DNA of 59,530 nucleotides from a virus, in IMG/VR virus record IMGVR_UViG_3300017739_000010, positions 1 to 59,530 of that record. One strand, 5' to 3'. The position numbers were made by a program, and so were the translations under genes. How positions within the stretch are numbered: the first letter of the stretch is position 1; the number at the start of each line of letters is the position of its first letter. Shown here piece after piece: positions 1 through 59,530 of this stretch. The notes beneath the pieces are model-generated. The model was not told where the DNA came from. It was given only the letters and a program-made list of their open reading frames with translations, and made no database searches.

Positions 1-36
1 GAAGCACCTCCGTTTGATTATTAAAAAAGAACAATC

Positions 37-432
37 ATGAAAAAAATTTTACTATTTGAAGAGTTTATTAACGAGAATAAACAAGCAGAAAAAGTAATAA
101 AAAAAGCCCTTCCAGGATATGCATGGGAACATTATGGTTCTCTTGATTCTGATGAAATAGAGGCAGATGGTTTTGCTGGAGCTGAAACTTTTGGAGTAGC
201 CCTAGATGAACTTGATGGTATGGAATTAATGGTACAAATCTATTCAGCAGACGGATTGAGACATACTCATTTTGGTTTTAACTTTGATGGAATGCCAGTA
301 TCTACTTCATTACACTCAAGCGCTGAAAGAAGAAGTATTGATACTACTGGATTGGATTCTCCAATAGACATTAAAAAACTAAATTCAAGTGTATTAGACT
401 CTGTAATATCAGATATTAAAGATACTCTTTAA
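37..432 (+). CDS. Small protein with capsid-targeting-like N-terminus
   Basis: A 131-residue protein of unrecognised family. Its first 13 residues (MKKILLFEEFINE) have an aromatic/acidic core F-E-E-F followed by I-N-E. This resembles the capsid-targeting sequence of T4 internal proteins (MKTYQEFIAEA type), in which the head protease gp21 cuts after I/L-x-E. Similar starts occur on genes at 44.5, 50.8, 52.8, 55.9 and 56.4 kb. The remainder is acidic, soluble-looking and has no membrane segment or catalytic motif I can name. The A-rich leader contains no Shine-Dalgarno. I infer a protein packaged in the capsid and trimmed during maturation; the body's role is unknown. Confidence 0.75.
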   Translation: MKKILLFEEFINENKQAEKVIKKALPGYAWEHYGSLDSDEIEADGFAGAETFGVALDELDGMELMVQIYSADGLRHTHFGFNFDGMPVSTSLHSSAERRSIDTTGLDSPIDIKKLNSSVLDSVISDIKDTL

Positions 433-448
433 AAAAAGAACCCTAACC

Positions 449-514
449 ATGAATTGTAATTGTAAAGAATGTAAATGCGAAGGGTCTTGTAATTGCTCTT
501 GTTGCGATTGCTAA
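449..514 (+). CDS. Cysteine-rich 21-residue peptide, metallothionein-like
   Basis: A short reading frame from ATG to TAA with 9 cysteines in 21 codons, spaced CxCxxCxCxxxCxCxCCxC, with Lys, Glu, Asn, Ser and Asp between them. It lies 17 bases after the preceding gene and before a perfect intrinsic terminator, so it could be the last gene of that transcript. CxC and CC spacing is typical of metallothionein-like metal-thiolate clusters. It is too short for standard gene callers. No homologue is recalled, and chance cannot be excluded without conservation data, but such cysteine density in AT-rich DNA is unusual. Confidence 0.5.
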   Translation: MNCNCKECKCEGSCNCSCCDC

Positions 515-543
515 GCAGGCACACATTTTAGAAACTTTTAGAG

Positions 544-580
544 AAGTCTATGTATAATTAGTGAATACATAGACTTTTTT
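544..580 (+). terminator. Intrinsic terminator hairpin with T-run
   Basis: A perfect 12-bp stem (AAGTCTATGTAT at 544-555 with ATACATAGACTT at 565-576), a 9-base loop, and an uninterrupted T-run to 580. It ends 3 bases before the ATG at 584, so it would separate the small upstream genes from the deaminase-helicase operon. The position directly against a start codon also permits an attenuator role. Confidence 0.85.
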
Positions 581-583
581 AGT

Positions 584-1090
584 ATGCCAAGAATACCGGT
601 TGATTTAATTTACATGCAGATGGCTTATCAAGTAGCCAAGCTCTCGTACGCTAAACGTAGGCGCGTTGGTTGTATTATCGTGAAAGATACACAGGTAATT
701 GCAACTGGATACAACGGTACGCCACATGGCTTTGATAACGACTGTGAAGAGATACAGGTTAGAGATATAGAGAACGAAAATCATAAGAAAGTATTAGAGG
801 AAAAGGGTTATGAATGTGAAGACACTTGTTGTTCTAAAGAAGTAACTAAAAGAGAAGTTCTACACGCAGAGTCTAACGCTCTAGCAAAAGTAAGTCGTTC
901 ATCCATCTCATCAGATGGTGCAGATATGTATATCACTACATGTCCATGTTTCGACTGTGCTAAATTGATTATTCAAGCCGGTATTAAAAGAGTATTCTTC
1001 TCGGAAGATTATAGAGATATGTCAGGTATTGCACTCTTAGAGAAAGCAGGTATTGAGGTAAAAGAAGTTATATGTTGGAACGGGGAGTAA
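584..1090 (+). CDS. cd: Deoxycytidylate (dCMP) deaminase
   Basis: Deaminates dCMP to dUMP, feeding dTMP synthesis for phage DNA. The 168-residue protein has the zinc cytidine/deoxycytidylate deaminase signature: H94-A-E96 (zinc ligand and proton-shuttling glutamate) and P121-C122-F-D-C125 (zinc ligands). The N-terminal segment (VGCIIVKD, TGYNGTPHG) fits the substrate-binding region. Extra cysteines at 54, 78, 82 and 83 could hold a second zinc, as in T4 dCMP deaminase. ATG 584 immediately follows a terminator; in-frame ATGs at 611 and 617 are alternatives but would trim the conserved first strand. It overlaps the helicase gene by 19 bases, so the two are probably co-translated. Confidence 0.93.
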   Translation: MPRIPVDLIYMQMAYQVAKLSYAKRRRVGCIIVKDTQVIATGYNGTPHGFDNDCEEIQVRDIENENHKKVLEEKGYECEDTCCSKEVTKREVLHAESNALAKVSRSSISSDGADMYITTCPCFDCAKLIIQAGIKRVFFSEDYRDMSGIALLEKAGIEVKEVICWNGE

Positions 1091-2805
1091 CTCAAATTAT
1101 TGACGAGGCTCTAGTCCAGAATGTATTCGGAACTGATTTCCAATTTAGACCAGGACAAAGAGAGGTTGTGGAAGCTATCTGTAATCACTATCTTCAAGAT
1201 CCAGAAGGGACAATTATCTTAGATGCCCCAACTGGAAGCGGTAAATCACTAATTGCTATGTGGTCCGCGCACATTCTAAAAGAACTCGGTAACCGAGGCT
1301 ATCTCGTCACATCTGATTTAATGCTACAAGATCAGTATGAAGAAGACTTTAATAAATTTAAACTTAATTGGCCTTCAGTAAGAGGAGTAGACAATTATGA
1401 ATGTGATGTCAATGGTCTGACATTCTCTCTTGCAGACTGTAAGATGAAAGGTATTAGTTATGAAGCAGCTGAGAATCTAACTTGCTGGAACACCTGTGGG
1501 TATCTACAGGCTAGACGGCGCGCGAAGGAGCTACCTGTAGCTCTCTTCAACTATTCATATTATCTAATACAAAGGAATTATGTAGAAGACAAGATGATAG
1601 ATCAGGGTAAAGAGATACCATTTCCTAAGAGAGACTTTGTATTCTTTGATGAAGCACATAAGGTAGATAATATTGTACAGGGACACTTCTCACCTAGAAT
1701 AGACAGAGGAACAACTAAGATATTTAGGGAAGTAAACAGATTTGTACAGAAACATGGTATCGATGCTGCCTGGGTAACCGAGAACAGAATAGCAAGTATC
1801 GTCGACCGCTTAATGCGGGAAGACGACCACCAGGAGTTAATGAGGCTCATCGGAGAGTTCAGAGGTATTGCTGTGGTATATCGAAAAGTACAGGGCGCAG
1901 CCCTCAAACAGTCAAAGTCCAGATTTAAGCAGACTGATGTCCCTAAAGAGTGGCAGACTTTTTTTGGACGAATGGATCGATTGAAAGATATATGGTGTAA
2001 GTTTGACGACTATCATGATATAATTAAAGAACTTGGAAATGATGCAATCGTTATTAAGAGATCTGAAGTTGAAACGCAATTCTTATGTTTAGAAGAAGCA
2101 CTAATGATTGAAAAATTCTTACAGAATAAAAGTGGTTTTAAAGTCTTTATGTCTGCAACATTAGGTGATATTAGATCTTTTGCAAAACATACTAAAATGG
2201 GGAATGCAAAGGTAATTAGAATGGATAACAAATTTTCCTACAAAAAATCCCCCGTGGTTTTCATCAATAGGCACAAATTGTCTTTTAGAGAACGCGAACA
2301 AAATCTCCCCAAGGTCATAAAAGTTCTTGACAAGATCTTAGACAAACACAAAGGACAAAGTGGAATTATTCACGCCGGTTCCTATGACTTCATGAACTAC
2401 ATCAATAATCAATCTAAACATAGGTCTAATCTAATAACCTATGATGTAGCTAAAGAAAGATCTGGTGCAATTAGAAACTTTAATGAATTAGATGGTAAAA
2501 TACTTGTAGGTCCTTCCCTGTTGGAAGGTTTAGACCTTAAAGATGATAAATCTAGATTTCAAATCTTCTTTAAAGTACCATATCCATCATTGAATGACCC
2601 ACTTGTAAAAGCAAAGATGTCAGCGTTTGCTGATTGGTATGATTGGAAAACAGGCATTGCAATACAACAAGGAGCAGGAAGATCTATTAGATCTAAGGAT
2701 GATTGGGCAATAACATATATTTTAGATGCGTGCTTTAGAAGCTTGATAAATAAACAGGACTTCTTTCCACCATCATTTAAAGAAAGAATAAAAACAATTT
2801 ACTAA
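1072..2805 (+). CDS. XPD/DinG-type superfamily 2 DNA helicase with Fe-S cysteines
   Basis: A 577-residue ATP-dependent helicase. Walker A DAPTGSGKS lies at 51-59, a DEAH box in the segment FFDEAHK near residue 195, and a C-terminal motif VI (QGAGRSIRS) near residue 540. Between motifs I and II are four cysteines, C111, C123, C138 and C142, spaced like the 4Fe-4S cluster of XPD/DinG/Rad3 helicases, followed by a motif seen in that family (ALFNYSYYL). These proteins unwind 5'-3' and are used in repair or for resolving unusual DNA structures. The start overlaps the deaminase by 19 bases; the oxygenase-like gene begins immediately after the stop. Phage role inferred as DNA repair or replication. 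Confidence 0.88.
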   Translation: MLERGVTQIIDEALVQNVFGTDFQFRPGQREVVEAICNHYLQDPEGTIILDAPTGSGKSLIAMWSAHILKELGNRGYLVTSDLMLQDQYEEDFNKFKLNWPSVRGVDNYECDVNGLTFSLADCKMKGISYEAAENLTCWNTCGYLQARRRAKELPVALFNYSYYLIQRNYVEDKMIDQGKEIPFPKRDFVFFDEAHKVDNIVQGHFSPRIDRGTTKIFREVNRFVQKHGIDAAWVTENRIASIVDRLMREDDHQELMRLIGEFRGIAVVYRKVQGAALKQSKSRFKQTDVPKEWQTFFGRMDRLKDIWCKFDDYHDIIKELGNDAIVIKRSEVETQFLCLEEALMIEKFLQNKSGFKVFMSATLGDIRSFAKHTKMGNAKVIRMDNKFSYKKSPVVFINRHKLSFREREQNLPKVIKVLDKILDKHKGQSGIIHAGSYDFMNYINNQSKHRSNLITYDVAKERSGAIRNFNELDGKILVGPSLLEGLDLKDDKSRFQIFFKVPYPSLNDPLVKAKMSAFADWYDWKTGIAIQQGAGRSIRSKDDWAITYILDACFRSLINKQDFFPPSFKERIKTIY

Positions 2806-3381
2806 ATGAGAGACTTAATTATTTGCGATAACTTTTACTCTAATGTAGACGAGGTAAGAGCTTTTGCTTTACAACAAGATTTTAATGTAGATGGAAACTA
2901 TCCTGGACATAGAACAAAATCTTTTTTAAATAAATCGATTGCAGACTATATTGGCGAAATTATAGGAGGGGAGCTAGACTTAGATAGTTTAGGTGATGAC
3001 ACGTATTGTGGTGCATATCAATATACTACTGCAGCTGATAGAACTTGGATTCATGCAGATGGTTGGAACGAATGGGCAGGTGTTGTTTATTTAACTCCAG
3101 ATGCACCGGTCACAGGAGGTACTGGTATTTTTAGACATAAACCTACTGGAGCATATTCTATGCCAAGATTACAAGATGGTACTAGAAATGAAACACTTTT
3201 AGATTTAATTAACGCTGACGGTCGAGACTATACTAAGTGGGATTTAGTTGATGTTGTAGGAAATAAGTATAATAGAGCAGTATTCTACAAAGGAGACTTA
3301 TTCCATGCTTCACTAGATTATTTTGGTAGAGCTTTATATGACGGTAGATTATTTCAAACATTTTTCTTTAACACTAAATAA
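2806..3381 (+). CDS. 2OG-Fe(II) oxygenase-like protein
   Basis: A 191-residue protein whose layout suggests a double-stranded beta-helix dioxygenase: H83-x-D85 in WIHADGW, a strand AGVVYLTPDAP, a second histidine H167 in GDLFHASLDYFG, and R181 (GRLFQTFFF) as a possible 2-oxoglutarate anchor. This arrangement is found in the DUF6445-type proteins common in phages and marine bacteria. The substrate is unknown; protein, nucleic acid or small-molecule hydroxylation are all possible. It begins one base after the helicase stop, so it belongs to the same operon. Family assignment is from the motif pattern only. Confidence 0.7.
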   Translation: MRDLIICDNFYSNVDEVRAFALQQDFNVDGNYPGHRTKSFLNKSIADYIGEIIGGELDLDSLGDDTYCGAYQYTTAADRTWIHADGWNEWAGVVYLTPDAPVTGGTGIFRHKPTGAYSMPRLQDGTRNETLLDLINADGRDYTKWDLVDVVGNKYNRAVFYKGDLFHASLDYFGRALYDGRLFQTFFFNTK

Positions 3382-3388
3382 ATTAATT

Positions 3389-3616
3389 ATGGGATTCAAT
3401 AAACTTTACATTCCAGAACTAGAATCTTTAAAACAATCCCTTAGAGAGAAGGGTAACGAAGAGTTCACTGAATTTTGGAAAAGCCGATATATGAAGGCTG
3501 ATGCAATCGTAGGTCCACCCGAATCAATGGATTTTATTAAACAATTTCTAAATCGTGAGTATAATTATAGAACGACTGGTCAACTCGAGTTTGGTTTTGA
3601 TGAGGTCGATGATTAA
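3389..3616 (+). CDS. Small protein of unknown function
   Basis: A 75-residue protein, starting MGFNKLYIP. An upstream in-frame ATG at 3323 would overlap the oxygenase-like gene by 59 bases; I prefer the ATG at 3389, 8 bases after that gene's stop, with an A/T-rich leader. No membrane segment, cysteine cluster or family motif is visible. The C-terminus is acidic (FGFDEVDD). It sits in a run of small unknown genes that ends at the first structural gene. Confidence 0.6.
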   Translation: MGFNKLYIPELESLKQSLREKGNEEFTEFWKSRYMKADAIVGPPESMDFIKQFLNREYNYRTTGQLEFGFDEVDD

Positions 3617-3626
3617 AAATAAAAAT

Positions 3627-4208
3627 ATGTCAACAGAAACACAAGAACAAACAAAAGCAAAAATGTACGTTTGGGCTAGAACTGAACGTGCTGGAGATAT
3701 AGTCACTGTAGAAGGAACTGAAGATCAGTTTACTACCTTTACCGACGGTACAAGATGTGCAACTAAATTAATTGGTGAAATGTTAATGGAAGCTAGAGAC
3801 GAAGCAAATGCAGAATCTTTAGCCAAATCATTTAAAATTTTAGAAGAACCACAGTTAGATTCAACCCCTGTGGAAGAAACTACTAAAAAAGAAACTACGA
3901 CGGCTGATAATGTAATGATTGATGTGCTAAGAAAGGTTAGTGCAAAGAATACAATTACAATGCCTTTAGAAATAAACATACCTTCTAAAGAAGTTTACAC
4001 TCTATTAGTAGATCAGATTGATGAAGACTTAAACGAGCACGTATTGGAGCTTGTACTGAGTCAGATAGATAATTTACAACAACAATTAAAGCCACAGGCT
4101 GAAGAATTTATTAAAAACTATTACAATGGCAAAGGAACAAAAGCTAACACCAGAAGAAAGTCAACAAATAGCGGAGGCGACTCAAGTGCCCCAGACATCA
4201 CCTACTAA
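3627..4208 (+). CDS. Hypothetical protein
   Basis: A 193-residue protein beginning MSTETQEQ. An upstream in-frame ATG at 3555 would overlap the previous gene; ATG 3627, 10 bases after its stop and preceded by AAAAATA, fits the start contexts in this genome. The first 60 residues form a mixed strand/helix unit (YVWARTERAGDIVTVEG), followed by an acidic Thr/Glu linker and a predicted helical C-terminal half. The last 83 bases overlap the next gene in another frame. Family not recognised. Confidence 0.6.
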   Translation: MSTETQEQTKAKMYVWARTERAGDIVTVEGTEDQFTTFTDGTRCATKLIGEMLMEARDEANAESLAKSFKILEEPQLDSTPVEETTKKETTTADNVMIDVLRKVSAKNTITMPLEINIPSKEVYTLLVDQIDEDLNEHVLELVLSQIDNLQQQLKPQAEEFIKNYYNGKGTKANTRRKSTNSGGDSSAPDITY

Positions 4209-4575
4209 CTGGAATAGACGTCAAAGACGTCACATGTTAAGGCAACAAGGTGTATTAAAATACTTAAGTAAACTTCCATTCTTAGGAGAGGTTAGGTCTA
4301 ACTTTAGACAGCAAAATCTAGAGAATGGTAGAAAGATTCATCAGAAAAACTTAGATGCTAATGATAAAGTAAATCATGCTATGTTAGAGGCTAAGTTAGA
4401 AGAGGTGAAAAATACTTGGAAATCTATAGGCTATAATAAGAGCGAGATAGATAAATTAGAAGAAGCTTGGTCTTTGTCTGTAATTAAAGATAAAGAAACT
4501 CTTAAAGAGGACAAGAAGAAGATTAAGAAACTACAGAGAGAAGTGCTAGAGTCATTTCAATCTAGAAAAAAGTAA
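4126..4575 (+). CDS. Basic, helical hypothetical protein
   Basis: A 149-residue lysine/arginine-rich protein. A short Gln/Thr/Pro-rich N-terminus leads to a very basic stretch (NWNRRQRRHMLRQQG, about residues 28-42) and a long charged helix with coiled-coil character to the end. It overlaps the upstream gene by 83 bases; an in-frame ATG at 4234 would remove the overlap but lose the basic stretch. The basic segment could bind nucleic acid or act as an assembly chaperone; neither is shown. Confidence 0.6.
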   Translation: MAKEQKLTPEESQQIAEATQVPQTSPTNWNRRQRRHMLRQQGVLKYLSKLPFLGEVRSNFRQQNLENGRKIHQKNLDANDKVNHAMLEAKLEEVKNTWKSIGYNKSEIDKLEEAWSLSVIKDKETLKEDKKKIKKLQREVLESFQSRKK

Positions 4576-4582
4576 ACGATAG

Positions 4583-4906
4583 ATGATTAGTATTAGTATA
4601 GAACCTGCTGATAACGGGGTAGTCAAATTTTTGATTGATGATAATGTAAACGGTGGAGGTGAAGAATACACTTCTAGAGTCGTTTATGATTTTGACGGCT
4701 ATCTTGGTAGACAACAACAGGTTAAGTTTTTAAATGACTTAATCTTAGACTTAGGTTTGAGTACTGGTAGTGATATTGATCGTGACAAATTGGAGATTAA
4801 ATTAGATTGGGGAGCAAAGTATAACGCGACCGAATCAGAAATTAAAACAAGAGTAACGCTACTCCAAAAAGAAATAAAAAAGCTTACTCGTTTAATAGAG
4901 AAATGA
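4583..4906 (+). CDS. Hypothetical protein
   Basis: A 107-residue acidic protein starting MISISIEPAD, mostly beta-like in its first half and ending in a lysine-rich amphipathic helix (residues 83-107). It starts 7 bases after the previous stop and overlaps the next start by 4 bases (ATGA), a typical translational-coupling arrangement. No family recognised. Confidence 0.6.
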   Translation: MISISIEPADNGVVKFLIDDNVNGGGEEYTSRVVYDFDGYLGRQQQVKFLNDLILDLGLSTGSDIDRDKLEIKLDWGAKYNATESEIKTRVTLLQKEIKKLTRLIEK

Positions 4907-5310
4907 AACTACACGTAGAAGGTGTATGGTGTAAAACTAGAACTGAGTTTGAGAGATTAGCAAAGTCTGGCGAATACGATTTAACAGTATCTTATTTTGA
5001 TATATTCAATAGGTTAATTAAATCAGATCCTTATAGTAAGGAGCCATCAGATATTATTGTATCTCTTTATATTAGAAAATTAATACAAAGACTGCTCGAT
5101 GATGCAAATGAGAATGAAAAAGAGCAAGCTAAAATTTTATACATGTTCAAAACCCTAGACACAGGTTCGGTTTTAGGATTTAAAGAATTTGTAAATGACC
5201 TAATTGAAGAACCGTTTGATTTGGATCTTATTATCATTAACAGATGCGACTATCCTAAAAGAGGAGTGTTGAGCAAGTTTGATAATGTAAGATTCATAGA
5301 CCATGATTAA
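4903..5310 (+). CDS. Hypothetical protein
   Basis: A 135-residue, mainly helical protein starting MKLHVEGVWCK. It is coupled to its neighbours by short overlaps (4 bases upstream, 8 downstream), so it is part of one translated block leading to the tail genes. No recognisable motif. Its position just before structural genes could fit a small tail-assembly factor, but nothing in the sequence proves this. Confidence 0.6.
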   Translation: MKLHVEGVWCKTRTEFERLAKSGEYDLTVSYFDIFNRLIKSDPYSKEPSDIIVSLYIRKLIQRLLDDANENEKEQAKILYMFKTLDTGSVLGFKEFVNDLIEEPFDLDLIIINRCDYPKRGVLSKFDNVRFIDHD

Positions 5311-5899
5311 GCATAAGATTTTTACCAAAGGTGAATTAATTCAAGCTCTAATCTCTACTACACAAGCACCTAATGTACTGATTCCTGTAAGGGCTATGAT
5401 ACACGACGTTAAATTTGACGACGTAAATCCTCAATACCAAATTAAGATTAGAAAATTCTATGACCAAATTAATTTTTTAAAGAGAAACTTATTTGGTGGT
5501 AGATTTATTAGAAACTTTGAAGGCAAAGATACAAGGATAAATCTAAAGAGACAGGAATATAATACCGTTAAAGAACTAGAAGACAGAGTCTTTAATGGTG
5601 ATAAATGGCAACAATATCTAATTGTTGTAGATTCTGTATTCTGTGTAAAGACCAGAGGTGAACAAGTAGAATTATTCAATAAAATACAGGATTTTCAGGT
5701 TGAATCTAATTTTAAAGAGCTATTTAACCTATCAAATAGAACCATATATACTGGAAATTACAACTTTCACACAAAAGGTGAGTTCGTTAAAGCACTTCAA
5801 AAGTTTTTAGGCGATAAATACCCTAAAGCTAAAGATTGGGTCGATTCTGTACTATATAGACCTAATCATGATGAAATGGACCGCGGAGAATGGGTCTAA
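5303..5899 (+). CDS. Hypothetical protein
   Basis: A 198-residue protein, MIKHKIFTKGELIQAL onward. Two similar segments (FTKGELIQALI near residue 7 and HTKGEFVKALQKFLG near residue 154) suggest a duplicated short helical element. Mixed charge, no membrane segment, no catalytic motif identified. Last gene of the upstream block; a promoter-like motif follows before the first large structural gene. Confidence 0.6.
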   Translation: MIKHKIFTKGELIQALISTTQAPNVLIPVRAMIHDVKFDDVNPQYQIKIRKFYDQINFLKRNLFGGRFIRNFEGKDTRINLKRQEYNTVKELEDRVFNGDKWQQYLIVVDSVFCVKTRGEQVELFNKIQDFQVESNFKELFNLSNRTIYTGNYNFHTKGEFVKALQKFLGDKYPKAKDWVDSVLYRPNHDEMDRGEWV

Positions 5900-5924
5900 A
5901 CATATTAGTGTAATATATTGCACA

Positions 5925-5936
5925 GATATATATAAA
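5925..5936 (+). promoter_or_regulatory. Putative late promoter (variant motif)
   Basis: GATATATATAAA in the 54-base gap before the structural gene at 5954. It is a variant of the GATATATAATA motif that recurs in four other gaps. T4 late promoters consist mainly of a TATAAATA-type -10 element, so this is a plausible functional analogue. Assignment is from position and recurrence only. Confidence 0.5.
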
Positions 5937-5953
5937 AAACAATAGGACTTTTA

Positions 5954-7696
5954 ATGGCTAACTACACGCTTGATGACATTCTTCCAGGACCTCCAACACA
6001 ATATATTTACACGGAGATAGCAACTGGTGAACAAATCGTTAGAAACGAACAGCTTTCAGATGATGAAGTTGCAGGTGCTCCCCCTGCAGATGGAGGTAAT
6101 GATGCTGCAATCCAAGGTACTAATTCTTTTAGAGAATCTGGTGAGACTGCTGGAGAGTCTTTATATGGTAAGACTACTATTGATTCTAGAACATATAAGA
6201 CTAAAGATCCAGACAAAGAATTCAATCAGGGCCCTGGTGTTAGATCTTTATATAATAAATGGTCTCTTCACAACTATAATAACAGAGCAACCGGTACTGC
6301 CGGAGAAAAGTTCTCTTTTTTACACTATAATAAAGCTGTAACTTCTGGTAATGATGATAACATTTTAAATCCTACTGCTAGAAGAATTGTAAACTATGCA
6401 CAAGATCAGGGTGGTATTGGTTATTCATACAAGTTTAGTGATTTTGGTGCCACAGAACATTATGGTCAGATTTCAAATGAATATCTAATTACATTAAGAC
6501 GTTTTGCATATCCATGTGGAGATGATTTAATGAATACAATGGGAGTAGATTCAAAAGGTAATCCTATCGATCTAGGTCAACCTGACTTAGCTAGAGTTTT
6601 AACATGGATGTCACCTGCTTTAGGCAACGATATGAAAGAGGTGTTAAAATTTGGTACTGGATTTCCATGGAAAGACGTTGAGTCTCAGATTCAAGAAGTA
6701 CAGGGTAATGCACAAAAAAGAGGTAAGTTAGGTGAGTTTATGGATTCATCTTCATTAGGCCGTGCAGTTGAAGCCGGTTTAAGTGGTAAGTCTGCTGCAG
6801 AAGCTCAGACAATTAGAGATAAAGGTGGAGGTTTTGACCCTATTAAAGAAACATACCCTAACAAAGTATTTGGACCTTTAAATGTGATTAAGAAAGTTTT
6901 AGCTAGAGAACAAGGTTTAGAATTTGATAGTACATTTAATTTAACATTCCATTACGATCTTAAAGGTATAACTGGTACTTCGCCAAAGGTTGCGTTTATG
7001 GACACTCTGTCAAATATCTTAGCTCTAACATATAACAATGCTCCTTTCTGGGGAGGTTCGGTTAGATATACTGGTAGTGGTTCTGTCGGTAAACCTTTCG
7101 GTGATTATGATAAACTTAAGAATGGAGACTATGCAGGTTTCTTGGGTTCATTAACTACACAATTAAAATCCTCAATGGGTGGAGCGTTTGATGACATAGG
7201 TAAGGCTGCAAGCGGATTATTAAGCGGTAAAGGTATTAACGCCTTAGGTGATTCTAAAATCATGGACAACATTATTGGTGGTGGTCTAATGAAATTATTG
7301 AATGGACCGCAAGGTGGTACAGTAATTAACGCATTCTTAACTGGAGATCCAACAGGACAATGGCACATGACAGTAGGTAATCCTATGAACCCGATGATGG
7401 TTTGTGGTAACCTAGCTTTACAGTCTTCTTCTGTAGAATTTGAAGGCCCATTAAGCTATGAAGGATTCCCAAGCAAAATAAAACTAACGGTTGAGCTGAA
7501 ACCAGCAAGACCTAGAGATAAAGGTGAAATTGAAAGCATGTTTAATGCAGGTAGAGGTAGAATATACCTACAACCAGAAGTTGAAGGTGCTGTAGATTTA
7601 GATGCAATTGTAGATGTATCTGCATACGGAAACAAAGACAGAGGCAAATTTACTCCTGGATTCTCAGAAAAATTATCAAACTTTGGACACGGATAA
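5954..7696 (+). CDS. Putative tail/baseplate structural protein
   Basis: A 580-residue protein. The N-terminal 100 residues are acidic and low in hydrophobics. The C-terminal part (about residues 464-535) has a segment I associate with structural proteins of large tailed phages: a WHMTVGNPMNP strand, GFPSKIKLTVELKPARPRDKGEIESMF, then GRGRIY. A Gly/Ala/Leu-rich helical region lies around 395-450. It is first in a run containing the gp53-, hub- and gp5-like genes and overlaps the next gene by one base, so a central baseplate or tail role is likely. Exact T4 counterpart not established. Confidence 0.6.
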   Translation: MANYTLDDILPGPPTQYIYTEIATGEQIVRNEQLSDDEVAGAPPADGGNDAAIQGTNSFRESGETAGESLYGKTTIDSRTYKTKDPDKEFNQGPGVRSLYNKWSLHNYNNRATGTAGEKFSFLHYNKAVTSGNDDNILNPTARRIVNYAQDQGGIGYSYKFSDFGATEHYGQISNEYLITLRRFAYPCGDDLMNTMGVDSKGNPIDLGQPDLARVLTWMSPALGNDMKEVLKFGTGFPWKDVESQIQEVQGNAQKRGKLGEFMDSSSLGRAVEAGLSGKSAAEAQTIRDKGGGFDPIKETYPNKVFGPLNVIKKVLAREQGLEFDSTFNLTFHYDLKGITGTSPKVAFMDTLSNILALTYNNAPFWGGSVRYTGSGSVGKPFGDYDKLKNGDYAGFLGSLTTQLKSSMGGAFDDIGKAASGLLSGKGINALGDSKIMDNIIGGGLMKLLNGPQGGTVINAFLTGDPTGQWHMTVGNPMNPMMVCGNLALQSSSVEFEGPLSYEGFPSKIKLTVELKPARPRDKGEIESMFNAGRGRIYLQPEVEGAVDLDAIVDVSAYGNKDRGKFTPGFSEKLSNFGHG

Positions 7697-8502
7697 TGAA
7701 TTTAAAATCTTTAGCATTTAAAACAATAGATGGAGCTAAGTTTATTTTAGCTCAACCTACTATGATGTTTAGGAATAAAGAGGTTGTTCCTATCATTGCC
7801 ACACATGTTGTAAAAGATGATGAGGTGGGTAGACCAGACTTAATTGCACTGGAATACTATAATGATGATAGCAAAACAGATATTATCCTAAAATGGAATG
7901 GTATATCAGACCCATTTGCTCTAAACCCAGGAGAAGAGTTAGAGATTCCAGTGGATACGGTACCTTTCTATAAATTAGATAGGCCTAGAATCTTTGAAGA
8001 TAATAAGATTAAGAACGAGTTTGTACAGGGCAAGAAGTTGAATCAAAAGGACAAGAATAGACTAGATGCTCTTAAAAAGAAATATAATAAGGAAGTGCTA
8101 TTACCACCTAATGTAATTCCAGTCGGTAAAAAGAATTACAAGTTTACTGCGGATGGAGGAGTTATACTAGGAGCACAAGCTCAAAATGATGAAGTAACCC
8201 AGTCAATATTGTCTGATCTTGCAAATCAAGGACAAGATCAAAATGTAGATGTTGAAGTTACAGATATAGTAGTTGAAGAACAAATTACAAGTGGTGCTGG
8301 AGCTGGTATTAGTGTTTTGACGGAAAGTCAATTAGATAAAAATTTACAAGACCTAGCTGGAAAGGGTACTGGATCTGGAGTAGGATCCGGAGTCGGAGCT
8401 GGAACTGCAGACGAACTCGGTGGAGAAGCAGGAGATGGAACTGCACCAGAGTCTACTGGAGGAGCAAACGACATTGCTAACGACGGCGCACCTTGTAACT
8501 AA
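7696..8502 (+). CDS. 53: Baseplate wedge protein, gp53-like with LysM-like fold
   Basis: A 268-residue protein. Residues about 46-86 (GRPDLIALEYY, DIILKWNGISDPFALNPGEELEIP) match the LysM-like pattern characteristic of T4 gp53-family wedge proteins, in which a residue block such as RPDLIA, a helix, and NPGxxLxIP follow in order. The C-terminal 70 residues are Gly/Ala/Thr/Asp-rich and probably flexible. In T4, genes 53 and 5 are adjacent; here a gp5-like gene lies 3 kb downstream in the same operon, supporting the call. gp53 helps close the six wedges around the hub. Confidence 0.65.
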   Translation: MNLKSLAFKTIDGAKFILAQPTMMFRNKEVVPIIATHVVKDDEVGRPDLIALEYYNDDSKTDIILKWNGISDPFALNPGEELEIPVDTVPFYKLDRPRIFEDNKIKNEFVQGKKLNQKDKNRLDALKKKYNKEVLLPPNVIPVGKKNYKFTADGGVILGAQAQNDEVTQSILSDLANQGQDQNVDVEVTDIVVEEQITSGAGAGISVLTESQLDKNLQDLAGKGTGSGVGSGVGAGTADELGGEAGDGTAPESTGGANDIANDGAPCN

Positions 8503-8512
8503 ACTTTAGAAC

Positions 8513-10024
8513 ATGGAGTTAGATAATCATTTATTAGCGGTTGTTGAACCGGCTATCTTACCTACTGAAATTAAACTAGACAATCTTGGAGAAGATGGTG
8601 GAGGTGCTAAGCAAACTAAAGCAATAGGCACTTTAAAACCTTTTATTCTGGTTAATTCATATCAATTTGGTCCAGGAGATATTATGGGCTTCAAATTAGA
8701 CTGTAGTGGTATTGCGCCTAAATGTACGGTAACTGTTATGGATAATAAAAATGCTTTTCAAGTAGAGTCATATCCAAGAGATGGAGACTTCTTTACTATC
8801 CTACTTAATTCAAAACATCAAGAGACGTTTAAGTCAATTCACATGGATTTTGATATTGTTGAAATTGAAACAACACCGGAAGTAGAAGGAGCTAATCCTA
8901 CAATTACAATGGAGGGTATTGCAAAGATACCCAGACTTTATGCTGAAGATTGTCAAAACTTAGATGCTGATAATTCATTGAATCATTTAGAGTTAATAGC
9001 AAGAGATTTAGAATTAGGTTTAGCCACAAACGTAGAAAGCCCTGATGATAATCAAGCTAGACTACAAGCTTATATCACTTATGCGGATTTCATAAAAGAA
9101 ATTGTAGAAGATAGTTATATCTCTGATGATGCTTTCACAAAATACTATATAGATCAATATTATTATTTGACTTATGTAAATATTAATAAGATATTCAATG
9201 CTCCTAACCCTAAGTTAGATGAAGTAATGTCTGTTCTTGCTTCCTTTGCTGCATCAATGTCTGAGGGCCATGACCAAGTTGAAGATGGCGAAGAAAATAA
9301 AGGTGACCAAATTGAAGTACCTTTAATGCTAACTAACCATAAAGATACATTAGGGTTGTCCTGTTATGTTGACAGATATGAATTGATAAACAACTCATCT
9401 AAAGTTAGTCTTGCAGCAGGGTATGCTAGAAACATTCAGGTGTATGATAATAATTCAGAACCCGGAGAAAGATTACAAGAATTTAAAGTTGAAGCTTTAG
9501 TAACAGAAGATCTACCAGATATTGAAGCGCCTTTAAAAGGTAATGAAAAAGATAATCGTTATGAGACTCAGGTAAAACATAAATACATGGGTAGACAAAA
9601 TGCAGGTGAAGATGGATTAGGTAATACTCATGCTAATGCTGCATTTTCAAAACTACATAACAAACAAAATCAAATGGAAATTGAGAAGATGAAAGTTAGA
9701 ATGACTTTATCTTCATTTAATCCGTCCATATATAAATTTCAAAAGATACCAGTGATAATGTATCATTATGATGGTGTCAGAGCTGAAGCATCTAAACAGG
9801 GTGATTTTAAAAGAGAAGAAGCTGGTTTTACAGATCAACCATTTGATGCTGGAAAAGCAGAAGATGCAAATGACGCACAACAAGTAATGGATAGATTCTT
9901 AAGCGGTCATTATATTATAGAGAATATTGATTATATCATTGATGAACCAGAAGGAGGTATGAAGCAAATAGTCACATTAATTAGAAGAGAGTGGCCTACA
10001 AGAATAAAAAACTTAGAAGCTTAA
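8513..10024 (+). CDS. Putative baseplate hub protein (gp27/late-control-D-like)
   Basis: A 503-residue protein placed between the gp53-like and gp5-like genes. It has an opening beta domain (residues about 40-135, KPFILVNSYQFGPGDIMGFKLDCSG), a helical middle, and a closing segment FLSGHYIIENIDYIID...LIRREWPTRI. That ending resembles the last domain of hub proteins of the gp27/gpD type, where a loop ending in xGxYxIxxIxH is followed by strands. The hub holds the spike on the tail tube. The assignment rests on this pattern and on position next to the spike gene. Confidence 0.5.
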   Translation: MELDNHLLAVVEPAILPTEIKLDNLGEDGGGAKQTKAIGTLKPFILVNSYQFGPGDIMGFKLDCSGIAPKCTVTVMDNKNAFQVESYPRDGDFFTILLNSKHQETFKSIHMDFDIVEIETTPEVEGANPTITMEGIAKIPRLYAEDCQNLDADNSLNHLELIARDLELGLATNVESPDDNQARLQAYITYADFIKEIVEDSYISDDAFTKYYIDQYYYLTYVNINKIFNAPNPKLDEVMSVLASFAASMSEGHDQVEDGEENKGDQIEVPLMLTNHKDTLGLSCYVDRYELINNSSKVSLAAGYARNIQVYDNNSEPGERLQEFKVEALVTEDLPDIEAPLKGNEKDNRYETQVKHKYMGRQNAGEDGLGNTHANAAFSKLHNKQNQMEIEKMKVRMTLSSFNPSIYKFQKIPVIMYHYDGVRAEASKQGDFKREEAGFTDQPFDAGKAEDANDAQQVMDRFLSGHYIIENIDYIIDEPEGGMKQIVTLIRREWPTRIKNLEA

Positions 10025-10044
10025 AAAAGAAAGATAGATAATAC

Positions 10045-11427
10045 ATGGCAGATTTTAAAACACAACAAGATTTTAGAAAGGGTTCGATACTTCGTAAGAT
10101 AAACGAAGATCCAACCTATCTTAGCTTCTTTCTAGTATTTGATACTATAAACAGAGAAGAGTCTCCACTGTTTGCAGGTCCTGCTAAAGAGTATTTACTT
10201 AATGTATTAAATACAACATATTCTCAAAAACATGCAGATGCTTTAGATAATTTTCAAAAAGTACTCTTGAAGATTAACAAGGAGTTACCTTGGTTTTGGC
10301 AAACATTATCTGGCGTAGATGCTGCAATGCAATATAAAGGATTAGCAGATCCATGGTGGGGTGCAGAATCTCCAACATTAGAAATAGAATGTTTAGAGGA
10401 GAATGTTGAGTTAACAGCAATAGGTCTAATGGACTTATATAAAAGAGCATGTTATGATTTCGTAAGGTGGGTAGAAGTTATTCCTAGAGATTTAAGACGT
10501 TTTAGAATGCAGGTTTGGGTTAGTGAGGTTAGAAGATTTCAACAAACTACTGGAGCTAAAGATCTAGGATTCTTTGATAATCCTGATACAGCTACAGGTA
10601 ATGGTGGAACTCAAAAGAAAATTAATGAAGATCTTAGTTTAGAAGCGAAGCCTTTTATTCAACTACAGTTCTCACACTGTGAGTTTGATATAGATGCTAT
10701 TGCTGCAATGTTTGCAGATCTTGGTAAAAACCCTGAATTGAAGAAACCTAAGATTGCAATCAGATGGGATCACGTAGAACAGATTAATCAGCAATTAGGT
10801 GCTAACCTAGTCGTTGAAGAAACTGACTCTCCGTTGACACAAGCTGCCATAGGACAAACTGGTGAATTAGGACAATATTCTCCATTTGATGCAACTCAAA
10901 ACCCACAAACACAAGATAAGAAGTCTCCGTTTATTAAAAGACCAGATATTGATTTAAAATCTATCGGAGAACAACTTAAGAAAAGAACATTAGGTAAAGC
11001 TCAAGACGCTGCTGAGAATTTTATAGGCGGTATCCAAGGTAGAGTACAAAGTAACGTTGATTCTCTATCGGGTCAGATAAATGGATTAGACAATGTACAT
11101 GGTCTACCTACTGGATTAGCAGCAAGTTTATTAAACCAAGCAGAAGATTCTCTTTTAAGTAAATTATTATTAGGTAATGTACACGGCCTTCAAGGAGGTT
11201 CAACGCTACTAGATGCTGTCCAATCTGGTTCTATAAATGCTATAGGAAATCAGTTAGGTGGTTTATTTGGCGGAGCAAATAACGCCGGCGGTGGCGGAGG
11301 TATAAATGAAAACATACATCCTGATGGAGTTGATTCATCACCAGATGGATTCTTAAATCAAAGAATACATCCTACTGGTGTAGACTCATCACCTGATGGA
11401 GGATTAAACCAGAACATACATGAATAA
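10045..11427 (+). CDS. Putative central tail/baseplate protein with C-terminal 17-residue repeats
   Basis: A 460-residue protein. The first 280 residues look globular and conserved in style (WFWQTLSG, DLYKRACYDFVRWVEVIPRDLRRFRMQVWV, FIQLQFSHCEFDID), suggesting a tube-adaptor or initiator protein. The last 180 residues are Gly/Asn/Leu-rich and end in two copies of a 17-residue unit with core IHPxGVDSSPDG plus a partial third. The core recalls the IHPTGV spike-tip motif of the next gene. It overlaps the gp5-like gene by 8 bases. No specific T4 counterpart assigned. Confidence 0.5.
   Translation: MADFKTQQDFRKGSILRKINEDPTYLSFFLVFDTINREESPLFAGPAKEYLLNVLNTTYSQKHADALDNFQKVLLKINKELPWFWQTLSGVDAAMQYKGLADPWWGAESPTLEIECLEENVELTAIGLMDLYKRACYDFVRWVEVIPRDLRRFRMQVWVSEVRRFQQTTGAKDLGFFDNPDTATGNGGTQKKINEDLSLEAKPFIQLQFSHCEFDIDAIAAMFADLGKNPELKKPKIAIRWDHVEQINQQLGANLVVEETDSPLTQAAIGQTGELGQYSPFDATQNPQTQDKKSPFIKRPDIDLKSIGEQLKKRTLGKAQDAAENFIGGIQGRVQSNVDSLSGQINGLDNVHGLPTGLAASLLNQAEDSLLSKLLLGNVHGLQGGSTLLDAVQSGSINAIGNQLGGLFGGANNAGGGGGINENIHPDGVDSSPDGFLNQRIHPTGVDSSPDGGLNQNIHE
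11311..11424 (+). repeat. 51-bp tandem coding repeat
   Basis: Two 51-base units (11311-11361 and 11362-11412) and a 12-base partial third copy, encoding a 17-residue repeat with core IHP[DT]GVDSSPDG at the C-terminus of the preceding gene. The copies differ by several substitutions. Confidence 0.85.
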
Positions 11428-12136
11428 CAGTGAATTATTTAGAGACAATTTACGTGATGCTCATTGGTTAGGAGAGGTTGTTGATATTGAAGACCCTCTT
11501 CTTCAAGGTAGAGCAAGAGTAAAAGTATATGGTAAATTTGACAAGCTACCGAATGATGCTATTCCGTGGGCTACTCCACAAAATAGAGAAACTCCTGGTA
11601 TGCATGTTGTACCTAGAGTTGGAGATATTGTTGCTGTAAGATTTGACAATGGTAATATCTACCATCCGGAATATTGGTTTCAAGTAGACCAAAACGTAGA
11701 TCTTAAGGCAGATATTTTAGAAGCATCCGGAGAACCACATAATGTAATTAGTTTAGTTTACGATGCAGAACGTAATGTAAGAATTTATCATTCTCCTGAA
11801 GATGGTTTAGTTATTACTAGAGGTGAAGGCGCAAAAGAAAGACCTATGCTTCAAATTGATGAAGAAGGGTTTATTAAGATTACTACAGATGCAAAAGTAT
11901 TTTTAGATTGTGGAGATATATTTGTATCTAACACTGGAGAGCCTGGAGCAGATGAGACTGAACCCGCGGTAAGAGGTCAATCTCTACAAGATTGGTTACA
12001 GAAATTATTAGATGATTATGCAGCCCATATCCATCCAACTGGTGTTGGGCCGTCAGGACCTCCAATGCCACCTACTCCATCAACAGTGGGTCAATTATCA
12101 AGTACACATATTAATTATCAACAAAGAAATAAGTAA
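11420..12136 (+). CDS. 5: Baseplate hub spike protein, gp5-like, without lysozyme domain
   Basis: A 238-residue central spike. Residues about 16-88 form an OB-fold of the T4 gp5 type: GEVVDIEDPLLQGRARVKVYG, AIPWATP, then VGDIVAVRFDNGN. Residues 115-172 are short strands suited to a beta-prism. The C-terminus carries H203-I-H205-PTGVGPSGPP; HxH motifs bind iron at the tip of other phage membrane-piercing spikes. The T4 gp5 lysozyme domain is absent, so peptidoglycan cutting must come from another protein or not occur. It starts 8 bases inside the upstream gene and ends 2 bases before the next. Confidence 0.82.
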   Translation: MNNSELFRDNLRDAHWLGEVVDIEDPLLQGRARVKVYGKFDKLPNDAIPWATPQNRETPGMHVVPRVGDIVAVRFDNGNIYHPEYWFQVDQNVDLKADILEASGEPHNVISLVYDAERNVRIYHSPEDGLVITRGEGAKERPMLQIDEEGFIKITTDAKVFLDCGDIFVSNTGEPGADETEPAVRGQSLQDWLQKLLDDYAAHIHPTGVGPSGPPMPPTPSTVGQLSSTHINYQQRNK

Positions 12137-12138
12137 TC

Positions 12139-14079
12139 ATGCCAGCGAATTGGGCCAAATTTATTCCTGACTTAACCAATACTTTATTAAGTCAGAAGTT
12201 TACGAAACCAGGAGGGGCAGCAATTTCTTATGAACCTCCAAAGGCAGGATCTAACAATATGTTGGGTGAAACTGTGTCTGGTCAAAAATCCATTTTAAGT
12301 GGAGGTCTTACTGAGGTTGGTAATCCTGCGAATGCAGCTTTAGCAACTAATCCTGCAACCATGGTTAATGCTAACGATGTTAATCCACTCTCTGGTAGAT
12401 ATGACTTTGGAAAACAAGTAGCTCAACATTATTTAGATGCTGTAAAAAATATGGCACAAACTCATGTGGGAGAATTACATATTAATAATGGTGCTGCTGA
12501 GTTGCTTTTAAAAGAAGGGTATGGTATTGCGTTCGAAAGACTTTTAAGAGAAGGTGATATACCACTACAAGATCAATATGATGAAGATGGTAATTTAATT
12601 GAAATGGGTAAAGAGTCCCATCCTGCTTATGCAGATTTTTGCCCAGAAGTAGAAGAACCAGACGCTGAAGCCATAGCTGAACTTGAAAAGAAAAACAATG
12701 AAGCTTTCAACAAGTTTGCCTCTGGAGAAAACGTACAAAACTATAATTTATATAAATTTAAGTTCTATCAATTTCCATGTCTATCAGGTGCAGAAACTCA
12801 AGAGGAATTAGAAGTTGTTTTTGCAACTAGAATTTTAATGGGATATAAGTTCATGAACTCAGCAAATGACAGATGGGATTATTTTGTTTGGGCTTGCCAT
12901 TTAGGTAAAGAGAATTACAATACAAACAATAACAATAATAATGCTTTTAACAATAGTAGTTCTTTATATAAAAACATCAATAGTAAAGCTAGAAATGATA
13001 TTGAAGATGCTGAATATGACTACAAAGAATTGGCTGATAAAGTTTCGTTCCTAGTAAAGACTGCTATTATGGCAGCACATCCACAAAGAGATACTGATGG
13101 TAATTACACAGGATCTAATTCTTCCTTAGAGAAAAGAATTAAGAGGGCTCCAGAAAAAGAAATTGAATACCCTACATTAAAGGACGAATCCGGAAAAGAT
13201 ATTACTCCTGATTTTTGTCCTATTAATAGATATAAGATTCAAGTTGCTAGAGATTTTGAAGGTGATACAAGTTTAAAACCTAGAATATTAACATCTAATG
13301 TTATTGCAACATTTACATACTATCCGAATAAAAGAACTGGAGGAACTCCCTATGTTATTAATAATGCAAAGGCTTTATTTAGTACTAATACAACAAATAA
13401 TGTCAAGTATGAAAAGACTTCAAATTGGGTAAAATCAAAATATGAAGTTAATGAGTGGAAAAAGAAGTGGAGAAAATGTCCACCTGAAGGTAAATTAAAA
13501 CAAGCAGCATACGCGCAAGATTCTACTAAAGCATTTTTAGACTTAGGTTGGGATGGTAGCGGATGGAATGGTGACGAGGCTGGAACTCAATATAAATATG
13601 AATATCATAGAGTTCTTTGTGCTATTAAAGCTGCTGAAAAATGTGAAGAGCCTATGACTGAAGTAGGACATCCATGGGATCCTAGTGGTACTACACCAGG
13701 AGGGAAATCTTATTCTGGAGATCCTTATATGCAGATGGCTAGAGTTACAATTGCATATTGGTATGCGTGTATTGTTAAACCATTTAAACCAACTCCTTCT
13801 GCACCACCGGCCCTAATTCCAGCGCCCCTACAAGGAATTTATATTCCAATTTATTATGGAAGTGCAAATAGACTAGCAAATAATTTAAGAAGAGCTTGGA
13901 ATACAGGAAAGTCTTTTGCAACTCCTGGAACACAACAACCAGCTTCAAATGCGACGGCAACTGCAGTAGCCGGAGCTTATGCTCTACATTTATTAGAATT
14001 TAAGTTGCTGTATCTTGGTGGTATTCCAACTCCTTCTGGTCCAGTTCCTATGGTAGGTTTTGTACCTATTGTATTTTAA
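12139..14079 (+). CDS. Large virion-associated protein, unknown
   Basis: A 646-residue protein directly after the spike gene. Visible features: a Gly/Ala/Asn-rich N-terminus, a conserved-looking stretch with YNLYKFKFYQFPC and ATRILMGYKF (about 205-240), an asparagine run near residue 260, and a hydrophobic, proline-rich C-terminal 130 residues (PSAPPALIPAPLQGIYIPIYYG). The last part could insert in or contact a membrane. No family recognised. Its stop overlaps the stop of the convergent minus-strand gene by 4 bases. Confidence 0.6.
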   Translation: MPANWAKFIPDLTNTLLSQKFTKPGGAAISYEPPKAGSNNMLGETVSGQKSILSGGLTEVGNPANAALATNPATMVNANDVNPLSGRYDFGKQVAQHYLDAVKNMAQTHVGELHINNGAAELLLKEGYGIAFERLLREGDIPLQDQYDEDGNLIEMGKESHPAYADFCPEVEEPDAEAIAELEKKNNEAFNKFASGENVQNYNLYKFKFYQFPCLSGAETQEELEVVFATRILMGYKFMNSANDRWDYFVWACHLGKENYNTNNNNNNAFNNSSSLYKNINSKARNDIEDAEYDYKELADKVSFLVKTAIMAAHPQRDTDGNYTGSNSSLEKRIKRAPEKEIEYPTLKDESGKDITPDFCPINRYKIQVARDFEGDTSLKPRILTSNVIATFTYYPNKRTGGTPYVINNAKALFSTNTTNNVKYEKTSNWVKSKYEVNEWKKKWRKCPPEGKLKQAAYAQDSTKAFLDLGWDGSGWNGDEAGTQYKYEYHRVLCAIKAAEKCEEPMTEVGHPWDPSGTTPGGKSYSGDPYMQMARVTIAYWYACIVKPFKPTPSAPPALIPAPLQGIYIPIYYGSANRLANNLRRAWNTGKSFATPGTQQPASNATATAVAGAYALHLLEFKLLYLGGIPTPSGPVPMVGFVPIVF

Positions 14080-14486
14080 CCCCAGTCTTTTTCGAAAGTA
14101 TACCAATGGTCTGCAGACGCACAGTCGCGAAGAGCATCAAGAACCATATAAACCTTTTCATCAATAGTTAGATTGTCTAGAACGGCGCCTACGTGCATCT
14201 CAATTAGTTCATCATTGTCAAGGTAAGAAGATACGTGTTTAGCAATTCCGGTAACTAATCGGTAAGCGTTGTCTTCCACGTTGTTATACCTAATACCTGA
14301 ATGATAGTTAGTATAAGTGTCTACTTCAGACGCTTGTTTAATCATTTTGTCCCAGAGTTTATCGCCGAGTAGATCTCGAACTTCTTGACAGATAGATTGA
14401 ATTTGATCTTTGTGTTTGAGAACGGCTTGGTAGCCGTAGCCACCAACACCGTTGCATTCTATTTTCTTATAGTTAAATTGTTCCAT
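14076..14486 (-). CDS. Hypothetical protein in minus-strand pair
   Basis: A 136-residue, mostly helical acidic protein (MEQFNYKKIECNGVGG onward). It is second in a two-gene minus-strand unit; its start codon touches the stop of the upstream gene (shared base 14486), so the two are translationally coupled. Transcription likely starts at the promoter-like element at 14968-15037. The opposite orientation to the surrounding late genes suggests different timing, perhaps early expression. No family recognised. Confidence 0.65.
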   Translation of the reverse strand: MEQFNYKKIECNGVGGYGYQAVLKHKDQIQSICQEVRDLLGDKLWDKMIKQASEVDTYTNYHSGIRYNNVEDNAYRLVTGIAKHVSSYLDNDELIEMHVGAVLDNLTIDEKVYMVLDALRDCASADHWYTFEKDWG

Positions 14487-14959
14487 TATGCTTCTACTAA
14501 AGTTATGTTTTCAAAAGAGTCTTTTAACTCTCCGTAAGCCAGGCCAGCCCAACTCTTAGAACCAATAGATTTCCAGTGGTTGTAGTCTGCCATGTTAGGG
14601 AAAGTTGAATGAATATCTCCAACAGTTAGGTTTTCAATAACCGCCTTGTCGATGTGTAAGAATTTGTTACCTTTCATGTTAAGAACAGAAATGTAAAAGT
14701 CAGAACCAGGAAGTTGAATTTCAACGTTGAAGAGTTTGTTCTTGTCATAGCTAAACAAGTTACAAAGATAACCTTCACCTGAGTTGATAGTTAAGAATCC
14801 AGCGACACATTTAGAAATGCTTCTGTATTTATACTTAGTCTTGTTCCAATCTAAGCCAAGATCTTTAACGTAAAATTTATGCATTTTACCTTTAATATTT
14901 TGTTCGACTGTGAATGAAGTTCCCAAGATGTCGTTAGTGTGTTTTTTAATATAAGCCAT
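14486..14959 (-). CDS. Hypothetical protein, first in minus-strand pair
   Basis: A 157-residue protein (MAYIKKHTNDILGTSF onward), beta-rich in the middle (YLCNLFSYDKNKLFNVEIQLPG) with a helical end. The ATG at 14959 lies just downstream of the 70-bp element shared with the other minus-strand pair at 46 kb, which fixes the start. No motif recognised. The common promoter suggests co-regulation with the genes at 45.7-46.2 kb. Confidence 0.65.
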   Translation of the reverse strand: MAYIKKHTNDILGTSFTVEQNIKGKMHKFYVKDLGLDWNKTKYKYRSISKCVAGFLTINSGEGYLCNLFSYDKNKLFNVEIQLPGSDFYISVLNMKGNKFLHIDKAVIENLTVGDIHSTFPNMADYNHWKSIGSKSWAGLAYGELKDSFENITLVEA

Positions 14960-14967
14960 AGTTTTTG

Positions 14968-15037
14968 TTTGTTTTTAATTACAGTACTAATATACGAAAA
15001 ATATCTGACATAAAAAAATATTTCGGCAACTATTTTG
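14968..15037 (-). promoter_or_regulatory. Minus-strand promoter-like element, copy 1 of 2
   Basis: A 70-base block 66/70 identical to 46164-46233, both immediately upstream of minus-strand genes. Read on the minus strand it contains TTGCC, then a T-rich stretch with TATTTTTCG (one change from the Bacteroidetes -7 consensus TAnnTTTG), then TATATTAGTACTGTAATTAA leading to the start. The four mismatches cluster between TTGCC and the T-run, as expected for an unconserved spacer. A second TGGCAA lies at 15045. Confidence 0.75.
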
Positions 15038-15130
15038 TCCAAAGTGGCAAAGTTTTTTGTGATACATATAACAACCTAATCAAACACTCTTATTATCTTT
15101 AAAAAACTACTGTTTATATCAGCTCTGTTT

Positions 15131-15595
15131 TTGTTTTGTCTTCAACTAGCGTATGATTTCAAACCTAAAAAGTCTAAAGTTCCAACCTTTAGAAAGGTGG
15201 CTACTATTACAGAAGTTTTTGATAATGAAAGTACAATGAGGTTTATACAAGATTCTATTTTATTCACACCTCCTAGAATTCCACCATTAGTCAAAACCAA
15301 AATGGGACCTTTACATCCTAGGATAATTGGACTAACAACAGAGGTTGCTGAAGGTGTTTATCTTATTCAGCTAAACAGCATATATTCGGTCAAAGTTTTA
15401 CAAAGAACTTTATTCCATGAATTAGCACATGTATATCAATTTGAAAGAGGGATGCTACAGGATTTTGGAGATATAATAATTTGGAATGGTGTGATGTATG
15501 GTTGGGGTCGACCTTGGGGTAAAAGACCATGGGAGATACATGCTGAAAAACTAGTTGAAGATCTTTTTGTGCCTACTTATGAAGATGATATATAA
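15131..15595 (+). CDS. HExxH zinc-metallopeptidase-like protein, possibly secreted
   Basis: At least 154 residues from a TTG at 15131. H96-E-L-A-H100 is a zincin active-site motif, and glutamates at 135/139 (WEIHAEKLVEDL) could be the third ligand. The open frame continues upstream to 15080 without ATG, GTG or a nearer TTG, and encodes KKLLFISALFLFCLQLA, a basic-hydrophobic stretch that looks like a signal peptide or membrane anchor. The true start may thus be a rare codon such as ATT at 15092. It stands next to a second HExxH protein. A role in cell-envelope processing at lysis is possible but unproven. Confidence 0.65.
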   Translation: MFCLQLAYDFKPKKSKVPTFRKVATITEVFDNESTMRFIQDSILFTPPRIPPLVKTKMGPLHPRIIGLTTEVAEGVYLIQLNSIYSVKVLQRTLFHELAHVYQFERGMLQDFGDIIIWNGVMYGWGRPWGKRPWEIHAEKLVEDLFVPTYEDDI

Positions 15596-15600
15596 ATGGT

Positions 15601-15969
15601 ATGAGAACACCTATCATTAAATATAACGATAAGTTTTTAAATAGTATCAGTTGGTTCATGAGGATCGGCGGCATTACTCTTTGGCCATTTGTGGTTTTAA
15701 GAGAAAGGTACAACTCAAGTCAATACTGGAGGAGAGTCGCTGAAAGAATTATTAACCATGAGTCTATTCATATCAAACAACAGGAAGAACTTTTAATTAT
15801 ACCATTTTATATTTTGTATGTAACAGAATGGTTCTTTAAATTGTTCTTTTATGGTAAAGATTCTTACTACAATATCTCCTTTGAAAGAGAAGCTTATACG
15901 AACGATGAAAATCTAGACTACTTAAAATCTAGAAAGAAATACGCTTGGATAAAAAGAATTTTTAAGTAG
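15601..15969 (+). CDS. Membrane-associated HExxH protein
   Basis: A 122-residue protein with H53-E-S-I-H57 followed by a hydrophobic segment (LLIIPFYILYVTEWFFKLFFYG, about 64-85) and then SFEREAY with E95 and E97 as possible zinc ligands. I know this layout (NHE.IH...QQ.ELL.IPFYILY...SFEREAY) from small uncharacterised Bacteroidetes proteins, which supports the host assignment. It begins 5 bases after the first HExxH gene; the two probably form a pair. Activity is not established. Confidence 0.7.
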   Translation: MRTPIIKYNDKFLNSISWFMRIGGITLWPFVVLRERYNSSQYWRRVAERIINHESIHIKQQEELLIIPFYILYVTEWFFKLFFYGKDSYYNISFEREAYTNDENLDYLKSRKKYAWIKRIFK

Positions 15970-15979
15970 ATATATAATA
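15969..15979 (+). promoter_or_regulatory. Putative late promoter
   Basis: GATATATAATA, identical to the motifs at 31113, 46298 and 50734, in the gap before the S1-like gene (46 bases from motif end to ATG). A small ATGTT/AACAT hairpin directly follows and would lie near the 5' end of the transcript. Confidence 0.6.
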
Positions 15980-16024
15980 TGTTACTAACATGGTATACAT
16001 ATAAACCTTTTAAATAAAATATAA

Positions 16025-17311
16025 ATGTCAGCAAAGAGAAGACGAATCGGAGATTCAACCACAACAATTCCAGTAGAAGTAAAAGCTACTAACACACAAA
16101 CGCAGGTAATAACTAAACCTCAAGTTAAAGAAGAAAAACCTGCAGACCCATACGCAGAATTTTATGATGAAAACGGAGAGTTCCTTTGGGAGAAGTATGA
16201 AGGTACTTGTCCAACTCAAAACAGAACTCCAAATCCTCATGTGAAAACACAAGACGGAGATATAGTATTTTCTAGAGAACCTTATGCTCAAGAACTATAT
16301 GATAAAATGAAGCAATATGGGCAAGAGATTAAACCAAAGGTACATGAAGGTGAAATACATGAAGGTATAATCCATGGGATTGACCATAACTATATTACTG
16401 TAGATATAGGTTATAGAGAGTTGGTATATGTAACTTTCGGTAAAGAATCTACGGAAGTTCAACAATCTTCAGTTGGCGATGAGACTGCTGTTTTAATTAC
16501 AGACACTAAAGGCACTTTATCAGGAACTATTACAGGTGGTGTTAAACATAAGACTTTTACAGATCTTAGGAATGCAATCGATGAGGGTAGAACTGCTTGG
16601 ATAGGTCTAGTTAAAAATATGATTGACAAGGGTGGTTATGTTGTAACAATCCAAGGTATAGATTGCTTTATGCCTGGTTCGTTAGCAGGTATTAATAAAT
16701 TATCTGACTTTGGCTCTATTGTTGGAGAAGAGATTTATGTGGTACCGGTTAGCTTCTCTGCAGATAGAGGTACAATTGTAGTTTCACATAGAAAATACTT
16801 ACAAGCGCTTATTCCTTCTGAGATTGAAAAGTTAAAACAAACTATTGAAGAGGAGAGAGAAGGTAATGTAACTGGAACTGCAAAATACGGAGTATTTGTA
16901 GAATTTAACCAATGTCTTACTGGTATGATTCATAATAATGATTTAGATGAAACAACTTTAGCTAAATTTAAGGCTAGGGAGATAAACCCAGGAGACTCAA
17001 TTAAATTTAAAGTAAAAGATATAGTAAGCAATAACAAGATTACATTGACACAAAAAGATGTGGTTGACATTAACCCTTGGATTAACATTAGCAAGAGGTA
17101 TGCAATACCATCTGTAGTGGAGGCAGTCGTTAAGTCTAGAAAAGACTATGGTTTATTCATTAATATAGAGGATGGTGTAACTGGATTGTTACATATTAGT
17201 GAGATTGGTGAAGAAACTATGTCAGTTTTTAATCCAGGTGATAAAATTACAGTTCAAATCACCAGAATTGATGAGGCAACGATGAAGGTATTCTTAAAAA
17301 TGCCCCAATAA
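16025..17311 (+). CDS. Ribosomal protein S1-like RNA-binding protein with four S1 repeats
   Basis: A 428-residue protein. After a charged 100-residue leader, four S1 OB-fold repeats can be traced: about 108-172 (EGIIHGIDHNYITVDIG), 187-255, 278-343 (EGNVTGTAKYGVFVEF) and 358-426 (EAVVKSRKDYGLFINIEDGVTGLLH). Repeats 3 and 4 have the canonical YG-F-V and G-T-G-L/M-H patterns. Cellular S1 has up to six repeats and brings mRNA to the 30S subunit. Bacteroidetes initiate without Shine-Dalgarno pairing, so a phage S1 could favour phage mRNAs; that is inference. It has its own promoter-like motif and a hairpin after the stop. Confidence 0.88.
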   Translation: MSAKRRRIGDSTTTIPVEVKATNTQTQVITKPQVKEEKPADPYAEFYDENGEFLWEKYEGTCPTQNRTPNPHVKTQDGDIVFSREPYAQELYDKMKQYGQEIKPKVHEGEIHEGIIHGIDHNYITVDIGYRELVYVTFGKESTEVQQSSVGDETAVLITDTKGTLSGTITGGVKHKTFTDLRNAIDEGRTAWIGLVKNMIDKGGYVVTIQGIDCFMPGSLAGINKLSDFGSIVGEEIYVVPVSFSADRGTIVVSHRKYLQALIPSEIEKLKQTIEEEREGNVTGTAKYGVFVEFNQCLTGMIHNNDLDETTLAKFKAREINPGDSIKFKVKDIVSNNKITLTQKDVVDINPWINISKRYAIPSVVEAVVKSRKDYGLFINIEDGVTGLLHISEIGEETMSVFNPGDKITVQITRIDEATMKVFLKMPQ

Positions 17312-17327
17312 CTCTCTCAGAAGAGTT
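17310..17327 (+). terminator. Weak hairpin after S1-like gene
   Basis: A 6-bp stem, AACTCT (17310-17315) with AGAGTT (17322-17327), 6-base loop, overlapping the stop codon and followed only by TGA rather than a T-run. It could be a weak terminator or mRNA end-stabiliser before the next promoter-like motif. Confidence 0.3.
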
Positions 17328-17328
17328 T

Positions 17329-17340
17329 GATATATATTGA
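17329..17340 (+). promoter_or_regulatory. Putative late promoter (variant motif)
   Basis: GATATATATTGA, a variant of the recurring GATATATAATA motif, 22 bases before the ATG of the amidoligase-like gene. Weaker match than the four identical copies. Confidence 0.35.
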
Positions 17341-17362
17341 AAAGTAATATCTTACTCTAAAT

Positions 17363-18676
17363 ATGCAAAAACTAAACAAAGATTCTAGTAGAATTTCGAT
17401 ACTCAATGGAAGTCAAATTGGTATCGAGTTTGAATTTTACTCTAACTTAGAGCTGGAGGAGACTCATAAGGCTTTATCTAAACTACTTAATCGTAAGATT
17501 AGATTAGAAGATAAAGCACATTCTGACTTTCAACCTAGTTCCGAAGTTTTCAAGATGGAACCAGATATGTCTGGCGGTAAAGGCTTGATTGAGTTAGTTA
17601 CTGGCGCAATGCCATATCGAGACGCTCGATTAGTTATTATCAAAATGTTGAATTGGATTAAAGAGAATGGTTATACAACAGACCGTGCATCAATTCACTT
17701 AAATATGTCTTTTAACCCAGACTATTTAGAAGATACAATGATGATTGCTAAAATGAATATTTTAAAATTTATTTTAGAGTTTGATGAGAAGAGGATCTAT
17801 AAGTTCTTCCCTAATAGAAAGAATTCCACTTATGCAAAATCAATTAAATGGGTTATGCCTAAGCATGAGGCTTTTTATTACAATGAAAATCTAATTAGTT
17901 CAGATAACTTTACTTTTGCTAATACTAAATACTATGGTATTAATTTTGAGAAAGCTTTGAAAAATTATTTAGAGTTTAGATATATTGGTGGTAAAGATTA
18001 TGAGAAAAGAGGGGATGATATTTTACATTTAGCAGAAATGTTTATCATGTCAGTATGGAAATCTTGTTTTAACCCTAGGTTTACTCCTGAGAATAAAATA
18101 GAGATGAAGAGGATTTTACAGAAGAATGCACCTCTTATGGAGATGTTAAAAGACCATACCGCCGTAAATAAGCATTGGCCTAAGATACATATACTGGTAG
18201 ACTTACAAGACCACCCATCTGTCGTAGAAGTACAGTGGAATAGATTTAAGACAAAAGTTTTAGATCTTTTGGCAAATGGCGGAATGGAAGAAGGCATAAT
18301 TAATTATGATTCTGACTATGGGTCGGTTCAAGTTAAAGACGGTAAATTTAAGGTAGCTTATTTGCTGGACGGATTTGAATTTGTAAATTGTGAGTTGGCA
18401 GGCAACATTGAGAATAGTGGAATTTATGGATGTAAAATCACTGGAGCTCAAGTGCTGAGATCTCAACTCTACCAAGGTACAGAAGCTATGGACTCAAAAA
18501 TTGAGTCTTCTTTTGTTCACGGAAGTTGTACCTTAAAAAATTGTTACGTTTTCGGAAGAGACGGTATTTTTAAAGGTAAAATGGAAGGAGGTATTTTTAG
18601 AGAGGGTTATGTAGGTCCACATGCAAGATTCTCTAAAGAGACCGAAGTTATTGTTAGTAAAAAAATTAAAACATAA
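17363..18676 (+). CDS. Amidoligase-like protein with C-terminal beta-helix-like region
   Basis: A 437-residue protein. The start G20-I-E22-F-E24 and the later E77 (GLIELVTGAMP) and H112 (SIHLNMSF) follow the layout of the amidoligase family of the glutamine-synthetase-like fold, which forms amide bonds using ATP. Residues about 300-437 are rich in short strand-turn units (FEFVNCELAGNIENSGIYG, SSFVHGSC, GGIFREG), suggestive of a right-handed beta-helix like pentapeptide repeats. Known relatives modify proteins, peptides or cell-wall compounds; the substrate here is unknown. It lies between the S1-like gene and virion genes, 2 bases ahead of the next. Confidence 0.55.
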   Translation: MQKLNKDSSRISILNGSQIGIEFEFYSNLELEETHKALSKLLNRKIRLEDKAHSDFQPSSEVFKMEPDMSGGKGLIELVTGAMPYRDARLVIIKMLNWIKENGYTTDRASIHLNMSFNPDYLEDTMMIAKMNILKFILEFDEKRIYKFFPNRKNSTYAKSIKWVMPKHEAFYYNENLISSDNFTFANTKYYGINFEKALKNYLEFRYIGGKDYEKRGDDILHLAEMFIMSVWKSCFNPRFTPENKIEMKRILQKNAPLMEMLKDHTAVNKHWPKIHILVDLQDHPSVVEVQWNRFKTKVLDLLANGGMEEGIINYDSDYGSVQVKDGKFKVAYLLDGFEFVNCELAGNIENSGIYGCKITGAQVLRSQLYQGTEAMDSKIESSFVHGSCTLKNCYVFGRDGIFKGKMEGGIFREGYVGPHARFSKETEVIVSKKIKT

Positions 18677-18678
18677 AA

Positions 18679-19521
18679 ATGAGCGAAATTAGAAGCGGCA
18701 ATCTTAACGATTTAAGTACACCAAGAGATTTTGGTGCTAACTGCTTAAATGAGTTTCTTCAAGAATTAGGAGATGATTTAACAGGAGCTTGTATGGTTCC
18801 AGTTAATTTACCTCAAAGAGAGATTGTTAACATTATCAAAAGGGCTAAGAAATGGTTCTATAAGCAGTATGAAGACTCTGTGAAAGAGAATTACTATATA
18901 ATACCTAAATCTGTTTTTGAGTCTAATTATTTTAAAACCCATAGGGCTTTGAATTTACCAGGAGCAGGTGCTGATGGTGGAGGTGGAGTTTACTCTGTTT
19001 TTGGAGTTTATGACACTGGTAATGGGTTCAATTCTACAGGCGGAGGTCTTGATGTTAGATTTCAAAGCGGTGGAGACTTTGCTCTAGAAAAAATGTTATT
19101 TAGAGGCTTATATGAAGGCGCTGGAGCTGCCGAAGCCGCTGAAGAATTACAATACTATGTATTGAACCAATCATTGGCTGATATGTCAAGAATGATTACA
19201 GAAAATCCTATTAGTTTTAATTACACTAGATTAAATGGTGAGTTTAAAATTATGGGTGATACACCTAAAGACGATGTAGTACTTCATGTATATGAAACTA
19301 TATCCGATTGTGCACTTTATTCAGATGAAATATTTTTTAGATATTGTTCTGCTAGGATAAAACAATCTTTAGGTGCTAAGTTAGGTATTTTTAAATTCGC
19401 ATTACCAGGTAATGTAGAATTTGATTATGATGCGATAAAAGACATGGGCGACACCGAATTAGAGTCGATTATCGAAGAAATTAAGGGCGACGAAGGCGTG
19501 GATTATATGTTCCACTCATAA
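18679..19521 (+). CDS. Putative virion structural (neck/tail) protein
   Basis: A 280-residue protein beginning two bases after the amidoligase-like gene. A helical start (NLPQREIVNIIKRAKKWFYKQYE) is followed by a Gly-rich loop (about 96-130) and a conserved-looking end (CSARIKQSLGAKLGIFKFALPGNVEFDYD). I have seen this style in structural proteins of large tailed phages, but cannot assign a specific T4 gene. Position directly before gp25 supports a baseplate or neck role. Confidence 0.55.
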   Translation: MSEIRSGNLNDLSTPRDFGANCLNEFLQELGDDLTGACMVPVNLPQREIVNIIKRAKKWFYKQYEDSVKENYYIIPKSVFESNYFKTHRALNLPGAGADGGGGVYSVFGVYDTGNGFNSTGGGLDVRFQSGGDFALEKMLFRGLYEGAGAAEAAEELQYYVLNQSLADMSRMITENPISFNYTRLNGEFKIMGDTPKDDVVLHVYETISDCALYSDEIFFRYCSARIKQSLGAKLGIFKFALPGNVEFDYDAIKDMGDTELESIIEEIKGDEGVDYMFHS

Positions 19522-19542
19522 TTAAGCCGAATACATATATAA

Positions 19543-19899
19543 ATGGATTTTTACATTAAATATATAGGTGACCCGAATTACAACGCGACACAACTACAAA
19601 ACAACGGTGAGATTGAGCAATTAATTACTCAAATCGAAACTATTCTATTCACTAGAAAAACTGATGTTTTAGGTTCTGCTCAATTTGGTTGTAATTTAGA
19701 AGACTTGGTATACTCTTTGAATCAAAATGAGTATAATATCAAGCAAGAAATCAACAATCAGATTAACTCTTATTGTCCGCTTGCTACTAAATATCAAGTT
19801 GCCACCGATGTAAAATTCTTCAAAGGTGAAGTTAGAGATATTGCATATATTGATATTACCATTGATAGTAAGTATTTAGTACAAATAAACCTTAGATAA
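19543..19899 (+). CDS. 25: Baseplate wedge protein gp25
   Basis: A 118-residue protein of the gp25/W family, which forms the core of the wedge and initiates the sheath. The family signature is visible: a helix (IEQLITQIETILFTRKTDVLG) followed by FGCNLEDLVYSLN with an Asn-x-x-Glu-Asp pattern, then a helix IKQEINNQI and a two-strand end. Length is near the T4 protein (132). It is followed by the gp6-like gene as expected for contractile tail modules. TATATAAATG overlaps the start codon; too close for a promoter of this gene. Confidence 0.88.
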   Translation: MDFYIKYIGDPNYNATQLQNNGEIEQLITQIETILFTRKTDVLGSAQFGCNLEDLVYSLNQNEYNIKQEINNQINSYCPLATKYQVATDVKFFKGEVRDIAYIDITIDSKYLVQINLR

Positions 19900-19915
19900 A
19901 AGAGATAAATAATAC

Positions 19916-21745
19916 ATGGCAGAGTTAAAATTTTTAGAGACGGTAAGAGTTAGTGCAGATCAAATCAAAGCTGACACGAGAACTTTTATTAGTAGAGTTT
20001 ACAAAAGAGCTAACACTCTTTTTACTGAAGCAAGTCCTTTTGCTCAGATTATTTCTGTATTCTCAGAGCTGTATGAGCTCATTATGTTCTATATAGAGGA
20101 TGCTGTAGTAGAACAAAACATTTACACTGCTCAACAAGCAGAGTCTATATATGGTATGTCAAGATTGACTGGCCATGATGCAACCAGAGGTTTTGCTGCA
20201 ACAGGGGAGATAGAATTTAGATGGAAGCCAGGTGCAGACCTTAGTGTAATCGCTGGAACAGGATTAAATATAGATCCAAGAGCAGAGTTAGTATGTGAAC
20301 TTAACAGTATGACATATACATTATTATCCTCTAAAGATAGATTTAGATTAGAGAAATCTAATATGACTAAAATAACTGCTGCTGTTATTCAAGGTAAATA
20401 TGAAAGACAAACTTTAACAGGTACAGGAGAAAAGCTTCAGTCTTTTAATGTACAAACAAAGAAATTATCAGATCACTCTAAAGTTAGTGTTTCTGTAAAT
20501 GGTGAAAAATGGACAAAACATAATTCACTTTATGATTTATTAAATAACGAGAAAGGTTATCTATGTAAAACTGGTATTTCCGGAGGAATTGATGTTTATT
20601 TCGGTAATGGTGCTTTCGGTGCTATTCCAGCTTTAGGTTCTACTATTGAAGTAGAATATGTAAACCATGATGGTTTTATGGGTAACATAGATGATGGTAG
20701 AGATATTACTTTTAAATGGCAAGCAGAAGGAACTGATTCCTTAGGAGGTGAACATGACTTAAATGAATTTTTAGATGTTACATGTACTTCATCTCCAAAA
20801 ATGGGTGCTGATAGAGAGTCAACAGACTTTACAAAAATTATGACCCCTCTAGCTTCAAAATCTTTTGTTTTAGCAACTCCAGATAATTATGAGTATTTCC
20901 TATCTAGATATGGATTATTCTCGTATATAGATGCTTACAATACAACATCGGACGAGTATTTAGATGATGATAATGTTATCTATATTTTTGCAGTTCCAGA
21001 TGTAAAAAAGAAATTAGCTTCAGGTCAAGATTACTTTTCAATTCCGGAGAATGAAATGTTCTTCGACCAGAATGAATATGATAAAATGTCACAAGTGATT
21101 CAAGATAGTGGCCAACAAATGGTTACAACTGAAGTTGTGTTTGTAAAACCACAAGTTAGAAAATACAGTATGGATATTAACATAAGGTATTTTGAAGGTT
21201 TTAGTAAAGAAGAGATTTTTAATGATGTCAGATCTGCAGTAAGTGATTACATGTTAAATGTAACAAGAAGAGACAAACTGCCTAAATCCGATATTGTCTA
21301 TATTCTAGAAGAAATAGAAGGTATTGATGCTGTTAATGTCAGATTCATTTCAGAAACTGAAGAAACAGCTAGAAGACTTGGTTACTATGAGTCTGTTACA
21401 ACAACAGTTCAACCACAGGAGCCAGTAGTCTTAGAAGATATAGGTAACGGTAAACAAAAATACATCTTTTTCAAAAAAGTAGAAGAAGTTAAAGTCGTTG
21501 ACGTTGACGCTTCTACTGTGATACCGTACACCGTAGCTGGTTTAGACGAGTGGGGTGATATAATCATGGAAAAAGAAGAAGTTGCAGTCTTTAGGGGCGG
21601 ATGGCAAGATCGTGATGGTGACGAGATTGTTGATAAAGCTCTAATTAATGCTGAAGCAGCATTATCTGTAAACTTTGACCCAACGCCGGTTACTAGGACT
21701 ATTTATACTAGAGTACAGGCTGGAAATAGAAAAGCCTTAAAATAA
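19916..21745 (+). CDS. 6: Baseplate wedge protein gp6-like (baseplate J family)
   Basis: A 609-residue protein. The N-terminal helical part (residues 1-100) ends in SIYGMSRLTGHDATRG, followed by a beta domain with PGADLSVIAGTGLNI, matching the baseplate J/gp6 pattern in which a helix is followed by G-x-x-R-x-x-A-x-x-A-x-G and a strand domain. The region FVKPQVRKYSMDINIRYFEGFSKEEIFNDVRSAVSDYM...SDIVYILEEIEGIDAV is a typical gp6/J C-terminal module. gp6 forms the ring that holds the wedges together. The next gene begins one base before its stop. Confidence 0.85.
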   Translation: MAELKFLETVRVSADQIKADTRTFISRVYKRANTLFTEASPFAQIISVFSELYELIMFYIEDAVVEQNIYTAQQAESIYGMSRLTGHDATRGFAATGEIEFRWKPGADLSVIAGTGLNIDPRAELVCELNSMTYTLLSSKDRFRLEKSNMTKITAAVIQGKYERQTLTGTGEKLQSFNVQTKKLSDHSKVSVSVNGEKWTKHNSLYDLLNNEKGYLCKTGISGGIDVYFGNGAFGAIPALGSTIEVEYVNHDGFMGNIDDGRDITFKWQAEGTDSLGGEHDLNEFLDVTCTSSPKMGADRESTDFTKIMTPLASKSFVLATPDNYEYFLSRYGLFSYIDAYNTTSDEYLDDDNVIYIFAVPDVKKKLASGQDYFSIPENEMFFDQNEYDKMSQVIQDSGQQMVTTEVVFVKPQVRKYSMDINIRYFEGFSKEEIFNDVRSAVSDYMLNVTRRDKLPKSDIVYILEEIEGIDAVNVRFISETEETARRLGYYESVTTTVQPQEPVVLEDIGNGKQKYIFFKKVEEVKVVDVDASTVIPYTVAGLDEWGDIIMEKEEVAVFRGGWQDRDGDEIVDKALINAEAALSVNFDPTPVTRTIYTRVQAGNRKALK

Positions 21746-22017
21746 TGTCGTTGTATAAAGATTTATTAGCATATAAAAGACAGAGCCTTTACAAGGCTGC
21801 TAAAACTAGAAAAGACGCTAGGTTAAACGTTGGTGCAGACTATCAAGATATAGGATTGCTTCAAAGAATGTTATCAAGACATATTCAAAGAAATCAAACT
21901 CTTAGTGAGTTTATCAATTTTCTAAATGATTATCTTTTAAATATACTAAAGGGTAATAGATTTCTAAGAGGTTACAAGAATTATACTGTGAAAAAAGACG
22001 ACAAGTACATTAGATAA
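21745..22017 (+). CDS. Small basic protein between wedge genes
   Basis: A 90-residue lysine/arginine-rich helical protein (MSLYKDLLAYKRQSLYKAA onward). It overlaps the gp6-like stop by one base and ends 2 bases before the next large gene, so it is firmly within the wedge operon. Possibly a small baseplate component or assembly factor. No family recognised. Confidence 0.65.
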   Translation: MSLYKDLLAYKRQSLYKAAKTRKDARLNVGADYQDIGLLQRMLSRHIQRNQTLSEFINFLNDYLLNILKGNRFLRGYKNYTVKKDDKYIR

Positions 22018-22019
22018 TT

Positions 22020-24815
22020 ATGTGGAGTAATTTAAGATTTTTTAACGGGACTACAAGTGAAATACAATTAGAAGTAGTAGATGGTATCTGGCAAGGTTCT
22101 ATCTATTTACCTGTTGTGTCTACTCAGTTGTACGAGACAGTTAATCTTTTTATTTTAGAAGAAGGCTTAGATGAGGATGGTAATTCTATTATCAATACCC
22201 CAGTTTCTCCTGATGGAACCATAACACAGTTTGATTTTAAATGGGAACCTACTAAGGTCGACCAATCTGAGGATATAATTATGTATGGCTACACTTTAAG
22301 TGGTGGCAAGCCTATTATTAAAGAATTAAAAACTCAAAGCAAAGATTTAGATCCTTTCTCAAATATAGTAAGTCAAGATTCAAATTGGCTTAAAACACTA
22401 AGCGTTAATAATAATGTTGCAATTCAAGTTAACATTGCACTTAACTCTACAAGAGAAGGTATACATAAAAGAGTTTTAGAAATTAAAGCGGGTACTAGTG
22501 TAATTGCTAGGATTCAAGTTTATGGTGAGGTAGAAGGTGAAGATGAAAGGCTAAAAGTTTTACTAGCTAATTTAGGTAATTCTCTACAGGATTCAGACTT
22601 TTTACTTTTCAAATCTCATGATATTTCTGAACAAGCTCCTAACCAAGTTTTAATGAATCAAAAGAGAAAAGAGCTCTTGTTAGAATTACATAACATTAAG
22701 CCTTTTGTTGGTACATATAAAGCTATCTTAAATGCGATAGATTACTTTGGGTATGATAAAATTACGTTAAAAGAATATTGGATAAACGTAGATAAATCAG
22801 AGAATAACTTTGGTAAACTACATGCTATTCCAGTTCCTAACTCATCCGTAAGAGGTGAGATGACTAGAAAGAGATTAAAGTTCAAAGTACCTTCTTCAAC
22901 TATGAAGAAAACTAGTAGATTTTCTCTAGTCTATAGATTAAATGAAACTAACGGTACTTTTGACCAATGGGATATTCCAAACGTAGATGAAGTATTTGAT
23001 TACACTCCTGATGAAGTTATTATCAAATTATATGGTTTAAAAAATAGACTACAAAAAGATTATCTACCACTTGAGGCTAAGATTATAGATATTACTGGAG
23101 AAGGTGATTACTTTACTCAAAGAAATTTAAACATTTGGAAAGTACAAAACCCAATCGGTTTCTTTACTGAAGGACATAAAATTAAATATGAGGTTTATCC
23201 AAATGACAGAGATCTTTTTATTGAAGATACTTCAAATGTTTTAAAAACTAATTTAGCACAAGATTTCTATCAAACTGCTGCTAACGAGCAGGCAATTGCT
23301 CCTACTAATAATTACGAAAACTTCTTAAACCTTAAACCAGGTGAAGAAGGTAATTTAACAGTAGCCCAAAGAACAGAAATGAAGAATATCTTTAGAAACT
23401 TCTATGCAACATACCATGATAGGAATTTACATTCATATAACGAAAATATTCCGATTGGATGTCCAGTTATTTTAGATGGTGTGCCTTCTTTTGATGATGT
23501 GTGGGATGAAGCTAATTTTGTTTGGGACGATGCTGTCGATGCAAATCAAAATCTAAAAGTAACTTGGGATAACTGGTGGAAGAAGTGGGTTTATGAGATT
23601 GAATGGCTTATTGACGGACCGAATGGTTTACACCAAGAATATAGAGGTGGTATTGATGACTATAAGCAATTAGCTCTTAATTTACCTTATATAGGTTCAT
23701 ATACAGTAGAGATGAGAACATACGACTTGTTTGGTCACATGTCTTTCTACAAAACAGAAGATTTATTTGAAGTTAAATTAAAAGACTTAGAACTCTATGG
23801 TATCTATAAATGGTTAGATACAGATCAAAATGGAGTTGGAGCCACTTGGGATTCTAAGAAAATAGAATGGAATAAGACTGGCGGCTACTGGAATTTTGCT
23901 CAAGATAATGAGACTAAAGTTGAAGATAATATTGCAACTTTATATTTAACTCTAGACAGAGCAAACTATACCCACATGGAAGATGACCAAGGTGTTAGAT
24001 TCTCAACGGTTAGGAGATACCAAGATCCTTACTCAGATACTGGTTATTCTGAGACAACAGGACCTTACCAATGGGAAGAGTCTACGTTTAGATGGAAAGA
24101 CACTGAACATTTATGGTGGGATTCAATGAGAGTTGGTCCGGATTTGGCAGCTTCTTTTAAAATCGACTGGATTGAATTTGGAGATACTTTAAGAATTGTA
24201 CACACAGATCCATCAACAAACATAACTTCATTTGGTGAACACACAATTACTACACAAACACCTGTTAATGCTGGTGATTATGCTGGTTGGACTGCTGTAA
24301 TAGCGGATCTTGAGACTAGTACAGATCCTATCATAAATAAATTTAATTTTAATGGTGTTTTTGAAGATGTAAATAACGATAATGATGTGATTGACCCAAC
24401 AGATAAATTTTTACATATTTTATGTGTGGGACAAGAATATTCAAAAACTTATGACTTTGATTCGGTTGAGATAATTAAGGCTACAAACGCCTCTAATGCT
24501 CAAATAAGCGGTCAAGTTAACGTAAAACATTACAACCCAACGTGGGATGACACGAAGGTGTTTAAAAACCACGCTACAGTAGATAGATCTACTCACGTAA
24601 CTATATCAACAGATATTTCTAAGTTTCCTGGTGCTAAAAATCCTAAATGGACAATAACCAATATAAGTAACCCAGAAATAACTGATATATACTATAATAA
24701 TATGTGGCTGACGTACATTTTCAAGGAGCCTGGAGATTACTCTATTCAACTTGAAGCGGAAGATACATATAACAACAAAAACGTCATAAGACGTAACATG
24801 ATAAAAGTAAAATAA
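22020..24815 (+). CDS. Large baseplate wedge protein, probably gp7 counterpart
   Basis: A 931-residue protein after gp25 and gp6, the place of gp7 in T4 (1032 residues). It is beta-rich; residues about 195-245 are helical (LLELHNIKPFVGTYKAILNAIDYFGYD), as in tail proteins of the gpI/gp7 type. Trp-Asp-rich segments (WDEANFVWDDAV, WDSKKIEWNKTGGYW, ESTFRWKDTEHLWWDS) recur in the C-terminal half. The last 90 residues look like a PKD/Ig domain (WTITNIS, FKEPGDYSIQLEAEDTYNN). The gp7 link is based on order and size, not on sequence identity. Confidence 0.55.
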   Translation: MWSNLRFFNGTTSEIQLEVVDGIWQGSIYLPVVSTQLYETVNLFILEEGLDEDGNSIINTPVSPDGTITQFDFKWEPTKVDQSEDIIMYGYTLSGGKPIIKELKTQSKDLDPFSNIVSQDSNWLKTLSVNNNVAIQVNIALNSTREGIHKRVLEIKAGTSVIARIQVYGEVEGEDERLKVLLANLGNSLQDSDFLLFKSHDISEQAPNQVLMNQKRKELLLELHNIKPFVGTYKAILNAIDYFGYDKITLKEYWINVDKSENNFGKLHAIPVPNSSVRGEMTRKRLKFKVPSSTMKKTSRFSLVYRLNETNGTFDQWDIPNVDEVFDYTPDEVIIKLYGLKNRLQKDYLPLEAKIIDITGEGDYFTQRNLNIWKVQNPIGFFTEGHKIKYEVYPNDRDLFIEDTSNVLKTNLAQDFYQTAANEQAIAPTNNYENFLNLKPGEEGNLTVAQRTEMKNIFRNFYATYHDRNLHSYNENIPIGCPVILDGVPSFDDVWDEANFVWDDAVDANQNLKVTWDNWWKKWVYEIEWLIDGPNGLHQEYRGGIDDYKQLALNLPYIGSYTVEMRTYDLFGHMSFYKTEDLFEVKLKDLELYGIYKWLDTDQNGVGATWDSKKIEWNKTGGYWNFAQDNETKVEDNIATLYLTLDRANYTHMEDDQGVRFSTVRRYQDPYSDTGYSETTGPYQWEESTFRWKDTEHLWWDSMRVGPDLAASFKIDWIEFGDTLRIVHTDPSTNITSFGEHTITTQTPVNAGDYAGWTAVIADLETSTDPIINKFNFNGVFEDVNNDNDVIDPTDKFLHILCVGQEYSKTYDFDSVEIIKATNASNAQISGQVNVKHYNPTWDDTKVFKNHATVDRSTHVTISTDISKFPGAKNPKWTITNISNPEITDIYYNNMWLTYIFKEPGDYSIQLEAEDTYNNKNVIRRNMIKVK

Positions 24816-24821
24816 ACTAAA

Positions 24822-25385
24822 ATGGCAAACATTACAGAAATTTTAGGTACCGACTCGGTATCGTCTTCAAGACCAACTATTAACAGTAACTTTGAGTTGT
24901 TAAACGACGAGTTAGCTTCTGTAATTGCTCTGTTAAACCCTACTACTTCGGTATTAAGTGGATTAACTAGTGCAACTACAAGTGCATTAACAGTTAATGA
25001 TGGTACGAATCTTTTAGTTGCAAATTCATCAGGTTTAACAGTTAGCACCGCTTCTGCGTTTGCTGGTAACGTTGCATTTGGTGGAAGAATTGCTAAGTCC
25101 GGTGTTGTTGGAACTGCTTCAGCTCCTGCAGCTAACTTAGCTCCTTCTGAGATAACTAAAGGTTCTTACTTTATTAATGCTGCATTTACAATCCCAACTG
25201 CGGTTGATGGAACAGAGGTTACTTTGATTAATGTCGGAGGTGCTAGTTCAGCGGTTACTGCTGGAACAAGTGCTTCTCTAGGTGCTACTTCAATAGCATT
25301 AGATGGCACTAACTCAACTTTAACATTAAGATGTTTTGAAAACAAATGGTATATTATTAGCGCATACGCTTGTACTATATCGTAA
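24822..25385 (+). CDS. Short tail fibre/whisker-like protein
   Basis: A 187-residue Ala/Ser/Thr-rich beta protein. The start (ITEILGTDSVSSSRPTINSNFELLND) resembles the start of the collagen-like fibre gene at 39.4 kb (IQEILHPSDSDSIKFEKINYNFDQIL), suggesting a shared attachment domain. The rest is fibrous in character (SGLTSATTSALTVNDGTNLLV), ending with LRCFENKWYIISA, a compact tip. Likely a trimeric decoration of baseplate or neck. Confidence 0.55.
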   Translation: MANITEILGTDSVSSSRPTINSNFELLNDELASVIALLNPTTSVLSGLTSATTSALTVNDGTNLLVANSSGLTVSTASAFAGNVAFGGRIAKSGVVGTASAPAANLAPSEITKGSYFINAAFTIPTAVDGTEVTLINVGGASSAVTAGTSASLGATSIALDGTNSTLTLRCFENKWYIISAYACTIS

Positions 25386-25413
25386 ATTAACGAATTAAAC
25401 TGAAACCTAATAG

Positions 25414-27354
25414 ATGGCAACTCCTTTAGTTAGAATACCACAGCCACAAGGTGGCACGATGTATGCTTTTGCATCTTCAGCAAGAGATATGACTAGGGCG
25501 TTTAACAGTTCTGATTTGAATTTCGAGTTTAGTAAATTCGCTTTACTAGACTTACCGGATTTCACAGATTCTGTAAACGGCTCTAATACTATTGACTTTG
25601 AGCTGAACTTAAAGCAAGCGTCGGGACAAGCTTATGTAGCTGGACAACCTAATGTAGATTGGGCACAAACATTCCAGAACTATGCTTTAAATATGGAAGA
25701 GATTCTACTTAAGGATGATGACTATGACCCAATTATTTTAGCGTCAGACGCTGAAAAGATTTTCTTTAAGTGGATGTCTGCTTTGGGCGCAATCGGCTTT
25801 AGACCTACAGATTCTAACGAATCTACTACAGGCGCTTATTCTGAGAATGACAACGCAAGTCTAGGAGGTTCGAACTACGATAAAGTAGTCAAGTATTTAG
25901 GTACTATTGATGCAGAGAATGATGTGGCTTACCAAGGTAACACATATCACGAAGTCTACATTAACGTACCAACGTCTGTTGGAAATACTCCGTTGGTTTT
26001 ATTTAAGCCGACTGACTATAATACATCAGCTACTAAATTATTCCCAACAGACAGCGAAGCTGCTAACGTTGAGGGTAGAGAGGGTCAAACACACCCTGAT
26101 CCAAATATCAATCTTTCTCCGGTTGTAGATAACTGGACGCAAAGCCAAGGAGCTTTCTATGATATTGCAACAAATGCTACAGATTCTGTAGGTATCGACT
26201 TTGATACAGCTTCTTATGCAGGAATTCAAAATAACCCCGATGTAAGATCTTTACTAGATTTTGCTAAGACTGGACAACAATTTAGATTTAATGCCGTTTT
26301 AGTTTACTATGATTTATATAGCCAGTCAGTTCCAGCAAACAGATCTACCAATCTATATGGTATCTTAATATTGGATGATATTCTAGATGCTTATGGGCCT
26401 GGTACAAAAATACATGAACAAATTAAATTTAAGCCTAATGAAGTTACTGGTCTAAATGGTAATGCTTATTCATTAAAGTTAAATCTTAAATTTAATTCAT
26501 CTCTAGATAATGTAGGTGTTGAGACAAGTGTAAATGACTTTACTACTTTCTCGATGGACTTATTTATGGATACGACTACAGCTTTAGAAAATGCGACTGA
26601 TTTATTATTACAAACTAATAACAGATATTCTAAAGTTACAGATAGATTAGATAGTCTAGAGAATATAATTCTAGGTACTGCTAAAGCTGCAGAACTAGAA
26701 GCTAGAATAAAAGAAGTTGAAGATGACTTTACAGCATCTTCTTTACAATTACAAGATTCTAATGCTTTATTAGACCTTGTAAATAATGCACATGCTAAAA
26801 TCAACCAGTTGATTGATGGTACAATACCTGTTGAATTACAATATAACACTGATGTAATTTTTGCGGGTAAAGGAACAACAGTAGATAAATCAGTGGCTGG
26901 TAAAATTAAAGTGAATAACAGTGTTAATGGTTATATGGTTGCAGATGTATTTAGATGGGACATCGCTTCTAAGAGTGTGGTTAGTCAATTGACTACAAGT
27001 AACCTATTTGACCCAACCTCAGCTAATCAGTATGGTGTTTGGTCTAAGTTAGTTCCTTTCTCAAATAGATTAAGCTTAAAGAATATTACAAACTCTGGGT
27101 CATTCAATGGAGACTTAAATATATACATTGATGATTCTACTAATGGATGGTCCAACGGCCAGATATTCAGGGTTGCATTAGACAATATAGACATTAACGG
27201 AAATAATATAAAAATTTGGACGAGTACTTCTACAGGTTTCGATCAAGCAGTTGCCAGCATCGCTCCAGCGCAGTTGATTACGTCAACTCCATATATTGAA
27301 GTAGTATGTATGGACGCGTCCAATTACGTATTTGAAGCAGATATTTTAAGATAA
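25414..27354 (+). CDS. Virion structural protein with internal coiled coil
   Basis: A 646-residue protein. N-terminal 370 residues form a beta-rich unit with the segment AVLVYYDLYSQS...STNLYGILILDDI, a pattern I associate with structural proteins of marine T4-like phages. Residues about 390-470 form a coiled coil (RYSKVTDRLDSLENIILGTAKAAELEARIKEVEDD), after which comes a compact beta C-terminus. It could be a gp8/gp9/gp10-position wedge or fibre-socket protein. It ends one base before the next start. Confidence 0.55.
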   Translation: MATPLVRIPQPQGGTMYAFASSARDMTRAFNSSDLNFEFSKFALLDLPDFTDSVNGSNTIDFELNLKQASGQAYVAGQPNVDWAQTFQNYALNMEEILLKDDDYDPIILASDAEKIFFKWMSALGAIGFRPTDSNESTTGAYSENDNASLGGSNYDKVVKYLGTIDAENDVAYQGNTYHEVYINVPTSVGNTPLVLFKPTDYNTSATKLFPTDSEAANVEGREGQTHPDPNINLSPVVDNWTQSQGAFYDIATNATDSVGIDFDTASYAGIQNNPDVRSLLDFAKTGQQFRFNAVLVYYDLYSQSVPANRSTNLYGILILDDILDAYGPGTKIHEQIKFKPNEVTGLNGNAYSLKLNLKFNSSLDNVGVETSVNDFTTFSMDLFMDTTTALENATDLLLQTNNRYSKVTDRLDSLENIILGTAKAAELEARIKEVEDDFTASSLQLQDSNALLDLVNNAHAKINQLIDGTIPVELQYNTDVIFAGKGTTVDKSVAGKIKVNNSVNGYMVADVFRWDIASKSVVSQLTTSNLFDPTSANQYGVWSKLVPFSNRLSLKNITNSGSFNGDLNIYIDDSTNGWSNGQIFRVALDNIDINGNNIKIWTSTSTGFDQAVASIAPAQLITSTPYIEVVCMDASNYVFEADILR

Positions 27355-27355
27355 T

Positions 27356-30300
27356 ATGAACACAAACAACTCTATTTCAAACTCACTAAAAAGGCTCTTA
27401 GAGCTTAATACTAACTCGTTAAAAACATTTGAGAGAATTAACGAGGCTATTACTACTGATCAGAAAAGTATTCCATTAGAAATACTTACTGACGAGGGTA
27501 CCAAAATAGTATCTATACCTGGGTTTGGCTTCATGCAAAAAGAGTTACAAAGATTAGACACTAATCTAAAGGCTTTAACAGGTTTGGGTAAAGGTTCTAC
27601 TAAGATTAAATTACCAGATGGAACTTTTCAAAACATTATTACATCTGCTCTTAAAAGTCCAGCTAACGACTTAACAGCAGTAGCAAGACCTATTAATTTT
27701 TCAACTGCTCCGAACTATTTTGCAGAGGATTTCTTAAATCCAATGCTTAAAACTTCTTTCGATGTAAGTGGTCAAATTCCAAATGACACTGAAAGAGTTT
27801 TAGTAAAAAGAATTATATTTGATTCTTCAAATCAAGCTTCTGTAGAATTCTTTAATGATAATTACAGAAACCAAGAGAATGTAGACTATTTAACTGCTAT
27901 TAGAGATATAGTTAATAATAATATTGCGTATCTTCTAGATGAAGAATTAAGAGATATGCCATACAGAACAGGGCAATATACTGGAAAGTTTGATGTCCTA
28001 TCAATCTCAAATTCACAAAGAGAAGTTTTAGTCGACGGGGTTACTACAAAACAGGCTATCAAGTTATACACTTTAGATAAATTAACTTACTCGGATAAAG
28101 ATAAAGATTTAGATCAGACTGAATTATTACGAGTGGGTGATGAATTGATGGTCGCTGGTGGCGCTAAAAACACAAGGTATGTGATTGACAAACTTGACTC
28201 TTCGACTCGTCAGGTTGAGCTTAGACTAGTTGAGGGATATGAACCAATTAAGATTGGTGCTAATGTACTTGGTATCTATAAAACTGAAGATAATAATCTA
28301 CAAGTTGAAATACCATGTGGGTTTAACGAGAGAGTTTTAATGTTTATGAAGCCTATTGATGCTGATTCTAAATTATTAGCAGAAAATTGGTCTCCAGGTG
28401 TTGGTTATTATACAAACGAATTAACTCTTACCCAAGAGGATGGTGTACAAATTACTCTAGCAGAATACTATAAAGATAATGTTGCTGATTTCAGTAGAAT
28501 GATTGATGCTTTAAAGGTAGATCCAGTAGTTCCTGCTGCAGTCGGTGTAACTCCTGATGCTCCTGTTTTAGACGGTGAGAATTTTAAGGTAGTTCAAATT
28601 AACACACATTTATCTGCAAATGACGCTAGAGATAAAATTTCTAAATTATCTGCTGATAAAATTACAGTTGATGAGGCGGTTAAGAAATTAGATAGTACAA
28701 TTGCTAAAAAGCGTGAAGAAATTGCTACAAAGAAATATGAGTCTGAAGTACAAAAAGATAAAGATAGATCAGAATTAAATTCGTTAATCGAAGAGAGAGC
28801 TTCAGAAGCTAAGTTATTTGATTCTATTGTAAATCAAGTTCAAAGTATTTCATCTGCATCTAATGTAAAGAATGTTTCACCTAAATATAGAATTAGAGGT
28901 TTCTGGGCTATACCTGCTGCTAAGAAAGTTGCAGACACTGCAGATCAAGAAGTAGTACAATTTATAGTTTCATATAGATACCTATCAACTTCCGGTAAAT
29001 CTGGTGAAGCTGCTCAAATTCCATTTAAAGAAAATGGTAGAGAGAAAACAGCAGTATTCTCGAACTGGAATGAAAAGAAAACCGTAGTAAGACCTAGAGC
29101 AAAATCAATAGCTCCAGATGGTTCAGTTTCTACAAAGTTTTCATGGCAACCTTCTAAAATAGAAGACGGTCAAGAGATTAACTTTAACCAATTAGATATT
29201 CCTATTAATCAGGGTGAAACTGTAGAGATTAGAGTTAAATCTATATCTGAAGCAGGTTACCCACAGAATCCAATTATTTCTGATTGGTCAGAATCGATGA
29301 CTGTAGCTTTCCCAGAAGCTGAGATCGATACAACTGATATTGCTGCTACAGTAGAACAAAATTTAGCTGAATTAGCTAGAGTAAGAATGAACGAAGAGCT
29401 AACTGCTCAAGGAGTTTATACTCACGTTGGAGATTCATTTACTGCTAATGAAAGTTATTATGCCCATATAGCAACAAACATTGCTTCTGGATTCCTATCC
29501 CCAGAGCAAAAACCAATTTCTGTATATGACAAGATAGCAGAACTAGAAGCTCAAATAGCTGCACTTAAAGGTTCAGTTGAAGCTGAGGTTGGTGAATTGG
29601 TTGTTAAGATTGTTTCTGAAGATGGTACTGTAACAAATGTTGCTAAAGACACTACAGTTCAGTTATTTGCTGGATATTATGTAGATGAGGTTGCAGACTT
29701 AACAGTTAGAAAAGGGCATATTGTAAATAAGACATTTAAACTACAATTAGAAAATAGTAAAGCCACCAAACTAGAATTAGTTTCAAGATTAGTTGGTGAT
29801 AGAAATAAACCAGCGTATAGATCTTCTGCTGGAGCTTCAACCGAGAGTAGTAATGGATTCGGTCTAGCACTGAATGATAATAATGGTAATGCTGCTGATA
29901 AAAAAGTAGAAAATGATAGCTATTATTTAACGGAAGGTAAATACGATTTATCTCCTATTCAATACCAAAATGTAGATACAGGTAATTTTGATGAAACAGG
30001 AACTGCTCCATATCAATCTGCTCAAAGAAGAGGTCAGTTTGTATATAGTAGATTCATGGATATTGCAAACCAGAATGCGCACTACGTGGTTGAGCCTGTT
30101 GAGACTATTCCTGCAAACCCCGATATTACTGACTACGAACATGATTTAGATTACAATTCTGCGACTCCTCTGGCTACTTCGAGTGGAGCTAATGATTTTA
30201 TCTGGGCAGGTTCATTTGGACAAGGTGATAGTTCATTAGGTGATGGAAACGGTTACTCTGGAGTTTTTGATAACTCTAAAGTTAATACTGCTGCAATAGG

Positions 30301-31072
30301 AAGTATTGGGCTTTACCAATATAACAGAGGTTTATATGTTCACAAGGACCATCCATTATTAGAAAATGTATGGGAAGATGCTGCTGCAGCAAACAACTTG
30401 GATATAGACGCTGTAAGAAAAAGCATGATTTTCTCTATGCCTAAAACAGCTACGTTCGCGACAGGTGCTACACTATATAGCTTCTTTGGTTACAACGCTA
30501 ATTTAGATAGAGTTGCAAGTAAACAACAAACGGCATATCATAACGGTAGAGGCTTAAGTGCTGTAACTTCTGGTCAGGACTTAGGAAGATCTGTTAAAAT
30601 GTCTTTTGAAGAAAATGACCAGTATTTGTTAGGTGGTAGATCTTGTGGTGCATTCTTATTTATGTCTCCAATCAACATTGAAACATTAAAAGTTGGTGGT
30701 GACACTAGAAGAAGTAAAAAAGAAATAAACCCTAAAAAAGATAATGAATCTAACGCTGTTTCTGTGGACATAGTATTCCAATATAGAATGACTGACTATT
30801 TTGGAAACAATGAATCTTTAGATAACGGTAGAATTGGAGGATTTGCTAGATTAGCTTACAACAACCTGACTTTTACTAAAAAGATTGGTTTAGATATTTT
30901 CGACAAATACGAAGAACAGTTCTCTTTCGATCTAGAGATATTCGCTAAATATAGTCCAAAAGGTAAAAACTTAAACTCTATTAAAGCGGCTAGATTAACG
31001 AGAGACGTGGATGCTAACCCAATACAACAGTGGTATTCTCCTGTTAATAGTAGAAACATCAGACAGTATTAA
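27356..31072 (+). CDS. Large baseplate/fibre-network structural protein
   Basis: A 1238-residue protein. Residues 45-120 contain IVSIPGFGFMQKELQRLDTN and IKLPDGTFQNIITSALKSPANDL, then DVSGQIPNDTERVLVKRIIFDS, DEELRDMPYRTGQYTGKFDV, a sequence style repeated in large structural proteins of marine myoviruses. A coiled coil spans about 418-505. After it lie a fibronectin-like beta region (FWAIPAAKKVAD...VVQFIVSYRYLSTSG) and a Tyr/Gly-rich end. Position after the wedge genes suggests the peripheral baseplate, the region that carries fibres. Confidence 0.6.
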   Translation: MNTNNSISNSLKRLLELNTNSLKTFERINEAITTDQKSIPLEILTDEGTKIVSIPGFGFMQKELQRLDTNLKALTGLGKGSTKIKLPDGTFQNIITSALKSPANDLTAVARPINFSTAPNYFAEDFLNPMLKTSFDVSGQIPNDTERVLVKRIIFDSSNQASVEFFNDNYRNQENVDYLTAIRDIVNNNIAYLLDEELRDMPYRTGQYTGKFDVLSISNSQREVLVDGVTTKQAIKLYTLDKLTYSDKDKDLDQTELLRVGDELMVAGGAKNTRYVIDKLDSSTRQVELRLVEGYEPIKIGANVLGIYKTEDNNLQVEIPCGFNERVLMFMKPIDADSKLLAENWSPGVGYYTNELTLTQEDGVQITLAEYYKDNVADFSRMIDALKVDPVVPAAVGVTPDAPVLDGENFKVVQINTHLSANDARDKISKLSADKITVDEAVKKLDSTIAKKREEIATKKYESEVQKDKDRSELNSLIEERASEAKLFDSIVNQVQSISSASNVKNVSPKYRIRGFWAIPAAKKVADTADQEVVQFIVSYRYLSTSGKSGEAAQIPFKENGREKTAVFSNWNEKKTVVRPRAKSIAPDGSVSTKFSWQPSKIEDGQEINFNQLDIPINQGETVEIRVKSISEAGYPQNPIISDWSESMTVAFPEAEIDTTDIAATVEQNLAELARVRMNEELTAQGVYTHVGDSFTANESYYAHIATNIASGFLSPEQKPISVYDKIAELEAQIAALKGSVEAEVGELVVKIVSEDGTVTNVAKDTTVQLFAGYYVDEVADLTVRKGHIVNKTFKLQLENSKATKLELVSRLVGDRNKPAYRSSAGASTESSNGFGLALNDNNGNAADKKVENDSYYLTEGKYDLSPIQYQNVDTGNFDETGTAPYQSAQRRGQFVYSRFMDIANQNAHYVVEPVETIPANPDITDYEHDLDYNSATPLATSSGANDFIWAGSFGQGDSSLGDGNGYSGVFDNSKVNTAAIGSIGLYQYNRGLYVHKDHPLLENVWEDAAAANNLDIDAVRKSMIFSMPKTATFATGATLYSFFGYNANLDRVASKQQTAYHNGRGLSAVTSGQDLGRSVKMSFEENDQYLLGGRSCGAFLFMSPINIETLKVGGDTRRSKKEINPKKDNESNAVSVDIVFQYRMTDYFGNNESLDNGRIGGFARLAYNNLTFTKKIGLDIFDKYEEQFSFDLEIFAKYSPKGKNLNSIKAARLTRDVDANPIQQWYSPVNSRNIRQY

Positions 31073-31091
31073 TAATCTACAATTCCTAACA

Positions 31092-31160
31092 ATTCAGTTA
31101 GATAATAATCTTGATATATAATAGAGACGAAATATCTCTAGAATAAAGATTTAACTGAAT
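31092..31160 (+). promoter_or_regulatory. Inverted repeat spanning promoter and start codon
   Basis: ATTCAGTTA (31092-31100) pairs with TAACTGAAT (31152-31160), extended to 12 pairs with one G-U. The 3' arm covers the ATG at 31159. The putative promoter lies between the arms, so only read-through RNA from upstream would contain both. Such RNA could hide the start codon. Confidence 0.4.
31113..31123 (+). promoter_or_regulatory. Putative late promoter
   Basis: GATATATAATA, one of four identical copies, 35 bases before the ATG of the giant gene in an 86-base gap. A short TAGAGA/TCTCTA hairpin (31122-31140) overlaps its end. Confidence 0.6.
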
Positions 31161-34100
31161 GGCAAATATAAGTTTTCAACTTAATACTACAACTGGATTT
31201 TCTGATGCTGCCAGCGCGATAGCAAACTGGGGCACGGGAAGTGTAGTTACCGCGTGGGTAATTGACTCAGGCAGCGGGCAGGTTAGTGCAAATGACATCG
31301 TTTATCAAAATAACGATGGCGTACCTAACCAAAACGACGGTACTCTATCTAATCCATTCCAAGGGGGACTATATTATTATGCGTTTGAACAACTAGATGG
31401 TAGTATTGCTGCAGCACAAATAGATAATACCGGTTCAATATCTTCCTCGGTAATCACGACTACAACTACAAGCTCTACAACCGCGCCGGCTACTCCAACT
31501 TATACAATTCTTGTAACAGACGCGGCTGGTAACACGCCTTCTAATAACGAATTTAACGAGGGTGCTGTTGTAAATGTTACGATTCAAAGTGGTGGAGTAC
31601 TAGGTAATACACTTGACTACGCTGTAAGTGGCACTGCGACCGAGAATGATTTTACAGCAAACGGGTGGCCATTAGGAGTTGGCTTAACTCAGGGCACTCT
31701 TAATTTTGCGAATGCGGATACGGTACCTTTACAATTTACAATTTTAAATGATTTAAGTAGCTCTGAAGGCCCCGAGAATTTAATTATTACTTTAGATCCT
31801 CAAGATAATAACGGTAATAGTGCTGGACAAACAGTAACTATTAACATTCTAGATACAAGTGCAAACCAACCTCCAGCTTTAAGTGCAGTAACTGCCACAG
31901 TAACTCAAAATGGTACAGGAAATGATTTCGTAGATATTGATTTTTCTCAAGGTGCCGTTGACCCAGAGTCAGATCCTCTAACTTTTTATATTCAATCATT
32001 GCCATCTGGTGGTGGTACTCTTAGAGATCCACAGGCTCCAACTACAGATTTAACTACTAATGATTTACCATATCAAATTCAGAGTAGTGGATATGAAATA
32101 AGATATTACCCTGGTACAACTTTTGTTGGGGGTAATGCTGTTTTTAATTGGTATGCTGAAGATGGAATAAGTACTCAAAATGGAACCGCGTCAGCTACTG
32201 TAACTGTTAACGCTCCACAGAACCAAGCTCCGGTTGCTGCTAATGTCTCTCCAGCTGCTTTTCAAGCTGGAACTGTAGGCATACAAAAATTCTTTACCAG
32301 AAGCGCAACTGACGAAGATGTTTCTACATTAACTTTTAATTGGTCTGATGCTAATGGAACTACTCTATCTGGTGGATTAGCTGATATAAACCCTACTTTA
32401 TTGTATGGTCAGTTAACTCAGGCTTCTGGAGAAACTTTTCTTTATACAACAAACACTACACTCGGACCAAACGATCCAAGTGCATCAGAGACTTTATTTT
32501 ACTATACGGCTACTGATAGCCAAGGTGAAACATCAGCGGCTGCTCAAGTACAATTTCAATTATTGCCTCCTGGAAACGTGGCGCCATCTTTCGATGTAAC
32601 TCCACCAAGCACGCCAATACAAATTACTAATGGGGTTGCTTATATCCAACAAGGCATTACAGCAACGGACCCAGAAGGAAATACAGTAACTATTTCTGTA
32701 CAAAATGTTGGTGGTACTGATACTGGTGCTACAGCAACATTTAATGGTGGCAACTTAACCGTTACAGGTTCTAGCGCAGGTTCTGTTTCTGTAACTTTAA
32801 GGGCGACAGATCAATTTAGCGCTTTCGATGCTGCTAACGATATTACATACAACTTTACGACAGTGGCAGTTGCTTATAGAGGTGTTAGAAAATCTGCATT
32901 CTCAAACTCAGATACTGCTGCATGTTCTTTAGAAAGACCTGCTCAAGGATTTTACTATTATTCTACAGGTACTGGTGGAACTACATTCTTAAGTAATTTA
33001 GCCGCAGGTGCGTTCTTATACTCAGATACTGGTTTACAGAATAAAATTATCCCGAGTAGCGCTAGCTTCCCTTGGATTTCTGTAGAAGAGACAGTCGGTA
33101 ATACTCCCACGGTTAAAGCATTAAAATTAAATGCTAGTGATGGAGCAATAGAGGAGGTTTTAAACTGTACAGTTACTGGAGGTAATGCATGGCCTATCTT
33201 AGTTAGATATAGTCAAAATGCCACCGTATTCTGTGATGGTGTTTATGAAGAGACAGAAGCTTGGCAAAATATTGGTGAGACTGCAACTATAGTAGATGTT
33301 GTATCTGCAGGTGGTCAATTATTCTCATCAGAGTATTATGCGAATCAATACTTAAACAATAATGGCATTTATGCACCATCGTCTTTAATTTTATTAAATG
33401 GTGTTTATACACAAGATGGTGTTACAGATGTAGATGTAGAGAGAAATTATTTTAACTATTCAGGTGGTTGGACTGCGAACCCTGCACCATTACTTAACGA
33501 TCCAACCAACGATCCAAACGTGCTCGCGCAAGTAAATGGAATGTATGAATGTGCTCCTGATATTGTATACTCTACAAAATCTATTGATGTCTTCTGGAAC
33601 AGCTCGGAGCCAACTAATGTTAGCGCATTCTGTGCTCCTCAAAATGCTGTAGGCTGGAACACAAACAATCTAGGTAGTACTTATGATACTATTACTTTAT
33701 ATTACAGACAGGATGTAAATGATAGCACTAACTGGAATCTTTTAGATCTTGCAAAAAACCAAATATTGGTTTATATTTCTCAAACAGCGGCTGAAAACCA
33801 AGACTACAATTTAGTACAACCTAGTTCAGTTTTGTTATCTAACAACGGGGAAGGTTTCGTATTATTTGATAAAGATGATGATACAGGGTATTCAGGTTCA
33901 TATAGGTGGTACGCTTTCAGCCCAGATGATAATAACAATGCAACATTAGATAATTTATTAGAGGTTGCAGACAGTGGATCTGTTTACGGACAATGTGAAG
34001 ATCAGATAACTGGTCCTCTAGCAGATTATATTAGGCCTGAGGTTTGGAATATAAACACTAATAACCTTAATATAGTAATTGGAAACGAAGCAGGCTCAGT

Positions 34101-37100
34101 TTACTTTGCATTCTATGGATGTGACGTTAAATTAGATCCTGGAATTCCTGGAGGTGAGCCTTACTACCCAATGTATATTGTGGATGGTATGATAGAGAGA
34201 ATACAGCTTCTAGATGCTGGTACTTCATATATTAATACTTTTGTCCAAGCGATTACAAATAACACGTTAAACACAAGGGCTCAAGTTAAAGTAGGTGGAG
34301 AATGTTTAACTTACACAAATGCTATTGTAGCAACTAACATCGAAGATGCTGTCAACATCATGCAATCTGAGTTAGATTTAGTTGGTGGCGGGGATGTTGT
34401 AAGGGCTGTTTCTATTAATGCGGTAGACTTAGGTCTTGGAAGTGAAGCTGTAGTATCTTACAATCCTCACCCTATGTCGTTGAGCGGTCAACAAGATTTA
34501 ATATGCTACAATTGTAAAGCTAATTCTAATAATTGGGCTACTTATGAGTTTCCAATTATGGACGATGCTCAGATTTTAAATAGAACTTTACCTAATTTTA
34601 ATTTAGAAGAAAATTATATATTAGATAACGTATCTAAGCCTTTATTAAGAACAAACCCAAAATTATCAACAAATGCTAAAATTGTAGCTAATAGTACTGA
34701 TAAAATTTTCATAGAGTCTATTGATGCAACTAAAGAGTTGGCTTCTGTTGAGTATAAGAAGTGGGAGCTTAATCCAAATGGACAATACTCACAAGACTTA
34801 TATAAGTTTTACAAAAGTAGTTCCACTCCGGCGAGTATAATGTATGCTACAAGAGTTGATTCTTCAGATTTTGCTGTTCAAGAATCCTATGATAAACAAA
34901 TTGAAGAAGTTTATCATTATGGAACAACTTACAATTATTCCAAGCTACATAGTGAAGACCTTAGAATTTTAGCTCCTATTTGGTTAGATAAAGATATTCC
35001 TAAGAGATTTGTTGTATTTAGAGTAAACGACCCTGTAGGTGAAGCTGATTTTGATACAAGAGGTAGTTTTGATAACTTACAAGAGTTTTTAAAGAATTCT
35101 GAAATTGTTAAGACTTTTGATTTAACCACTAACTCTTCATTAGGTAAATATATTAGAAACCATGTAAACTCTGAGTCTTTCCCAAGAGGTCCAATACAGT
35201 TTAACTTTGAAAAGAGAGAAAAGAGTAATTTTAAAGGTATTGATTTAGAGAAGGGTGGATTTACGGCTAAGGGTGAATATTTACACAAAGATTTCGTTTA
35301 TACAGATGGTCCTTTAATTTCTGCTAATGCTACTATTACAGATGGCTTTGAAAGAAATAAATTAGCATGTGCAAACCTACTTAATTTAGAATTCTTGTTT
35401 GACGATAACAACGCTTCTGATTATTCTATTAATAGATATTTTGGTCTTTATGTAAACGATATTGACTCTGGCTATGGTAATCTTAGATCTGCAGAAAATG
35501 GTAATTTAATTTTTGAGTCATTAAACTCATATATTAATGAAGACCCAAAGTCTGCAATTCCTGCATTTAAACAAATATCTGATACTCCAACTTTGGGTTA
35601 CTTGTCAATTAGTGATGAGTTTTACAAAATATCCTCAAAGGCAAAATATGATGTAGATAAACTTAATTTAATCGTAGAAGATGGTGCTAATGCAATTCCA
35701 GCAGAAATTAAGACAGCTCCAAATGGAAAATCTATTGATATTGTCAAGAGAGATGATGCTGGTTTTGATTTTGTTAAAAGTACAATTACTAGAGCGCCCC
35801 AGGTAAATGATAGGTTTATCGTATTTGAGTCTAGAGAGTCTTCATACTCTATTAAATTCTTAAGGTTAATTCCTAATGAGACGTGGCAGCTCAAGCTGGT
35901 GATAGCTGGTAATGTAACAAACATAAATATAGCTACACAGGGAAGTATAGAAGCTACAGGTCTTGTGTTAAATGCCGCATTAGTTCAATATCCTAATATA
36001 AGCGCTTCTTGGGATGCTAATGCTAAAAAGATTTACATTACAGAGGTTAATGCTACTTTAGATGATTTACAGGTTGAATTTACTCCCGTAATACCACAGT
36101 CTTCAAGTACTGTTACTAAAGTTGAGCAGATTCAAACTTCTGTTAATCTAGATAATTCTACATTCTTTGCTACGTTTAGTTTACCTGCTGGAACTTTCAG
36201 CGGTCAACTATTCTCAGCACAAGGTACAAACTCTGAGATTGCAAAAGCAATAGCAGGTTGTATCAATAATAGTTCAATTAACTTTGATGTTGTAATAGCA
36301 GACGGTGCTTCAGAATTCTATATAAAATCTAAAATTGCAGGTTACAAGCTTCTACAATCCGGCGTTTTAGTCCCTAACGCTAACGCTGAAGATTTTATAT
36401 CCTTTGAAAACTTAGACGAGAGAACAACTCTAAACCCAAAGGGATTACTAGGGTTAGACAACAGTATAAGAACATTAAATTCCGTCCACTTTATGAGCGG
36501 CGGTAATTCTGGTGGTAAGTCTGTATTAGTGTCACAAGATTCAGTAGCTGATGTTGTGGTGGGAGATATGTTAGCAACCGGATCTGCCGGAACTTTCAAT
36601 ATGGTAATTGATATTGTTGATGATATTGCAACACCAAACACTATATACAAGAAATTAGTTTTAGATAAAGTAAATGTATTAGAAAGTGGAGAACAAAAAA
36701 TATATGCGGAGAACATTGCTAAATTAGGTTTATTCTCAGCTTATGATATTCATGATATGAACTTCGATTTCTATGATATATCAAACTCTGAGCTTAAAGA
36801 ATTAGAATATGAAACTTCTGCAAATATTAACTATGAGCCGGAAAGAAGTTCTACAAATACATTAGAGGTTTTCGGAACAGATTATGATATTCAAGATGTT
36901 TACAGCTACTTTACAGGTATTAGTGATACTCTACCCGAAGAAACATTAGATGCATACAACGAGGTTAAATTATTCAGCGAGTATGATAGGCTACAAGAAA
37001 ATAATATCAAAGAATTTGCTGTAAGATCTAGAACAGTTCCTAACATTAATAAATGGGTATTAAAAGATACTTTAACTGTAAGAGAACAACCATATTATTT

Positions 37101-39417
37101 AAACGCCAATGAAGCTTTTGGTAGAACTAATTTTTCACCAGACTTTAACGCGGTTGGTAGAGATAGGTTGGGCATGACGCATGAGTGGTTCTATATGGAC
37201 AACGTGCCTAAATATCTAAACTATAATCAGTTCAACAACACGTTTAGCTACGTTAATTTCTTAAATGATTTTAAATTAACACCTGAACATTTTAAAAGTA
37301 CTTCTTACAATTATTTTGATAGATTCATGATAACTGAAGGGTTTGAAACCAAAAACAATAACGGTTACTCTTCTTTTATTAAAACTAATCTTGAGAAAAA
37401 ATATACATTAGTTAATGGTGGTAATGATATTGCTTTTGCAAATACTGTTTTCAAAGGTATTAAAGTAGACTTTAAGAATAGAAAAGAGTTTTTAAATAAT
37501 AAAGCGACTGAATTTGTTAAATCATCTGAATTCAACGGCTATAAGTTTAGTACACTTGTGTTGGTAAGGAGTGGTAGTGAAACTAATTCGGTTGACTATG
37601 AGGTGATTCAAAATAAGAAGTTCAAATTTGTTGTATTTTTAATTACATTATCTATGGATGACTTATGGATTGATGGTGCTTTAAACAGAAAACTGTTGTA
37701 TGAGATGAATCATAGTTTCGTGTGGAATCATGAGACTCAAAATTTCTCATATTCAGATGTTAACCTAACAGGAGCATTAAATTTAAACGATATTAATTTT
37801 ACAGATCCATCTTCTAATGATTACAGGGTTGCAAAAGGAATTATACATAGTAACGGTGGAGAACCTCAATTCTTAGATCAGATTAATTCAGATGAAGATG
37901 ATAACTTTGGGTTCTTACAAATTAAAGTTTCTACTTCTAGTGGAGATGTTGTATTCAACTTAGAGATTGAATCTGTAGATGACCAGGACCAAATAACATT
38001 AGCTAGCGATCCTCAAGATATAAATGGCAATCCGGTTAATGTTTCTAACATAGCTGGTTACATTCAAAACAGCGCAGAGTATACTTACAAGGGTGGTGGA
38101 AAGAACGCATTTACGGCTATCTTAGACCAACTAGCTGTAGGTTCTGTTTCTAACTTGTTAAAGTTAAATGACGGAGAGATTACATATACTACCATTGAGG
38201 AAGATGGTCAAGCTGTAAACAACAGGTTCGAGATTGAATTTGAGAATGGAGTGGAGATAATTAAACAGTCTAGTTTATTGACTGTTGCGGATGAGGATAA
38301 ACCTAAGACTTTTAAATTAAAGCAAGGTGATATTGGCTACAATATAGTGTCCGGTGGAGCTTACTATCCATTCTTAATTAGACATAATGGGTATTACACA
38401 GTAGATACAATGCCTGTTGTAACCTTTACTGATACTTACTCACATTTTAAGACTAATACTCTTCAAACAACTTTAAACACTCAAGAGTTATCATTTGAAG
38501 AGCCTATGTATAAACACTCTTTAACTAGTGCAGAAGAAATTAAATTAGCTAGAGACTACTATAAGAGATATAACAGGTGTAAGACTGCATTTAATTTAGG
38601 CTTCATCCAAGATTATGGAGCACATGATGCTGCATGGGGTCTAATTAAAAATCACTTCTATAGAAAGGTAAATGAGTCTAATCCATCTGGTGTGACAAAA
38701 TTATCTACTTCTACTGATAAACTACCTCTTTACCCATTAATCGGTGAGGTTGCGATAGATAAAAAAGATGTAAATGTATTTAAGTCCTCTTGGGATAAAA
38801 ACTACTATACTAGGTCTTTATCTGGTGGATTAACAGAAGCAGTTCCAGGTACTTTTGAAACTAAAGAGGAAAGATCTTACTTAGGTTCAACTATTATGAA
38901 AGTAAAGGATAGCTATAGTATGATTAACTTTACTACTCAGACTGTAAAAACACAAGAGGAACAAGATTTAATTCTAGCTAACAATAATAATACAACAGAC
39001 GTTGTGGTATTTGAAGATGACAATAATGTATACATTGATTTTTACATTACTACAACTGTTAAAAAACTATTAAGCGATGATGGTGTTCTAAACTCTATTA
39101 ATGCGTTTGTATCTGCTGCAGATTCTGCTGGAGATAAAACAACAATAAAGGATGACGCTCTACTTTATGTGGAAAACAACCTACTCAACACGTTTAATTT
39201 AGACATGATAAAAATTTACACTAGCAGAGTGAAGGGTATTTCTTCAGAAATTCTATCTTCTGCTAACATTAACAATTTAGATGACGGTGGTTATATGAAT
39301 GACACAAACTTTACGTTTAAGTCACATGAACAAAAGCCCCTTAATTTTAGAATGATATATAATAAAAGATTAGGTTATTCTTATAGAATTAGACCTATGA
39401 TAAAAATAAAGTCATAA
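31159..39417 (+). CDS. Giant (2752-residue) structural protein with N-terminal adhesin-like domains
   Basis: By far the largest gene. A short N-terminal domain (1-97) leads via a Thr/Ser linker (about 98-113) to a Calx-beta-like domain (about 114-235) and three cadherin/Ig-like domains starting NQPPAL (236), NQAPVA (355) and NVAPSF (473). From 575 come Cys-containing modules with FYYYSTG, CDGVYEETEAW and similar. From about 1115 to the end the protein changes to a long conserved-style structural core (LLRTNPKLSTNAK, YKKWELNPNGQYSQDLYKFYK, MTHEWFYMDNVPKYLNY). I infer a virion core joined to a variable host-binding front. The first few hundred bases are visibly richer in G and C. Confidence 0.7.
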   Translation: MANISFQLNTTTGFSDAASAIANWGTGSVVTAWVIDSGSGQVSANDIVYQNNDGVPNQNDGTLSNPFQGGLYYYAFEQLDGSIAAAQIDNTGSISSSVITTTTTSSTTAPATPTYTILVTDAAGNTPSNNEFNEGAVVNVTIQSGGVLGNTLDYAVSGTATENDFTANGWPLGVGLTQGTLNFANADTVPLQFTILNDLSSSEGPENLIITLDPQDNNGNSAGQTVTINILDTSANQPPALSAVTATVTQNGTGNDFVDIDFSQGAVDPESDPLTFYIQSLPSGGGTLRDPQAPTTDLTTNDLPYQIQSSGYEIRYYPGTTFVGGNAVFNWYAEDGISTQNGTASATVTVNAPQNQAPVAANVSPAAFQAGTVGIQKFFTRSATDEDVSTLTFNWSDANGTTLSGGLADINPTLLYGQLTQASGETFLYTTNTTLGPNDPSASETLFYYTATDSQGETSAAAQVQFQLLPPGNVAPSFDVTPPSTPIQITNGVAYIQQGITATDPEGNTVTISVQNVGGTDTGATATFNGGNLTVTGSSAGSVSVTLRATDQFSAFDAANDITYNFTTVAVAYRGVRKSAFSNSDTAACSLERPAQGFYYYSTGTGGTTFLSNLAAGAFLYSDTGLQNKIIPSSASFPWISVEETVGNTPTVKALKLNASDGAIEEVLNCTVTGGNAWPILVRYSQNATVFCDGVYEETEAWQNIGETATIVDVVSAGGQLFSSEYYANQYLNNNGIYAPSSLILLNGVYTQDGVTDVDVERNYFNYSGGWTANPAPLLNDPTNDPNVLAQVNGMYECAPDIVYSTKSIDVFWNSSEPTNVSAFCAPQNAVGWNTNNLGSTYDTITLYYRQDVNDSTNWNLLDLAKNQILVYISQTAAENQDYNLVQPSSVLLSNNGEGFVLFDKDDDTGYSGSYRWYAFSPDDNNNATLDNLLEVADSGSVYGQCEDQITGPLADYIRPEVWNINTNNLNIVIGNEAGSVYFAFYGCDVKLDPGIPGGEPYYPMYIVDGMIERIQLLDAGTSYINTFVQAITNNTLNTRAQVKVGGECLTYTNAIVATNIEDAVNIMQSELDLVGGGDVVRAVSINAVDLGLGSEAVVSYNPHPMSLSGQQDLICYNCKANSNNWATYEFPIMDDAQILNRTLPNFNLEENYILDNVSKPLLRTNPKLSTNAKIVANSTDKIFIESIDATKELASVEYKKWELNPNGQYSQDLYKFYKSSSTPASIMYATRVDSSDFAVQESYDKQIEEVYHYGTTYNYSKLHSEDLRILAPIWLDKDIPKRFVVFRVNDPVGEADFDTRGSFDNLQEFLKNSEIVKTFDLTTNSSLGKYIRNHVNSESFPRGPIQFNFEKREKSNFKGIDLEKGGFTAKGEYLHKDFVYTDGPLISANATITDGFERNKLACANLLNLEFLFDDNNASDYSINRYFGLYVNDIDSGYGNLRSAENGNLIFESLNSYINEDPKSAIPAFKQISDTPTLGYLSISDEFYKISSKAKYDVDKLNLIVEDGANAIPAEIKTAPNGKSIDIVKRDDAGFDFVKSTITRAPQVNDRFIVFESRESSYSIKFLRLIPNETWQLKLVIAGNVTNINIATQGSIEATGLVLNAALVQYPNISASWDANAKKIYITEVNATLDDLQVEFTPVIPQSSSTVTKVEQIQTSVNLDNSTFFATFSLPAGTFSGQLFSAQGTNSEIAKAIAGCINNSSINFDVVIADGASEFYIKSKIAGYKLLQSGVLVPNANAEDFISFENLDERTTLNPKGLLGLDNSIRTLNSVHFMSGGNSGGKSVLVSQDSVADVVVGDMLATGSAGTFNMVIDIVDDIATPNTIYKKLVLDKVNVLESGEQKIYAENIAKLGLFSAYDIHDMNFDFYDISNSELKELEYETSANINYEPERSSTNTLEVFGTDYDIQDVYSYFTGISDTLPEETLDAYNEVKLFSEYDRLQENNIKEFAVRSRTVPNINKWVLKDTLTVREQPYYLNANEAFGRTNFSPDFNAVGRDRLGMTHEWFYMDNVPKYLNYNQFNNTFSYVNFLNDFKLTPEHFKSTSYNYFDRFMITEGFETKNNNGYSSFIKTNLEKKYTLVNGGNDIAFANTVFKGIKVDFKNRKEFLNNKATEFVKSSEFNGYKFSTLVLVRSGSETNSVDYEVIQNKKFKFVVFLITLSMDDLWIDGALNRKLLYEMNHSFVWNHETQNFSYSDVNLTGALNLNDINFTDPSSNDYRVAKGIIHSNGGEPQFLDQINSDEDDNFGFLQIKVSTSSGDVVFNLEIESVDDQDQITLASDPQDINGNPVNVSNIAGYIQNSAEYTYKGGGKNAFTAILDQLAVGSVSNLLKLNDGEITYTTIEEDGQAVNNRFEIEFENGVEIIKQSSLLTVADEDKPKTFKLKQGDIGYNIVSGGAYYPFLIRHNGYYTVDTMPVVTFTDTYSHFKTNTLQTTLNTQELSFEEPMYKHSLTSAEEIKLARDYYKRYNRCKTAFNLGFIQDYGAHDAAWGLIKNHFYRKVNESNPSGVTKLSTSTDKLPLYPLIGEVAIDKKDVNVFKSSWDKNYYTRSLSGGLTEAVPGTFETKEERSYLGSTIMKVKDSYSMINFTTQTVKTQEEQDLILANNNNTTDVVVFEDDNNVYIDFYITTTVKKLLSDDGVLNSINAFVSAADSAGDKTTIKDDALLYVENNLLNTFNLDMIKIYTSRVKGISSEILSSANINNLDDGGYMNDTNFTFKSHEQKPLNFRMIYNKRLGYSYRIRPMIKIKS

Positions 39418-39420
39418 GAA

Positions 39421-41067
39421 ATGGCAATTAACATTCAAGAAATACTACATCCTAGTGACTCCGATAGTATCAAGTTTGAGAAGATTAACTATAACTTCGA
39501 CCAGATACTAGCAAACGGCGGTGGACCTGTTGGACCAAAGGGTCAAAAGGGAATCCAGGGAGTCGTTGGTCTAACCGGCCAAAAGGGCGAACTCGGTGAA
39601 AAAGGTATCAAGGGTGACTCTGGTGAAACTACTAGCCCATGGAAATCTATTGCTATAGATTTAGATGCGTTAGACGGAGTTAACGACGTTACGTTTTTAA
39701 AACCAAAACCAGGAACTGATAAAGAGACTCCAGTCATTTGGCTTGGGGACTCCTCTTTTATTAACGATGGTAATACTGCTGGAGATGGTGATGTTACTTT
39801 AAGGTCTACTTTGAATGTTGGTAGACACTACAACATCACTGGTTCTGCAATTGAAGCCGAGTATATGACTTTTTGGCATAATGCCGATAATAAAATAGTA
39901 ATTGACTCTGAAGATCAAACAGGTTATGTGAGATATAATTTATCTCCTGTTAACCCGTTAGTTGGTAATGCACCAGATATTAGATTTCAGATCAATTTAC
40001 CTACTGTTCATACAGAGACATTTTTACTAAATAATATGGGAGCTTCTGGAACTTTATCTGATGGTATGATTAGATATAACTCCGGAGGTAGTAAATTTGA
40101 AGGATATATTGGAGGTTCATGGAAGGAATTCTGTATGGACCCATGTGGAAGTGGTGTTGCAGCTACAATTTCAATCTCAGGAGGAGACTTAAACTTAAAT
40201 TCTGATGGTACTCTATCCAGTGATAGTATTTCTATCTCAGGGGGAGACTTAAACTTAAATGCTGATGGTACAACTAATAGTGGGACTACTAGTTCTACAA
40301 CATCATCTACGACTTCTTCGACGACAGCAGCTCCACAACCTGAGAACTATACAATTAATTTTGTTGAGGGCAACTCCGATTCTAACTTTAACATTACTGG
40401 CGTTACTCTAAATAATGGTGGTTCTTCCTATGTATATAGTGCAGGTTCAGCGACTTTCCAAGCTTTACCAGGAGCTACAGTAACATTCACTTTAACTGCG
40501 GATGTGTCTCAAGGTAGAACTTTCAATAATGACCCTATATCTATTGGTGGAACTACAACAGTAAGTGAGTCTAATACAAATACTCAGGCAATACATCAGT
40601 TCTCTGAAGTGCTTGGTTCTAGTGGAGCTACAACTACACTAACAGTAGAAGCAGCTACATCTGCAACAACTACGGCACCTCCTGCCCCAGACTTTGATTT
40701 TACTTCAGGCCAAATGACTAATCCATCCTCAGTCCCTGTAACCTTTAGTGGTAGTAATGATACTATTGATGTAATTCAAGGCGGTGGATCCATATCGATT
40801 AGTTTTGATTCAAGTACTAGTGTATCTCAGGGTGATTTCAGTATTCCAACTTCATTTGTTAGTTGGGGGTCTAGCCCGTTATTGTACGACAGTGTAGATA
40901 ATCAAGGTACTTTGAATTTAACGGTTAGTCCAAATACTGGAGCTAATGCTAATCCTAGAAATGGTAATGTAACTTACAACGGGACAGTGCCAGTGGGTAA
41001 TGTGAGTCAAGTAACAATACAACAAGATGGTACGGCAATATCTGGTTCTCAAGGAAATCAAGCTTAA
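39421..41067 (+). CDS. Tail fibre with collagen-like stem and BACON-like domain
   Basis: A 548-residue fibre. The N-terminal 33 residues share a pattern with the gene at 24.8 kb and probably attach to the virion. Residues about 34-70 are Gly-x-y collagen-like repeats (GPKGQKGIQG, GEKGIKGDSG), which form triple helices. A globular region follows, then two copies of SISGGDLNLNxDGT, a Ser/Thr linker, an Ig-like domain (about 315-415) and a last domain with GNVTYNGTVP...VTIQQDG, resembling the Bacteroidetes BACON fold. BACON domains are proposed to bind glycans or mucin. Host receptor binding is the likely role. Confidence 0.72.
   Translation: MAINIQEILHPSDSDSIKFEKINYNFDQILANGGGPVGPKGQKGIQGVVGLTGQKGELGEKGIKGDSGETTSPWKSIAIDLDALDGVNDVTFLKPKPGTDKETPVIWLGDSSFINDGNTAGDGDVTLRSTLNVGRHYNITGSAIEAEYMTFWHNADNKIVIDSEDQTGYVRYNLSPVNPLVGNAPDIRFQINLPTVHTETFLLNNMGASGTLSDGMIRYNSGGSKFEGYIGGSWKEFCMDPCGSGVAATISISGGDLNLNSDGTLSSDSISISGGDLNLNADGTTNSGTTSSTTSSTTSSTTAAPQPENYTINFVEGNSDSNFNITGVTLNNGGSSYVYSAGSATFQALPGATVTFTLTADVSQGRTFNNDPISIGGTTTVSESNTNTQAIHQFSEVLGSSGATTTLTVEAATSATTTAPPAPDFDFTSGQMTNPSSVPVTFSGSNDTIDVIQGGGSISISFDSSTSVSQGDFSIPTSFVSWGSSPLLYDSVDNQGTLNLTVSPNTGANANPRNGNVTYNGTVPVGNVSQVTIQQDGTAISGSQGNQA
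40168..40287 (+). repeat. 60-bp tandem coding repeat in fibre gene
   Basis: Two 60-base units (40168-40227, 40228-40287), near-identical over the first 45 bases and diverging after, encoding SISGGDLNLN[SA]DGT. Slippage or recombination here could vary fibre length. Confidence 0.8.
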
Positions 41068-41078
41068 TATGAAATAAT

Positions 41079-41888
41079 ATGAAAGATAAAATAAAAAACA
41101 TACTCTCGAATAAGACTCTAGTAACATTTATTGCTGGAGCTCTTTTCGTTATGCTTTTTCTTAGACAGTGTAATCAGATTTCAAATCTTAAACAGGATGT
41201 GAAATTTGCACAAGAGGATGCTGATAGAAACTTAAATAACTTTAAGGCTTCTCAAGACTCAGTTACAGTACTAAGAAATAATAACGGAGATCAGCTAGCG
41301 GAGATTAGATCTTTTGAGTTTGATTTATCAAAAATTCAAGAGAGTCAGAAGGATTTAACTAGGAGGTATCAAAAAGCTCTTGCGTTAAACAAAGACTTAG
41401 AACAGGTTAACTCTTTAATTTCTGCAGAATTAGAGATTAAAGATAGCTTAGACGTAACTACGAATACTGCATCAATAGATTCTGTTACAACTAAAATAAA
41501 TTTCAATTCAGAGAAAGATTTTGGTAGCGGTAACTCAAGAATTTTAACAGGGTTCTCTACTGTAAAGTGGGATTTTGGGCAGTTCAGAGTTCTAAACACA
41601 AAATTTGAATTAAAACAAACACTAAGCCTGATGGCAGCAATTGAAGAGGGTGAGGATGGAGCAGATAGATTAAAATTATCTACAAGCTATCCCGGTTTAG
41701 TGATTAAAGATATTGAGAATATCAACCTAGTAAATACTAGATTAAACAGAAAGGCTGAGAAGAAGGCTGGATGGGGAATTGGTATTGGTTTAGGTTATGG
41801 TATTAATTTAAACAACAACCAGGTGATTAGCACTGGCCCAAGTATTGGGGTAGGTATTTATTGGTCACCTAAATTTTTAAGATTTTAA
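41079..41888 (+). CDS. Spanin-like membrane protein with coiled coil
   Basis: A 269-residue protein: a cytoplasmic basic N-terminus, one transmembrane segment (about 13-29, TFIAGALFVMLFL), a long coiled coil (about 32-120), a beta region, and a Gly-rich amphipathic end GWGIGIGLGYGIN...SIGVGIYWSPKFLRF. The terminal Phe and alternating pattern resemble an outer-membrane-targeting beta-strand. The architecture, one inner-membrane anchor and an outer-membrane-interacting tail, fits a spanin that fuses the two membranes at lysis. It could alternatively be a membrane-bound tail chaperone. No endolysin or holin is seen nearby. Confidence 0.5.
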   Translation: MKDKIKNILSNKTLVTFIAGALFVMLFLRQCNQISNLKQDVKFAQEDADRNLNNFKASQDSVTVLRNNNGDQLAEIRSFEFDLSKIQESQKDLTRRYQKALALNKDLEQVNSLISAELEIKDSLDVTTNTASIDSVTTKINFNSEKDFGSGNSRILTGFSTVKWDFGQFRVLNTKFELKQTLSLMAAIEEGEDGADRLKLSTSYPGLVIKDIENINLVNTRLNRKAEKKAGWGIGIGLGYGINLNNNQVISTGPSIGVGIYWSPKFLRF

Positions 41889-43958
41889 ATGGCGCAATCA
41901 AGTAGATATTTTAGAATAGACGAAGACATTCTGTTAGAGTTTATTTACCACGATCAGGGTGATGTAGAAAAATATAAGATCGAGGTAGATGATAATGGTA
42001 GCGAGGTAATGTTCTTAGACACAGTAGATGGGAATCCATCTCAAACCAGACATTTAATTAATGAGCTAGGATCTGCTGTAGTAAACTTTGATGTTACTGT
42101 TATGAGTGGTTATCTTGCTGTAGAAAATTTTGCAGCCAGAACTCTATTATTACAAAATGGTAAGACATATAAATTCGATTTAAGTGCTTTAGCTAATCCA
42201 GCTGATTTTGCAATCTCTGGCAGTTTAGGTATTTACACTTATTCTCCAGTTACTAACATTGGGCAGTTTACTCCAAACGTAAATGGTAAAATTAGTTATA
42301 GTTACCCTGGTTTAAAGGGTGGTAAAATTATTGTTGACACCAGAGCTAATCCTCTATTTTCATCACCAGATGAAGCAACTGGGAACGATATTAACCAAAC
42401 AATAGGAAGATACCATGCAATTAAAACCCCAGGCAATGATACTACTAAATATGCTTTATTAGGTTATGATTCTACTGGTGATTATGATATGCATAACTAT
42501 ATCAATAATAGCCCAGATTGGCAAGGTGGTAATGAGGCAGATCTTCTAAATTATCAGACAGAAGCAACTCAAAATATAAATTACATTTTATATGATAGTA
42601 TTAGACTTCATTTAAAATCGGGTTTTAGTTTTTCTGCAAGAGGATATGAGGGGTTCCTGTTCGAGGTAACTGCAAAAAGAACAACCGGTGTAGAAAACTT
42701 TTTAACTCAATTAGTTTATCTAAATCAAAGTAACTATGAGTTCTCTAATCCTAAGCCTTTTATCTTAGGTGAAACTCTTTGGTCAAAATATATTAATTTA
42801 AAGATTCCAACTCTTGTAAATCAAAATGCAGAGTTTAATGACAGATTCTATGGTAACGGGACTGCTAATTCAAGCGACTTAGATCTAACTGCAAACTATG
42901 GTATTAAATTTACACTTCTAGACCAATTAAGAACTATTGAAGGTTTTGATTATGTTTATACTGGGGAAGAGAATAAATTCACAGTATCAAGAGAAGATGA
43001 ATATGCTGATTTCACAGTTGTGGTTGAAGATGCTACTGATGGAGATTACTTTAATATCTATGGAGAAAAAGATAATTCAATCAATAATTTTGAGGGACAT
43101 ATATTAAATAGGATTCAAACTTCTTCAGATGATATTGTTGTAATTTATGATGTTGATGTTTTTGAACAGATAGGAACTGCTCAAGTAAAATCTTATACAA
43201 CAACATTTACACAGTATGAAGATTTCAATACTCCGCTTAAATTTAGACCTGTAATTAATCAAGCTAACATCGCGGTTAACTTTTCAATTGAGGTTACGAT
43301 GAGAATCTATAATCAAACGGATAATACACAGATTGTAAAGAGAGCTAGTTTGACTGTAGACCAAGCTGCTAAATACGGTAAGAAACTAAGCGTATTGAAG
43401 ATTGATAATCCAAACATATTAACTGAGGTTTACAACATATTACCTAGCCTAGCTGCTAATAAAGTTATCTCAGGTTTTATTACTGATAATCTACCAAGAT
43501 CAGTTAAGACGGTACCGGCATTTGTTGAAAGACATAATGTGATTGCTAGTTCTGCGAAAGTAAACTTAGTAGGTACTGGAGATAATCCAATTACAAAAGA
43601 GGTTGAAGAATTTGATACAACTGATTTTGTAAATGAAGGTGATTTATCTATTAGTATTCCTCCTTTTGCTTCTTACTATAAATTTGCTATTGCTAAGAAA
43701 AGAGGAGACGATTTCGAAATGATTTCGTTCGAGAATGCAGAGAGAGTTATACTTACATTTAACGATGGAGCTACTAAGCTAAAGTTTAACCACGTCTATA
43801 ATAAAGATATTGACATGGGTAAGGGTGAAGTTCTATTTACTGTTAACGAGGCTAATGCTTCTAGTATCAGAGGTATGAAGACTGACGCTTTCTACATTAG
43901 CATCGATAACGGAACAGAAGAAACTATGATTACTAAAGGTAAATTTACTATTGGATAA
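41889..43958 (+). CDS. Virion structural protein, beta-rich
   Basis: A 689-residue beta-rich protein starting directly after the spanin-like gene. Central segment KFRPVINQANIAVNFSIEVTMRIYNQTDNTQIVKRASLT has a pattern that I associate with structural proteins of marine T4-like phages. The end (FAIAKKRGDDFEMISFENAERVILTFNDG) is strand-rich. Its stop overlaps the next start by one base. Together with the tube-like gene it probably forms a tail or baseplate sub-assembly. Confidence 0.55.
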   Translation: MAQSSRYFRIDEDILLEFIYHDQGDVEKYKIEVDDNGSEVMFLDTVDGNPSQTRHLINELGSAVVNFDVTVMSGYLAVENFAARTLLLQNGKTYKFDLSALANPADFAISGSLGIYTYSPVTNIGQFTPNVNGKISYSYPGLKGGKIIVDTRANPLFSSPDEATGNDINQTIGRYHAIKTPGNDTTKYALLGYDSTGDYDMHNYINNSPDWQGGNEADLLNYQTEATQNINYILYDSIRLHLKSGFSFSARGYEGFLFEVTAKRTTGVENFLTQLVYLNQSNYEFSNPKPFILGETLWSKYINLKIPTLVNQNAEFNDRFYGNGTANSSDLDLTANYGIKFTLLDQLRTIEGFDYVYTGEENKFTVSREDEYADFTVVVEDATDGDYFNIYGEKDNSINNFEGHILNRIQTSSDDIVVIYDVDVFEQIGTAQVKSYTTTFTQYEDFNTPLKFRPVINQANIAVNFSIEVTMRIYNQTDNTQIVKRASLTVDQAAKYGKKLSVLKIDNPNILTEVYNILPSLAANKVISGFITDNLPRSVKTVPAFVERHNVIASSAKVNLVGTGDNPITKEVEEFDTTDFVNEGDLSISIPPFASYYKFAIAKKRGDDFEMISFENAERVILTFNDGATKLKFNHVYNKDIDMGKGEVLFTVNEANASSIRGMKTDAFYISIDNGTEETMITKGKFTIG

Positions 43959-44509
43959 TGATTTTAAATAGCAGAAATAACGCATACGATTTTAGATTTC
44001 CTAGGAAGTTTATTCCAGATGAAGTTGCTAACAAATATAAGAAGTATTTGAATAGAGTTCCTGGTGGACTTTTAGCGGAACCAATTGATTTTGTCAATTA
44101 TTCTATACAAGGTCTTAATATTCCCGGTGTAACTTTCGATCCAATTACTCAACAAGATAATGATGGTACAATAAGAAGCCATAGAGGTGCCGTACCAATT
44201 CAAAATACAATTACTAGAGAATTTACAGTAACATTCCAGCTATTAGATGGTTTTATTAACTACTGGCTTATGATGGACACTTTGCTTTTCTATTATGCTA
44301 GAAGTACTAAACAGGCTTATATTGAGCCAATGACTCTAAGAATTTTAGACGCGGAAGGTGCTTCAGTAGCCTATATGGAATTCAATGGTATAATTATGAA
44401 CTCAATTAACGAGTTAAATCTAAACATGGCAGAAAATGTTTCTGATTTCAGTACGTTTGAATGTACTTTTGTCTATAATAAACTAGACCTGAGATTAGAA
44501 ATAGAATAA
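43958..44509 (+). CDS. Tail-tube-fold-like structural protein
   Basis: A 183-residue protein with beta-strand pattern REFTVTFQLLDGFINYWLMMDTLLFYYA, then MTLRILDAEGASVAYMEFNGIIMNSI and ENVSDFSTFECTFVYNKLDLRLE. The order (strand, helix, two strands, closing strand) and size are like gp19-type tail tube proteins or the tube-like baseplate proteins gp48/gp54. Single-copy baseplate tube terminator or main tube cannot be separated from sequence alone. It is one base after the beta-rich gene. Confidence 0.5.
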   Translation: MILNSRNNAYDFRFPRKFIPDEVANKYKKYLNRVPGGLLAEPIDFVNYSIQGLNIPGVTFDPITQQDNDGTIRSHRGAVPIQNTITREFTVTFQLLDGFINYWLMMDTLLFYYARSTKQAYIEPMTLRILDAEGASVAYMEFNGIIMNSINELNLNMAENVSDFSTFECTFVYNKLDLRLEIE

Positions 44510-44523
44510 AAGATATATAAACT

Positions 44524-44901
44524 ATGAGAGATACTAAAACATTTAACGAATACTTAGTTGAGCAAAAGTTGACAGAAAACGATATGCAGCTTTTAAAAGA
44601 GTCTTTACAAGAAGAGTGGACTCCAGAATTAGAAGCTAAAGTAGACCATGCTCTAGAGCAATTCGTACAGCAATTTCAAAATGAAGACGGATCTTTTGAT
44701 TTGGATAGATTAGAAGAAGGTATTGTCAATGAAGGACTTTTAGGTTCTATTATCGGTGGTTTAACTGGTTTCGCGCTAGGAAAATCTGTTGGTAAAATGA
44801 TTGCTAAAGTTTTAGGTATTCAAAAAGGTATATTCTACGATTTATTAACCTCCCGTTTAGTTGGTGCTGCTCTAGGTGCTGCAATGGGTAAAAGATTCTA
44901 A
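44524..44901 (+). CDS. Tagged glycine-zipper protein, possibly packaged
   Basis: A 125-residue protein. The N-terminus (MRDTKTFNEYLVEQKLTE) resembles T4 capsid-targeting sequences and contains L-V-E (11-13) and L-T-E (16-18) cleavage-type sites. A charged helix follows. After V-N-E at 68-70 comes a hydrophobic glycine zipper, GLLGSIIGGLTGFALGKSVGK, and a second at GAALGAAMG. Glycine zippers pack in membranes, so after trimming the C-terminal half could insert into a membrane. A packaged, ejected membrane-active peptide is one hypothesis; a holin-like function is another. Confidence 0.6.
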   Translation: MRDTKTFNEYLVEQKLTENDMQLLKESLQEEWTPELEAKVDHALEQFVQQFQNEDGSFDLDRLEEGIVNEGLLGSIIGGLTGFALGKSVGKMIAKVLGIQKGIFYDLLTSRLVGAALGAAMGKRF

Positions 44902-44902
44902 T

Positions 44903-45574
44903 TTGAATTTAGTAACAGTCGACTTCTCTCTTAATTCCCCTGGTATTTGTATTTGGACTTCCAACACAAATGAATATCACTTTGTCTCATATCTTAAAGC
45001 TGGTACAGGTACAAAAGCAGAACAAAAACGTCAAGAAGAAATTTCAACATTCTCAGACGTAACTTTATTCCATCAACCAGATTGGAAAACAAAATTTGGT
45101 GATTACTCCAAGAACGAATTTGCAAAAATTAAGAGATATAGAGAGATGGCTTCAGATCTCATATCTGAAATAGTTAATATAGTAGGTACAACAAAAGATT
45201 ATTATATTGCTTTCGAAGGTTCGTCTTACGGATCTAAGATGGGAACAAACAACATTATTGATATGGCAGCAGGAGCTGCAATCTTAAAAAATCAAATGAT
45301 GGAATTGCTTTGCGTCGAAGAAATTCTAACGGTCGCTCCAACTACAATTAAGAAACATGCAGGAAAAGGGAATATGAATAAAGCCGCTCTTTGGACTGCC
45401 TTCTTAAACAATGTTTGTGAATCTCCTTTGTTAGCTAACAGTCCTCTATATAAGTATTGTGTTTCTGAAATTGGTGAGGTGAAAAAAGTTCCGAAACCTT
45501 TCGATGACCTAGTTGATGCATGGTTTCTTAATCATTACCTCTACACTCAACTCGAGGGAAATTTGCCAGACTGA
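44903..45574 (+). CDS. RuvC-like Holliday-junction resolvase
   Basis: A 223-residue RNase H-fold nuclease. D7 in VTVDFSLNSPGI, E105 in AFEGSSYGSK, and D201/D202/D205 in FDDLVDAWF match the RuvC catalytic acids; VAPTTIKKHAGKGNMNKAAL is the RuvC motif that precedes the last acids. It would cut recombination intermediates before packaging, a job done in T4 by endonuclease VII. The ATG is missing: I choose TTG at 44903, one base after the upstream stop, because it leaves a short start before the first strand. GTG at 44876 would overlap upstream by 26 bases. Confidence 0.82.
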   Translation: MNLVTVDFSLNSPGICIWTSNTNEYHFVSYLKAGTGTKAEQKRQEEISTFSDVTLFHQPDWKTKFGDYSKNEFAKIKRYREMASDLISEIVNIVGTTKDYYIAFEGSSYGSKMGTNNIIDMAAGAAILKNQMMELLCVEEILTVAPTTIKKHAGKGNMNKAALWTAFLNNVCESPLLANSPLYKYCVSEIGEVKKVPKPFDDLVDAWFLNHYLYTQLEGNLPD

Positions 45575-45704
45575 CCAAATCTCTGCTTTCAAGCCTCTTC
45601 TGGCTAGTCTCTGCTTCCGGAACTACTCTTCCCCTGAGGTTAAATACATAACTTATATGCTAGTTCCCAGAAAAGGTTTCAAAAAACTTCAGTAAATCTC
45701 AAAT
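45575..45704. other. Convergent intergenic region
   Basis: 130 bases between the resolvase stop and the stop of the minus-strand zinc protein. A + frame is open across part of it but has no homology I recognise, and no clear hairpin with a T-run was found. Confidence 0.5.
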
Positions 45705-45863
45705 TTAACTCTGATGAGCTAACATTAGGCTAATCCTAGTAGGGATAACGACCTTAGCATTACAGCTATCACAGCACTTTCCTTTGTTGACAACAGGAGC
45801 AGGATTATTGCCGTACTGACCCTTGATTAATTTGCCACAAATAACACACTTAAAATCTTTCAT
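45705..45863 (-). CDS. Small zinc-ribbon-like protein
   Basis: A 52-residue protein, starting MKDFKCVICGKLI. C-x-x-C at residues 6-9 and a later C-C-x-x-C, with YGNNPAPV between, form a probable zinc site. I recognise this short CxxCG...GNNPAP...CCDxCN form from many phages of Gram-positives and Bacteroidetes, function unknown. The frame is open further upstream, but the ATG at 45863 lies one base after the stop of the upstream minus-strand gene, which fixes the start. Expressed from the 70-bp element at 46164-46233. Confidence 0.7.
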   Translation of the reverse strand: MKDFKCVICGKLIKGQYGNNPAPVVNKGKCCDSCNAKVVIPTRISLMLAHQS

Positions 45864-45864
45864 A

Positions 45865-46164
45865 TTAGCAGTATGAGTTAATTTTGTCCATTTCTTCTTT
45901 CCAATGTTTTGCAACATTTTTAGAAAATTGCTCTTCAGGGTGATTAAATGCATACCAAAGGTCTTGGATGTTAATTGGACCGGCTCCACCGATCTCGTTA
46001 TCAATCCACTCACAGAACGTGTAGAGCGAGTCTGACTCATTAATGTATAAACTTTCATAGATATAGTCAAAACCATCTAGAAAGCTTCCAGTGGTCTTAG
46101 CCCCCATTAAAAGGAGGTCTTTATTTTTTTCTGATAAATTTAACTTTGTATTCATAATTTCCAT
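45865..46164 (-). CDS. Hypothetical protein, first in second minus-strand pair
   Basis: A 99-residue acidic protein (MEIMNTKLNLSEKNKD onward; ATG at 46155 is an alternative). Sequence is helical with aromatic residues; a segment DLWYAFNHPEEQFSKNVAKHWKEEM ends it. It directly follows the second copy of the 70-bp promoter-like element, as the gene at 14959 follows the first, so the two units are probably co-regulated. No family recognised. Confidence 0.65.
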   Translation of the reverse strand: MEIMNTKLNLSEKNKDLLLMGAKTTGSFLDGFDYIYESLYINESDSLYTFCEWIDNEIGGAGPINIQDLWYAFNHPEEQFSKNVAKHWKEEMDKINSYC

Positions 46165-46233
46165 TTGTTTTTAATTACAGTACTAATATACGAAAAATAT
46201 CTGACATAAAAAAATCTAGAGGCAACTATTTTG
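46164..46233 (-). promoter_or_regulatory. Minus-strand promoter-like element, copy 2 of 2
   Basis: 66/70 identical to 14968-15037 and in the same position before a minus-strand start. A second TGGCAA at 46241 again lies just upstream on the minus strand, making a repeated TTGCCA/TTGCC pair. The rest of the two loci, including the genes, is unrelated. Confidence 0.75.
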
Positions 46234-46297
46234 CAAAAAATGGCAACTTTTTACAAAAAAGATATTAACATATTATGCAGAAACAAATTAAAAAAGA

Positions 46298-46308
46298 GAT
46301 ATATAATA
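46298..46308 (+). promoter_or_regulatory. Putative late promoter
   Basis: GATATATAATA, identical to three other gaps, 27 bases before the ATG at 46336. It lies inside the longer version of the next open frame, which argues for the shorter gene start. Confidence 0.55.
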
Positions 46309-46335
46309 TGTATAATAAACAAAAAGTACAGTGAT

Positions 46336-46530
46336 ATGTTGATAACAGCGGATTACTTTCGTCTCAGCGAAATCCTAAATAAAATGGTGGCAGCGAACCA
46401 GATCACGACTATAGAGCGTGAGGAGTTACTCCACAAATCAGGGCTGATTAAGCTAGAGGACGGCAGATGGAAGGAAACACCCACAGACCCAAGGTCTGGG
46501 ATCTCTCCAGCTATTTTGACATTAGACTGA
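46336..46530 (+). CDS. Small hypothetical protein
   Basis: A 64-residue protein (MLITADYFRLSEILNKMVAANQITTIEREELLHKSGLI onward). The first 40 residues could form two helices like a small DNA-binding fold, but this is not diagnostic. The frame is open up to an ATG at 46231, but that start lies in the minus-strand promoter element and before the putative late promoter; ATG 46336 is preferred. Confidence 0.5.
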   Translation: MLITADYFRLSEILNKMVAANQITTIEREELLHKSGLIKLEDGRWKETPTDPRSGISPAILTLD

Positions 46531-46616
46531 AACTATTGATTATTGTACAACTATAAGGTAACGAAAGGACATTAAAGTAATTTCAAGTATTAAACAATTA
46601 AACAATTTTAAAAGTT

Positions 46617-47534
46617 ATGAGTGATTCATTTGACATTTTTAATTTAGGCGTGGAAGATGTGGAGACACACCAGCCTGAAAGAACTTCAACAAACGAAGTT
46701 TACAAACCAACTGCCGATGACGGCAAAGACGGAACGTACAAAGCATTAATTAGATTTGTACCTAACCCTGAGAATCCGAGAAAATCTCTGATTCAAAAAT
46801 ACGTACACTGGTTAACTAATTCCAGTGGTGACGGAAAACTAGTTGATTCCCCTCAAACTATTGGAGAACACTGCCCTATTGCAGATGTATTCTGGAAGTT
46901 GAGAAAATCAGACTCTGCTGTAGACAGAAAGGCTTCTGAAAAGCTAAAAAGACGTCAACAGTATTATTCTCTAATTAAGATCGTTAAAGATCCGCAAAAT
47001 CCAGAAATGGAAGGAACTTACAAAGTATTCAAATTTGGATATAAGATTAAAGAGAAAATTGACTCTGAATTAAAGCCAGACTTTGGTGAACCAACACAAG
47101 TATTCGACCTTTTCGAAGGCAAGAACTTCGAGCTTGTAATTACAAGACAAGGAGAATATAACAACTACGACAAATCTAAATTCTCTTCTAATAAATCTGC
47201 TATAATGATGGGCGATGCTCCAGCAGAAAGAACGAAAGAGACTATGGGTCTAATCAAGGAAGAACTTGAGAACTCACCATCTCTAGCACAATATGATTAC
47301 AAGCAATGGGACGAAGATACCAGAGCTTTCGTAAACAATGTATTGAGAATGTACCTTAATCCAGGTGATGACATTGCAGCAGTAACTTCTGCTCCAAAAG
47401 CAGCACCAGCTCCAGTAGCAAAGAAGGAAACTTCTACTGCAACTGCTACAGCTCCGGCGGCAGCAGCTACAACTGAGAGTAAGGTAACTACAGATGATGA
47501 TTTAGATTCCTTCTTAGATGACCTCAACATCTAA
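46617..47534 (+). CDS. 32: Single-stranded DNA-binding protein, gp32-like
   Basis: A 305-residue protein with the order of T4 gp32 (301 residues): basic N-terminus, core with YKALIRFVPNP...SLIQKYVHWL, KRRQQYYSLIKIVKDPQNPEMEGTYKVFKFGYKI, DLFEGKNFELVITRQGEYNNYDKSKF, then a flexible Ala/Pro/Thr linker and an acidic tail DDDLDSFLDDLNI (293-305) that contacts partner proteins. It lacks the four zinc ligands of T4 gp32 (only HCP remains near residue 85). It coats ssDNA in replication and recombination. Its 3' end overlaps the primase gene by 17 bases, coupling the two. Confidence 0.92.
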   Translation: MSDSFDIFNLGVEDVETHQPERTSTNEVYKPTADDGKDGTYKALIRFVPNPENPRKSLIQKYVHWLTNSSGDGKLVDSPQTIGEHCPIADVFWKLRKSDSAVDRKASEKLKRRQQYYSLIKIVKDPQNPEMEGTYKVFKFGYKIKEKIDSELKPDFGEPTQVFDLFEGKNFELVITRQGEYNNYDKSKFSSNKSAIMMGDAPAERTKETMGLIKEELENSPSLAQYDYKQWDEDTRAFVNNVLRMYLNPGDDIAAVTSAPKAAPAPVAKKETSTATATAPAAAATTESKVTTDDDLDSFLDDLNI

Positions 47535-48597
47535 AAGTATACAACTAACTGAAGAGCTTAAGAGTAGAATAAAAGTTGCACTAAAACAAGTTTGTGTAGA
47601 ACATCATACTACTCCTAACAAGCAATTGCTTAAAGACATGCCAGGGCGAATAACCCTGGCGTGTCCTTATTGCGGTGACTCACATACAGATGACACAAAG
47701 AAACGTGGCAATCTATATTGGGACACTCTTCAGTATCATTGTTACAATTGTTCTCACCACACTAATCTTCATACGTTCTTAAAAGACCATGAAGTTAGAA
47801 TGCCTAATTCAGGCGACTCATTTACGATTATTGACTATATTAAAGAGAACAAACAAAGTGTTAGTCAAGAACAAGTATTACAGAATGCAAGTCTTAAAAG
47901 CGTCCAAGACTTAGCTTTGACAGTAGATGAATTTAAAACTATATTTGGCGCACAAGAAATTACACCAGGCGACTGGATTTGGTTTCAACTTAAAGATAGG
48001 TTGTTACATAAAAAAGTAGATGACTTTCTTTTCTCCCCTAAAGGCAATAGGCTTTGGATTTTAAACAAGGGAATGGAAGGTAAAATTATCGGCGCACAAT
48101 CCAGACGAATGAAAGGCTATGGGTCTAGGTATCTCACCTATGACTTGCCTAAATTATATGAAGAATGGAAGAAGCCATTAGAGTTAGCACCAGAAGAAAT
48201 GACAAAACTGGCAAAGGCTTCTACTCTATTCGGTATCATGCAAGTAAACTTTCAACAACCAGTAACTATGTTCGAAGGTCCAATTGATGCCAAGTTTATG
48301 CATAACTCTATTGCCCTAGCAACTGCAGGTAGATCGACAGAAGAATTTGACGAAATGGCGACGGTCAGATATATGTTCGATAATGATGCAACAGGTAAAA
48401 AGAAAATGATTGAGAAGCTTAAGAAGGGCAGGCCAGTATTTATGTGGTCTAAATTTCTAGATGATTTTAAGCTAGATACATATAATATCAAAGATCTAAA
48501 CGATTTGATGAAAGTATGTTACAAGCAGAAATCTGATGCTTGGAAACAAATAGAAAATTATTTCACATCAAGCGATTTAGACTTATGGTACGTATAG
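47518..48597 (+). CDS. 61: DNA primase, gp61-like
   Basis: A 359-residue primase. An N-terminal zinc ribbon has C49-P-Y-C52 and C75-Y-N-C78. A TOPRIM catalytic domain has E253-G-P-I-D257 and D288-N-D290 for metal binding. It makes RNA primers for lagging-strand synthesis together with a DnaB-type helicase, which is not in the window. Starts 17 bases within the SSB gene. The small gene after it overlaps by 13 bases. Order SSB-primase-UvsY-UvsW groups replication and recombination. Confidence 0.9.
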   Translation: MTSTSKSIQLTEELKSRIKVALKQVCVEHHTTPNKQLLKDMPGRITLACPYCGDSHTDDTKKRGNLYWDTLQYHCYNCSHHTNLHTFLKDHEVRMPNSGDSFTIIDYIKENKQSVSQEQVLQNASLKSVQDLALTVDEFKTIFGAQEITPGDWIWFQLKDRLLHKKVDDFLFSPKGNRLWILNKGMEGKIIGAQSRRMKGYGSRYLTYDLPKLYEEWKKPLELAPEEMTKLAKASTLFGIMQVNFQQPVTMFEGPIDAKFMHNSIALATAGRSTEEFDEMATVRYMFDNDATGKKKMIEKLKKGRPVFMWSKFLDDFKLDTYNIKDLNDLMKVCYKQKSDAWKQIENYFTSSDLDLWYV

Positions 48598-48794
48598 AAG
48601 AAATGGAAGATACATTAGAGGATTTTTTTAAGGACAGCGACCGCTTCAAGAAGATGCGTATGTTAATTGATTTTGAGATGCCAGAATTTAAGACTGATAA
48701 TCCCGATATGAAATTTAGCAAACCTAAACTTAAGAAGGGCCAGAAAGCTGCAAAGTTTATCAAGCCAGACAGGAACAAAAAGTCGCTATTTTAA
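48585..48794 (+). CDS. Small basic protein in replication cluster
   Basis: A 69-residue protein from ATG 48585 (MVRIEEMEDTLEDFF), overlapping the primase stop by 13 bases; ATG 48603 is an alternative. The first half is acidic and helical, the second very basic (KPKLKKGQKAAKFIKPDRNKKS). It could be a nucleic-acid-binding accessory of the primase or of UvsY. No family recognised. Confidence 0.6.
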   Translation: MVRIEEMEDTLEDFFKDSDRFKKMRMLIDFEMPEFKTDNPDMKFSKPKLKKGQKAAKFIKPDRNKKSLF

Positions 48795-48805
48795 TATAAA
48801 GATAA

Positions 48806-49228
48806 ATGAGTAACGAAAAGATATTATCACTAGATCAAAAATTAAGTGCACAGAGAAACGAATGGTCAGCAACTATTAGAAGTCTAGCACAAAGTCTGCG
48901 TAATCTAAATACAATGGAGGTTACTATTGCAGATGTGTTATCTTCTAGGCAAACACTCGTAGACCAAATGGCATACATAAATGTCAAAATTAAACAGCAA
49001 AAGAAAACTATTGCTGCTAGATATAGAGAAGCATATATTAGGTACTATAATTATGATTACAAACTAGGTGAAAAACAGAAAGAGAAATTCTTAGAGAACG
49101 ACTTAGCAGATGACAATATGATTTTGTCACATTTAGAAAATCAAATGGATTGGCTAAGAGACTCTGTAAAAACATTAGATAATATGGGCTTTGCTATTAG
49201 AAATAGATTAGCTCTAAAAGATCTATAA
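48806..49228 (+). CDS. uvsY: Recombination mediator UvsY-like
   Basis: A 140-residue helical protein, matching the length of T4 UvsY (137). The end, SVKTLDNMGFAIRNRLALKDL, parallels the UvsY ending with LDAIKSRGFAIKHI. The middle (AARYREAYIRYYNYDYKLG, then an acidic helix) fits the UvsY pattern of an RxDYY-type segment. UvsY loads the UvsX recombinase on gp32-covered ssDNA. It is next to the UvsW gene, as in T4, and close to the SSB gene. Call based on the C-terminal motif, length and neighbours. Confidence 0.7.
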   Translation: MSNEKILSLDQKLSAQRNEWSATIRSLAQSLRNLNTMEVTIADVLSSRQTLVDQMAYINVKIKQQKKTIAARYREAYIRYYNYDYKLGEKQKEKFLENDLADDNMILSHLENQMDWLRDSVKTLDNMGFAIRNRLALKDL

Positions 49229-49233
49229 AATCA

Positions 49234-50742
49234 GTGGAATTAACGTTAACAGATAACAAGCAGTTTTTGCGTGTAGACGAGGCGTCTGAAATGGAAGTTG
49301 AACAGCTCAACATTACATTAAATAGACGTATTGAATCTTGGAGATTTCATCCCCTGGTTAAAAAGGGTTTATGGGATGGTTATATCTCATATATCAAAGA
49401 TGACAAATGGATTCCATCTGGTTTATGGCGAGAGGTGATGAATATGTGTAAGCAGTATAAATACGAGCTTAAACTAAATGGCATTACAAGACTGTTTGAT
49501 ACTAATATAAAAGCTGCGGATTTTGAAGAGTGGGCATTGGATTTCTTTGACGGCTCAGAGATACAACCTAGAGACTATCAAATAGAAGCAGCATATAATA
49601 TACTTAAATTTAGAAATTGTCTAAGTGAGTTGGCTACATCTGCTGGTAAAACTCTTATCTCATTTATGGTAATATCATACCTATTAGAAAAACAAAAGGC
49701 AGGTAGAATATTATTTATTGTACCTAATGTTTCACTTGTTGTTCAGGGTTCAGAAGATTTCCAAGACTATAATTGGAGAAACCAAGCCAACATAAAAGTA
49801 CAACAGATTTATTCTGGTCAAAAAATTAGACCAGGTAGAAATGTAGTAATTGGTACATATCAATCCCTAGTTAAAAAAGATAAAGAGTATTTCCAGCAAT
49901 TTGATGCTGTACTTATTGATGAAACTCATAAGGCTAAATCTCAATCTATTAAAACTATTCTACAAAAATGTACAGCAGCTAATTATAGGTTTGGACTTTC
50001 AGGTACAATTCCAAAATCCGGCAGTCTAGATAGACTAACACTAATGGCTTATACAGGTCCTGTAATTACAGAGGTAAGTGCTAATTATTTACAAGGAGAG
50101 GGTTTTATTGCAGGGTGTAAGGTAAAGGTAATAAAAATGGACTATGCTGCTGAGAGTACAAAGAATGCTTTTAGAGAAATGTCTCAAAACAGATATGAGA
50201 GTAAAGACGTATATAAATTTGAAAGCAATTATGTTATACAGTCGCCAGGCCGTTTGGCTTTCATTTGCAACATTATATCCAGAGTTAAGGGTAATTCCCT
50301 GGTCTTATTCCATCGTATTGAACATGGCAAGAAGATATACGAGAAGCTTAGACAAGAGTCTGAGAAAAACGTTTACTATGTAGATGGTAATACAGATAAA
50401 GATATTAGAGAAGAGTATAAAAAGAAAATGGAAGCAGGTGTAGAAGTTGTGATTGTAGCATCTTATGGAACATTCTCAACGGGTATTTCCATTAATAAAA
50501 TCCACAATATTTTCTTTACAGAATCCTTTAAATCTGAGGTGATTATTAGACAGTCTATTGGTAGAGGATTAAGAAAGCACAAGTCTAAAACAGATGTAAA
50601 TATCATTGATTTTGTAGATGACTTGTCTTCTCCAGATTGGGATAACTACTTAATTAGACATTCTAAAGCCAGGCAAAAGATCTATAGAGAACAGAAGTTC
50701 CCTTATGAGATAAAAAATGTCACATTTGACGGTGATATATAA
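49234..50742 (+). CDS. uvsW: Recombination helicase UvsW
   Basis: A 502-residue superfamily 2 helicase/ATPase, the size of T4 UvsW (503). N-terminal domain (1-108) includes KKGLWDGYISYI; Walker A is A134-T-S-A-G-K-T140, with the serine-alanine variant seen in UvsW; DETH at 229-232; SGT at 256-258; motif VI QSIGRGLRKH. UvsW unwinds branched DNA and R-loops and moves replication from origin to recombination mode. The start is GTG 49234, 5 bases after the UvsY stop. A late-promoter-like motif overlaps its stop codon. Confidence 0.92.
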   Translation: MELTLTDNKQFLRVDEASEMEVEQLNITLNRRIESWRFHPLVKKGLWDGYISYIKDDKWIPSGLWREVMNMCKQYKYELKLNGITRLFDTNIKAADFEEWALDFFDGSEIQPRDYQIEAAYNILKFRNCLSELATSAGKTLISFMVISYLLEKQKAGRILFIVPNVSLVVQGSEDFQDYNWRNQANIKVQQIYSGQKIRPGRNVVIGTYQSLVKKDKEYFQQFDAVLIDETHKAKSQSIKTILQKCTAANYRFGLSGTIPKSGSLDRLTLMAYTGPVITEVSANYLQGEGFIAGCKVKVIKMDYAAESTKNAFREMSQNRYESKDVYKFESNYVIQSPGRLAFICNIISRVKGNSLVLFHRIEHGKKIYEKLRQESEKNVYYVDGNTDKDIREEYKKKMEAGVEVVIVASYGTFSTGISINKIHNIFFTESFKSEVIIRQSIGRGLRKHKSKTDVNIIDFVDDLSSPDWDNYLIRHSKARQKIYREQKFPYEIKNVTFDGDI

Positions 50743-50744
50743 TA
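50734..50744 (+). promoter_or_regulatory. Putative late promoter
   Basis: GATATATAATA overlapping the UvsW stop, 30 bases before the first gene of the tagged-protein block. One of four identical copies. Confidence 0.6.
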
Positions 50745-50774
50745 CAATACTAATAAAATAAAACTATTCTAAAG

Positions 50775-52778
50775 ATGGGTTCATTAAAATTACAATCTTT
50801 TGAAGAGTTTGCTAATGCTAGCGTTAAAGCTGCAAAGGTAAAACTTGAAGAAGAACAATCAGCTGCAAGAAATGAAGCAGCATATAAATTCAAATCATTA
50901 TTAGCCGAATTCGGTGTAACTTCTATAAAAGACCTAAACGAAGAAGACAGAAATTCTTTCTACAGAAAATTAGGTGCTTCAGAGATTAGCGAGTCAATTG
51001 CTATTATTGAAGAAGGTACAAGATCTCAAATCGGTATTATTAACAAGAGAGGAAAAATAGAGTCAGTGTATATGCACTACGATGGTTATCCAGACAACAT
51101 GTTACCAACAATTAAGAAAGGTTACATGAATTCTGGAACAGTTAAGTTCTTACTTAAGAAAGGTGGTGGTTCTGGTTTAGAAGTAGATCCTAGTAAGATT
51201 AATTTTTACGGAGATAAAACTACAATGAAAGGCGACATCAAAGATATTGACAAATATTTATATGATGCTGCAGATAAAGCAGGCGCAGAATATGTCTACC
51301 TATACGACGAGAAGTCTAAAAAGTGGATGATGGCAGATACTTATGACATGCCAAGAGAATTAAAGCCAGCTTTCGAACATCTTATTATTAACGAAAAATT
51401 CGTACCATCTAAAGGTAATCTAAGAGATGCTAAAAAGGTTGCTAAAACTTTAGAGGGTATTATGATTGAAGGTTCAGCTCTAACTGGAGATGAAACTACA
51501 CATTTAGGTGCAATCAAGTATTTACTTATGAATGCGCTAGAAGACGCTAACTTCCATTCTTACATTGAACCCGTGGGAAAATCGTTAGGCGGCAAGATTA
51601 GAACAGTCATGATTAAAGTAGATAATCTAGGAGGTATGGAACTTCCAGTAGGTGCTAAGACAATCAAAAGATTCTTAGATGATAACTATGTAAAATTATC
51701 TAGCGCAGCTGGATGGTCAGGCATTGGTATCGTTGAGGGTATTGCACTTTATTTAGATGGATGGGGATTAAGCAAACACGCTCAGAAAATCGTAGATGCT
51801 TTCAACTTAATTTACCAAAACGAAGCAGTAGTTACTGAGGGTAACGCATTCTTTGCAGCAAGATCTAAAGCAATGGAAGAAGGTGCTGAAGAATTTGAAT
51901 TCAACGGTAAGAAATTTCCAGTAACAGAAGGCATGAACGACAAGGGAGAAGCAGACATCGATTTTGATGGTGGTGCTAAAGACCTAAAAATGATTAAGAA
52001 GAAATTCAAGGTTGATGCAGAAGAGTATAATCCAGGTATGGTAATGTTAAAAGGTAAGAAAAAAGATATTTTGGCTTATTTACGTTCTGATTTCTATGGA
52101 ATGGATGAGGATGATATTGAAGAATTATACCCTGATTTATATGAAGACTCAGAAATTGAAGTCGAAATGAAAGCAGTCGTATCTGAAGGAGATATTGCTA
52201 AAGTTTCTAAGAAAGAAATTATGTTCCACTTAGATGCTTTTCAAAAAGGAGACATTGAAGCTGAAGATTTAAGACAAGCTATGGAAGAAATTCTAGGAGA
52301 AGGAAATGCATTCGGTGCTGCAAGAGCAGAGGCTATCGCTAAAGGTGATGATAAATTCAAGGTTGGCGATGAAGAATATGATGTAGAAGGTGTAGACGCA
52401 GATGATAAAGAGAACGCAGAAGAATATGCCGAAGAAGAAGGTATTGAAGTTAAAGAGGAAGAAACTACTAACGAAGAGGAAGTAGAAGAAACTGAAGAAG
52501 TTGCTGAAGAAACTACTAACGAAGAGGAAGTAGAAGAAACTGAAGAAGTTGCTGAAGAAGAAGCAAATGAAGAGGAAGAAGTTGCTGAAGAAGTAACTAA
52601 CGAGGCTGAAGTAAAATCAGACGAAGACTTTAAAGAATATGCTTTCGCAGTTTTAGGAAAAGCTTTCGGTGATAAATTCGACGAAGAAAAAGCTCAAGAA
52701 GTAGTAGACGGTTTATTAGACAAACACGGCGATGACTATGGTGCAGCAGTTGGCGCATTACAATCATCACTAGGATAA
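50775..52778 (+). CDS. Large tagged protein with EGNAF repeats and acidic tail, possible capsid core protein
   Basis: A 667-residue protein. The start LQSFEEF and L-E-E (24-26) fits the capsid-targeting pattern. After a globular N-terminal half, two repeats with core EGNAFxAARxxAxxxGxxxFxxxGxxxxV begin near residues 354 and 508; each begins directly after a V-T-E or L-G-E, as if placed after a cleavage site. Such EGNAF units are frequent in marine phage proteins. Residues about 555-620 are almost only Glu, Thr, Val and Ala from a tandem repeat. The end (DFKEYAFAVLGKAFGDKFDE...YGAAVGALQSSLG) is helical. I infer a prohead core or internal protein. Confidence 0.6.
   Translation: MGSLKLQSFEEFANASVKAAKVKLEEEQSAARNEAAYKFKSLLAEFGVTSIKDLNEEDRNSFYRKLGASEISESIAIIEEGTRSQIGIINKRGKIESVYMHYDGYPDNMLPTIKKGYMNSGTVKFLLKKGGGSGLEVDPSKINFYGDKTTMKGDIKDIDKYLYDAADKAGAEYVYLYDEKSKKWMMADTYDMPRELKPAFEHLIINEKFVPSKGNLRDAKKVAKTLEGIMIEGSALTGDETTHLGAIKYLLMNALEDANFHSYIEPVGKSLGGKIRTVMIKVDNLGGMELPVGAKTIKRFLDDNYVKLSSAAGWSGIGIVEGIALYLDGWGLSKHAQKIVDAFNLIYQNEAVVTEGNAFFAARSKAMEEGAEEFEFNGKKFPVTEGMNDKGEADIDFDGGAKDLKMIKKKFKVDAEEYNPGMVMLKGKKKDILAYLRSDFYGMDEDDIEELYPDLYEDSEIEVEMKAVVSEGDIAKVSKKEIMFHLDAFQKGDIEAEDLRQAMEEILGEGNAFGAARAEAIAKGDDKFKVGDEEYDVEGVDADDKENAEEYAEEEGIEVKEEETTNEEEVEETEEVAEETTNEEEVEETEEVAEEEANEEEEVAEEVTNEAEVKSDEDFKEYAFAVLGKAFGDKFDEEKAQEVVDGLLDKHGDDYGAAVGALQSSLG
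52461..52556 (+). repeat. 48-bp tandem coding repeat
   Basis: Two 48-base units (52461-52508 and 52509-52556) with a degraded third copy, encoding the 16-residue acidic unit ETTNEEEVEETEEVAE. Copy number may vary by slippage. Confidence 0.85.
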
Positions 52779-52797
52779 AAACAGTTTAAAACTTCTC

Positions 52798-54069
52798 ATG
52801 AAGATATACTATAAATTTACAGATTTCATAAATGAAGAACTCCAGGTGGATAACTTGGAGAGCTTCGTATTTGAGGGTGGGGCTGCAGGACACATGATGC
52901 ACCCATTCGATGACAACTCACTTACATTTGCTGACTTTAAGAGAATTGTAAATTCTGCTCTACAGGGAGGTCTTGATTTTGAAGAGGCTCCAACAGAAAA
53001 GACAGATGGTCAGAATGTATTTGCTACTGTAAAGGATGGTAAAGCTATGTTTGCTAGAAATAAGGGACAATTAGCTAATCCACTCGACTTAAATGGTATC
53101 ATTAAGATGTTCACTGGCCACGCTTCTAAGCTGGTTGAAGAAACATTCATCTTTGCTGCTAAAGATCTAGCAGAGGCGCTCCCAAAGCTCAAGGACCAAT
53201 CTGTATTCCAAGACGGTAAGTCTTTTATCAATATGGAGTTAATTTACTCTAAAAACCCTAATGTAATTTATTATGACAGAGATGTTATTCAATTCCACGG
53301 TATGAAAGTTACTGATGGTGAGGGTAATATCATAGGTGAAGAGAATATCGCAGCAGAAATAGTAAAAGCACTTAGAGGGTTAAAAGCTGATATTGGTAAA
53401 ACATTTACAATAATTCCCCCTCAAATTTTAAAGTTAGCAAAAGACATTAACTTCGATGAGAGAGTCGGCTATTACGAAAAGGCGATAAATAAACTAAGAG
53501 ATACTTATGGTTTATCAGATCAAGATGAAGTCAAAATGTATCACGAGGCTTGGTGGAGAAATCAAATCGAAGAGAACTTTGCAGATTTAGACCCAGCATT
53601 AAAAGAAGGTCTTTTATTAAGATGGGCATATTTAGACAAGAAGACTCTAAATATGAGAGATTTAAAGAAAGCAGTTACTCCAGAACAAGCAAAGGCTGTT
53701 AAAGATTTTGATGGTCAAAGAAACAAGAAGTATAAAGAAAACATTTTACCCTTCGAGAATTTATTTTTAGAGTTAGGCTCGGATGTTTTAAAGAATGTTT
53801 CTAATTTTGTTGCTGCTAACCCAGAAGCTGAGAAAGCTAGATTACATAAGCAAATCAGAACTGAAGCAGACAAAGTTAAAAAGAATGGAGATCTAAAACA
53901 GATTGACAAAGTAGAAAAAGAATTAAAAAGACTAGAAGGTATCGGCGGAATCGAATCAATCATTCCAACAGAAGGTTTAGTCTTTAAGTACAACGGTAAA
54001 ACGTTTAAACTAACAGGTACTTTTGCTGCAATTAATCAGCTAATGGGTATCATAAAATACGGTAGATAA
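52798..54069 (+). CDS. Tagged covalent nucleotidyltransferase-like protein
   Basis: A 423-residue protein. The start MKIYYKFTDFINEE has the capsid-targeting-like core and I-N-E (11-13). E67-K68-T-D70-G71 matches motif I (KxDG) of the DNA/RNA ligase and capping-enzyme superfamily, where the lysine receives AMP or GMP. Residues 86-90 (ARNKG), MELIY near 148, E392-G-L-V-F-K-Y and F-K404-L resemble motifs Ia/III, IIIa, IV and V of the same fold. The enzyme should therefore form a lysine-nucleotide intermediate; substrate unknown. It ends one base into the next gene, a second KxDG protein. The family is seen in T4-like marine phages without function. Confidence 0.68.
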   Translation: MKIYYKFTDFINEELQVDNLESFVFEGGAAGHMMHPFDDNSLTFADFKRIVNSALQGGLDFEEAPTEKTDGQNVFATVKDGKAMFARNKGQLANPLDLNGIIKMFTGHASKLVEETFIFAAKDLAEALPKLKDQSVFQDGKSFINMELIYSKNPNVIYYDRDVIQFHGMKVTDGEGNIIGEENIAAEIVKALRGLKADIGKTFTIIPPQILKLAKDINFDERVGYYEKAINKLRDTYGLSDQDEVKMYHEAWWRNQIEENFADLDPALKEGLLLRWAYLDKKTLNMRDLKKAVTPEQAKAVKDFDGQRNKKYKENILPFENLFLELGSDVLKNVSNFVAANPEAEKARLHKQIRTEADKVKKNGDLKQIDKVEKELKRLEGIGGIESIIPTEGLVFKYNGKTFKLTGTFAAINQLMGIIKYGR

Positions 54070-55928
54070 TGGCACTACAAAACTTAAAAACATATTTCGA
54101 AGGTAGCAACTCAAATGAGTTCATGGATTTACTTAGCAATAAATGTATTGTTACTGAGAAAATTGATGGTTCTTCTTTTCATGTGAAAAGAAATAAGTCA
54201 GACTTCTCTTACTACAAATCTGGTCAGAAAACAGAGATGAACGCTGTAGACAGAACAATTGTAAGATATTATGAGAATGCAATTAGACATTTTAAAACAG
54301 TATCTGAGGAATCTAAGTTAGATATGCCTTTTGATTGGAAATTTGGTTTTGAGTATTTAGGTGACAATAAGACTATTGATATTGAATATGATGTTTTACC
54401 CAAGTCTAATTTGGTTTTAACACATATACAAGTTCTTCAGCCATCTAATCCTAACAAAGTTAGAAAAGTAATTAGAGACACTAAGATTTTAAATAAATGG
54501 GCAGACAAATTAGAGGTTAATAGACCCCCAGTTTTATTTGAAGGTCTTTTACATTCAGGTCAAAAATCTTCTTTAATTGATGTTTTAGAAACTGGTGTAA
54601 ACGAATTTGAAGACAGATATGAAAATCCAGACAAACCATCTTTTACAAGAGTTTTATACGGCATTTTCAATGAGAATAAAAAGCAGTCTGCTTTAATGAA
54701 TGATTTATCAAAAGATGTTTCAGGATTTATTATTAACTTTCACGATGGCAGTAGCGTTAAGACTTTTATTTTAGAGAAGTTTAACAAAAAACCTAGACTA
54801 GAAAGAAAACCATCTGACATGTATCAGATTTCTATCTTAGATATTGTAGAACATTTCATGCAATTAGACATAAGCAATATCGGATTGGAAGAAGAATCTT
54901 CTGACAAAAGATATTTAGAGTTAATGTCAGAGATGTTTAATGATTATATTGGTAAAAATGCAACAAAATATATTGGAGCTAAATTTGACTCCGCTGACTT
55001 TGCAGAATCTCCAATGTTTGAGTTAAACCATAAATTTTTACAAAACGAGAAAACATTAACTTTAGTACAAGATAAGATTTTAGCAGAATTGTTTAAAATA
55101 ACATTAGGCTCTTTTAGAAAGAAGAGAAGCAAAGAGACTGATATTATCAACGGAGACATGCTACAAACATTAAACCAAGTTGTTGAAAAAATTGAAGCTA
55201 GAGTTTTAGCAAAAGTAGAAGAAAACGGAATTATGAATTTTAAACAATATCTAGTAAACCAGAAGATTGACTCTGAAGTAAAGCCGGTAATGGAAGCTTT
55301 AGATGTACAATATCCAGAACAAGGTAAGAAATTAGTAAATATGTTTGTTGGTAGATTCCAACCATTTACACTAGGACATCAAAAAGTTATCGAGACAATT
55401 TACAAACAAAATGGCTACCCTGTTGTTATCTTTTTAATTAAAGCTAAAAAGAAAAAAGCAGAAGATGCATTCAAGAGACCTTATGATGAAGCTACGCAAT
55501 TAGGTATGTTAAATAGACTAAAGGACAAATTGCCAATCGAAGACGTTAAAGTTCTACCTACAGCAGCTATTGATAAAATGTTTAATGCATTAAGACCTAA
55601 GTACGAACCAGTATTATGGGGAACAGGAACTGACAGAATGAAAGTATATGGTTATCAAGTAAATAACGACAAATATAGAGAAGCTCTAGGTGTTAGAGAT
55701 GATTTCGGTTTATTTGAGATTCCAAGAACTGGTAAAAACATTTCAGCTACTCAAGTTAGAAACGCAATGCTTGATGGTGATGATAAACTATTTAAAAAAC
55801 TAACTCCAAGAGGATTACACAACATGTTCGATGAGTTAAAACAAAAATTACAAGACTCGATGGGAGTAATGGCAGAATCTACAGAAGTAGAGTTCTTAAC
55901 CTTCGATGATTTTTTAAAGAATATATAA
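54069..55928 (+). CDS. Fusion: covalent nucleotidyltransferase-like domain plus NMN-adenylyltransferase-like domain
   Basis: A 619-residue two-domain protein. N-terminal part: E30-K31-I-D33-G34 is KxDG motif I, followed by FGFEYLGDN and GFIINFHDGSSVKTFILEK, resembling motifs III and IV/V. C-terminal part: G428-R-F-Q-P-F-T-L-G-H437 is a nucleotidylyltransferase (T/H)xGH motif, and I558-S-A-T-Q-V-R564 is the matching ISxTxxR motif, as in NadM/NadR NMN adenylyltransferases. The domain would transfer AMP from ATP to NMN or a related phosphate. The last residues VEFLTFDDFLKNI repeat the tag core without an [ILV]-x-E site. It is coupled to the upstream ligase-like gene by one base. Confidence 0.8.
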   Translation: MALQNLKTYFEGSNSNEFMDLLSNKCIVTEKIDGSSFHVKRNKSDFSYYKSGQKTEMNAVDRTIVRYYENAIRHFKTVSEESKLDMPFDWKFGFEYLGDNKTIDIEYDVLPKSNLVLTHIQVLQPSNPNKVRKVIRDTKILNKWADKLEVNRPPVLFEGLLHSGQKSSLIDVLETGVNEFEDRYENPDKPSFTRVLYGIFNENKKQSALMNDLSKDVSGFIINFHDGSSVKTFILEKFNKKPRLERKPSDMYQISILDIVEHFMQLDISNIGLEEESSDKRYLELMSEMFNDYIGKNATKYIGAKFDSADFAESPMFELNHKFLQNEKTLTLVQDKILAELFKITLGSFRKKRSKETDIINGDMLQTLNQVVEKIEARVLAKVEENGIMNFKQYLVNQKIDSEVKPVMEALDVQYPEQGKKLVNMFVGRFQPFTLGHQKVIETIYKQNGYPVVIFLIKAKKKKAEDAFKRPYDEATQLGMLNRLKDKLPIEDVKVLPTAAIDKMFNALRPKYEPVLWGTGTDRMKVYGYQVNNDKYREALGVRDDFGLFEIPRTGKNISATQVRNAMLDGDDKLFKKLTPRGLHNMFDELKQKLQDSMGVMAESTEVEFLTFDDFLKNI

Positions 55929-55948
55929 ACAAAATATAGCATAATAAT

Positions 55949-56353
55949 ATGAAGAAAGTCCTATCATTCGAAGATTTCAAAAGCTCAGTAAATGAGTCAA
56001 TACAATTCGGCTCATATCACTTTAGTGACAGAACATCATTCGGCGAACATAGTGATGATTTACCTGAAAAAGGTGAAAGTAAATTTTTAGTGATGTCACA
56101 TACTGAAGTAGAGTTTGATGGTAGAAGATACAGACTAGATGGTCAACATACTAGTTTTGGTCAAGGAAGTAAAAGATATATTATTGGTATTTTCGAAGAC
56201 GAAGCTTCTGCTACAGAAGCGTATAAACAAGCTATGAAAAAACCAGAAGGTGCATACGTTTCTTTCTCAATGGGAACATTAACTGCAAAATCTAAATTTA
56301 CATTTAGTTACATTGAAAAAGAGGGACGCCTAGCAAAAATTAAAATAAGATAA
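55949..56353 (+). CDS. Small tagged protein, unknown
   Basis: A 134-residue protein. The start MKKVLSFEDFKSSVNES has the tag core F-E-D-F and V-N-E at 14-16. The rest is beta-rich (SKFLVMSHTEVEFDGRRYRLDG, KRYIIGIFEDEASATEAYKQA) and reads like a compact single-domain protein. ATATATAA at 55921-55928, overlapping the upstream stop, could be a weaker late-promoter variant. It is followed 2 bases later by a long tagged protein. Confidence 0.62.
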   Translation: MKKVLSFEDFKSSVNESIQFGSYHFSDRTSFGEHSDDLPEKGESKFLVMSHTEVEFDGRRYRLDGQHTSFGQGSKRYIIGIFEDEASATEAYKQAMKKPEGAYVSFSMGTLTAKSKFTFSYIEKEGRLAKIKIR

Positions 56354-56355
56354 TC

Positions 56356-58437
56356 ATGGCATCATTCGAAGACTTTTTATCAGAAGGTAAGAAATTACAA
56401 ATCAAAAGAAAATATACAGAGAACCACCCTGCTAAAACTGTAGGTAAAACTGCCAATGTAAGAAACGCAGTTCTACAAGCTATTAAGGATGGTGTGGTAA
56501 CAAGAGAAGAGTTCAACAAAATTCTTTCTGAGTTATCTGCTGATTCTAGACAATGGTCTTCTAGAAATAGAAAGTATTTCAATATCTCTGAAGAAGGTAT
56601 TAAACTTTCAAAGTGGGGTATGAGAATTCTAAACGAACTAGACTCTGAAGAAGAGGAAATGATTCTATCTGATGAAATTAGTGAGAATGTAAAAGTCTTA
56701 AAAGACAAATGGCCTTATGTTGAGTTTAAACTCAAAGGCAAAAAGCATAAAGTAGACTTTGAGTATGAAGATGATATTGATGACCACGGTAACGAAGGTA
56801 AAGATCAATACTATAGAGGAGAAGATGAAGACGGTAATTTCTTTGAAGTAGATGTTTATTCTGACTATAGAGGTGAAGTGCAAGATGTATTATATGATAC
56901 TCTAGTACAAGTTGACGAATCAACAGTTAATGAAAAGAAACTTAAATTTAAAGTAGGTGATTTCATTAAAAAGAAGAAAAAGTATGGCGGTGGAAACTTT
57001 GAGTATGAAATTAAATCTATTAAGCCAAAATTTAATGCGGTTGAACTTTATTTAGACGTTACTAGTAACAGCCAAATGCAAACATTTCAACATATTGAAA
57101 AAGAATGGGAACTTGCAGAAGCTGTAGTTAATGAAAAAGACGACGCTGGTGACCACTTAGATAATTTAGAATCTATTGTAGGTAAAGCCAGAGATTTCTT
57201 TGCAATAGGTAAAGAATTAGATAAAGGTGGCTACAAGAAGAAATACTTCTATAGTGACACGATGGCTCCATCATATACAATTGAAGTAGATGGTTTTAGA
57301 TTTGCTATTATCAATAAAAGATATGTTGACAAAGGCGATAGAGAAGTTGGCGACATCGCAATCGGATTATTAGAAAATATGAACACAAATATGAAAAACG
57401 AAATAAACTTATTCGAATCATTCGGAGACTTCTTAAGCTCCAATGGTATTCTTAACGAAGCAATTAACTCTGCTATTTTAAGATCAGTTCTATCTAACGG
57501 TAGAGAGGGTAAACAAGGTAAGAAGAATCTTTCTATGTTAGCTAAAGGTTTTTATGGACTATCTAAAGTAGCTCTTGATAAAATTGAAGATGAAGATTTT
57601 ATTATTAGTAATGATGTAAGTAAAATCTTTAAGAACTATGGTGGTAATAGCCACGTACTTTTCTTTATCTCAGACAATGAGAAAGAAAACCCATACTATG
57701 ATACAAAGAACTCATCTTGGAATGACTATAAGATAGTTCCAGGTGGAGGTATTGTATTAGCAGCTATGTCTGGTGATAGACAATTCTATGCTAACGAGTG
57801 GTCAAGATGGTCAGGCGGTAGAGTTTGGTCTAAGAATAAAAAAGGTGATGAAGGACAAATAGGTATTAACCACAAATACAGAGGTTGGGGTGCATCAGGT
57901 CTTAACAACGGTAAGAGAATCGCAGAGATGTCCGATAGAGTTATTGTTATTAACTTAGAATTAATCAGACAAAAGTATTCTACTGAAAATCTTAGAAATG
58001 CAAGAAAAGCCGCTAGAGCAGGTGCAACAGCATTCAAATCTGATAAAGATTTTAAAACAGCTAACTTAGACAGATACCATAAGATTTTAGCTGATAAAGC
58101 AGCGAGTCTACCACTAGATAAAATGGTAAAAGATGCTATCGAGTTACTAAGTAAACATCTTTCAGATGGCATATCAAGCGGTAGTATGACTAAATATGAT
58201 GAAATTAAAGTTGGTGAAGATCCTAAAGGTAGAGAAGTAAAAGCAAGAGATTGCTCAAACCATATTTCAAATATCTTAGATGACTACTCAAGATATGTTA
58301 GTTACATTAAACAAGGTGAAGAATCTGAAGCTAGATATGGTCAAAGAGAGTCTTACTACGAGAAAGAGTCTAAAAACTATGCTAAAAGAATAAAAGACAA
58401 AATAGCTAAAATCGAGAAGTTCGATTACGCTTGGTAA
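56356..58437 (+). CDS. Tagged multi-domain protein resembling a polyprotein
   Basis: A 693-residue protein. Start MASFEDFLSEG: tag core and L-S-E at 8-10. A small helical unit (about 15-95) follows, then an acidic beta unit (115-190), V-N-E (191-193), a basic beta domain of about 65 residues, V-N-E (258-260), another unit, then a second full tag INLFESFGDFLSSNGILNE (350-368) inside the protein, with L-N-E at its end, and a C-terminal domain of about 320 residues (basic helices at the end). Domains are thus separated by [LV]-x-E sites. I infer fusion of two packaged proteins, possibly cut by the head protease. Confidence 0.6.
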   Translation: MASFEDFLSEGKKLQIKRKYTENHPAKTVGKTANVRNAVLQAIKDGVVTREEFNKILSELSADSRQWSSRNRKYFNISEEGIKLSKWGMRILNELDSEEEEMILSDEISENVKVLKDKWPYVEFKLKGKKHKVDFEYEDDIDDHGNEGKDQYYRGEDEDGNFFEVDVYSDYRGEVQDVLYDTLVQVDESTVNEKKLKFKVGDFIKKKKKYGGGNFEYEIKSIKPKFNAVELYLDVTSNSQMQTFQHIEKEWELAEAVVNEKDDAGDHLDNLESIVGKARDFFAIGKELDKGGYKKKYFYSDTMAPSYTIEVDGFRFAIINKRYVDKGDREVGDIAIGLLENMNTNMKNEINLFESFGDFLSSNGILNEAINSAILRSVLSNGREGKQGKKNLSMLAKGFYGLSKVALDKIEDEDFIISNDVSKIFKNYGGNSHVLFFISDNEKENPYYDTKNSSWNDYKIVPGGGIVLAAMSGDRQFYANEWSRWSGGRVWSKNKKGDEGQIGINHKYRGWGASGLNNGKRIAEMSDRVIVINLELIRQKYSTENLRNARKAARAGATAFKSDKDFKTANLDRYHKILADKAASLPLDKMVKDAIELLSKHLSDGISSGSMTKYDEIKVGEDPKGREVKARDCSNHISNILDDYSRYVSYIKQGEESEARYGQRESYYEKESKNYAKRIKDKIAKIEKFDYAW

Positions 58438-58454
58438 AAATACTAATATAAAAA

Positions 58455-58661
58455 TTGGCATCCTGTAAGTTAAAAGAAAGTAGTAAAGAATATCAGAGAG
58501 ATCGTAATAACAAAATGACCAATAAATGGTCGTGGAAGCATTATACGGTTCACAACACTTCAACAGAAGAGTTACTAAAGGCTTACGAGAATTCCAATAT
58601 GAGTAGAAAGAGGAACATAATTAGAAAAGAATTAGAGAAAAGAAATGCCATCAGTAAGTAA
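58455..58661 (+). CDS. Small conserved-looking basic protein
   Basis: A 68-residue Lys/Arg/Ser-rich protein. From TTG 58455 it reads MASCKLKESSKEYQRDRNNKMTN, then KWSWKHYTVHNTSTEELLKAYEN and RKRNIIRKELEKR. I prefer TTG because the part before the first ATG (58515) is of the same character as the rest and lies 17 bases after the previous stop; starting at 58515 would give 48 residues. Basic and helical; nucleic-acid or capsid-interior binding is possible. It overlaps the next gene by 17 bases. Confidence 0.55.
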   Translation: MASCKLKESSKEYQRDRNNKMTNKWSWKHYTVHNTSTEELLKAYENSNMSRKRNIIRKELEKRNAISK

Positions 58662-59530
58662 ATCACAACAAAGATTAATGGGAGTTGCATACGCAGTTAA
58701 ATCTGGTAGTATGGAACTTAAAGATGTAGATGCAGAATACAGAGATAAAGTTGCATCGTTAGTAGATGGTATGACTAAGAAAGATCTAAAGAAATACGCT
58801 TCAACTAAACATGATAAACTACCAGAAACGGTAGATGAAAATTTTGAAGTAGGTATGGGTAGAATATCACCATCTTCTAATATTGGAGGAATGGGTCCTG
58901 TAGTTTTGCCTTCCGATGGTGTTGTAGGTTCCGGAGACGTACCTACAGTAGCAGATATTGACGCTGAAGACGAAGAAGAAAAGAAGAAGGATAAAACAAA
59001 AAAGAAATTAGAAATGGAGAACTTTAAATTATTTACACAGTTTGATAATTTCGTAAGCGAAGGTTTCGACCAACGCCCCGGACAATTAGTTAAAGACTTA
59101 CATTTTGAGATAGATCCTGAAAAAGCAGAAGCGATGAAAATCGAACTTGGCAGGAGACAAGGAGAGGTTACAACAAGAAAACAAATTGAAGGCGGCGATT
59201 ATGCTCTAAGAAGATTTAGAAAAGAGATTAGATATGGTGACGGTAGTTACTTGGGAGTATTTATGCCGGGTTCTTATGATGCCGCTACTTCTAAGTTAGG
59301 CGATGGTCCACATAAGAAAGCAGTTAAGAAAGTAAAATGGAATATGAAGAAGTATCAACAATGGGTTGATGATGTAGCTTCTAATGACGGTTGGAAACAT
59401 TCTTACGATATGGCACAAAATGCTAAAATGGAACCAGGTCTATTACAGTGGGCTAAGAAAGAATTTAGAGGTGAAGATCCACTACAAAGAATTCAATGGG
59501 ATATTGAAGCCTATGCAGAATCTGTAGTTA
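58645..59530 (+). CDS. DUF3008-like protein with internal tag (partial, runs off window)
   Basis: At least 295 residues, open at the window end. Residues 1-62 (MPSVSKSQQRLMGVAYAVKSG...LKKYASTKHDKLPETV) match the DUF3008 type (Pro-x-x-Ser-x-x-Gln-Gln-Arg-x-Met-Gly, ending STKHxxLPexV), a short domain frequent in phages. After a Gly/Pro-rich linker and a Lys/Glu stretch, residue 124 (ATG 59014) begins MENFKLFTQFDNFVSEG, another tag with V-S-E (137-139), followed by an unrecognised basic domain. So a tag lies in the middle, either as a fusion or with a second internal start at 59014. Confidence 0.7.
   Translation, partial: MPSVSKSQQRLMGVAYAVKSGSMELKDVDAEYRDKVASLVDGMTKKDLKKYASTKHDKLPETVDENFEVGMGRISPSSNIGGMGPVVLPSDGVVGSGDVPTVADIDAEDEEEKKKDKTKKKLEMENFKLFTQFDNFVSEGFDQRPGQLVKDLHFEIDPEKAEAMKIELGRRQGEVTTRKQIEGGDYALRRFRKEIRYGDGSYLGVFMPGSYDAATSKLGDGPHKKAVKKVKWNMKKYQQWVDDVASNDGWKHSYDMAQNAKMEPGLLQWAKKEFRGEDPLQRIQWDIEAYAESVV

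What the first reader, a model, noticed from the sequence alone, without database searches (positions are those of the whole stretch)
16025..17311. Phage-encoded four-repeat S1-like protein
A translation factor-like protein with its own promoter-like motif. Viruses carrying ribosomal proteins are known, but a multi-repeat S1 is unusual. In a host that initiates without Shine-Dalgarno pairing, S1-mRNA contacts may dominate start selection, so this could redirect host ribosomes to phage mRNA.
Basis: partly seen in the sequence, partly recalled or inferred. Interest (0 to 1): 0.62.

Follow-up and report, generated by a model that had tools for sequence, protein, structure and literature searches.

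The report
Phage copy of ribosomal protein S1
A large virus of marine Bacteroidetes-type bacteria carries, as a fixed part of its virion-gene cluster, its own shortened version of the ribosomal protein that feeds mRNA to the ribosome, probably to steer the host's ribosomes towards viral messages late in infection; similar genes were already known in huge phages, but this one is a clear case and its relatives also carry the partner protein bS21.

Summary
The ORF at 16025-17311 encodes 428 aa with four S1 (OB-fold) repeats. They match domains 1-4 of ribosomal protein bS1 end to end in sequence and in the predicted model. The gene is no stray acquisition: about 490 viral contigs hold a relative, it is under purifying selection (dN/dS ~0.1), and it always sits between baseplate-hub and neck/baseplate genes, even in a 462-kb huge phage at ~35% identity. 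All phage copies form one clade, distant from every cellular bS1 sampled. The N-terminus carries an F-x-W motif typical of Bacteroidia bS1; RNA-binding Tyr/Phe/His of domains 3 and 4 are invariant. A conserved promoter-like 16-mer lies upstream. Window genes show no Shine-Dalgarno enrichment. Relatives reaching far enough upstream also encode bS21 (5 of 5), as do 4 of 7 S1-bearing huge or Lak phages. Best reading: a phage bS1 paralogue, probably late-expressed, that docks on the host 30S and favours phage mRNA; docking and selectivity are inferred. Rp-S1 in huge phages is already published (Al-Shayeb 2020): a new member of a known kind.

The parts
16025..17311 (+). Phage bS1-like protein, 428 aa, four S1/OB repeats
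15969..15984 (+). Conserved promoter-like 16-mer GATATATAATATGTTA, 40 nt upstream of the S1 start; S1-specific extension of a GATATATA box seen upstream of other genes
16025..16141 (+). Disordered N-terminal tail (aa 1-39) with a conserved basic K/R-x-R-I cluster at its tip
16181..16201 (+). F-x-W-x-x-Y-E motif (aa 53-59), shared with Bacteroidia bS1 N-termini
16277..16318 (+). Amphipathic helix EPYAQELYDKMKQY (aa 85-98), in the place of the uS2-docking helix of bS1
16340..16528 (+). S1 domain 1 (about aa 106-168); Arg131 at the position of E. coli Lys43 that enters the uS2 zinc pocket
   Evidence: contact from PMC10123108
16586..16798 (+). S1 domain 2 (about aa 188-258), with invariant GGY...CFMPGSLAG
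16850..17059 (+). S1 domain 3 (about aa 276-345); RNA-binding Tyr288, Phe291, His303 invariant
17093..17305 (+). S1 domain 4 (about aa 357-427); Tyr375, Phe378, His390 invariant
11420..12136 (+). Baseplate-hub OB protein (Phage_base_V), conserved upstream neighbour (30 of 30 relatives with coverage)
12139..14079 (+). Unknown 646-aa protein, conserved upstream neighbour (32 of 32)
17363..18676 (+). Unknown 437-aa protein, conserved immediate downstream neighbour (41 of 41, and in huge phage LR756500)
18679..19521 (+). Head-tail adaptor Ad2-like (38 of 38)
19543..19899 (+). gp25-like baseplate wedge (37 of 37)
19916..21745 (+). gp6-like baseplate wedge (33 of 33)

Best explanation
The gene encodes a phage-adapted paralogue of ribosomal protein bS1, reduced to the four domains that in E. 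coli dock on the 30S (domains 1-2) and hold mRNA (domains 3-4). It is probably made late, from its own promoter inside the virion-gene cluster of a jumbo-type phage of Bacteroidia. It most likely binds the host 30S at uS2 through its N-terminal helix and domain 1, displaces or supplements the loosely bound host bS1, and brings A/U-rich, SD-less phage messages to the start site. It may act together with the phage bS21 that relatives encode, since bS21 touches bS1 domain 1 on the ribosome. Shown here: family, domain order, conservation, selection, synteny, promoter-like motif, lack of SD enrichment, bS21 in relatives. Inferred: late expression, ribosome docking, displacement of host bS1, preference for phage mRNA, and the presence of bS21 in this particular phage (its expected position lies outside the window).
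For: Colinear match to bS1 domains 1-4. Best structural matches are bS1 in 30S mRNA-delivery complexes (Z 13.3/13.2, Foldseek E 2.5e-25), with the N-terminal helix aligned to the start of bS1. RNA-binding Y/F/H invariant in domains 3 and 4; Lys43 position kept as invariant Arg131 (contacts from PMC10123108). F-x-W motif shared with Bacteroidia bS1. Purifying selection, dN/dS 0.08-0.11. Fixed place in the virion cluster in every relative with coverage and in LR756500. Conserved S1 promoter-like motif. No SD enrichment. bS21 in 5 of 5 relatives that reach its locus and in 4 of 7 S1-bearing huge or Lak phages; five of only six phage records matching this bS21 also carry S1. In F. johnsoniae added bS1 doubled the initiation amplitude on an SD-less mRNA (PMC9976891). 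Phage bS21 and bL12 can enter E. coli ribosomes (PMC6375957). bS21 of Bacteroidetes phages is expressed with late structural genes (PMC9723584).
Against: No experiment or expression data. Phage copies sit on a very long branch away from cellular bS1, so function may have shifted. Residue-by-residue agreement of the uS2-docking helix with E. coli F5/F9 is not clear, and F79 is not kept. The domain-1 stretch equivalent to E. coli 70-90 is rewritten. Lak phages lack domain 4 and the Lys43-equivalent basic residue. pTM is 0.46, so the relative placement of domains is uncertain. LR756500 and the Lak phages have no bS21.
Confidence: 0.6

Rival explanations
1. It acts off the ribosome: an RNA chaperone or partner of a nuclease or polymerase, as host S1 does for Q-beta replicase and T4 RegB, protecting, processing or decaying mRNA.
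For: S1 domains 3-4 bind RNA without the ribosome. Host S1 has such roles in Q-beta and T4 infection (PMC13157829). Structural hits include S1 in Q-beta replicase complexes (4q7j, 4r71). The long branch suggests changed constraints.
Against: The ribosome-anchoring part (helix, domain 1 with Arg131, Bacteroidia-type F-x-W) is kept and under constraint, and bS21 is often co-encoded.
Confidence: 0.2
2. It is a decoy or inhibitor: it occupies the bS1 site on uS2 and lowers host translation, without recruiting phage mRNA.
For: It lacks domains 5-6 of the six-domain Bacteroidetes bS1. A phage bS21 placed in E. coli ribosomes cut translation to about 5% (PMC6375957).
Against: RNA-binding residues of domains 3 and 4 are invariant, which a pure decoy would not need. 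The gene sits among virion genes, when phage translation is needed. Four-domain bS1 is normal in Firmicutes and Actinobacteria (PMC6705787).
Confidence: 0.1
3. It is a virion component, carried in or near the baseplate and delivered with the DNA, acting at once on entry.
For: Invariant position between baseplate-hub and neck genes. Disordered basic N-terminal tail.
Against: No virion-protein fold; every domain is bS1-like. Non-structural genes do occur inside such clusters.
Confidence: 0.08

Closest known systems
Ribosomal protein bS1 (rpsA; NCBIfam PRK06299/TIGR00717)
   Same: Order and fold of domains 1-4, RNA-binding Y/F/H in domains 3-4, basic residue at the uS2 zinc-pocket position, N-terminal helix; F-x-W motif as in Bacteroidia bS1.
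   Different: About 22-25% identical to Bacteroidia bS1 over the alignment, no domains 5-6, about 20-residue phage-specific insert and basic disordered tail, scores below curated bS1 cut-offs, separate long-branch clade.
rpS1-like proteins of huge phages (Al-Shayeb 2020; LR756500-504, LR745206) and Prevotella Lak phages
   Same: Same clade (100/100); LR756500 has the same gene order; several also encode bS21.
   Different: Only 28-42% identical to the window protein over 49-71% of its length; Lak proteins lack domain 4.
bS21-encoding Bacteroidetes phages (Chen 2022, PMC9723584)
   Same: Same host group and the idea of swapping an initiation-platform protein late in infection; aromatic residue at bS21 position 54 kept.
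   Different: That study concerns bS21; here bS1 is the subject. In the relatives bS21 lies on the same strand as S1, in a DnaJ/PhoH/RNase HII block, not on the reverse strand among terminase and capsid genes.
PhiMa05 cyanophage bS1 (PMC13157829)
   Same: Phage-encoded bS1.
   Different: Cyanobacterial-lineage origin with five other ribosomal proteins; different phage group.

Membership tests
Ribosomal protein bS1 | Several S1 repeats colinear with bS1, closer to bS1 than to nuclease S1 domains | tested here: met
Ribosomal protein bS1 | Scores above the curated equivalog cut-off | tested here: not met
   161 bits against a cut-off of 524; all 60 sampled Bacteroidia bS1 also miss the TIGR00717 cut-off
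Ribosomal protein bS1 | Groups inside cellular bS1 in a tree | tested here: not met
   All phage copies are one clade apart from sampled cellular bS1 (100/100), on a long branch
Ribosomal protein bS1 | uS2-docking contacts (N-terminal aromatic helix, Lys43, Phe79) | tested here: inconclusive
   Helix present with invariant Tyr87/Tyr92; Lys43 position is invariant Arg131; Phe79 not kept
Ribosomal protein bS1 | Conserved RNA-binding Tyr/Phe/His in domains 3 and 4 | tested here: met
   Tyr288/Phe291/His303 and Tyr375/Phe378/His390 invariant in 19 phage proteins and equal to E. coli
Ribosomal protein bS1 | Physical association with the 30S subunit and role in initiation | not testable with these tools
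   needs biochemistry
Phage rpS1-like proteins of Bacteroidota huge phages | Same clade as the published huge-phage S1 proteins | tested here: met
   100/100 support; shared synteny with LR756500
Phage rpS1-like proteins of Bacteroidota huge phages | Phage genes without Shine-Dalgarno motifs | tested here: met
   3 of 39 starts against 1.7 expected
S1 domains of nucleases (PNPase, RNase R) | Catalytic nuclease domains beside the S1 domain, and closest S1 match to these | tested here: not met
   No such domain; PNPase 2.9e-16 and RNase R 8.9e-8 against bS1 3.1e-47

The most novel reading that the evidence does not exclude
This phage lineage re-equips the host's mRNA-entry platform with a matched pair, its own bS1 and its own bS21, giving ribosomes dedicated to SD-less phage late messages. 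In that reading the conserved phage-specific N-terminal region of S1 and A/U-rich phage leaders are the two sides of the selectivity.
Probability: 0.25. Interest if true: 0.8.

Novelty: new member of a known kind. Interest (0 to 1): 0.5.

Why it matters
Al-Shayeb and colleagues wrote that 'true' phage rpS1 is hard to confirm because S1 domains are everywhere. This family meets much of that test: four bS1 domains in order, host-type N-terminus, strong selection, fixed synteny, and bS21 in the genomes of relatives. It makes the idea of phage-specialised ribosomes testable in a bacterial group where bS21 blocks SD pairing and bS1 promotes SD-less initiation in vitro.

Tried and rejected
The idea that the 16-mer is a general phage promoter in its full length was rejected: only the GATATATA core recurs. 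A classical Bacteroidetes -33/-7 promoter was not found upstream. PHROGs has no hit for the protein. The hypothesis that bS21 is missing from many relatives was rejected: contigs without a hit end short of its locus, shown directly for G002 by gene order and for the others by contig ends. Several fecal, Listeria, Enterococcus and Acinetobacter 'phage' records look like bacterial DNA and were used only as outgroups. The tree cannot name the cellular donor: the phage branch is long.

Full report
What is there. Pfam finds S1 domains at E=4.2e-21, two of them significant on their own. phmmer aligns residues 105-426 in one run with residues 17-346 of E. coli bS1, domains 1 to 4. NCBIfam's best family is 30S ribosomal protein S1 (3.1e-47), while PNPase and RNase R come at 3e-16 and 9e-8. 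The match stays below the curated cut-off, as expected for a divergent protein lacking domains 5-6.

Structure. AlphaFold2 with 45 sequences gives four barrels, a helix at 88-98 and a disordered first 39 residues (mean pLDDT 74, pTM 0.46). The best PDB matches are bS1 chains in 30S mRNA-delivery complexes: 9guv_B Z 13.3 and 9gut_B Z 13.2 over more than 300 residues, Foldseek E 2.5e-25. The high rmsd reflects flexible domain placement. In chains holding domains 1-2 only, the model aligns from its helix (residues 88-92) with bS1 residues 1-3.

A core phage gene. IMG/VR holds about 490 contigs with a relative; the best 80 are 61-100% identical, nearly all over the whole length. Pairwise dN/dS is 0.08-0.11. 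In 41 distinct loci the gene order is fixed: hub OB protein, a 646-aa protein, a variable cargo segment, S1, a 437-aa protein, Ad2-like adaptor, gp25-like, gp6-like; every core neighbour is found wherever the contig covers it. The 462-kb huge phage LR756500 keeps hub, S1, the 437-aa protein, adaptor, gp25 and gp6 in that order at about 34-39% identity. In the window the four genes at 14076-15969 are cargo found in only a minority of relatives.

Phylogeny. In a tree of 56 proteins over domains 1-4, the window family, the huge-phage proteins and the Lak proteins form one clade (100/100), separate from Bacteroidia, other Bacteroidota, gammaproteobacterial and Firmicutes bS1. The branch is very long, so the donor cannot be named and long-branch effects are possible. 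A single old origin in large Bacteroidota phages is the simplest reading.

Host-type features. 153 of 155 phage proteins carry F-x-W-x-x-[YF]-[ED] before domain 1, and MAFFT aligns F53 and W55 with the same residues in all 13 flavobacterial bS1 rows. Flavobacterial bS1 have the longer motif (72 of 74, in a partly biased sample). A class-wide sample has the core [F/I][D/N]W in 20 of 21. The two Lak proteins have the longer motif; about 28 phylum-wide bS1, inferred to be outside the class because all 60 class members score below the TIGR00717 cut-off, do not. Tail-gene matches are to Flavobacterium, Tenacibaculum, Chryseobacterium, Sphingomonas and Prevotella phages. The host is therefore probably a Bacteroidia member; this is inference.

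Ribosome and RNA contacts. In E. coli, bS1 docks on uS2 through Phe5 and Phe9 of its N-terminal helix, Lys43 in the zinc pocket and Phe79, and bS21 touches domain 1 (PMC10123108). The phage proteins keep a helix with invariant Tyr87, Ala88, Gln89 and Tyr92 and an invariant Arg131 at the Lys43 position, but not Phe79, and the helix register is ambiguous. The RNA-binding Tyr/Phe/His of domains 3 and 4 are invariant. So RNA binding is well supported and uS2 docking is plausible but unproven.

Translation setting. Of 39 window genes three have an SD-like motif, against 1.7 expected. Bacteroidia ribosomes hide their anti-SD in a pocket of bS21, bS18 and bS6, and added bS1 doubled initiation amplitude on an SD-less mRNA (PMC9976891).

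bS21. Five long relatives encode bS21 with its key Tyr kept, 25-30 kb upstream of S1 in a conserved DnaJ / bS21 / PhoH / RNase HII block (block names read from the sequences, not from a family search). These are the five contigs that reach the locus; the others examined end short of it, shown directly for G002. The window itself starts only 16 kb upstream of S1, so its own bS21 would lie outside. Four of seven S1-bearing huge or Lak phages also encode bS21, and of six phage records that match this bS21, five carry S1; these records are related, so they are not independent.

Promoter. GATATATAWTATGTTA occurs once per viral locus, just upstream of S1, in nearly all loci, at about 19-40 nt from the ATG, while the rest of the leader varies. 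The core GATATATA has 10 copies in the window, all on the + strand, 7 of them intergenic and 12-56 nt before a gene (shuffles give 4.7 on average, 3 of 100 reach 10). This fits a phage promoter box; a sigma factor or polymerase was not identified.

Known or new. Huge phages with up to six S1 domains and few SD motifs were reported, with the same hijacking idea and the remark that true rpS1 is hard to confirm (PMC7162821). PhiMa05 has bS1 (PMC13157829). Viral proteins named 30S ribosomal protein S1 exist in BFVD. What is added here is a large, well-bounded marine family with fixed synteny in the virion cluster, its own conserved promoter-like motif, host-type N-terminus, and bS21 in relatives. 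That is a new member of a known kind. The mechanism (30S docking and selection of phage mRNA) is inference at about 0.6.

Noticed in passing
window GATATATA at 5925, 15587, 15969, 17329, 24684, 31113, 39354, 44512, 46298, 50734: A GATATATA box, always on the coding strand and mostly just upstream of genes, looks like a phage-wide promoter. In relatives L321-L323 it lies only 12 nt before the ATG of several small 'MKHIK' proteins, which would give very short or no leaders.
   Followed up: partly
window 14076-15969: Variable cargo segment between the conserved 646-aa gene and S1: two minus-strand genes and two peptidase-like genes (HExxH-type motifs), present in only a minority of relatives.
   Followed up: partly
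L321:7429-10456, L322:8224-11246, L323:8453-11819: Conserved block with DnaJ-like, bS21, PhoH-like and RNase HII-like genes about 25-30 kb upstream of S1 in relatives.
   Followed up: partly
L321-L323, many ORFs: A family of small and medium proteins sharing the start 'MKHIKxFExF' recurs many times in these phages, as if a common N-terminal tag; LR756500 (L168) has a similar 'MKYIxEYEEF' series.
   Followed up: no
window 17363-18676: Invariant downstream neighbour of S1, 437 aa with a GxEFEF-like start; no Pfam hit, weak PHROG 33777 match.
   Followed up: no
L169:9965-11074 and L177 (Prevotella Lak phages): The Lak S1-like proteins have lost domain 4 but keep the N-terminal 'KTKNNEKVFSHESYAQELYD' stretch that is nearly identical in the marine phages.
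   Followed up: partly

What the first reader, a model, noticed from the sequence alone, without database searches (positions are those of the whole stretch)
50775..59530. A family of capsid-targeting-like tags with protease sites, suggesting a packaged set of proteins
Seen: starts of the genes at 37, 44524, 50775, 52798, 55949 and 56356 share an aromatic/acidic core (F-E-E-F, F-T-D-F, F-E-D-F, F-N-E-Y) followed within a few residues by [ILV]-x-E (INE, LVE/LTE, LEE, INE, VNE, LSE). The same motif is internal at residue 350 of the 693-residue protein and at residue 124 of the last gene. Known: T4 internal proteins start with MKTYQEFIAEA-like targeting sequences, cut by gp21 after [IL]-x-E. Inference: these proteins are packaged and trimmed, then injected. 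The bodies after the tag are unrelated, which argues for a portable address tag.
Basis: partly seen in the sequence, partly recalled or inferred. Interest (0 to 1): 0.85.

Follow-up and report, generated by a model that had tools for sequence, protein, structure and literature searches.

The report
Capsid-packaging tags on phage cargo proteins
A marine T4-like phage and its relatives put the same short address tag on dozens of otherwise unrelated proteins, very probably to load them into the virus head, cut the tag off and inject them with the DNA; several of these proteins belong to families known to disarm bacterial immunity.

Summary
Four of the window's 50 ORFs carry the T4-spaced motif (aromatic-x-x-aromatic-[ILV]-x-E) near the N-terminus (1 of 5000 shuffles reaches this), and six carry F-x-[ED]-[FYW] (0 of 5000). 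In ten related contigs a tag profile finds 92 N-terminally tagged ORFs with 50 mutually unrelated bodies. Built without T4 sequences, it ranks T4 internal proteins IPII first and IPIII fourth among 410 control ORFs. A gp21-type protease and a gp23-type capsid protein lie outside the window, in 14 of 20 related contigs. The tag therefore works like the T4 capsid-targeting sequence. Extensions found here: (1) the protease is fused to a scaffold carrying 4-8 tag-like repeats; (2) the tag also occurs at C-termini and domain junctions; (3) a 256-kb relative has 14 tagged genes among 15 consecutive ORFs, including Tad3 (anti-Thoeris) and Acb1 (anti-CBASS) family proteins; (4) in another phage the same cargo families carry a different leader ending in [ILV]-x-E, suggesting lineage-specific tag 'dialects'; (5) the 52798 cargo is RNA-ligase-like. 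Virion packaging, cleavage and injection are inferred, not shown. Verdict: new variant of a known kind.

The parts
37..432 (+). Tagged protein, 131 aa, unknown body; tag MKKILLFEEFINE at 37-75
   Evidence: no PHROG or Pfam match
44524..44901 (+). Tagged protein, 125 aa, glycine-zipper-like C-terminus; tag MRDTKTFNEYLVE at 44524-44562; conserved in nearly all relatives (MKTFxEYLxE)
50775..52778 (+). Tagged multidomain protein, 667 aa; core FEEF at residues 9-12, first [ILV]xE at 24-26; residues 78-187 are homologous to G001_62558, which carries its own N-terminal tag
52798..54069 (+). Tagged RNA-ligase-like nucleotidyltransferase, 423 aa, motif EKTDGQN; tag MKIYYKFTDFINE at 52798-52836
54069..55928 (+). 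Ligase-like (EKIDGS) plus cytidylyltransferase/NMNAT-like protein, 619 aa, with no N-terminal tag but a C-terminal tag LTFDDFLKNI (55896-55925)
55949..56353 (+). Tagged protein, 134 aa; MKKVLSFEDFKSSVNE at 55949-55996 (cut site displaced by 3 residues)
   Evidence: 92% identical ortholog in G018
56356..58437 (+). Tagged multidomain protein, 693 aa; N-terminal tag MASFEDFLSE (56356-56385) and internal tag LFESFGDFLSSNGILNE (57409-57459) at a domain junction
   Evidence: C-terminal domain predicted but without a PDB match
58645..59529 (+). DUF3008 protein cut by the window end; internal tag MENFKLFTQFDNFVSE (59014-59061), at the place where shorter orthologs carry a C-terminal tag (KTFEQFIFEKLN)

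Best explanation
The shared motif is a portable capsid-targeting signal that works like the T4 internal-protein CTS. During head assembly the tag (aromatic-x-x-aromatic-[ILV]-x-E) binds the prohead core, probably by imitating the repeated Y-x-x-[YH]-[ILV]-A-E unit of this lineage's own scaffold, which here is fused to the gp21-type protease. The protease then cuts after [ILV]-x-E, removing the tag and leaving the cargo in the head, to be injected with the DNA. Some tagged proteins are core or assembly parts; others are enzymes and counter-defence proteins delivered at the start of infection. Shown here by sequence: the tag family, its match to T4 IPs, the protease and MCP in relatives, the scaffold repeats, the unrelated bodies and the cargo families. 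Inferred: binding to the core, cleavage, packaging and injection.
For: Motif enrichment. T4 IPII and IPIII retrieved by a profile built without T4. gp21-type protease and gp23-type MCP in 14/20 relatives, including G018, whose 52798 ortholog is 97% identical. Conserved L-Y-E candidate site in the MCP N-terminus of all nine contigs. Scaffold repeats: 4-8 copies in 9/9 contigs, shuffle mean about 0.08, top protein of each proteome. Tagged genes directly next to protease and MCP. 92 tagged ORFs, 50 body clusters. Codon usage at background. Tagged Tad3 and Acb1 families. Same cargo with a different leader in G021, P = 3e-5, or 2e-4 without Acb1. T4 precedent.
Against: No proteomics or functional data. 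The window itself has no protease or MCP. Two of six window tags lack the exact T4 cut-site spacing. C-terminal tags often lack the E, and a cut site upstream of them is not clearly enriched (28/37 against 54% background; DUF3008 1/10). The profile's E-values for T4 IPs are modest (about 1e-3 in 410 ORFs). Counts across relatives are not independent.
Confidence: 0.85

Rival explanations
1. The tag recruits proteins to the prohead core for assembly only: they are core or scaffold components cut up during maturation, not injected effectors.
For: Some tagged genes flank the protease and MCP, and a conserved small tagged gene sits at the gp68-like position. T4 gp22, gp67 and gp68 are degraded by gp21 (PMC5694885).
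Against: Tagged cargo includes enzyme and counter-defence families with no scaffold role (ligase-like, Tad3, Acb1, kinase, GNAT), in variable clusters far from the head genes.
Confidence: 0.2
2. The leader has another role (membrane or compartment targeting, degron, regulatory N-terminus) and only looks like the T4 CTS.
For: The motif is short and no experiment has been done on it.
Against: Coincidence of T4 spacing, cut-site residues, protease presence, scaffold repeats with the same pattern, and leaders ending in [ILV]xE on homologous cargo in another phage.
Confidence: 0.1
3. The shared N-termini reflect DNA-level constraint (translation start context) or recent duplication of gene starts rather than a protein signal.
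For: The similarity sits right at the start codon, and many tagged genes are adjacent.
Against: Codon usage in the tags equals the genome background and synonymous codons vary; the same tag occurs at C-termini and internally.
Confidence: 0.03
4. Chance: a short, common aromatic/acidic pattern picked out by eye.
For: Four-residue cores are common (941 internal cores).
Against: Shuffle and internal controls; conservation in orthologs.
Confidence: 0.01

Closest known systems
T4 internal proteins IPI, IPII, IPIII with their capsid-targeting sequence
   Same: Short N-terminal leader with aromatics at the targeting positions and [IL]-x-E at the cut, unrelated bodies, gp21/gp23-type head genes; retrieved by our profile. 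T4 IPs are injected inhibitors of type IV restriction enzymes (PMC12373910).
   Different: Many more tagged genes (26 in one 256-kb contig), larger enzymes, additional tag positions (C-terminal, internal), and cargo related to anti-CBASS and anti-Thoeris proteins rather than anti-GmrSD.
T4 Alt
   Same: Packaged, cut by gp21, injected enzyme; its C-terminus is processed too (PMC9026906), a precedent for a C-terminal propeptide.
   Different: No ADP-ribosyltransferase was identified among the cargo examined; here the C-terminal element resembles the CTS itself.
Propeptide-bearing ejection and inner-body proteins of phiKZ and SPN3US
   Same: Cut after x-x-E by a prohead protease and packaged; identical 15-residue N-termini on diverged paralogs (PMC5694885).
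   Different: Most of those propeptides are long (over 100 residues) and the cut motif differs (A-x-E in SPN3US).
Sphingomonas phage PAU N-terminal leader MKTLxxLYE
   Same: Recurrent leader ending in [IL]xE on 14 of 62 ORFs around the head genes; two genes that carry it are annotated 'internal capsid protein'.
   Different: Different leader sequence; no PAU protein in the stretch examined scored above about 2 bits with the FEEF profile.

Membership tests
T4-type capsid-targeting sequence (CTS) | Short N-terminal leader with targeting residues at the T4 IPIII positions 4 and 7 (Y4, F7) | tested here: met
   positions from PMC9026906
T4-type capsid-targeting sequence (CTS) | Processing site [IL]-x-E directly after the core (T4 positions 8 and 10) | tested here: met
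   Four of six window N-termini; across relatives +1 ILV 60%, +3 E 50% against 21% and 7% background. Displaced in 50775 and 55949.
T4-type capsid-targeting sequence (CTS) | Profile-level similarity to real T4 internal proteins | tested here: met
   IPII rank 1 (E 0.0014), IPIII rank 4 (E 0.0038), IPI weak (E 0.46) among 410 control ORFs
T4-type capsid-targeting sequence (CTS) | Phage encodes a gp21-type (S77) prohead protease and gp23-type MCP | tested here: met
   Met in 14/20 relatives; the protease is absent from the window fragment
T4-type capsid-targeting sequence (CTS) | Same leader on unrelated bodies | tested here: met
   92 ORFs, 50 body clusters
T4-type capsid-targeting sequence (CTS) | Leader sufficient for packaging; protein found trimmed in the virion and injected | not testable with these tools
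   needs proteomics and fusion assays
Peptidase_S77 (gp21) | GEL(D/N)HP and SSR(G/A) blocks aligned with T4 gp21 | tested here: met
   alignment; Pfam match over cut-off
Acb1 (anti-CBASS) | Match to Pfam Acb1 above cut-off | tested here: met
   G002_198662: PF23474, 28.3 bits against cut-off 27; marginal, activity untested
Tad3 (anti-Thoeris) | Match to Pfam Tad3 above cut-off | tested here: met
   G002_199513: PF25185, E 8.2e-19
RNA ligase (covalent nucleotidyltransferase), for window 52798 | KxDG motif and ligase fold | tested here: inconclusive
   EKTDGQN invariant in 32 homologs; the top 21 Foldseek hits are RNA, tRNA or DNA ligases, led by T4 Rnl1 at probability 0.92, but E > 0.001 and TM about 0.2; no Pfam or PHROG match

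The most novel reading that the evidence does not exclude
A modular packaging code: each jumbo T4-like lineage has its own tag dialect, in this lineage copied from its scaffold's repeat unit. Any gene that acquires the tag at the N-terminus, C-terminus or a domain junction is pre-loaded into the virion, so whole counter-defence sets (anti-CBASS, anti-Thoeris, RNA repair, kinases, many unknown) act before any phage gene is expressed. The same cargo moves between lineages and swaps address labels.
Probability: 0.55. Interest if true: 0.88.

Novelty: new variant of a known kind. Interest (0 to 1): 0.76.

Why it matters
The tag can be read from sequence, so it offers a way to predict which of the many unknown genes of large T4-like phages act at the moment of infection. 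The tagged clusters already include families that block CBASS and Thoeris, and T4's own IPs block restriction enzymes, so the tagged genes of unknown function are ranked candidates for new anti-defence proteins. The scaffold-repeat likeness gives a concrete model for how a capsid-targeting sequence is recognised.

Tried and rejected
tblastn of a 23-aa tag peptide against phages: no match, query too short or low-complexity. tblastn of the 50775 protein found no phage record. Idea that C-terminal tags are preceded by a cut site: not clearly supported. Fold search of the 56356 C-terminal domain: no usable match. Tag in T7 and SPO1: none; in PTm1, pT24 and Lak regions: none convincing with the FEEF profile. 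G021's scaffold-like genes do not show repeats of its own dialect, so the scaffold-mimic idea is shown only for the window's lineage. DNA-level or duplication origin rejected by codon usage. Paper searches for the LFEEF tag found nothing relevant. My own notebook entry put the G002 cluster at about 17 tagged genes; a recount gives 14 of 15 consecutive ORFs.

Full report
What the window is. The window is a 59.5-kb IMG/VR virus fragment. Its structural relatives in named collections are jumbo T4-like phages: an uncultured 462-kb phage (LR756500; MCP N-terminal region 61%, protease domain 65% identical), Prevotella Lak megaphages, Tenacibaculum PTm1/pT24, Sphingomonas PAU and Chryseobacterium MA9V. 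Eighty related contigs were fetched with the 52798 protein. The nearest, G018, has a 97% identical 52798 ortholog and continues past the window's right end.

The observation. With the T4 spacing (aromatic-x-x-aromatic-[ILVM]-x-E) four window ORFs match, which one of 5000 shuffles reaches; F-x-[ED]-[FYW] occurs in six, which none of 5000 reaches. In 50775 and 55949 the [ILV]xE is displaced. Over ten contigs 90 motif starts fall in residues 1-8, while later 8-residue bins hold 0-17. Detecting only the aromatic core, without asking for a cut site, still gives [ILV] at +1 in 60% and E at +3 in 50%, against 21% and 7% background and 22% and 9% for internal cores. The codons used in the tags match genome-wide usage, so the constraint is on the peptide.

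Link to T4. T4 IPIII needs only its first ten residues for packaging; residues 4 and 7 matter for targeting, 8 and 10 for processing (PMC9026906). MKTYQEFIAE and the window's leaders share that layout. A profile built from 81 tags of these contigs, without T4, ranks T4 IPII first and IPIII fourth among 410 ORFs of T4, T7, SPO1, Mel-JY01 and LR756500; T7 and SPO1 give nothing. A Peptidase_S77 protease and a gp23-type capsid protein occur in 14 of 20 related contigs. The protease keeps the GELDHP and SSRA blocks of T4 gp21 (GELNHP, SSRG) but is fused to a 400-600 residue coiled-coil and acidic tail. A conserved K-L-Y-E at about residue 43 of the MCP is a candidate cut site in all nine contigs.

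A scaffold-like origin for the tag. The tail of the protease fusion holds 4 to 8 copies of Y-x-x-[YH]-[ILV]-x-E (YSEYLAE, YTEYIAE), mostly spaced by 14 or other multiples of 7. Shuffles give 0.05-0.10 on average and never more than 2, and this protein is first in its proteome for the motif in all nine contigs. Inference: the tag imitates one scaffold repeat, so tagged cargo joins the core and is released by the same protease. In G021, which uses another leader, no such repeat was found, so this is shown for one lineage only.

Portability. Ninety-two tagged ORFs fall into 50 body clusters. The 140-aa G001_62558 protein, tagged at its own N-terminus, matches residues 78-187 of the window's 50775. 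G002_194239, N-terminally tagged, matches the C-terminal part of G018 and G009 orthologs of the window's 58645. Orthologs of 54069 carry a C-terminal [LMQ]TFxxF element in nearly every case (37 of 42 by a strict pattern; most of the rest read QTFNxF). A cut site upstream of the C-terminal tags is not clearly enriched.

Cargo. The 52798 body has an invariant EKTDG motif in 32 homologs; its model (pLDDT 87) resembles RNA ligases, led by T4 Rnl1 at probability 0.92, with weak E-values. 54069 combines a ligase-like KIDGS motif with a cytidylyltransferase domain. The 256-kb contig G002 has 14 tagged genes among 15 consecutive ORFs at 193.2-200.3 kb. These include Tad3 (PF25185, 8e-19), an Acb1/2H phosphoesterase protein (PF23474, just over cut-off), a zeta-toxin-like kinase and a GNAT. 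All seven Tad3 loci found carry the tag (N-termini).

Dialects. Among 53 distinct N-termini of the Acb1 family, close relatives have the FEEF tag; many others have different leaders that also end in [ILV]xE just before the body (MIKLKDLITE, MKLKTLLNSIKE, MIRLLDLIRE), and short forms have none. In G021, a 287-kb phage with a separate gp21, the leader M(I)KLKxLLxE occurs on eight ORFs and at none of 1271 internal Met positions. Of six with homologs in the FEEF contigs, five match FEEF-tagged proteins (P = 3e-5; 2e-4 without Acb1, which suggested the pattern). PAU has MKTLxxLYE on 14 of 62 ORFs around its head genes, two of them annotated as internal capsid proteins.

Known and new. Injected T4 IPs that share only a leader and block type IV restriction enzymes are established (PMC12373910, PMC9391042), and at least ten IPs are reported in T-even phages. 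New here are the scale, the lineage, the C-terminal and internal tags, the protease-scaffold fusion with tag-like repeats, tagged anti-CBASS and anti-Thoeris family cargo, and the leader switching. I found no paper in the library describing these, but the library is incomplete.

Limits. Nothing here shows a protein inside a virion. Relatives are not independent samples. Pfam names are not activities. ORFs were called mechanically.

Noticed in passing
L303 (Sphingomonas phage PAU, record 94936-135424): Leader MKTLxxLYE(A/S) on 14 of 62 ORFs around portal, protease and capsid genes, none at 232 internal Met positions; a separate tag dialect in an isolated phage.
   Followed up: partly
G024 (L408-L423), e.g. 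313405-316657: A 322-kb contig has about 18 ORFs starting MK(I/L)(I/L)ITE(S/N), six of them consecutive; possible third dialect, or merely a common first strand. No homologs among FEEF-tagged cargo.
   Followed up: partly
G018:35782-38133 and orthologs in eight other contigs: The gp21-type prohead protease is fused to a long repetitive, acidic scaffold-like tail in one 604-783 aa ORF.
   Followed up: partly
G002:193196-200277 and G003:174868-182703: Clusters of consecutive small tagged genes, mostly without any Pfam match, next to Tad3- and Acb1-like genes: candidates for new anti-defence proteins.
   Followed up: partly
window 54069-55928: Ligase-like plus cytidylyltransferase/NMNAT-like fusion next to the ligase-like 52798; in Microcystis phage Mel-JY01 and G021 related domains are fused in one protein.
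   Followed up: partly
window 50775-52778, residues about 370-520: Repeated module GNAFxAARxxAxxxGxxxFxxxGxxxxV, each flanked by [ILV]xE-like sites; could be processed as a polyprotein.
   Followed up: no
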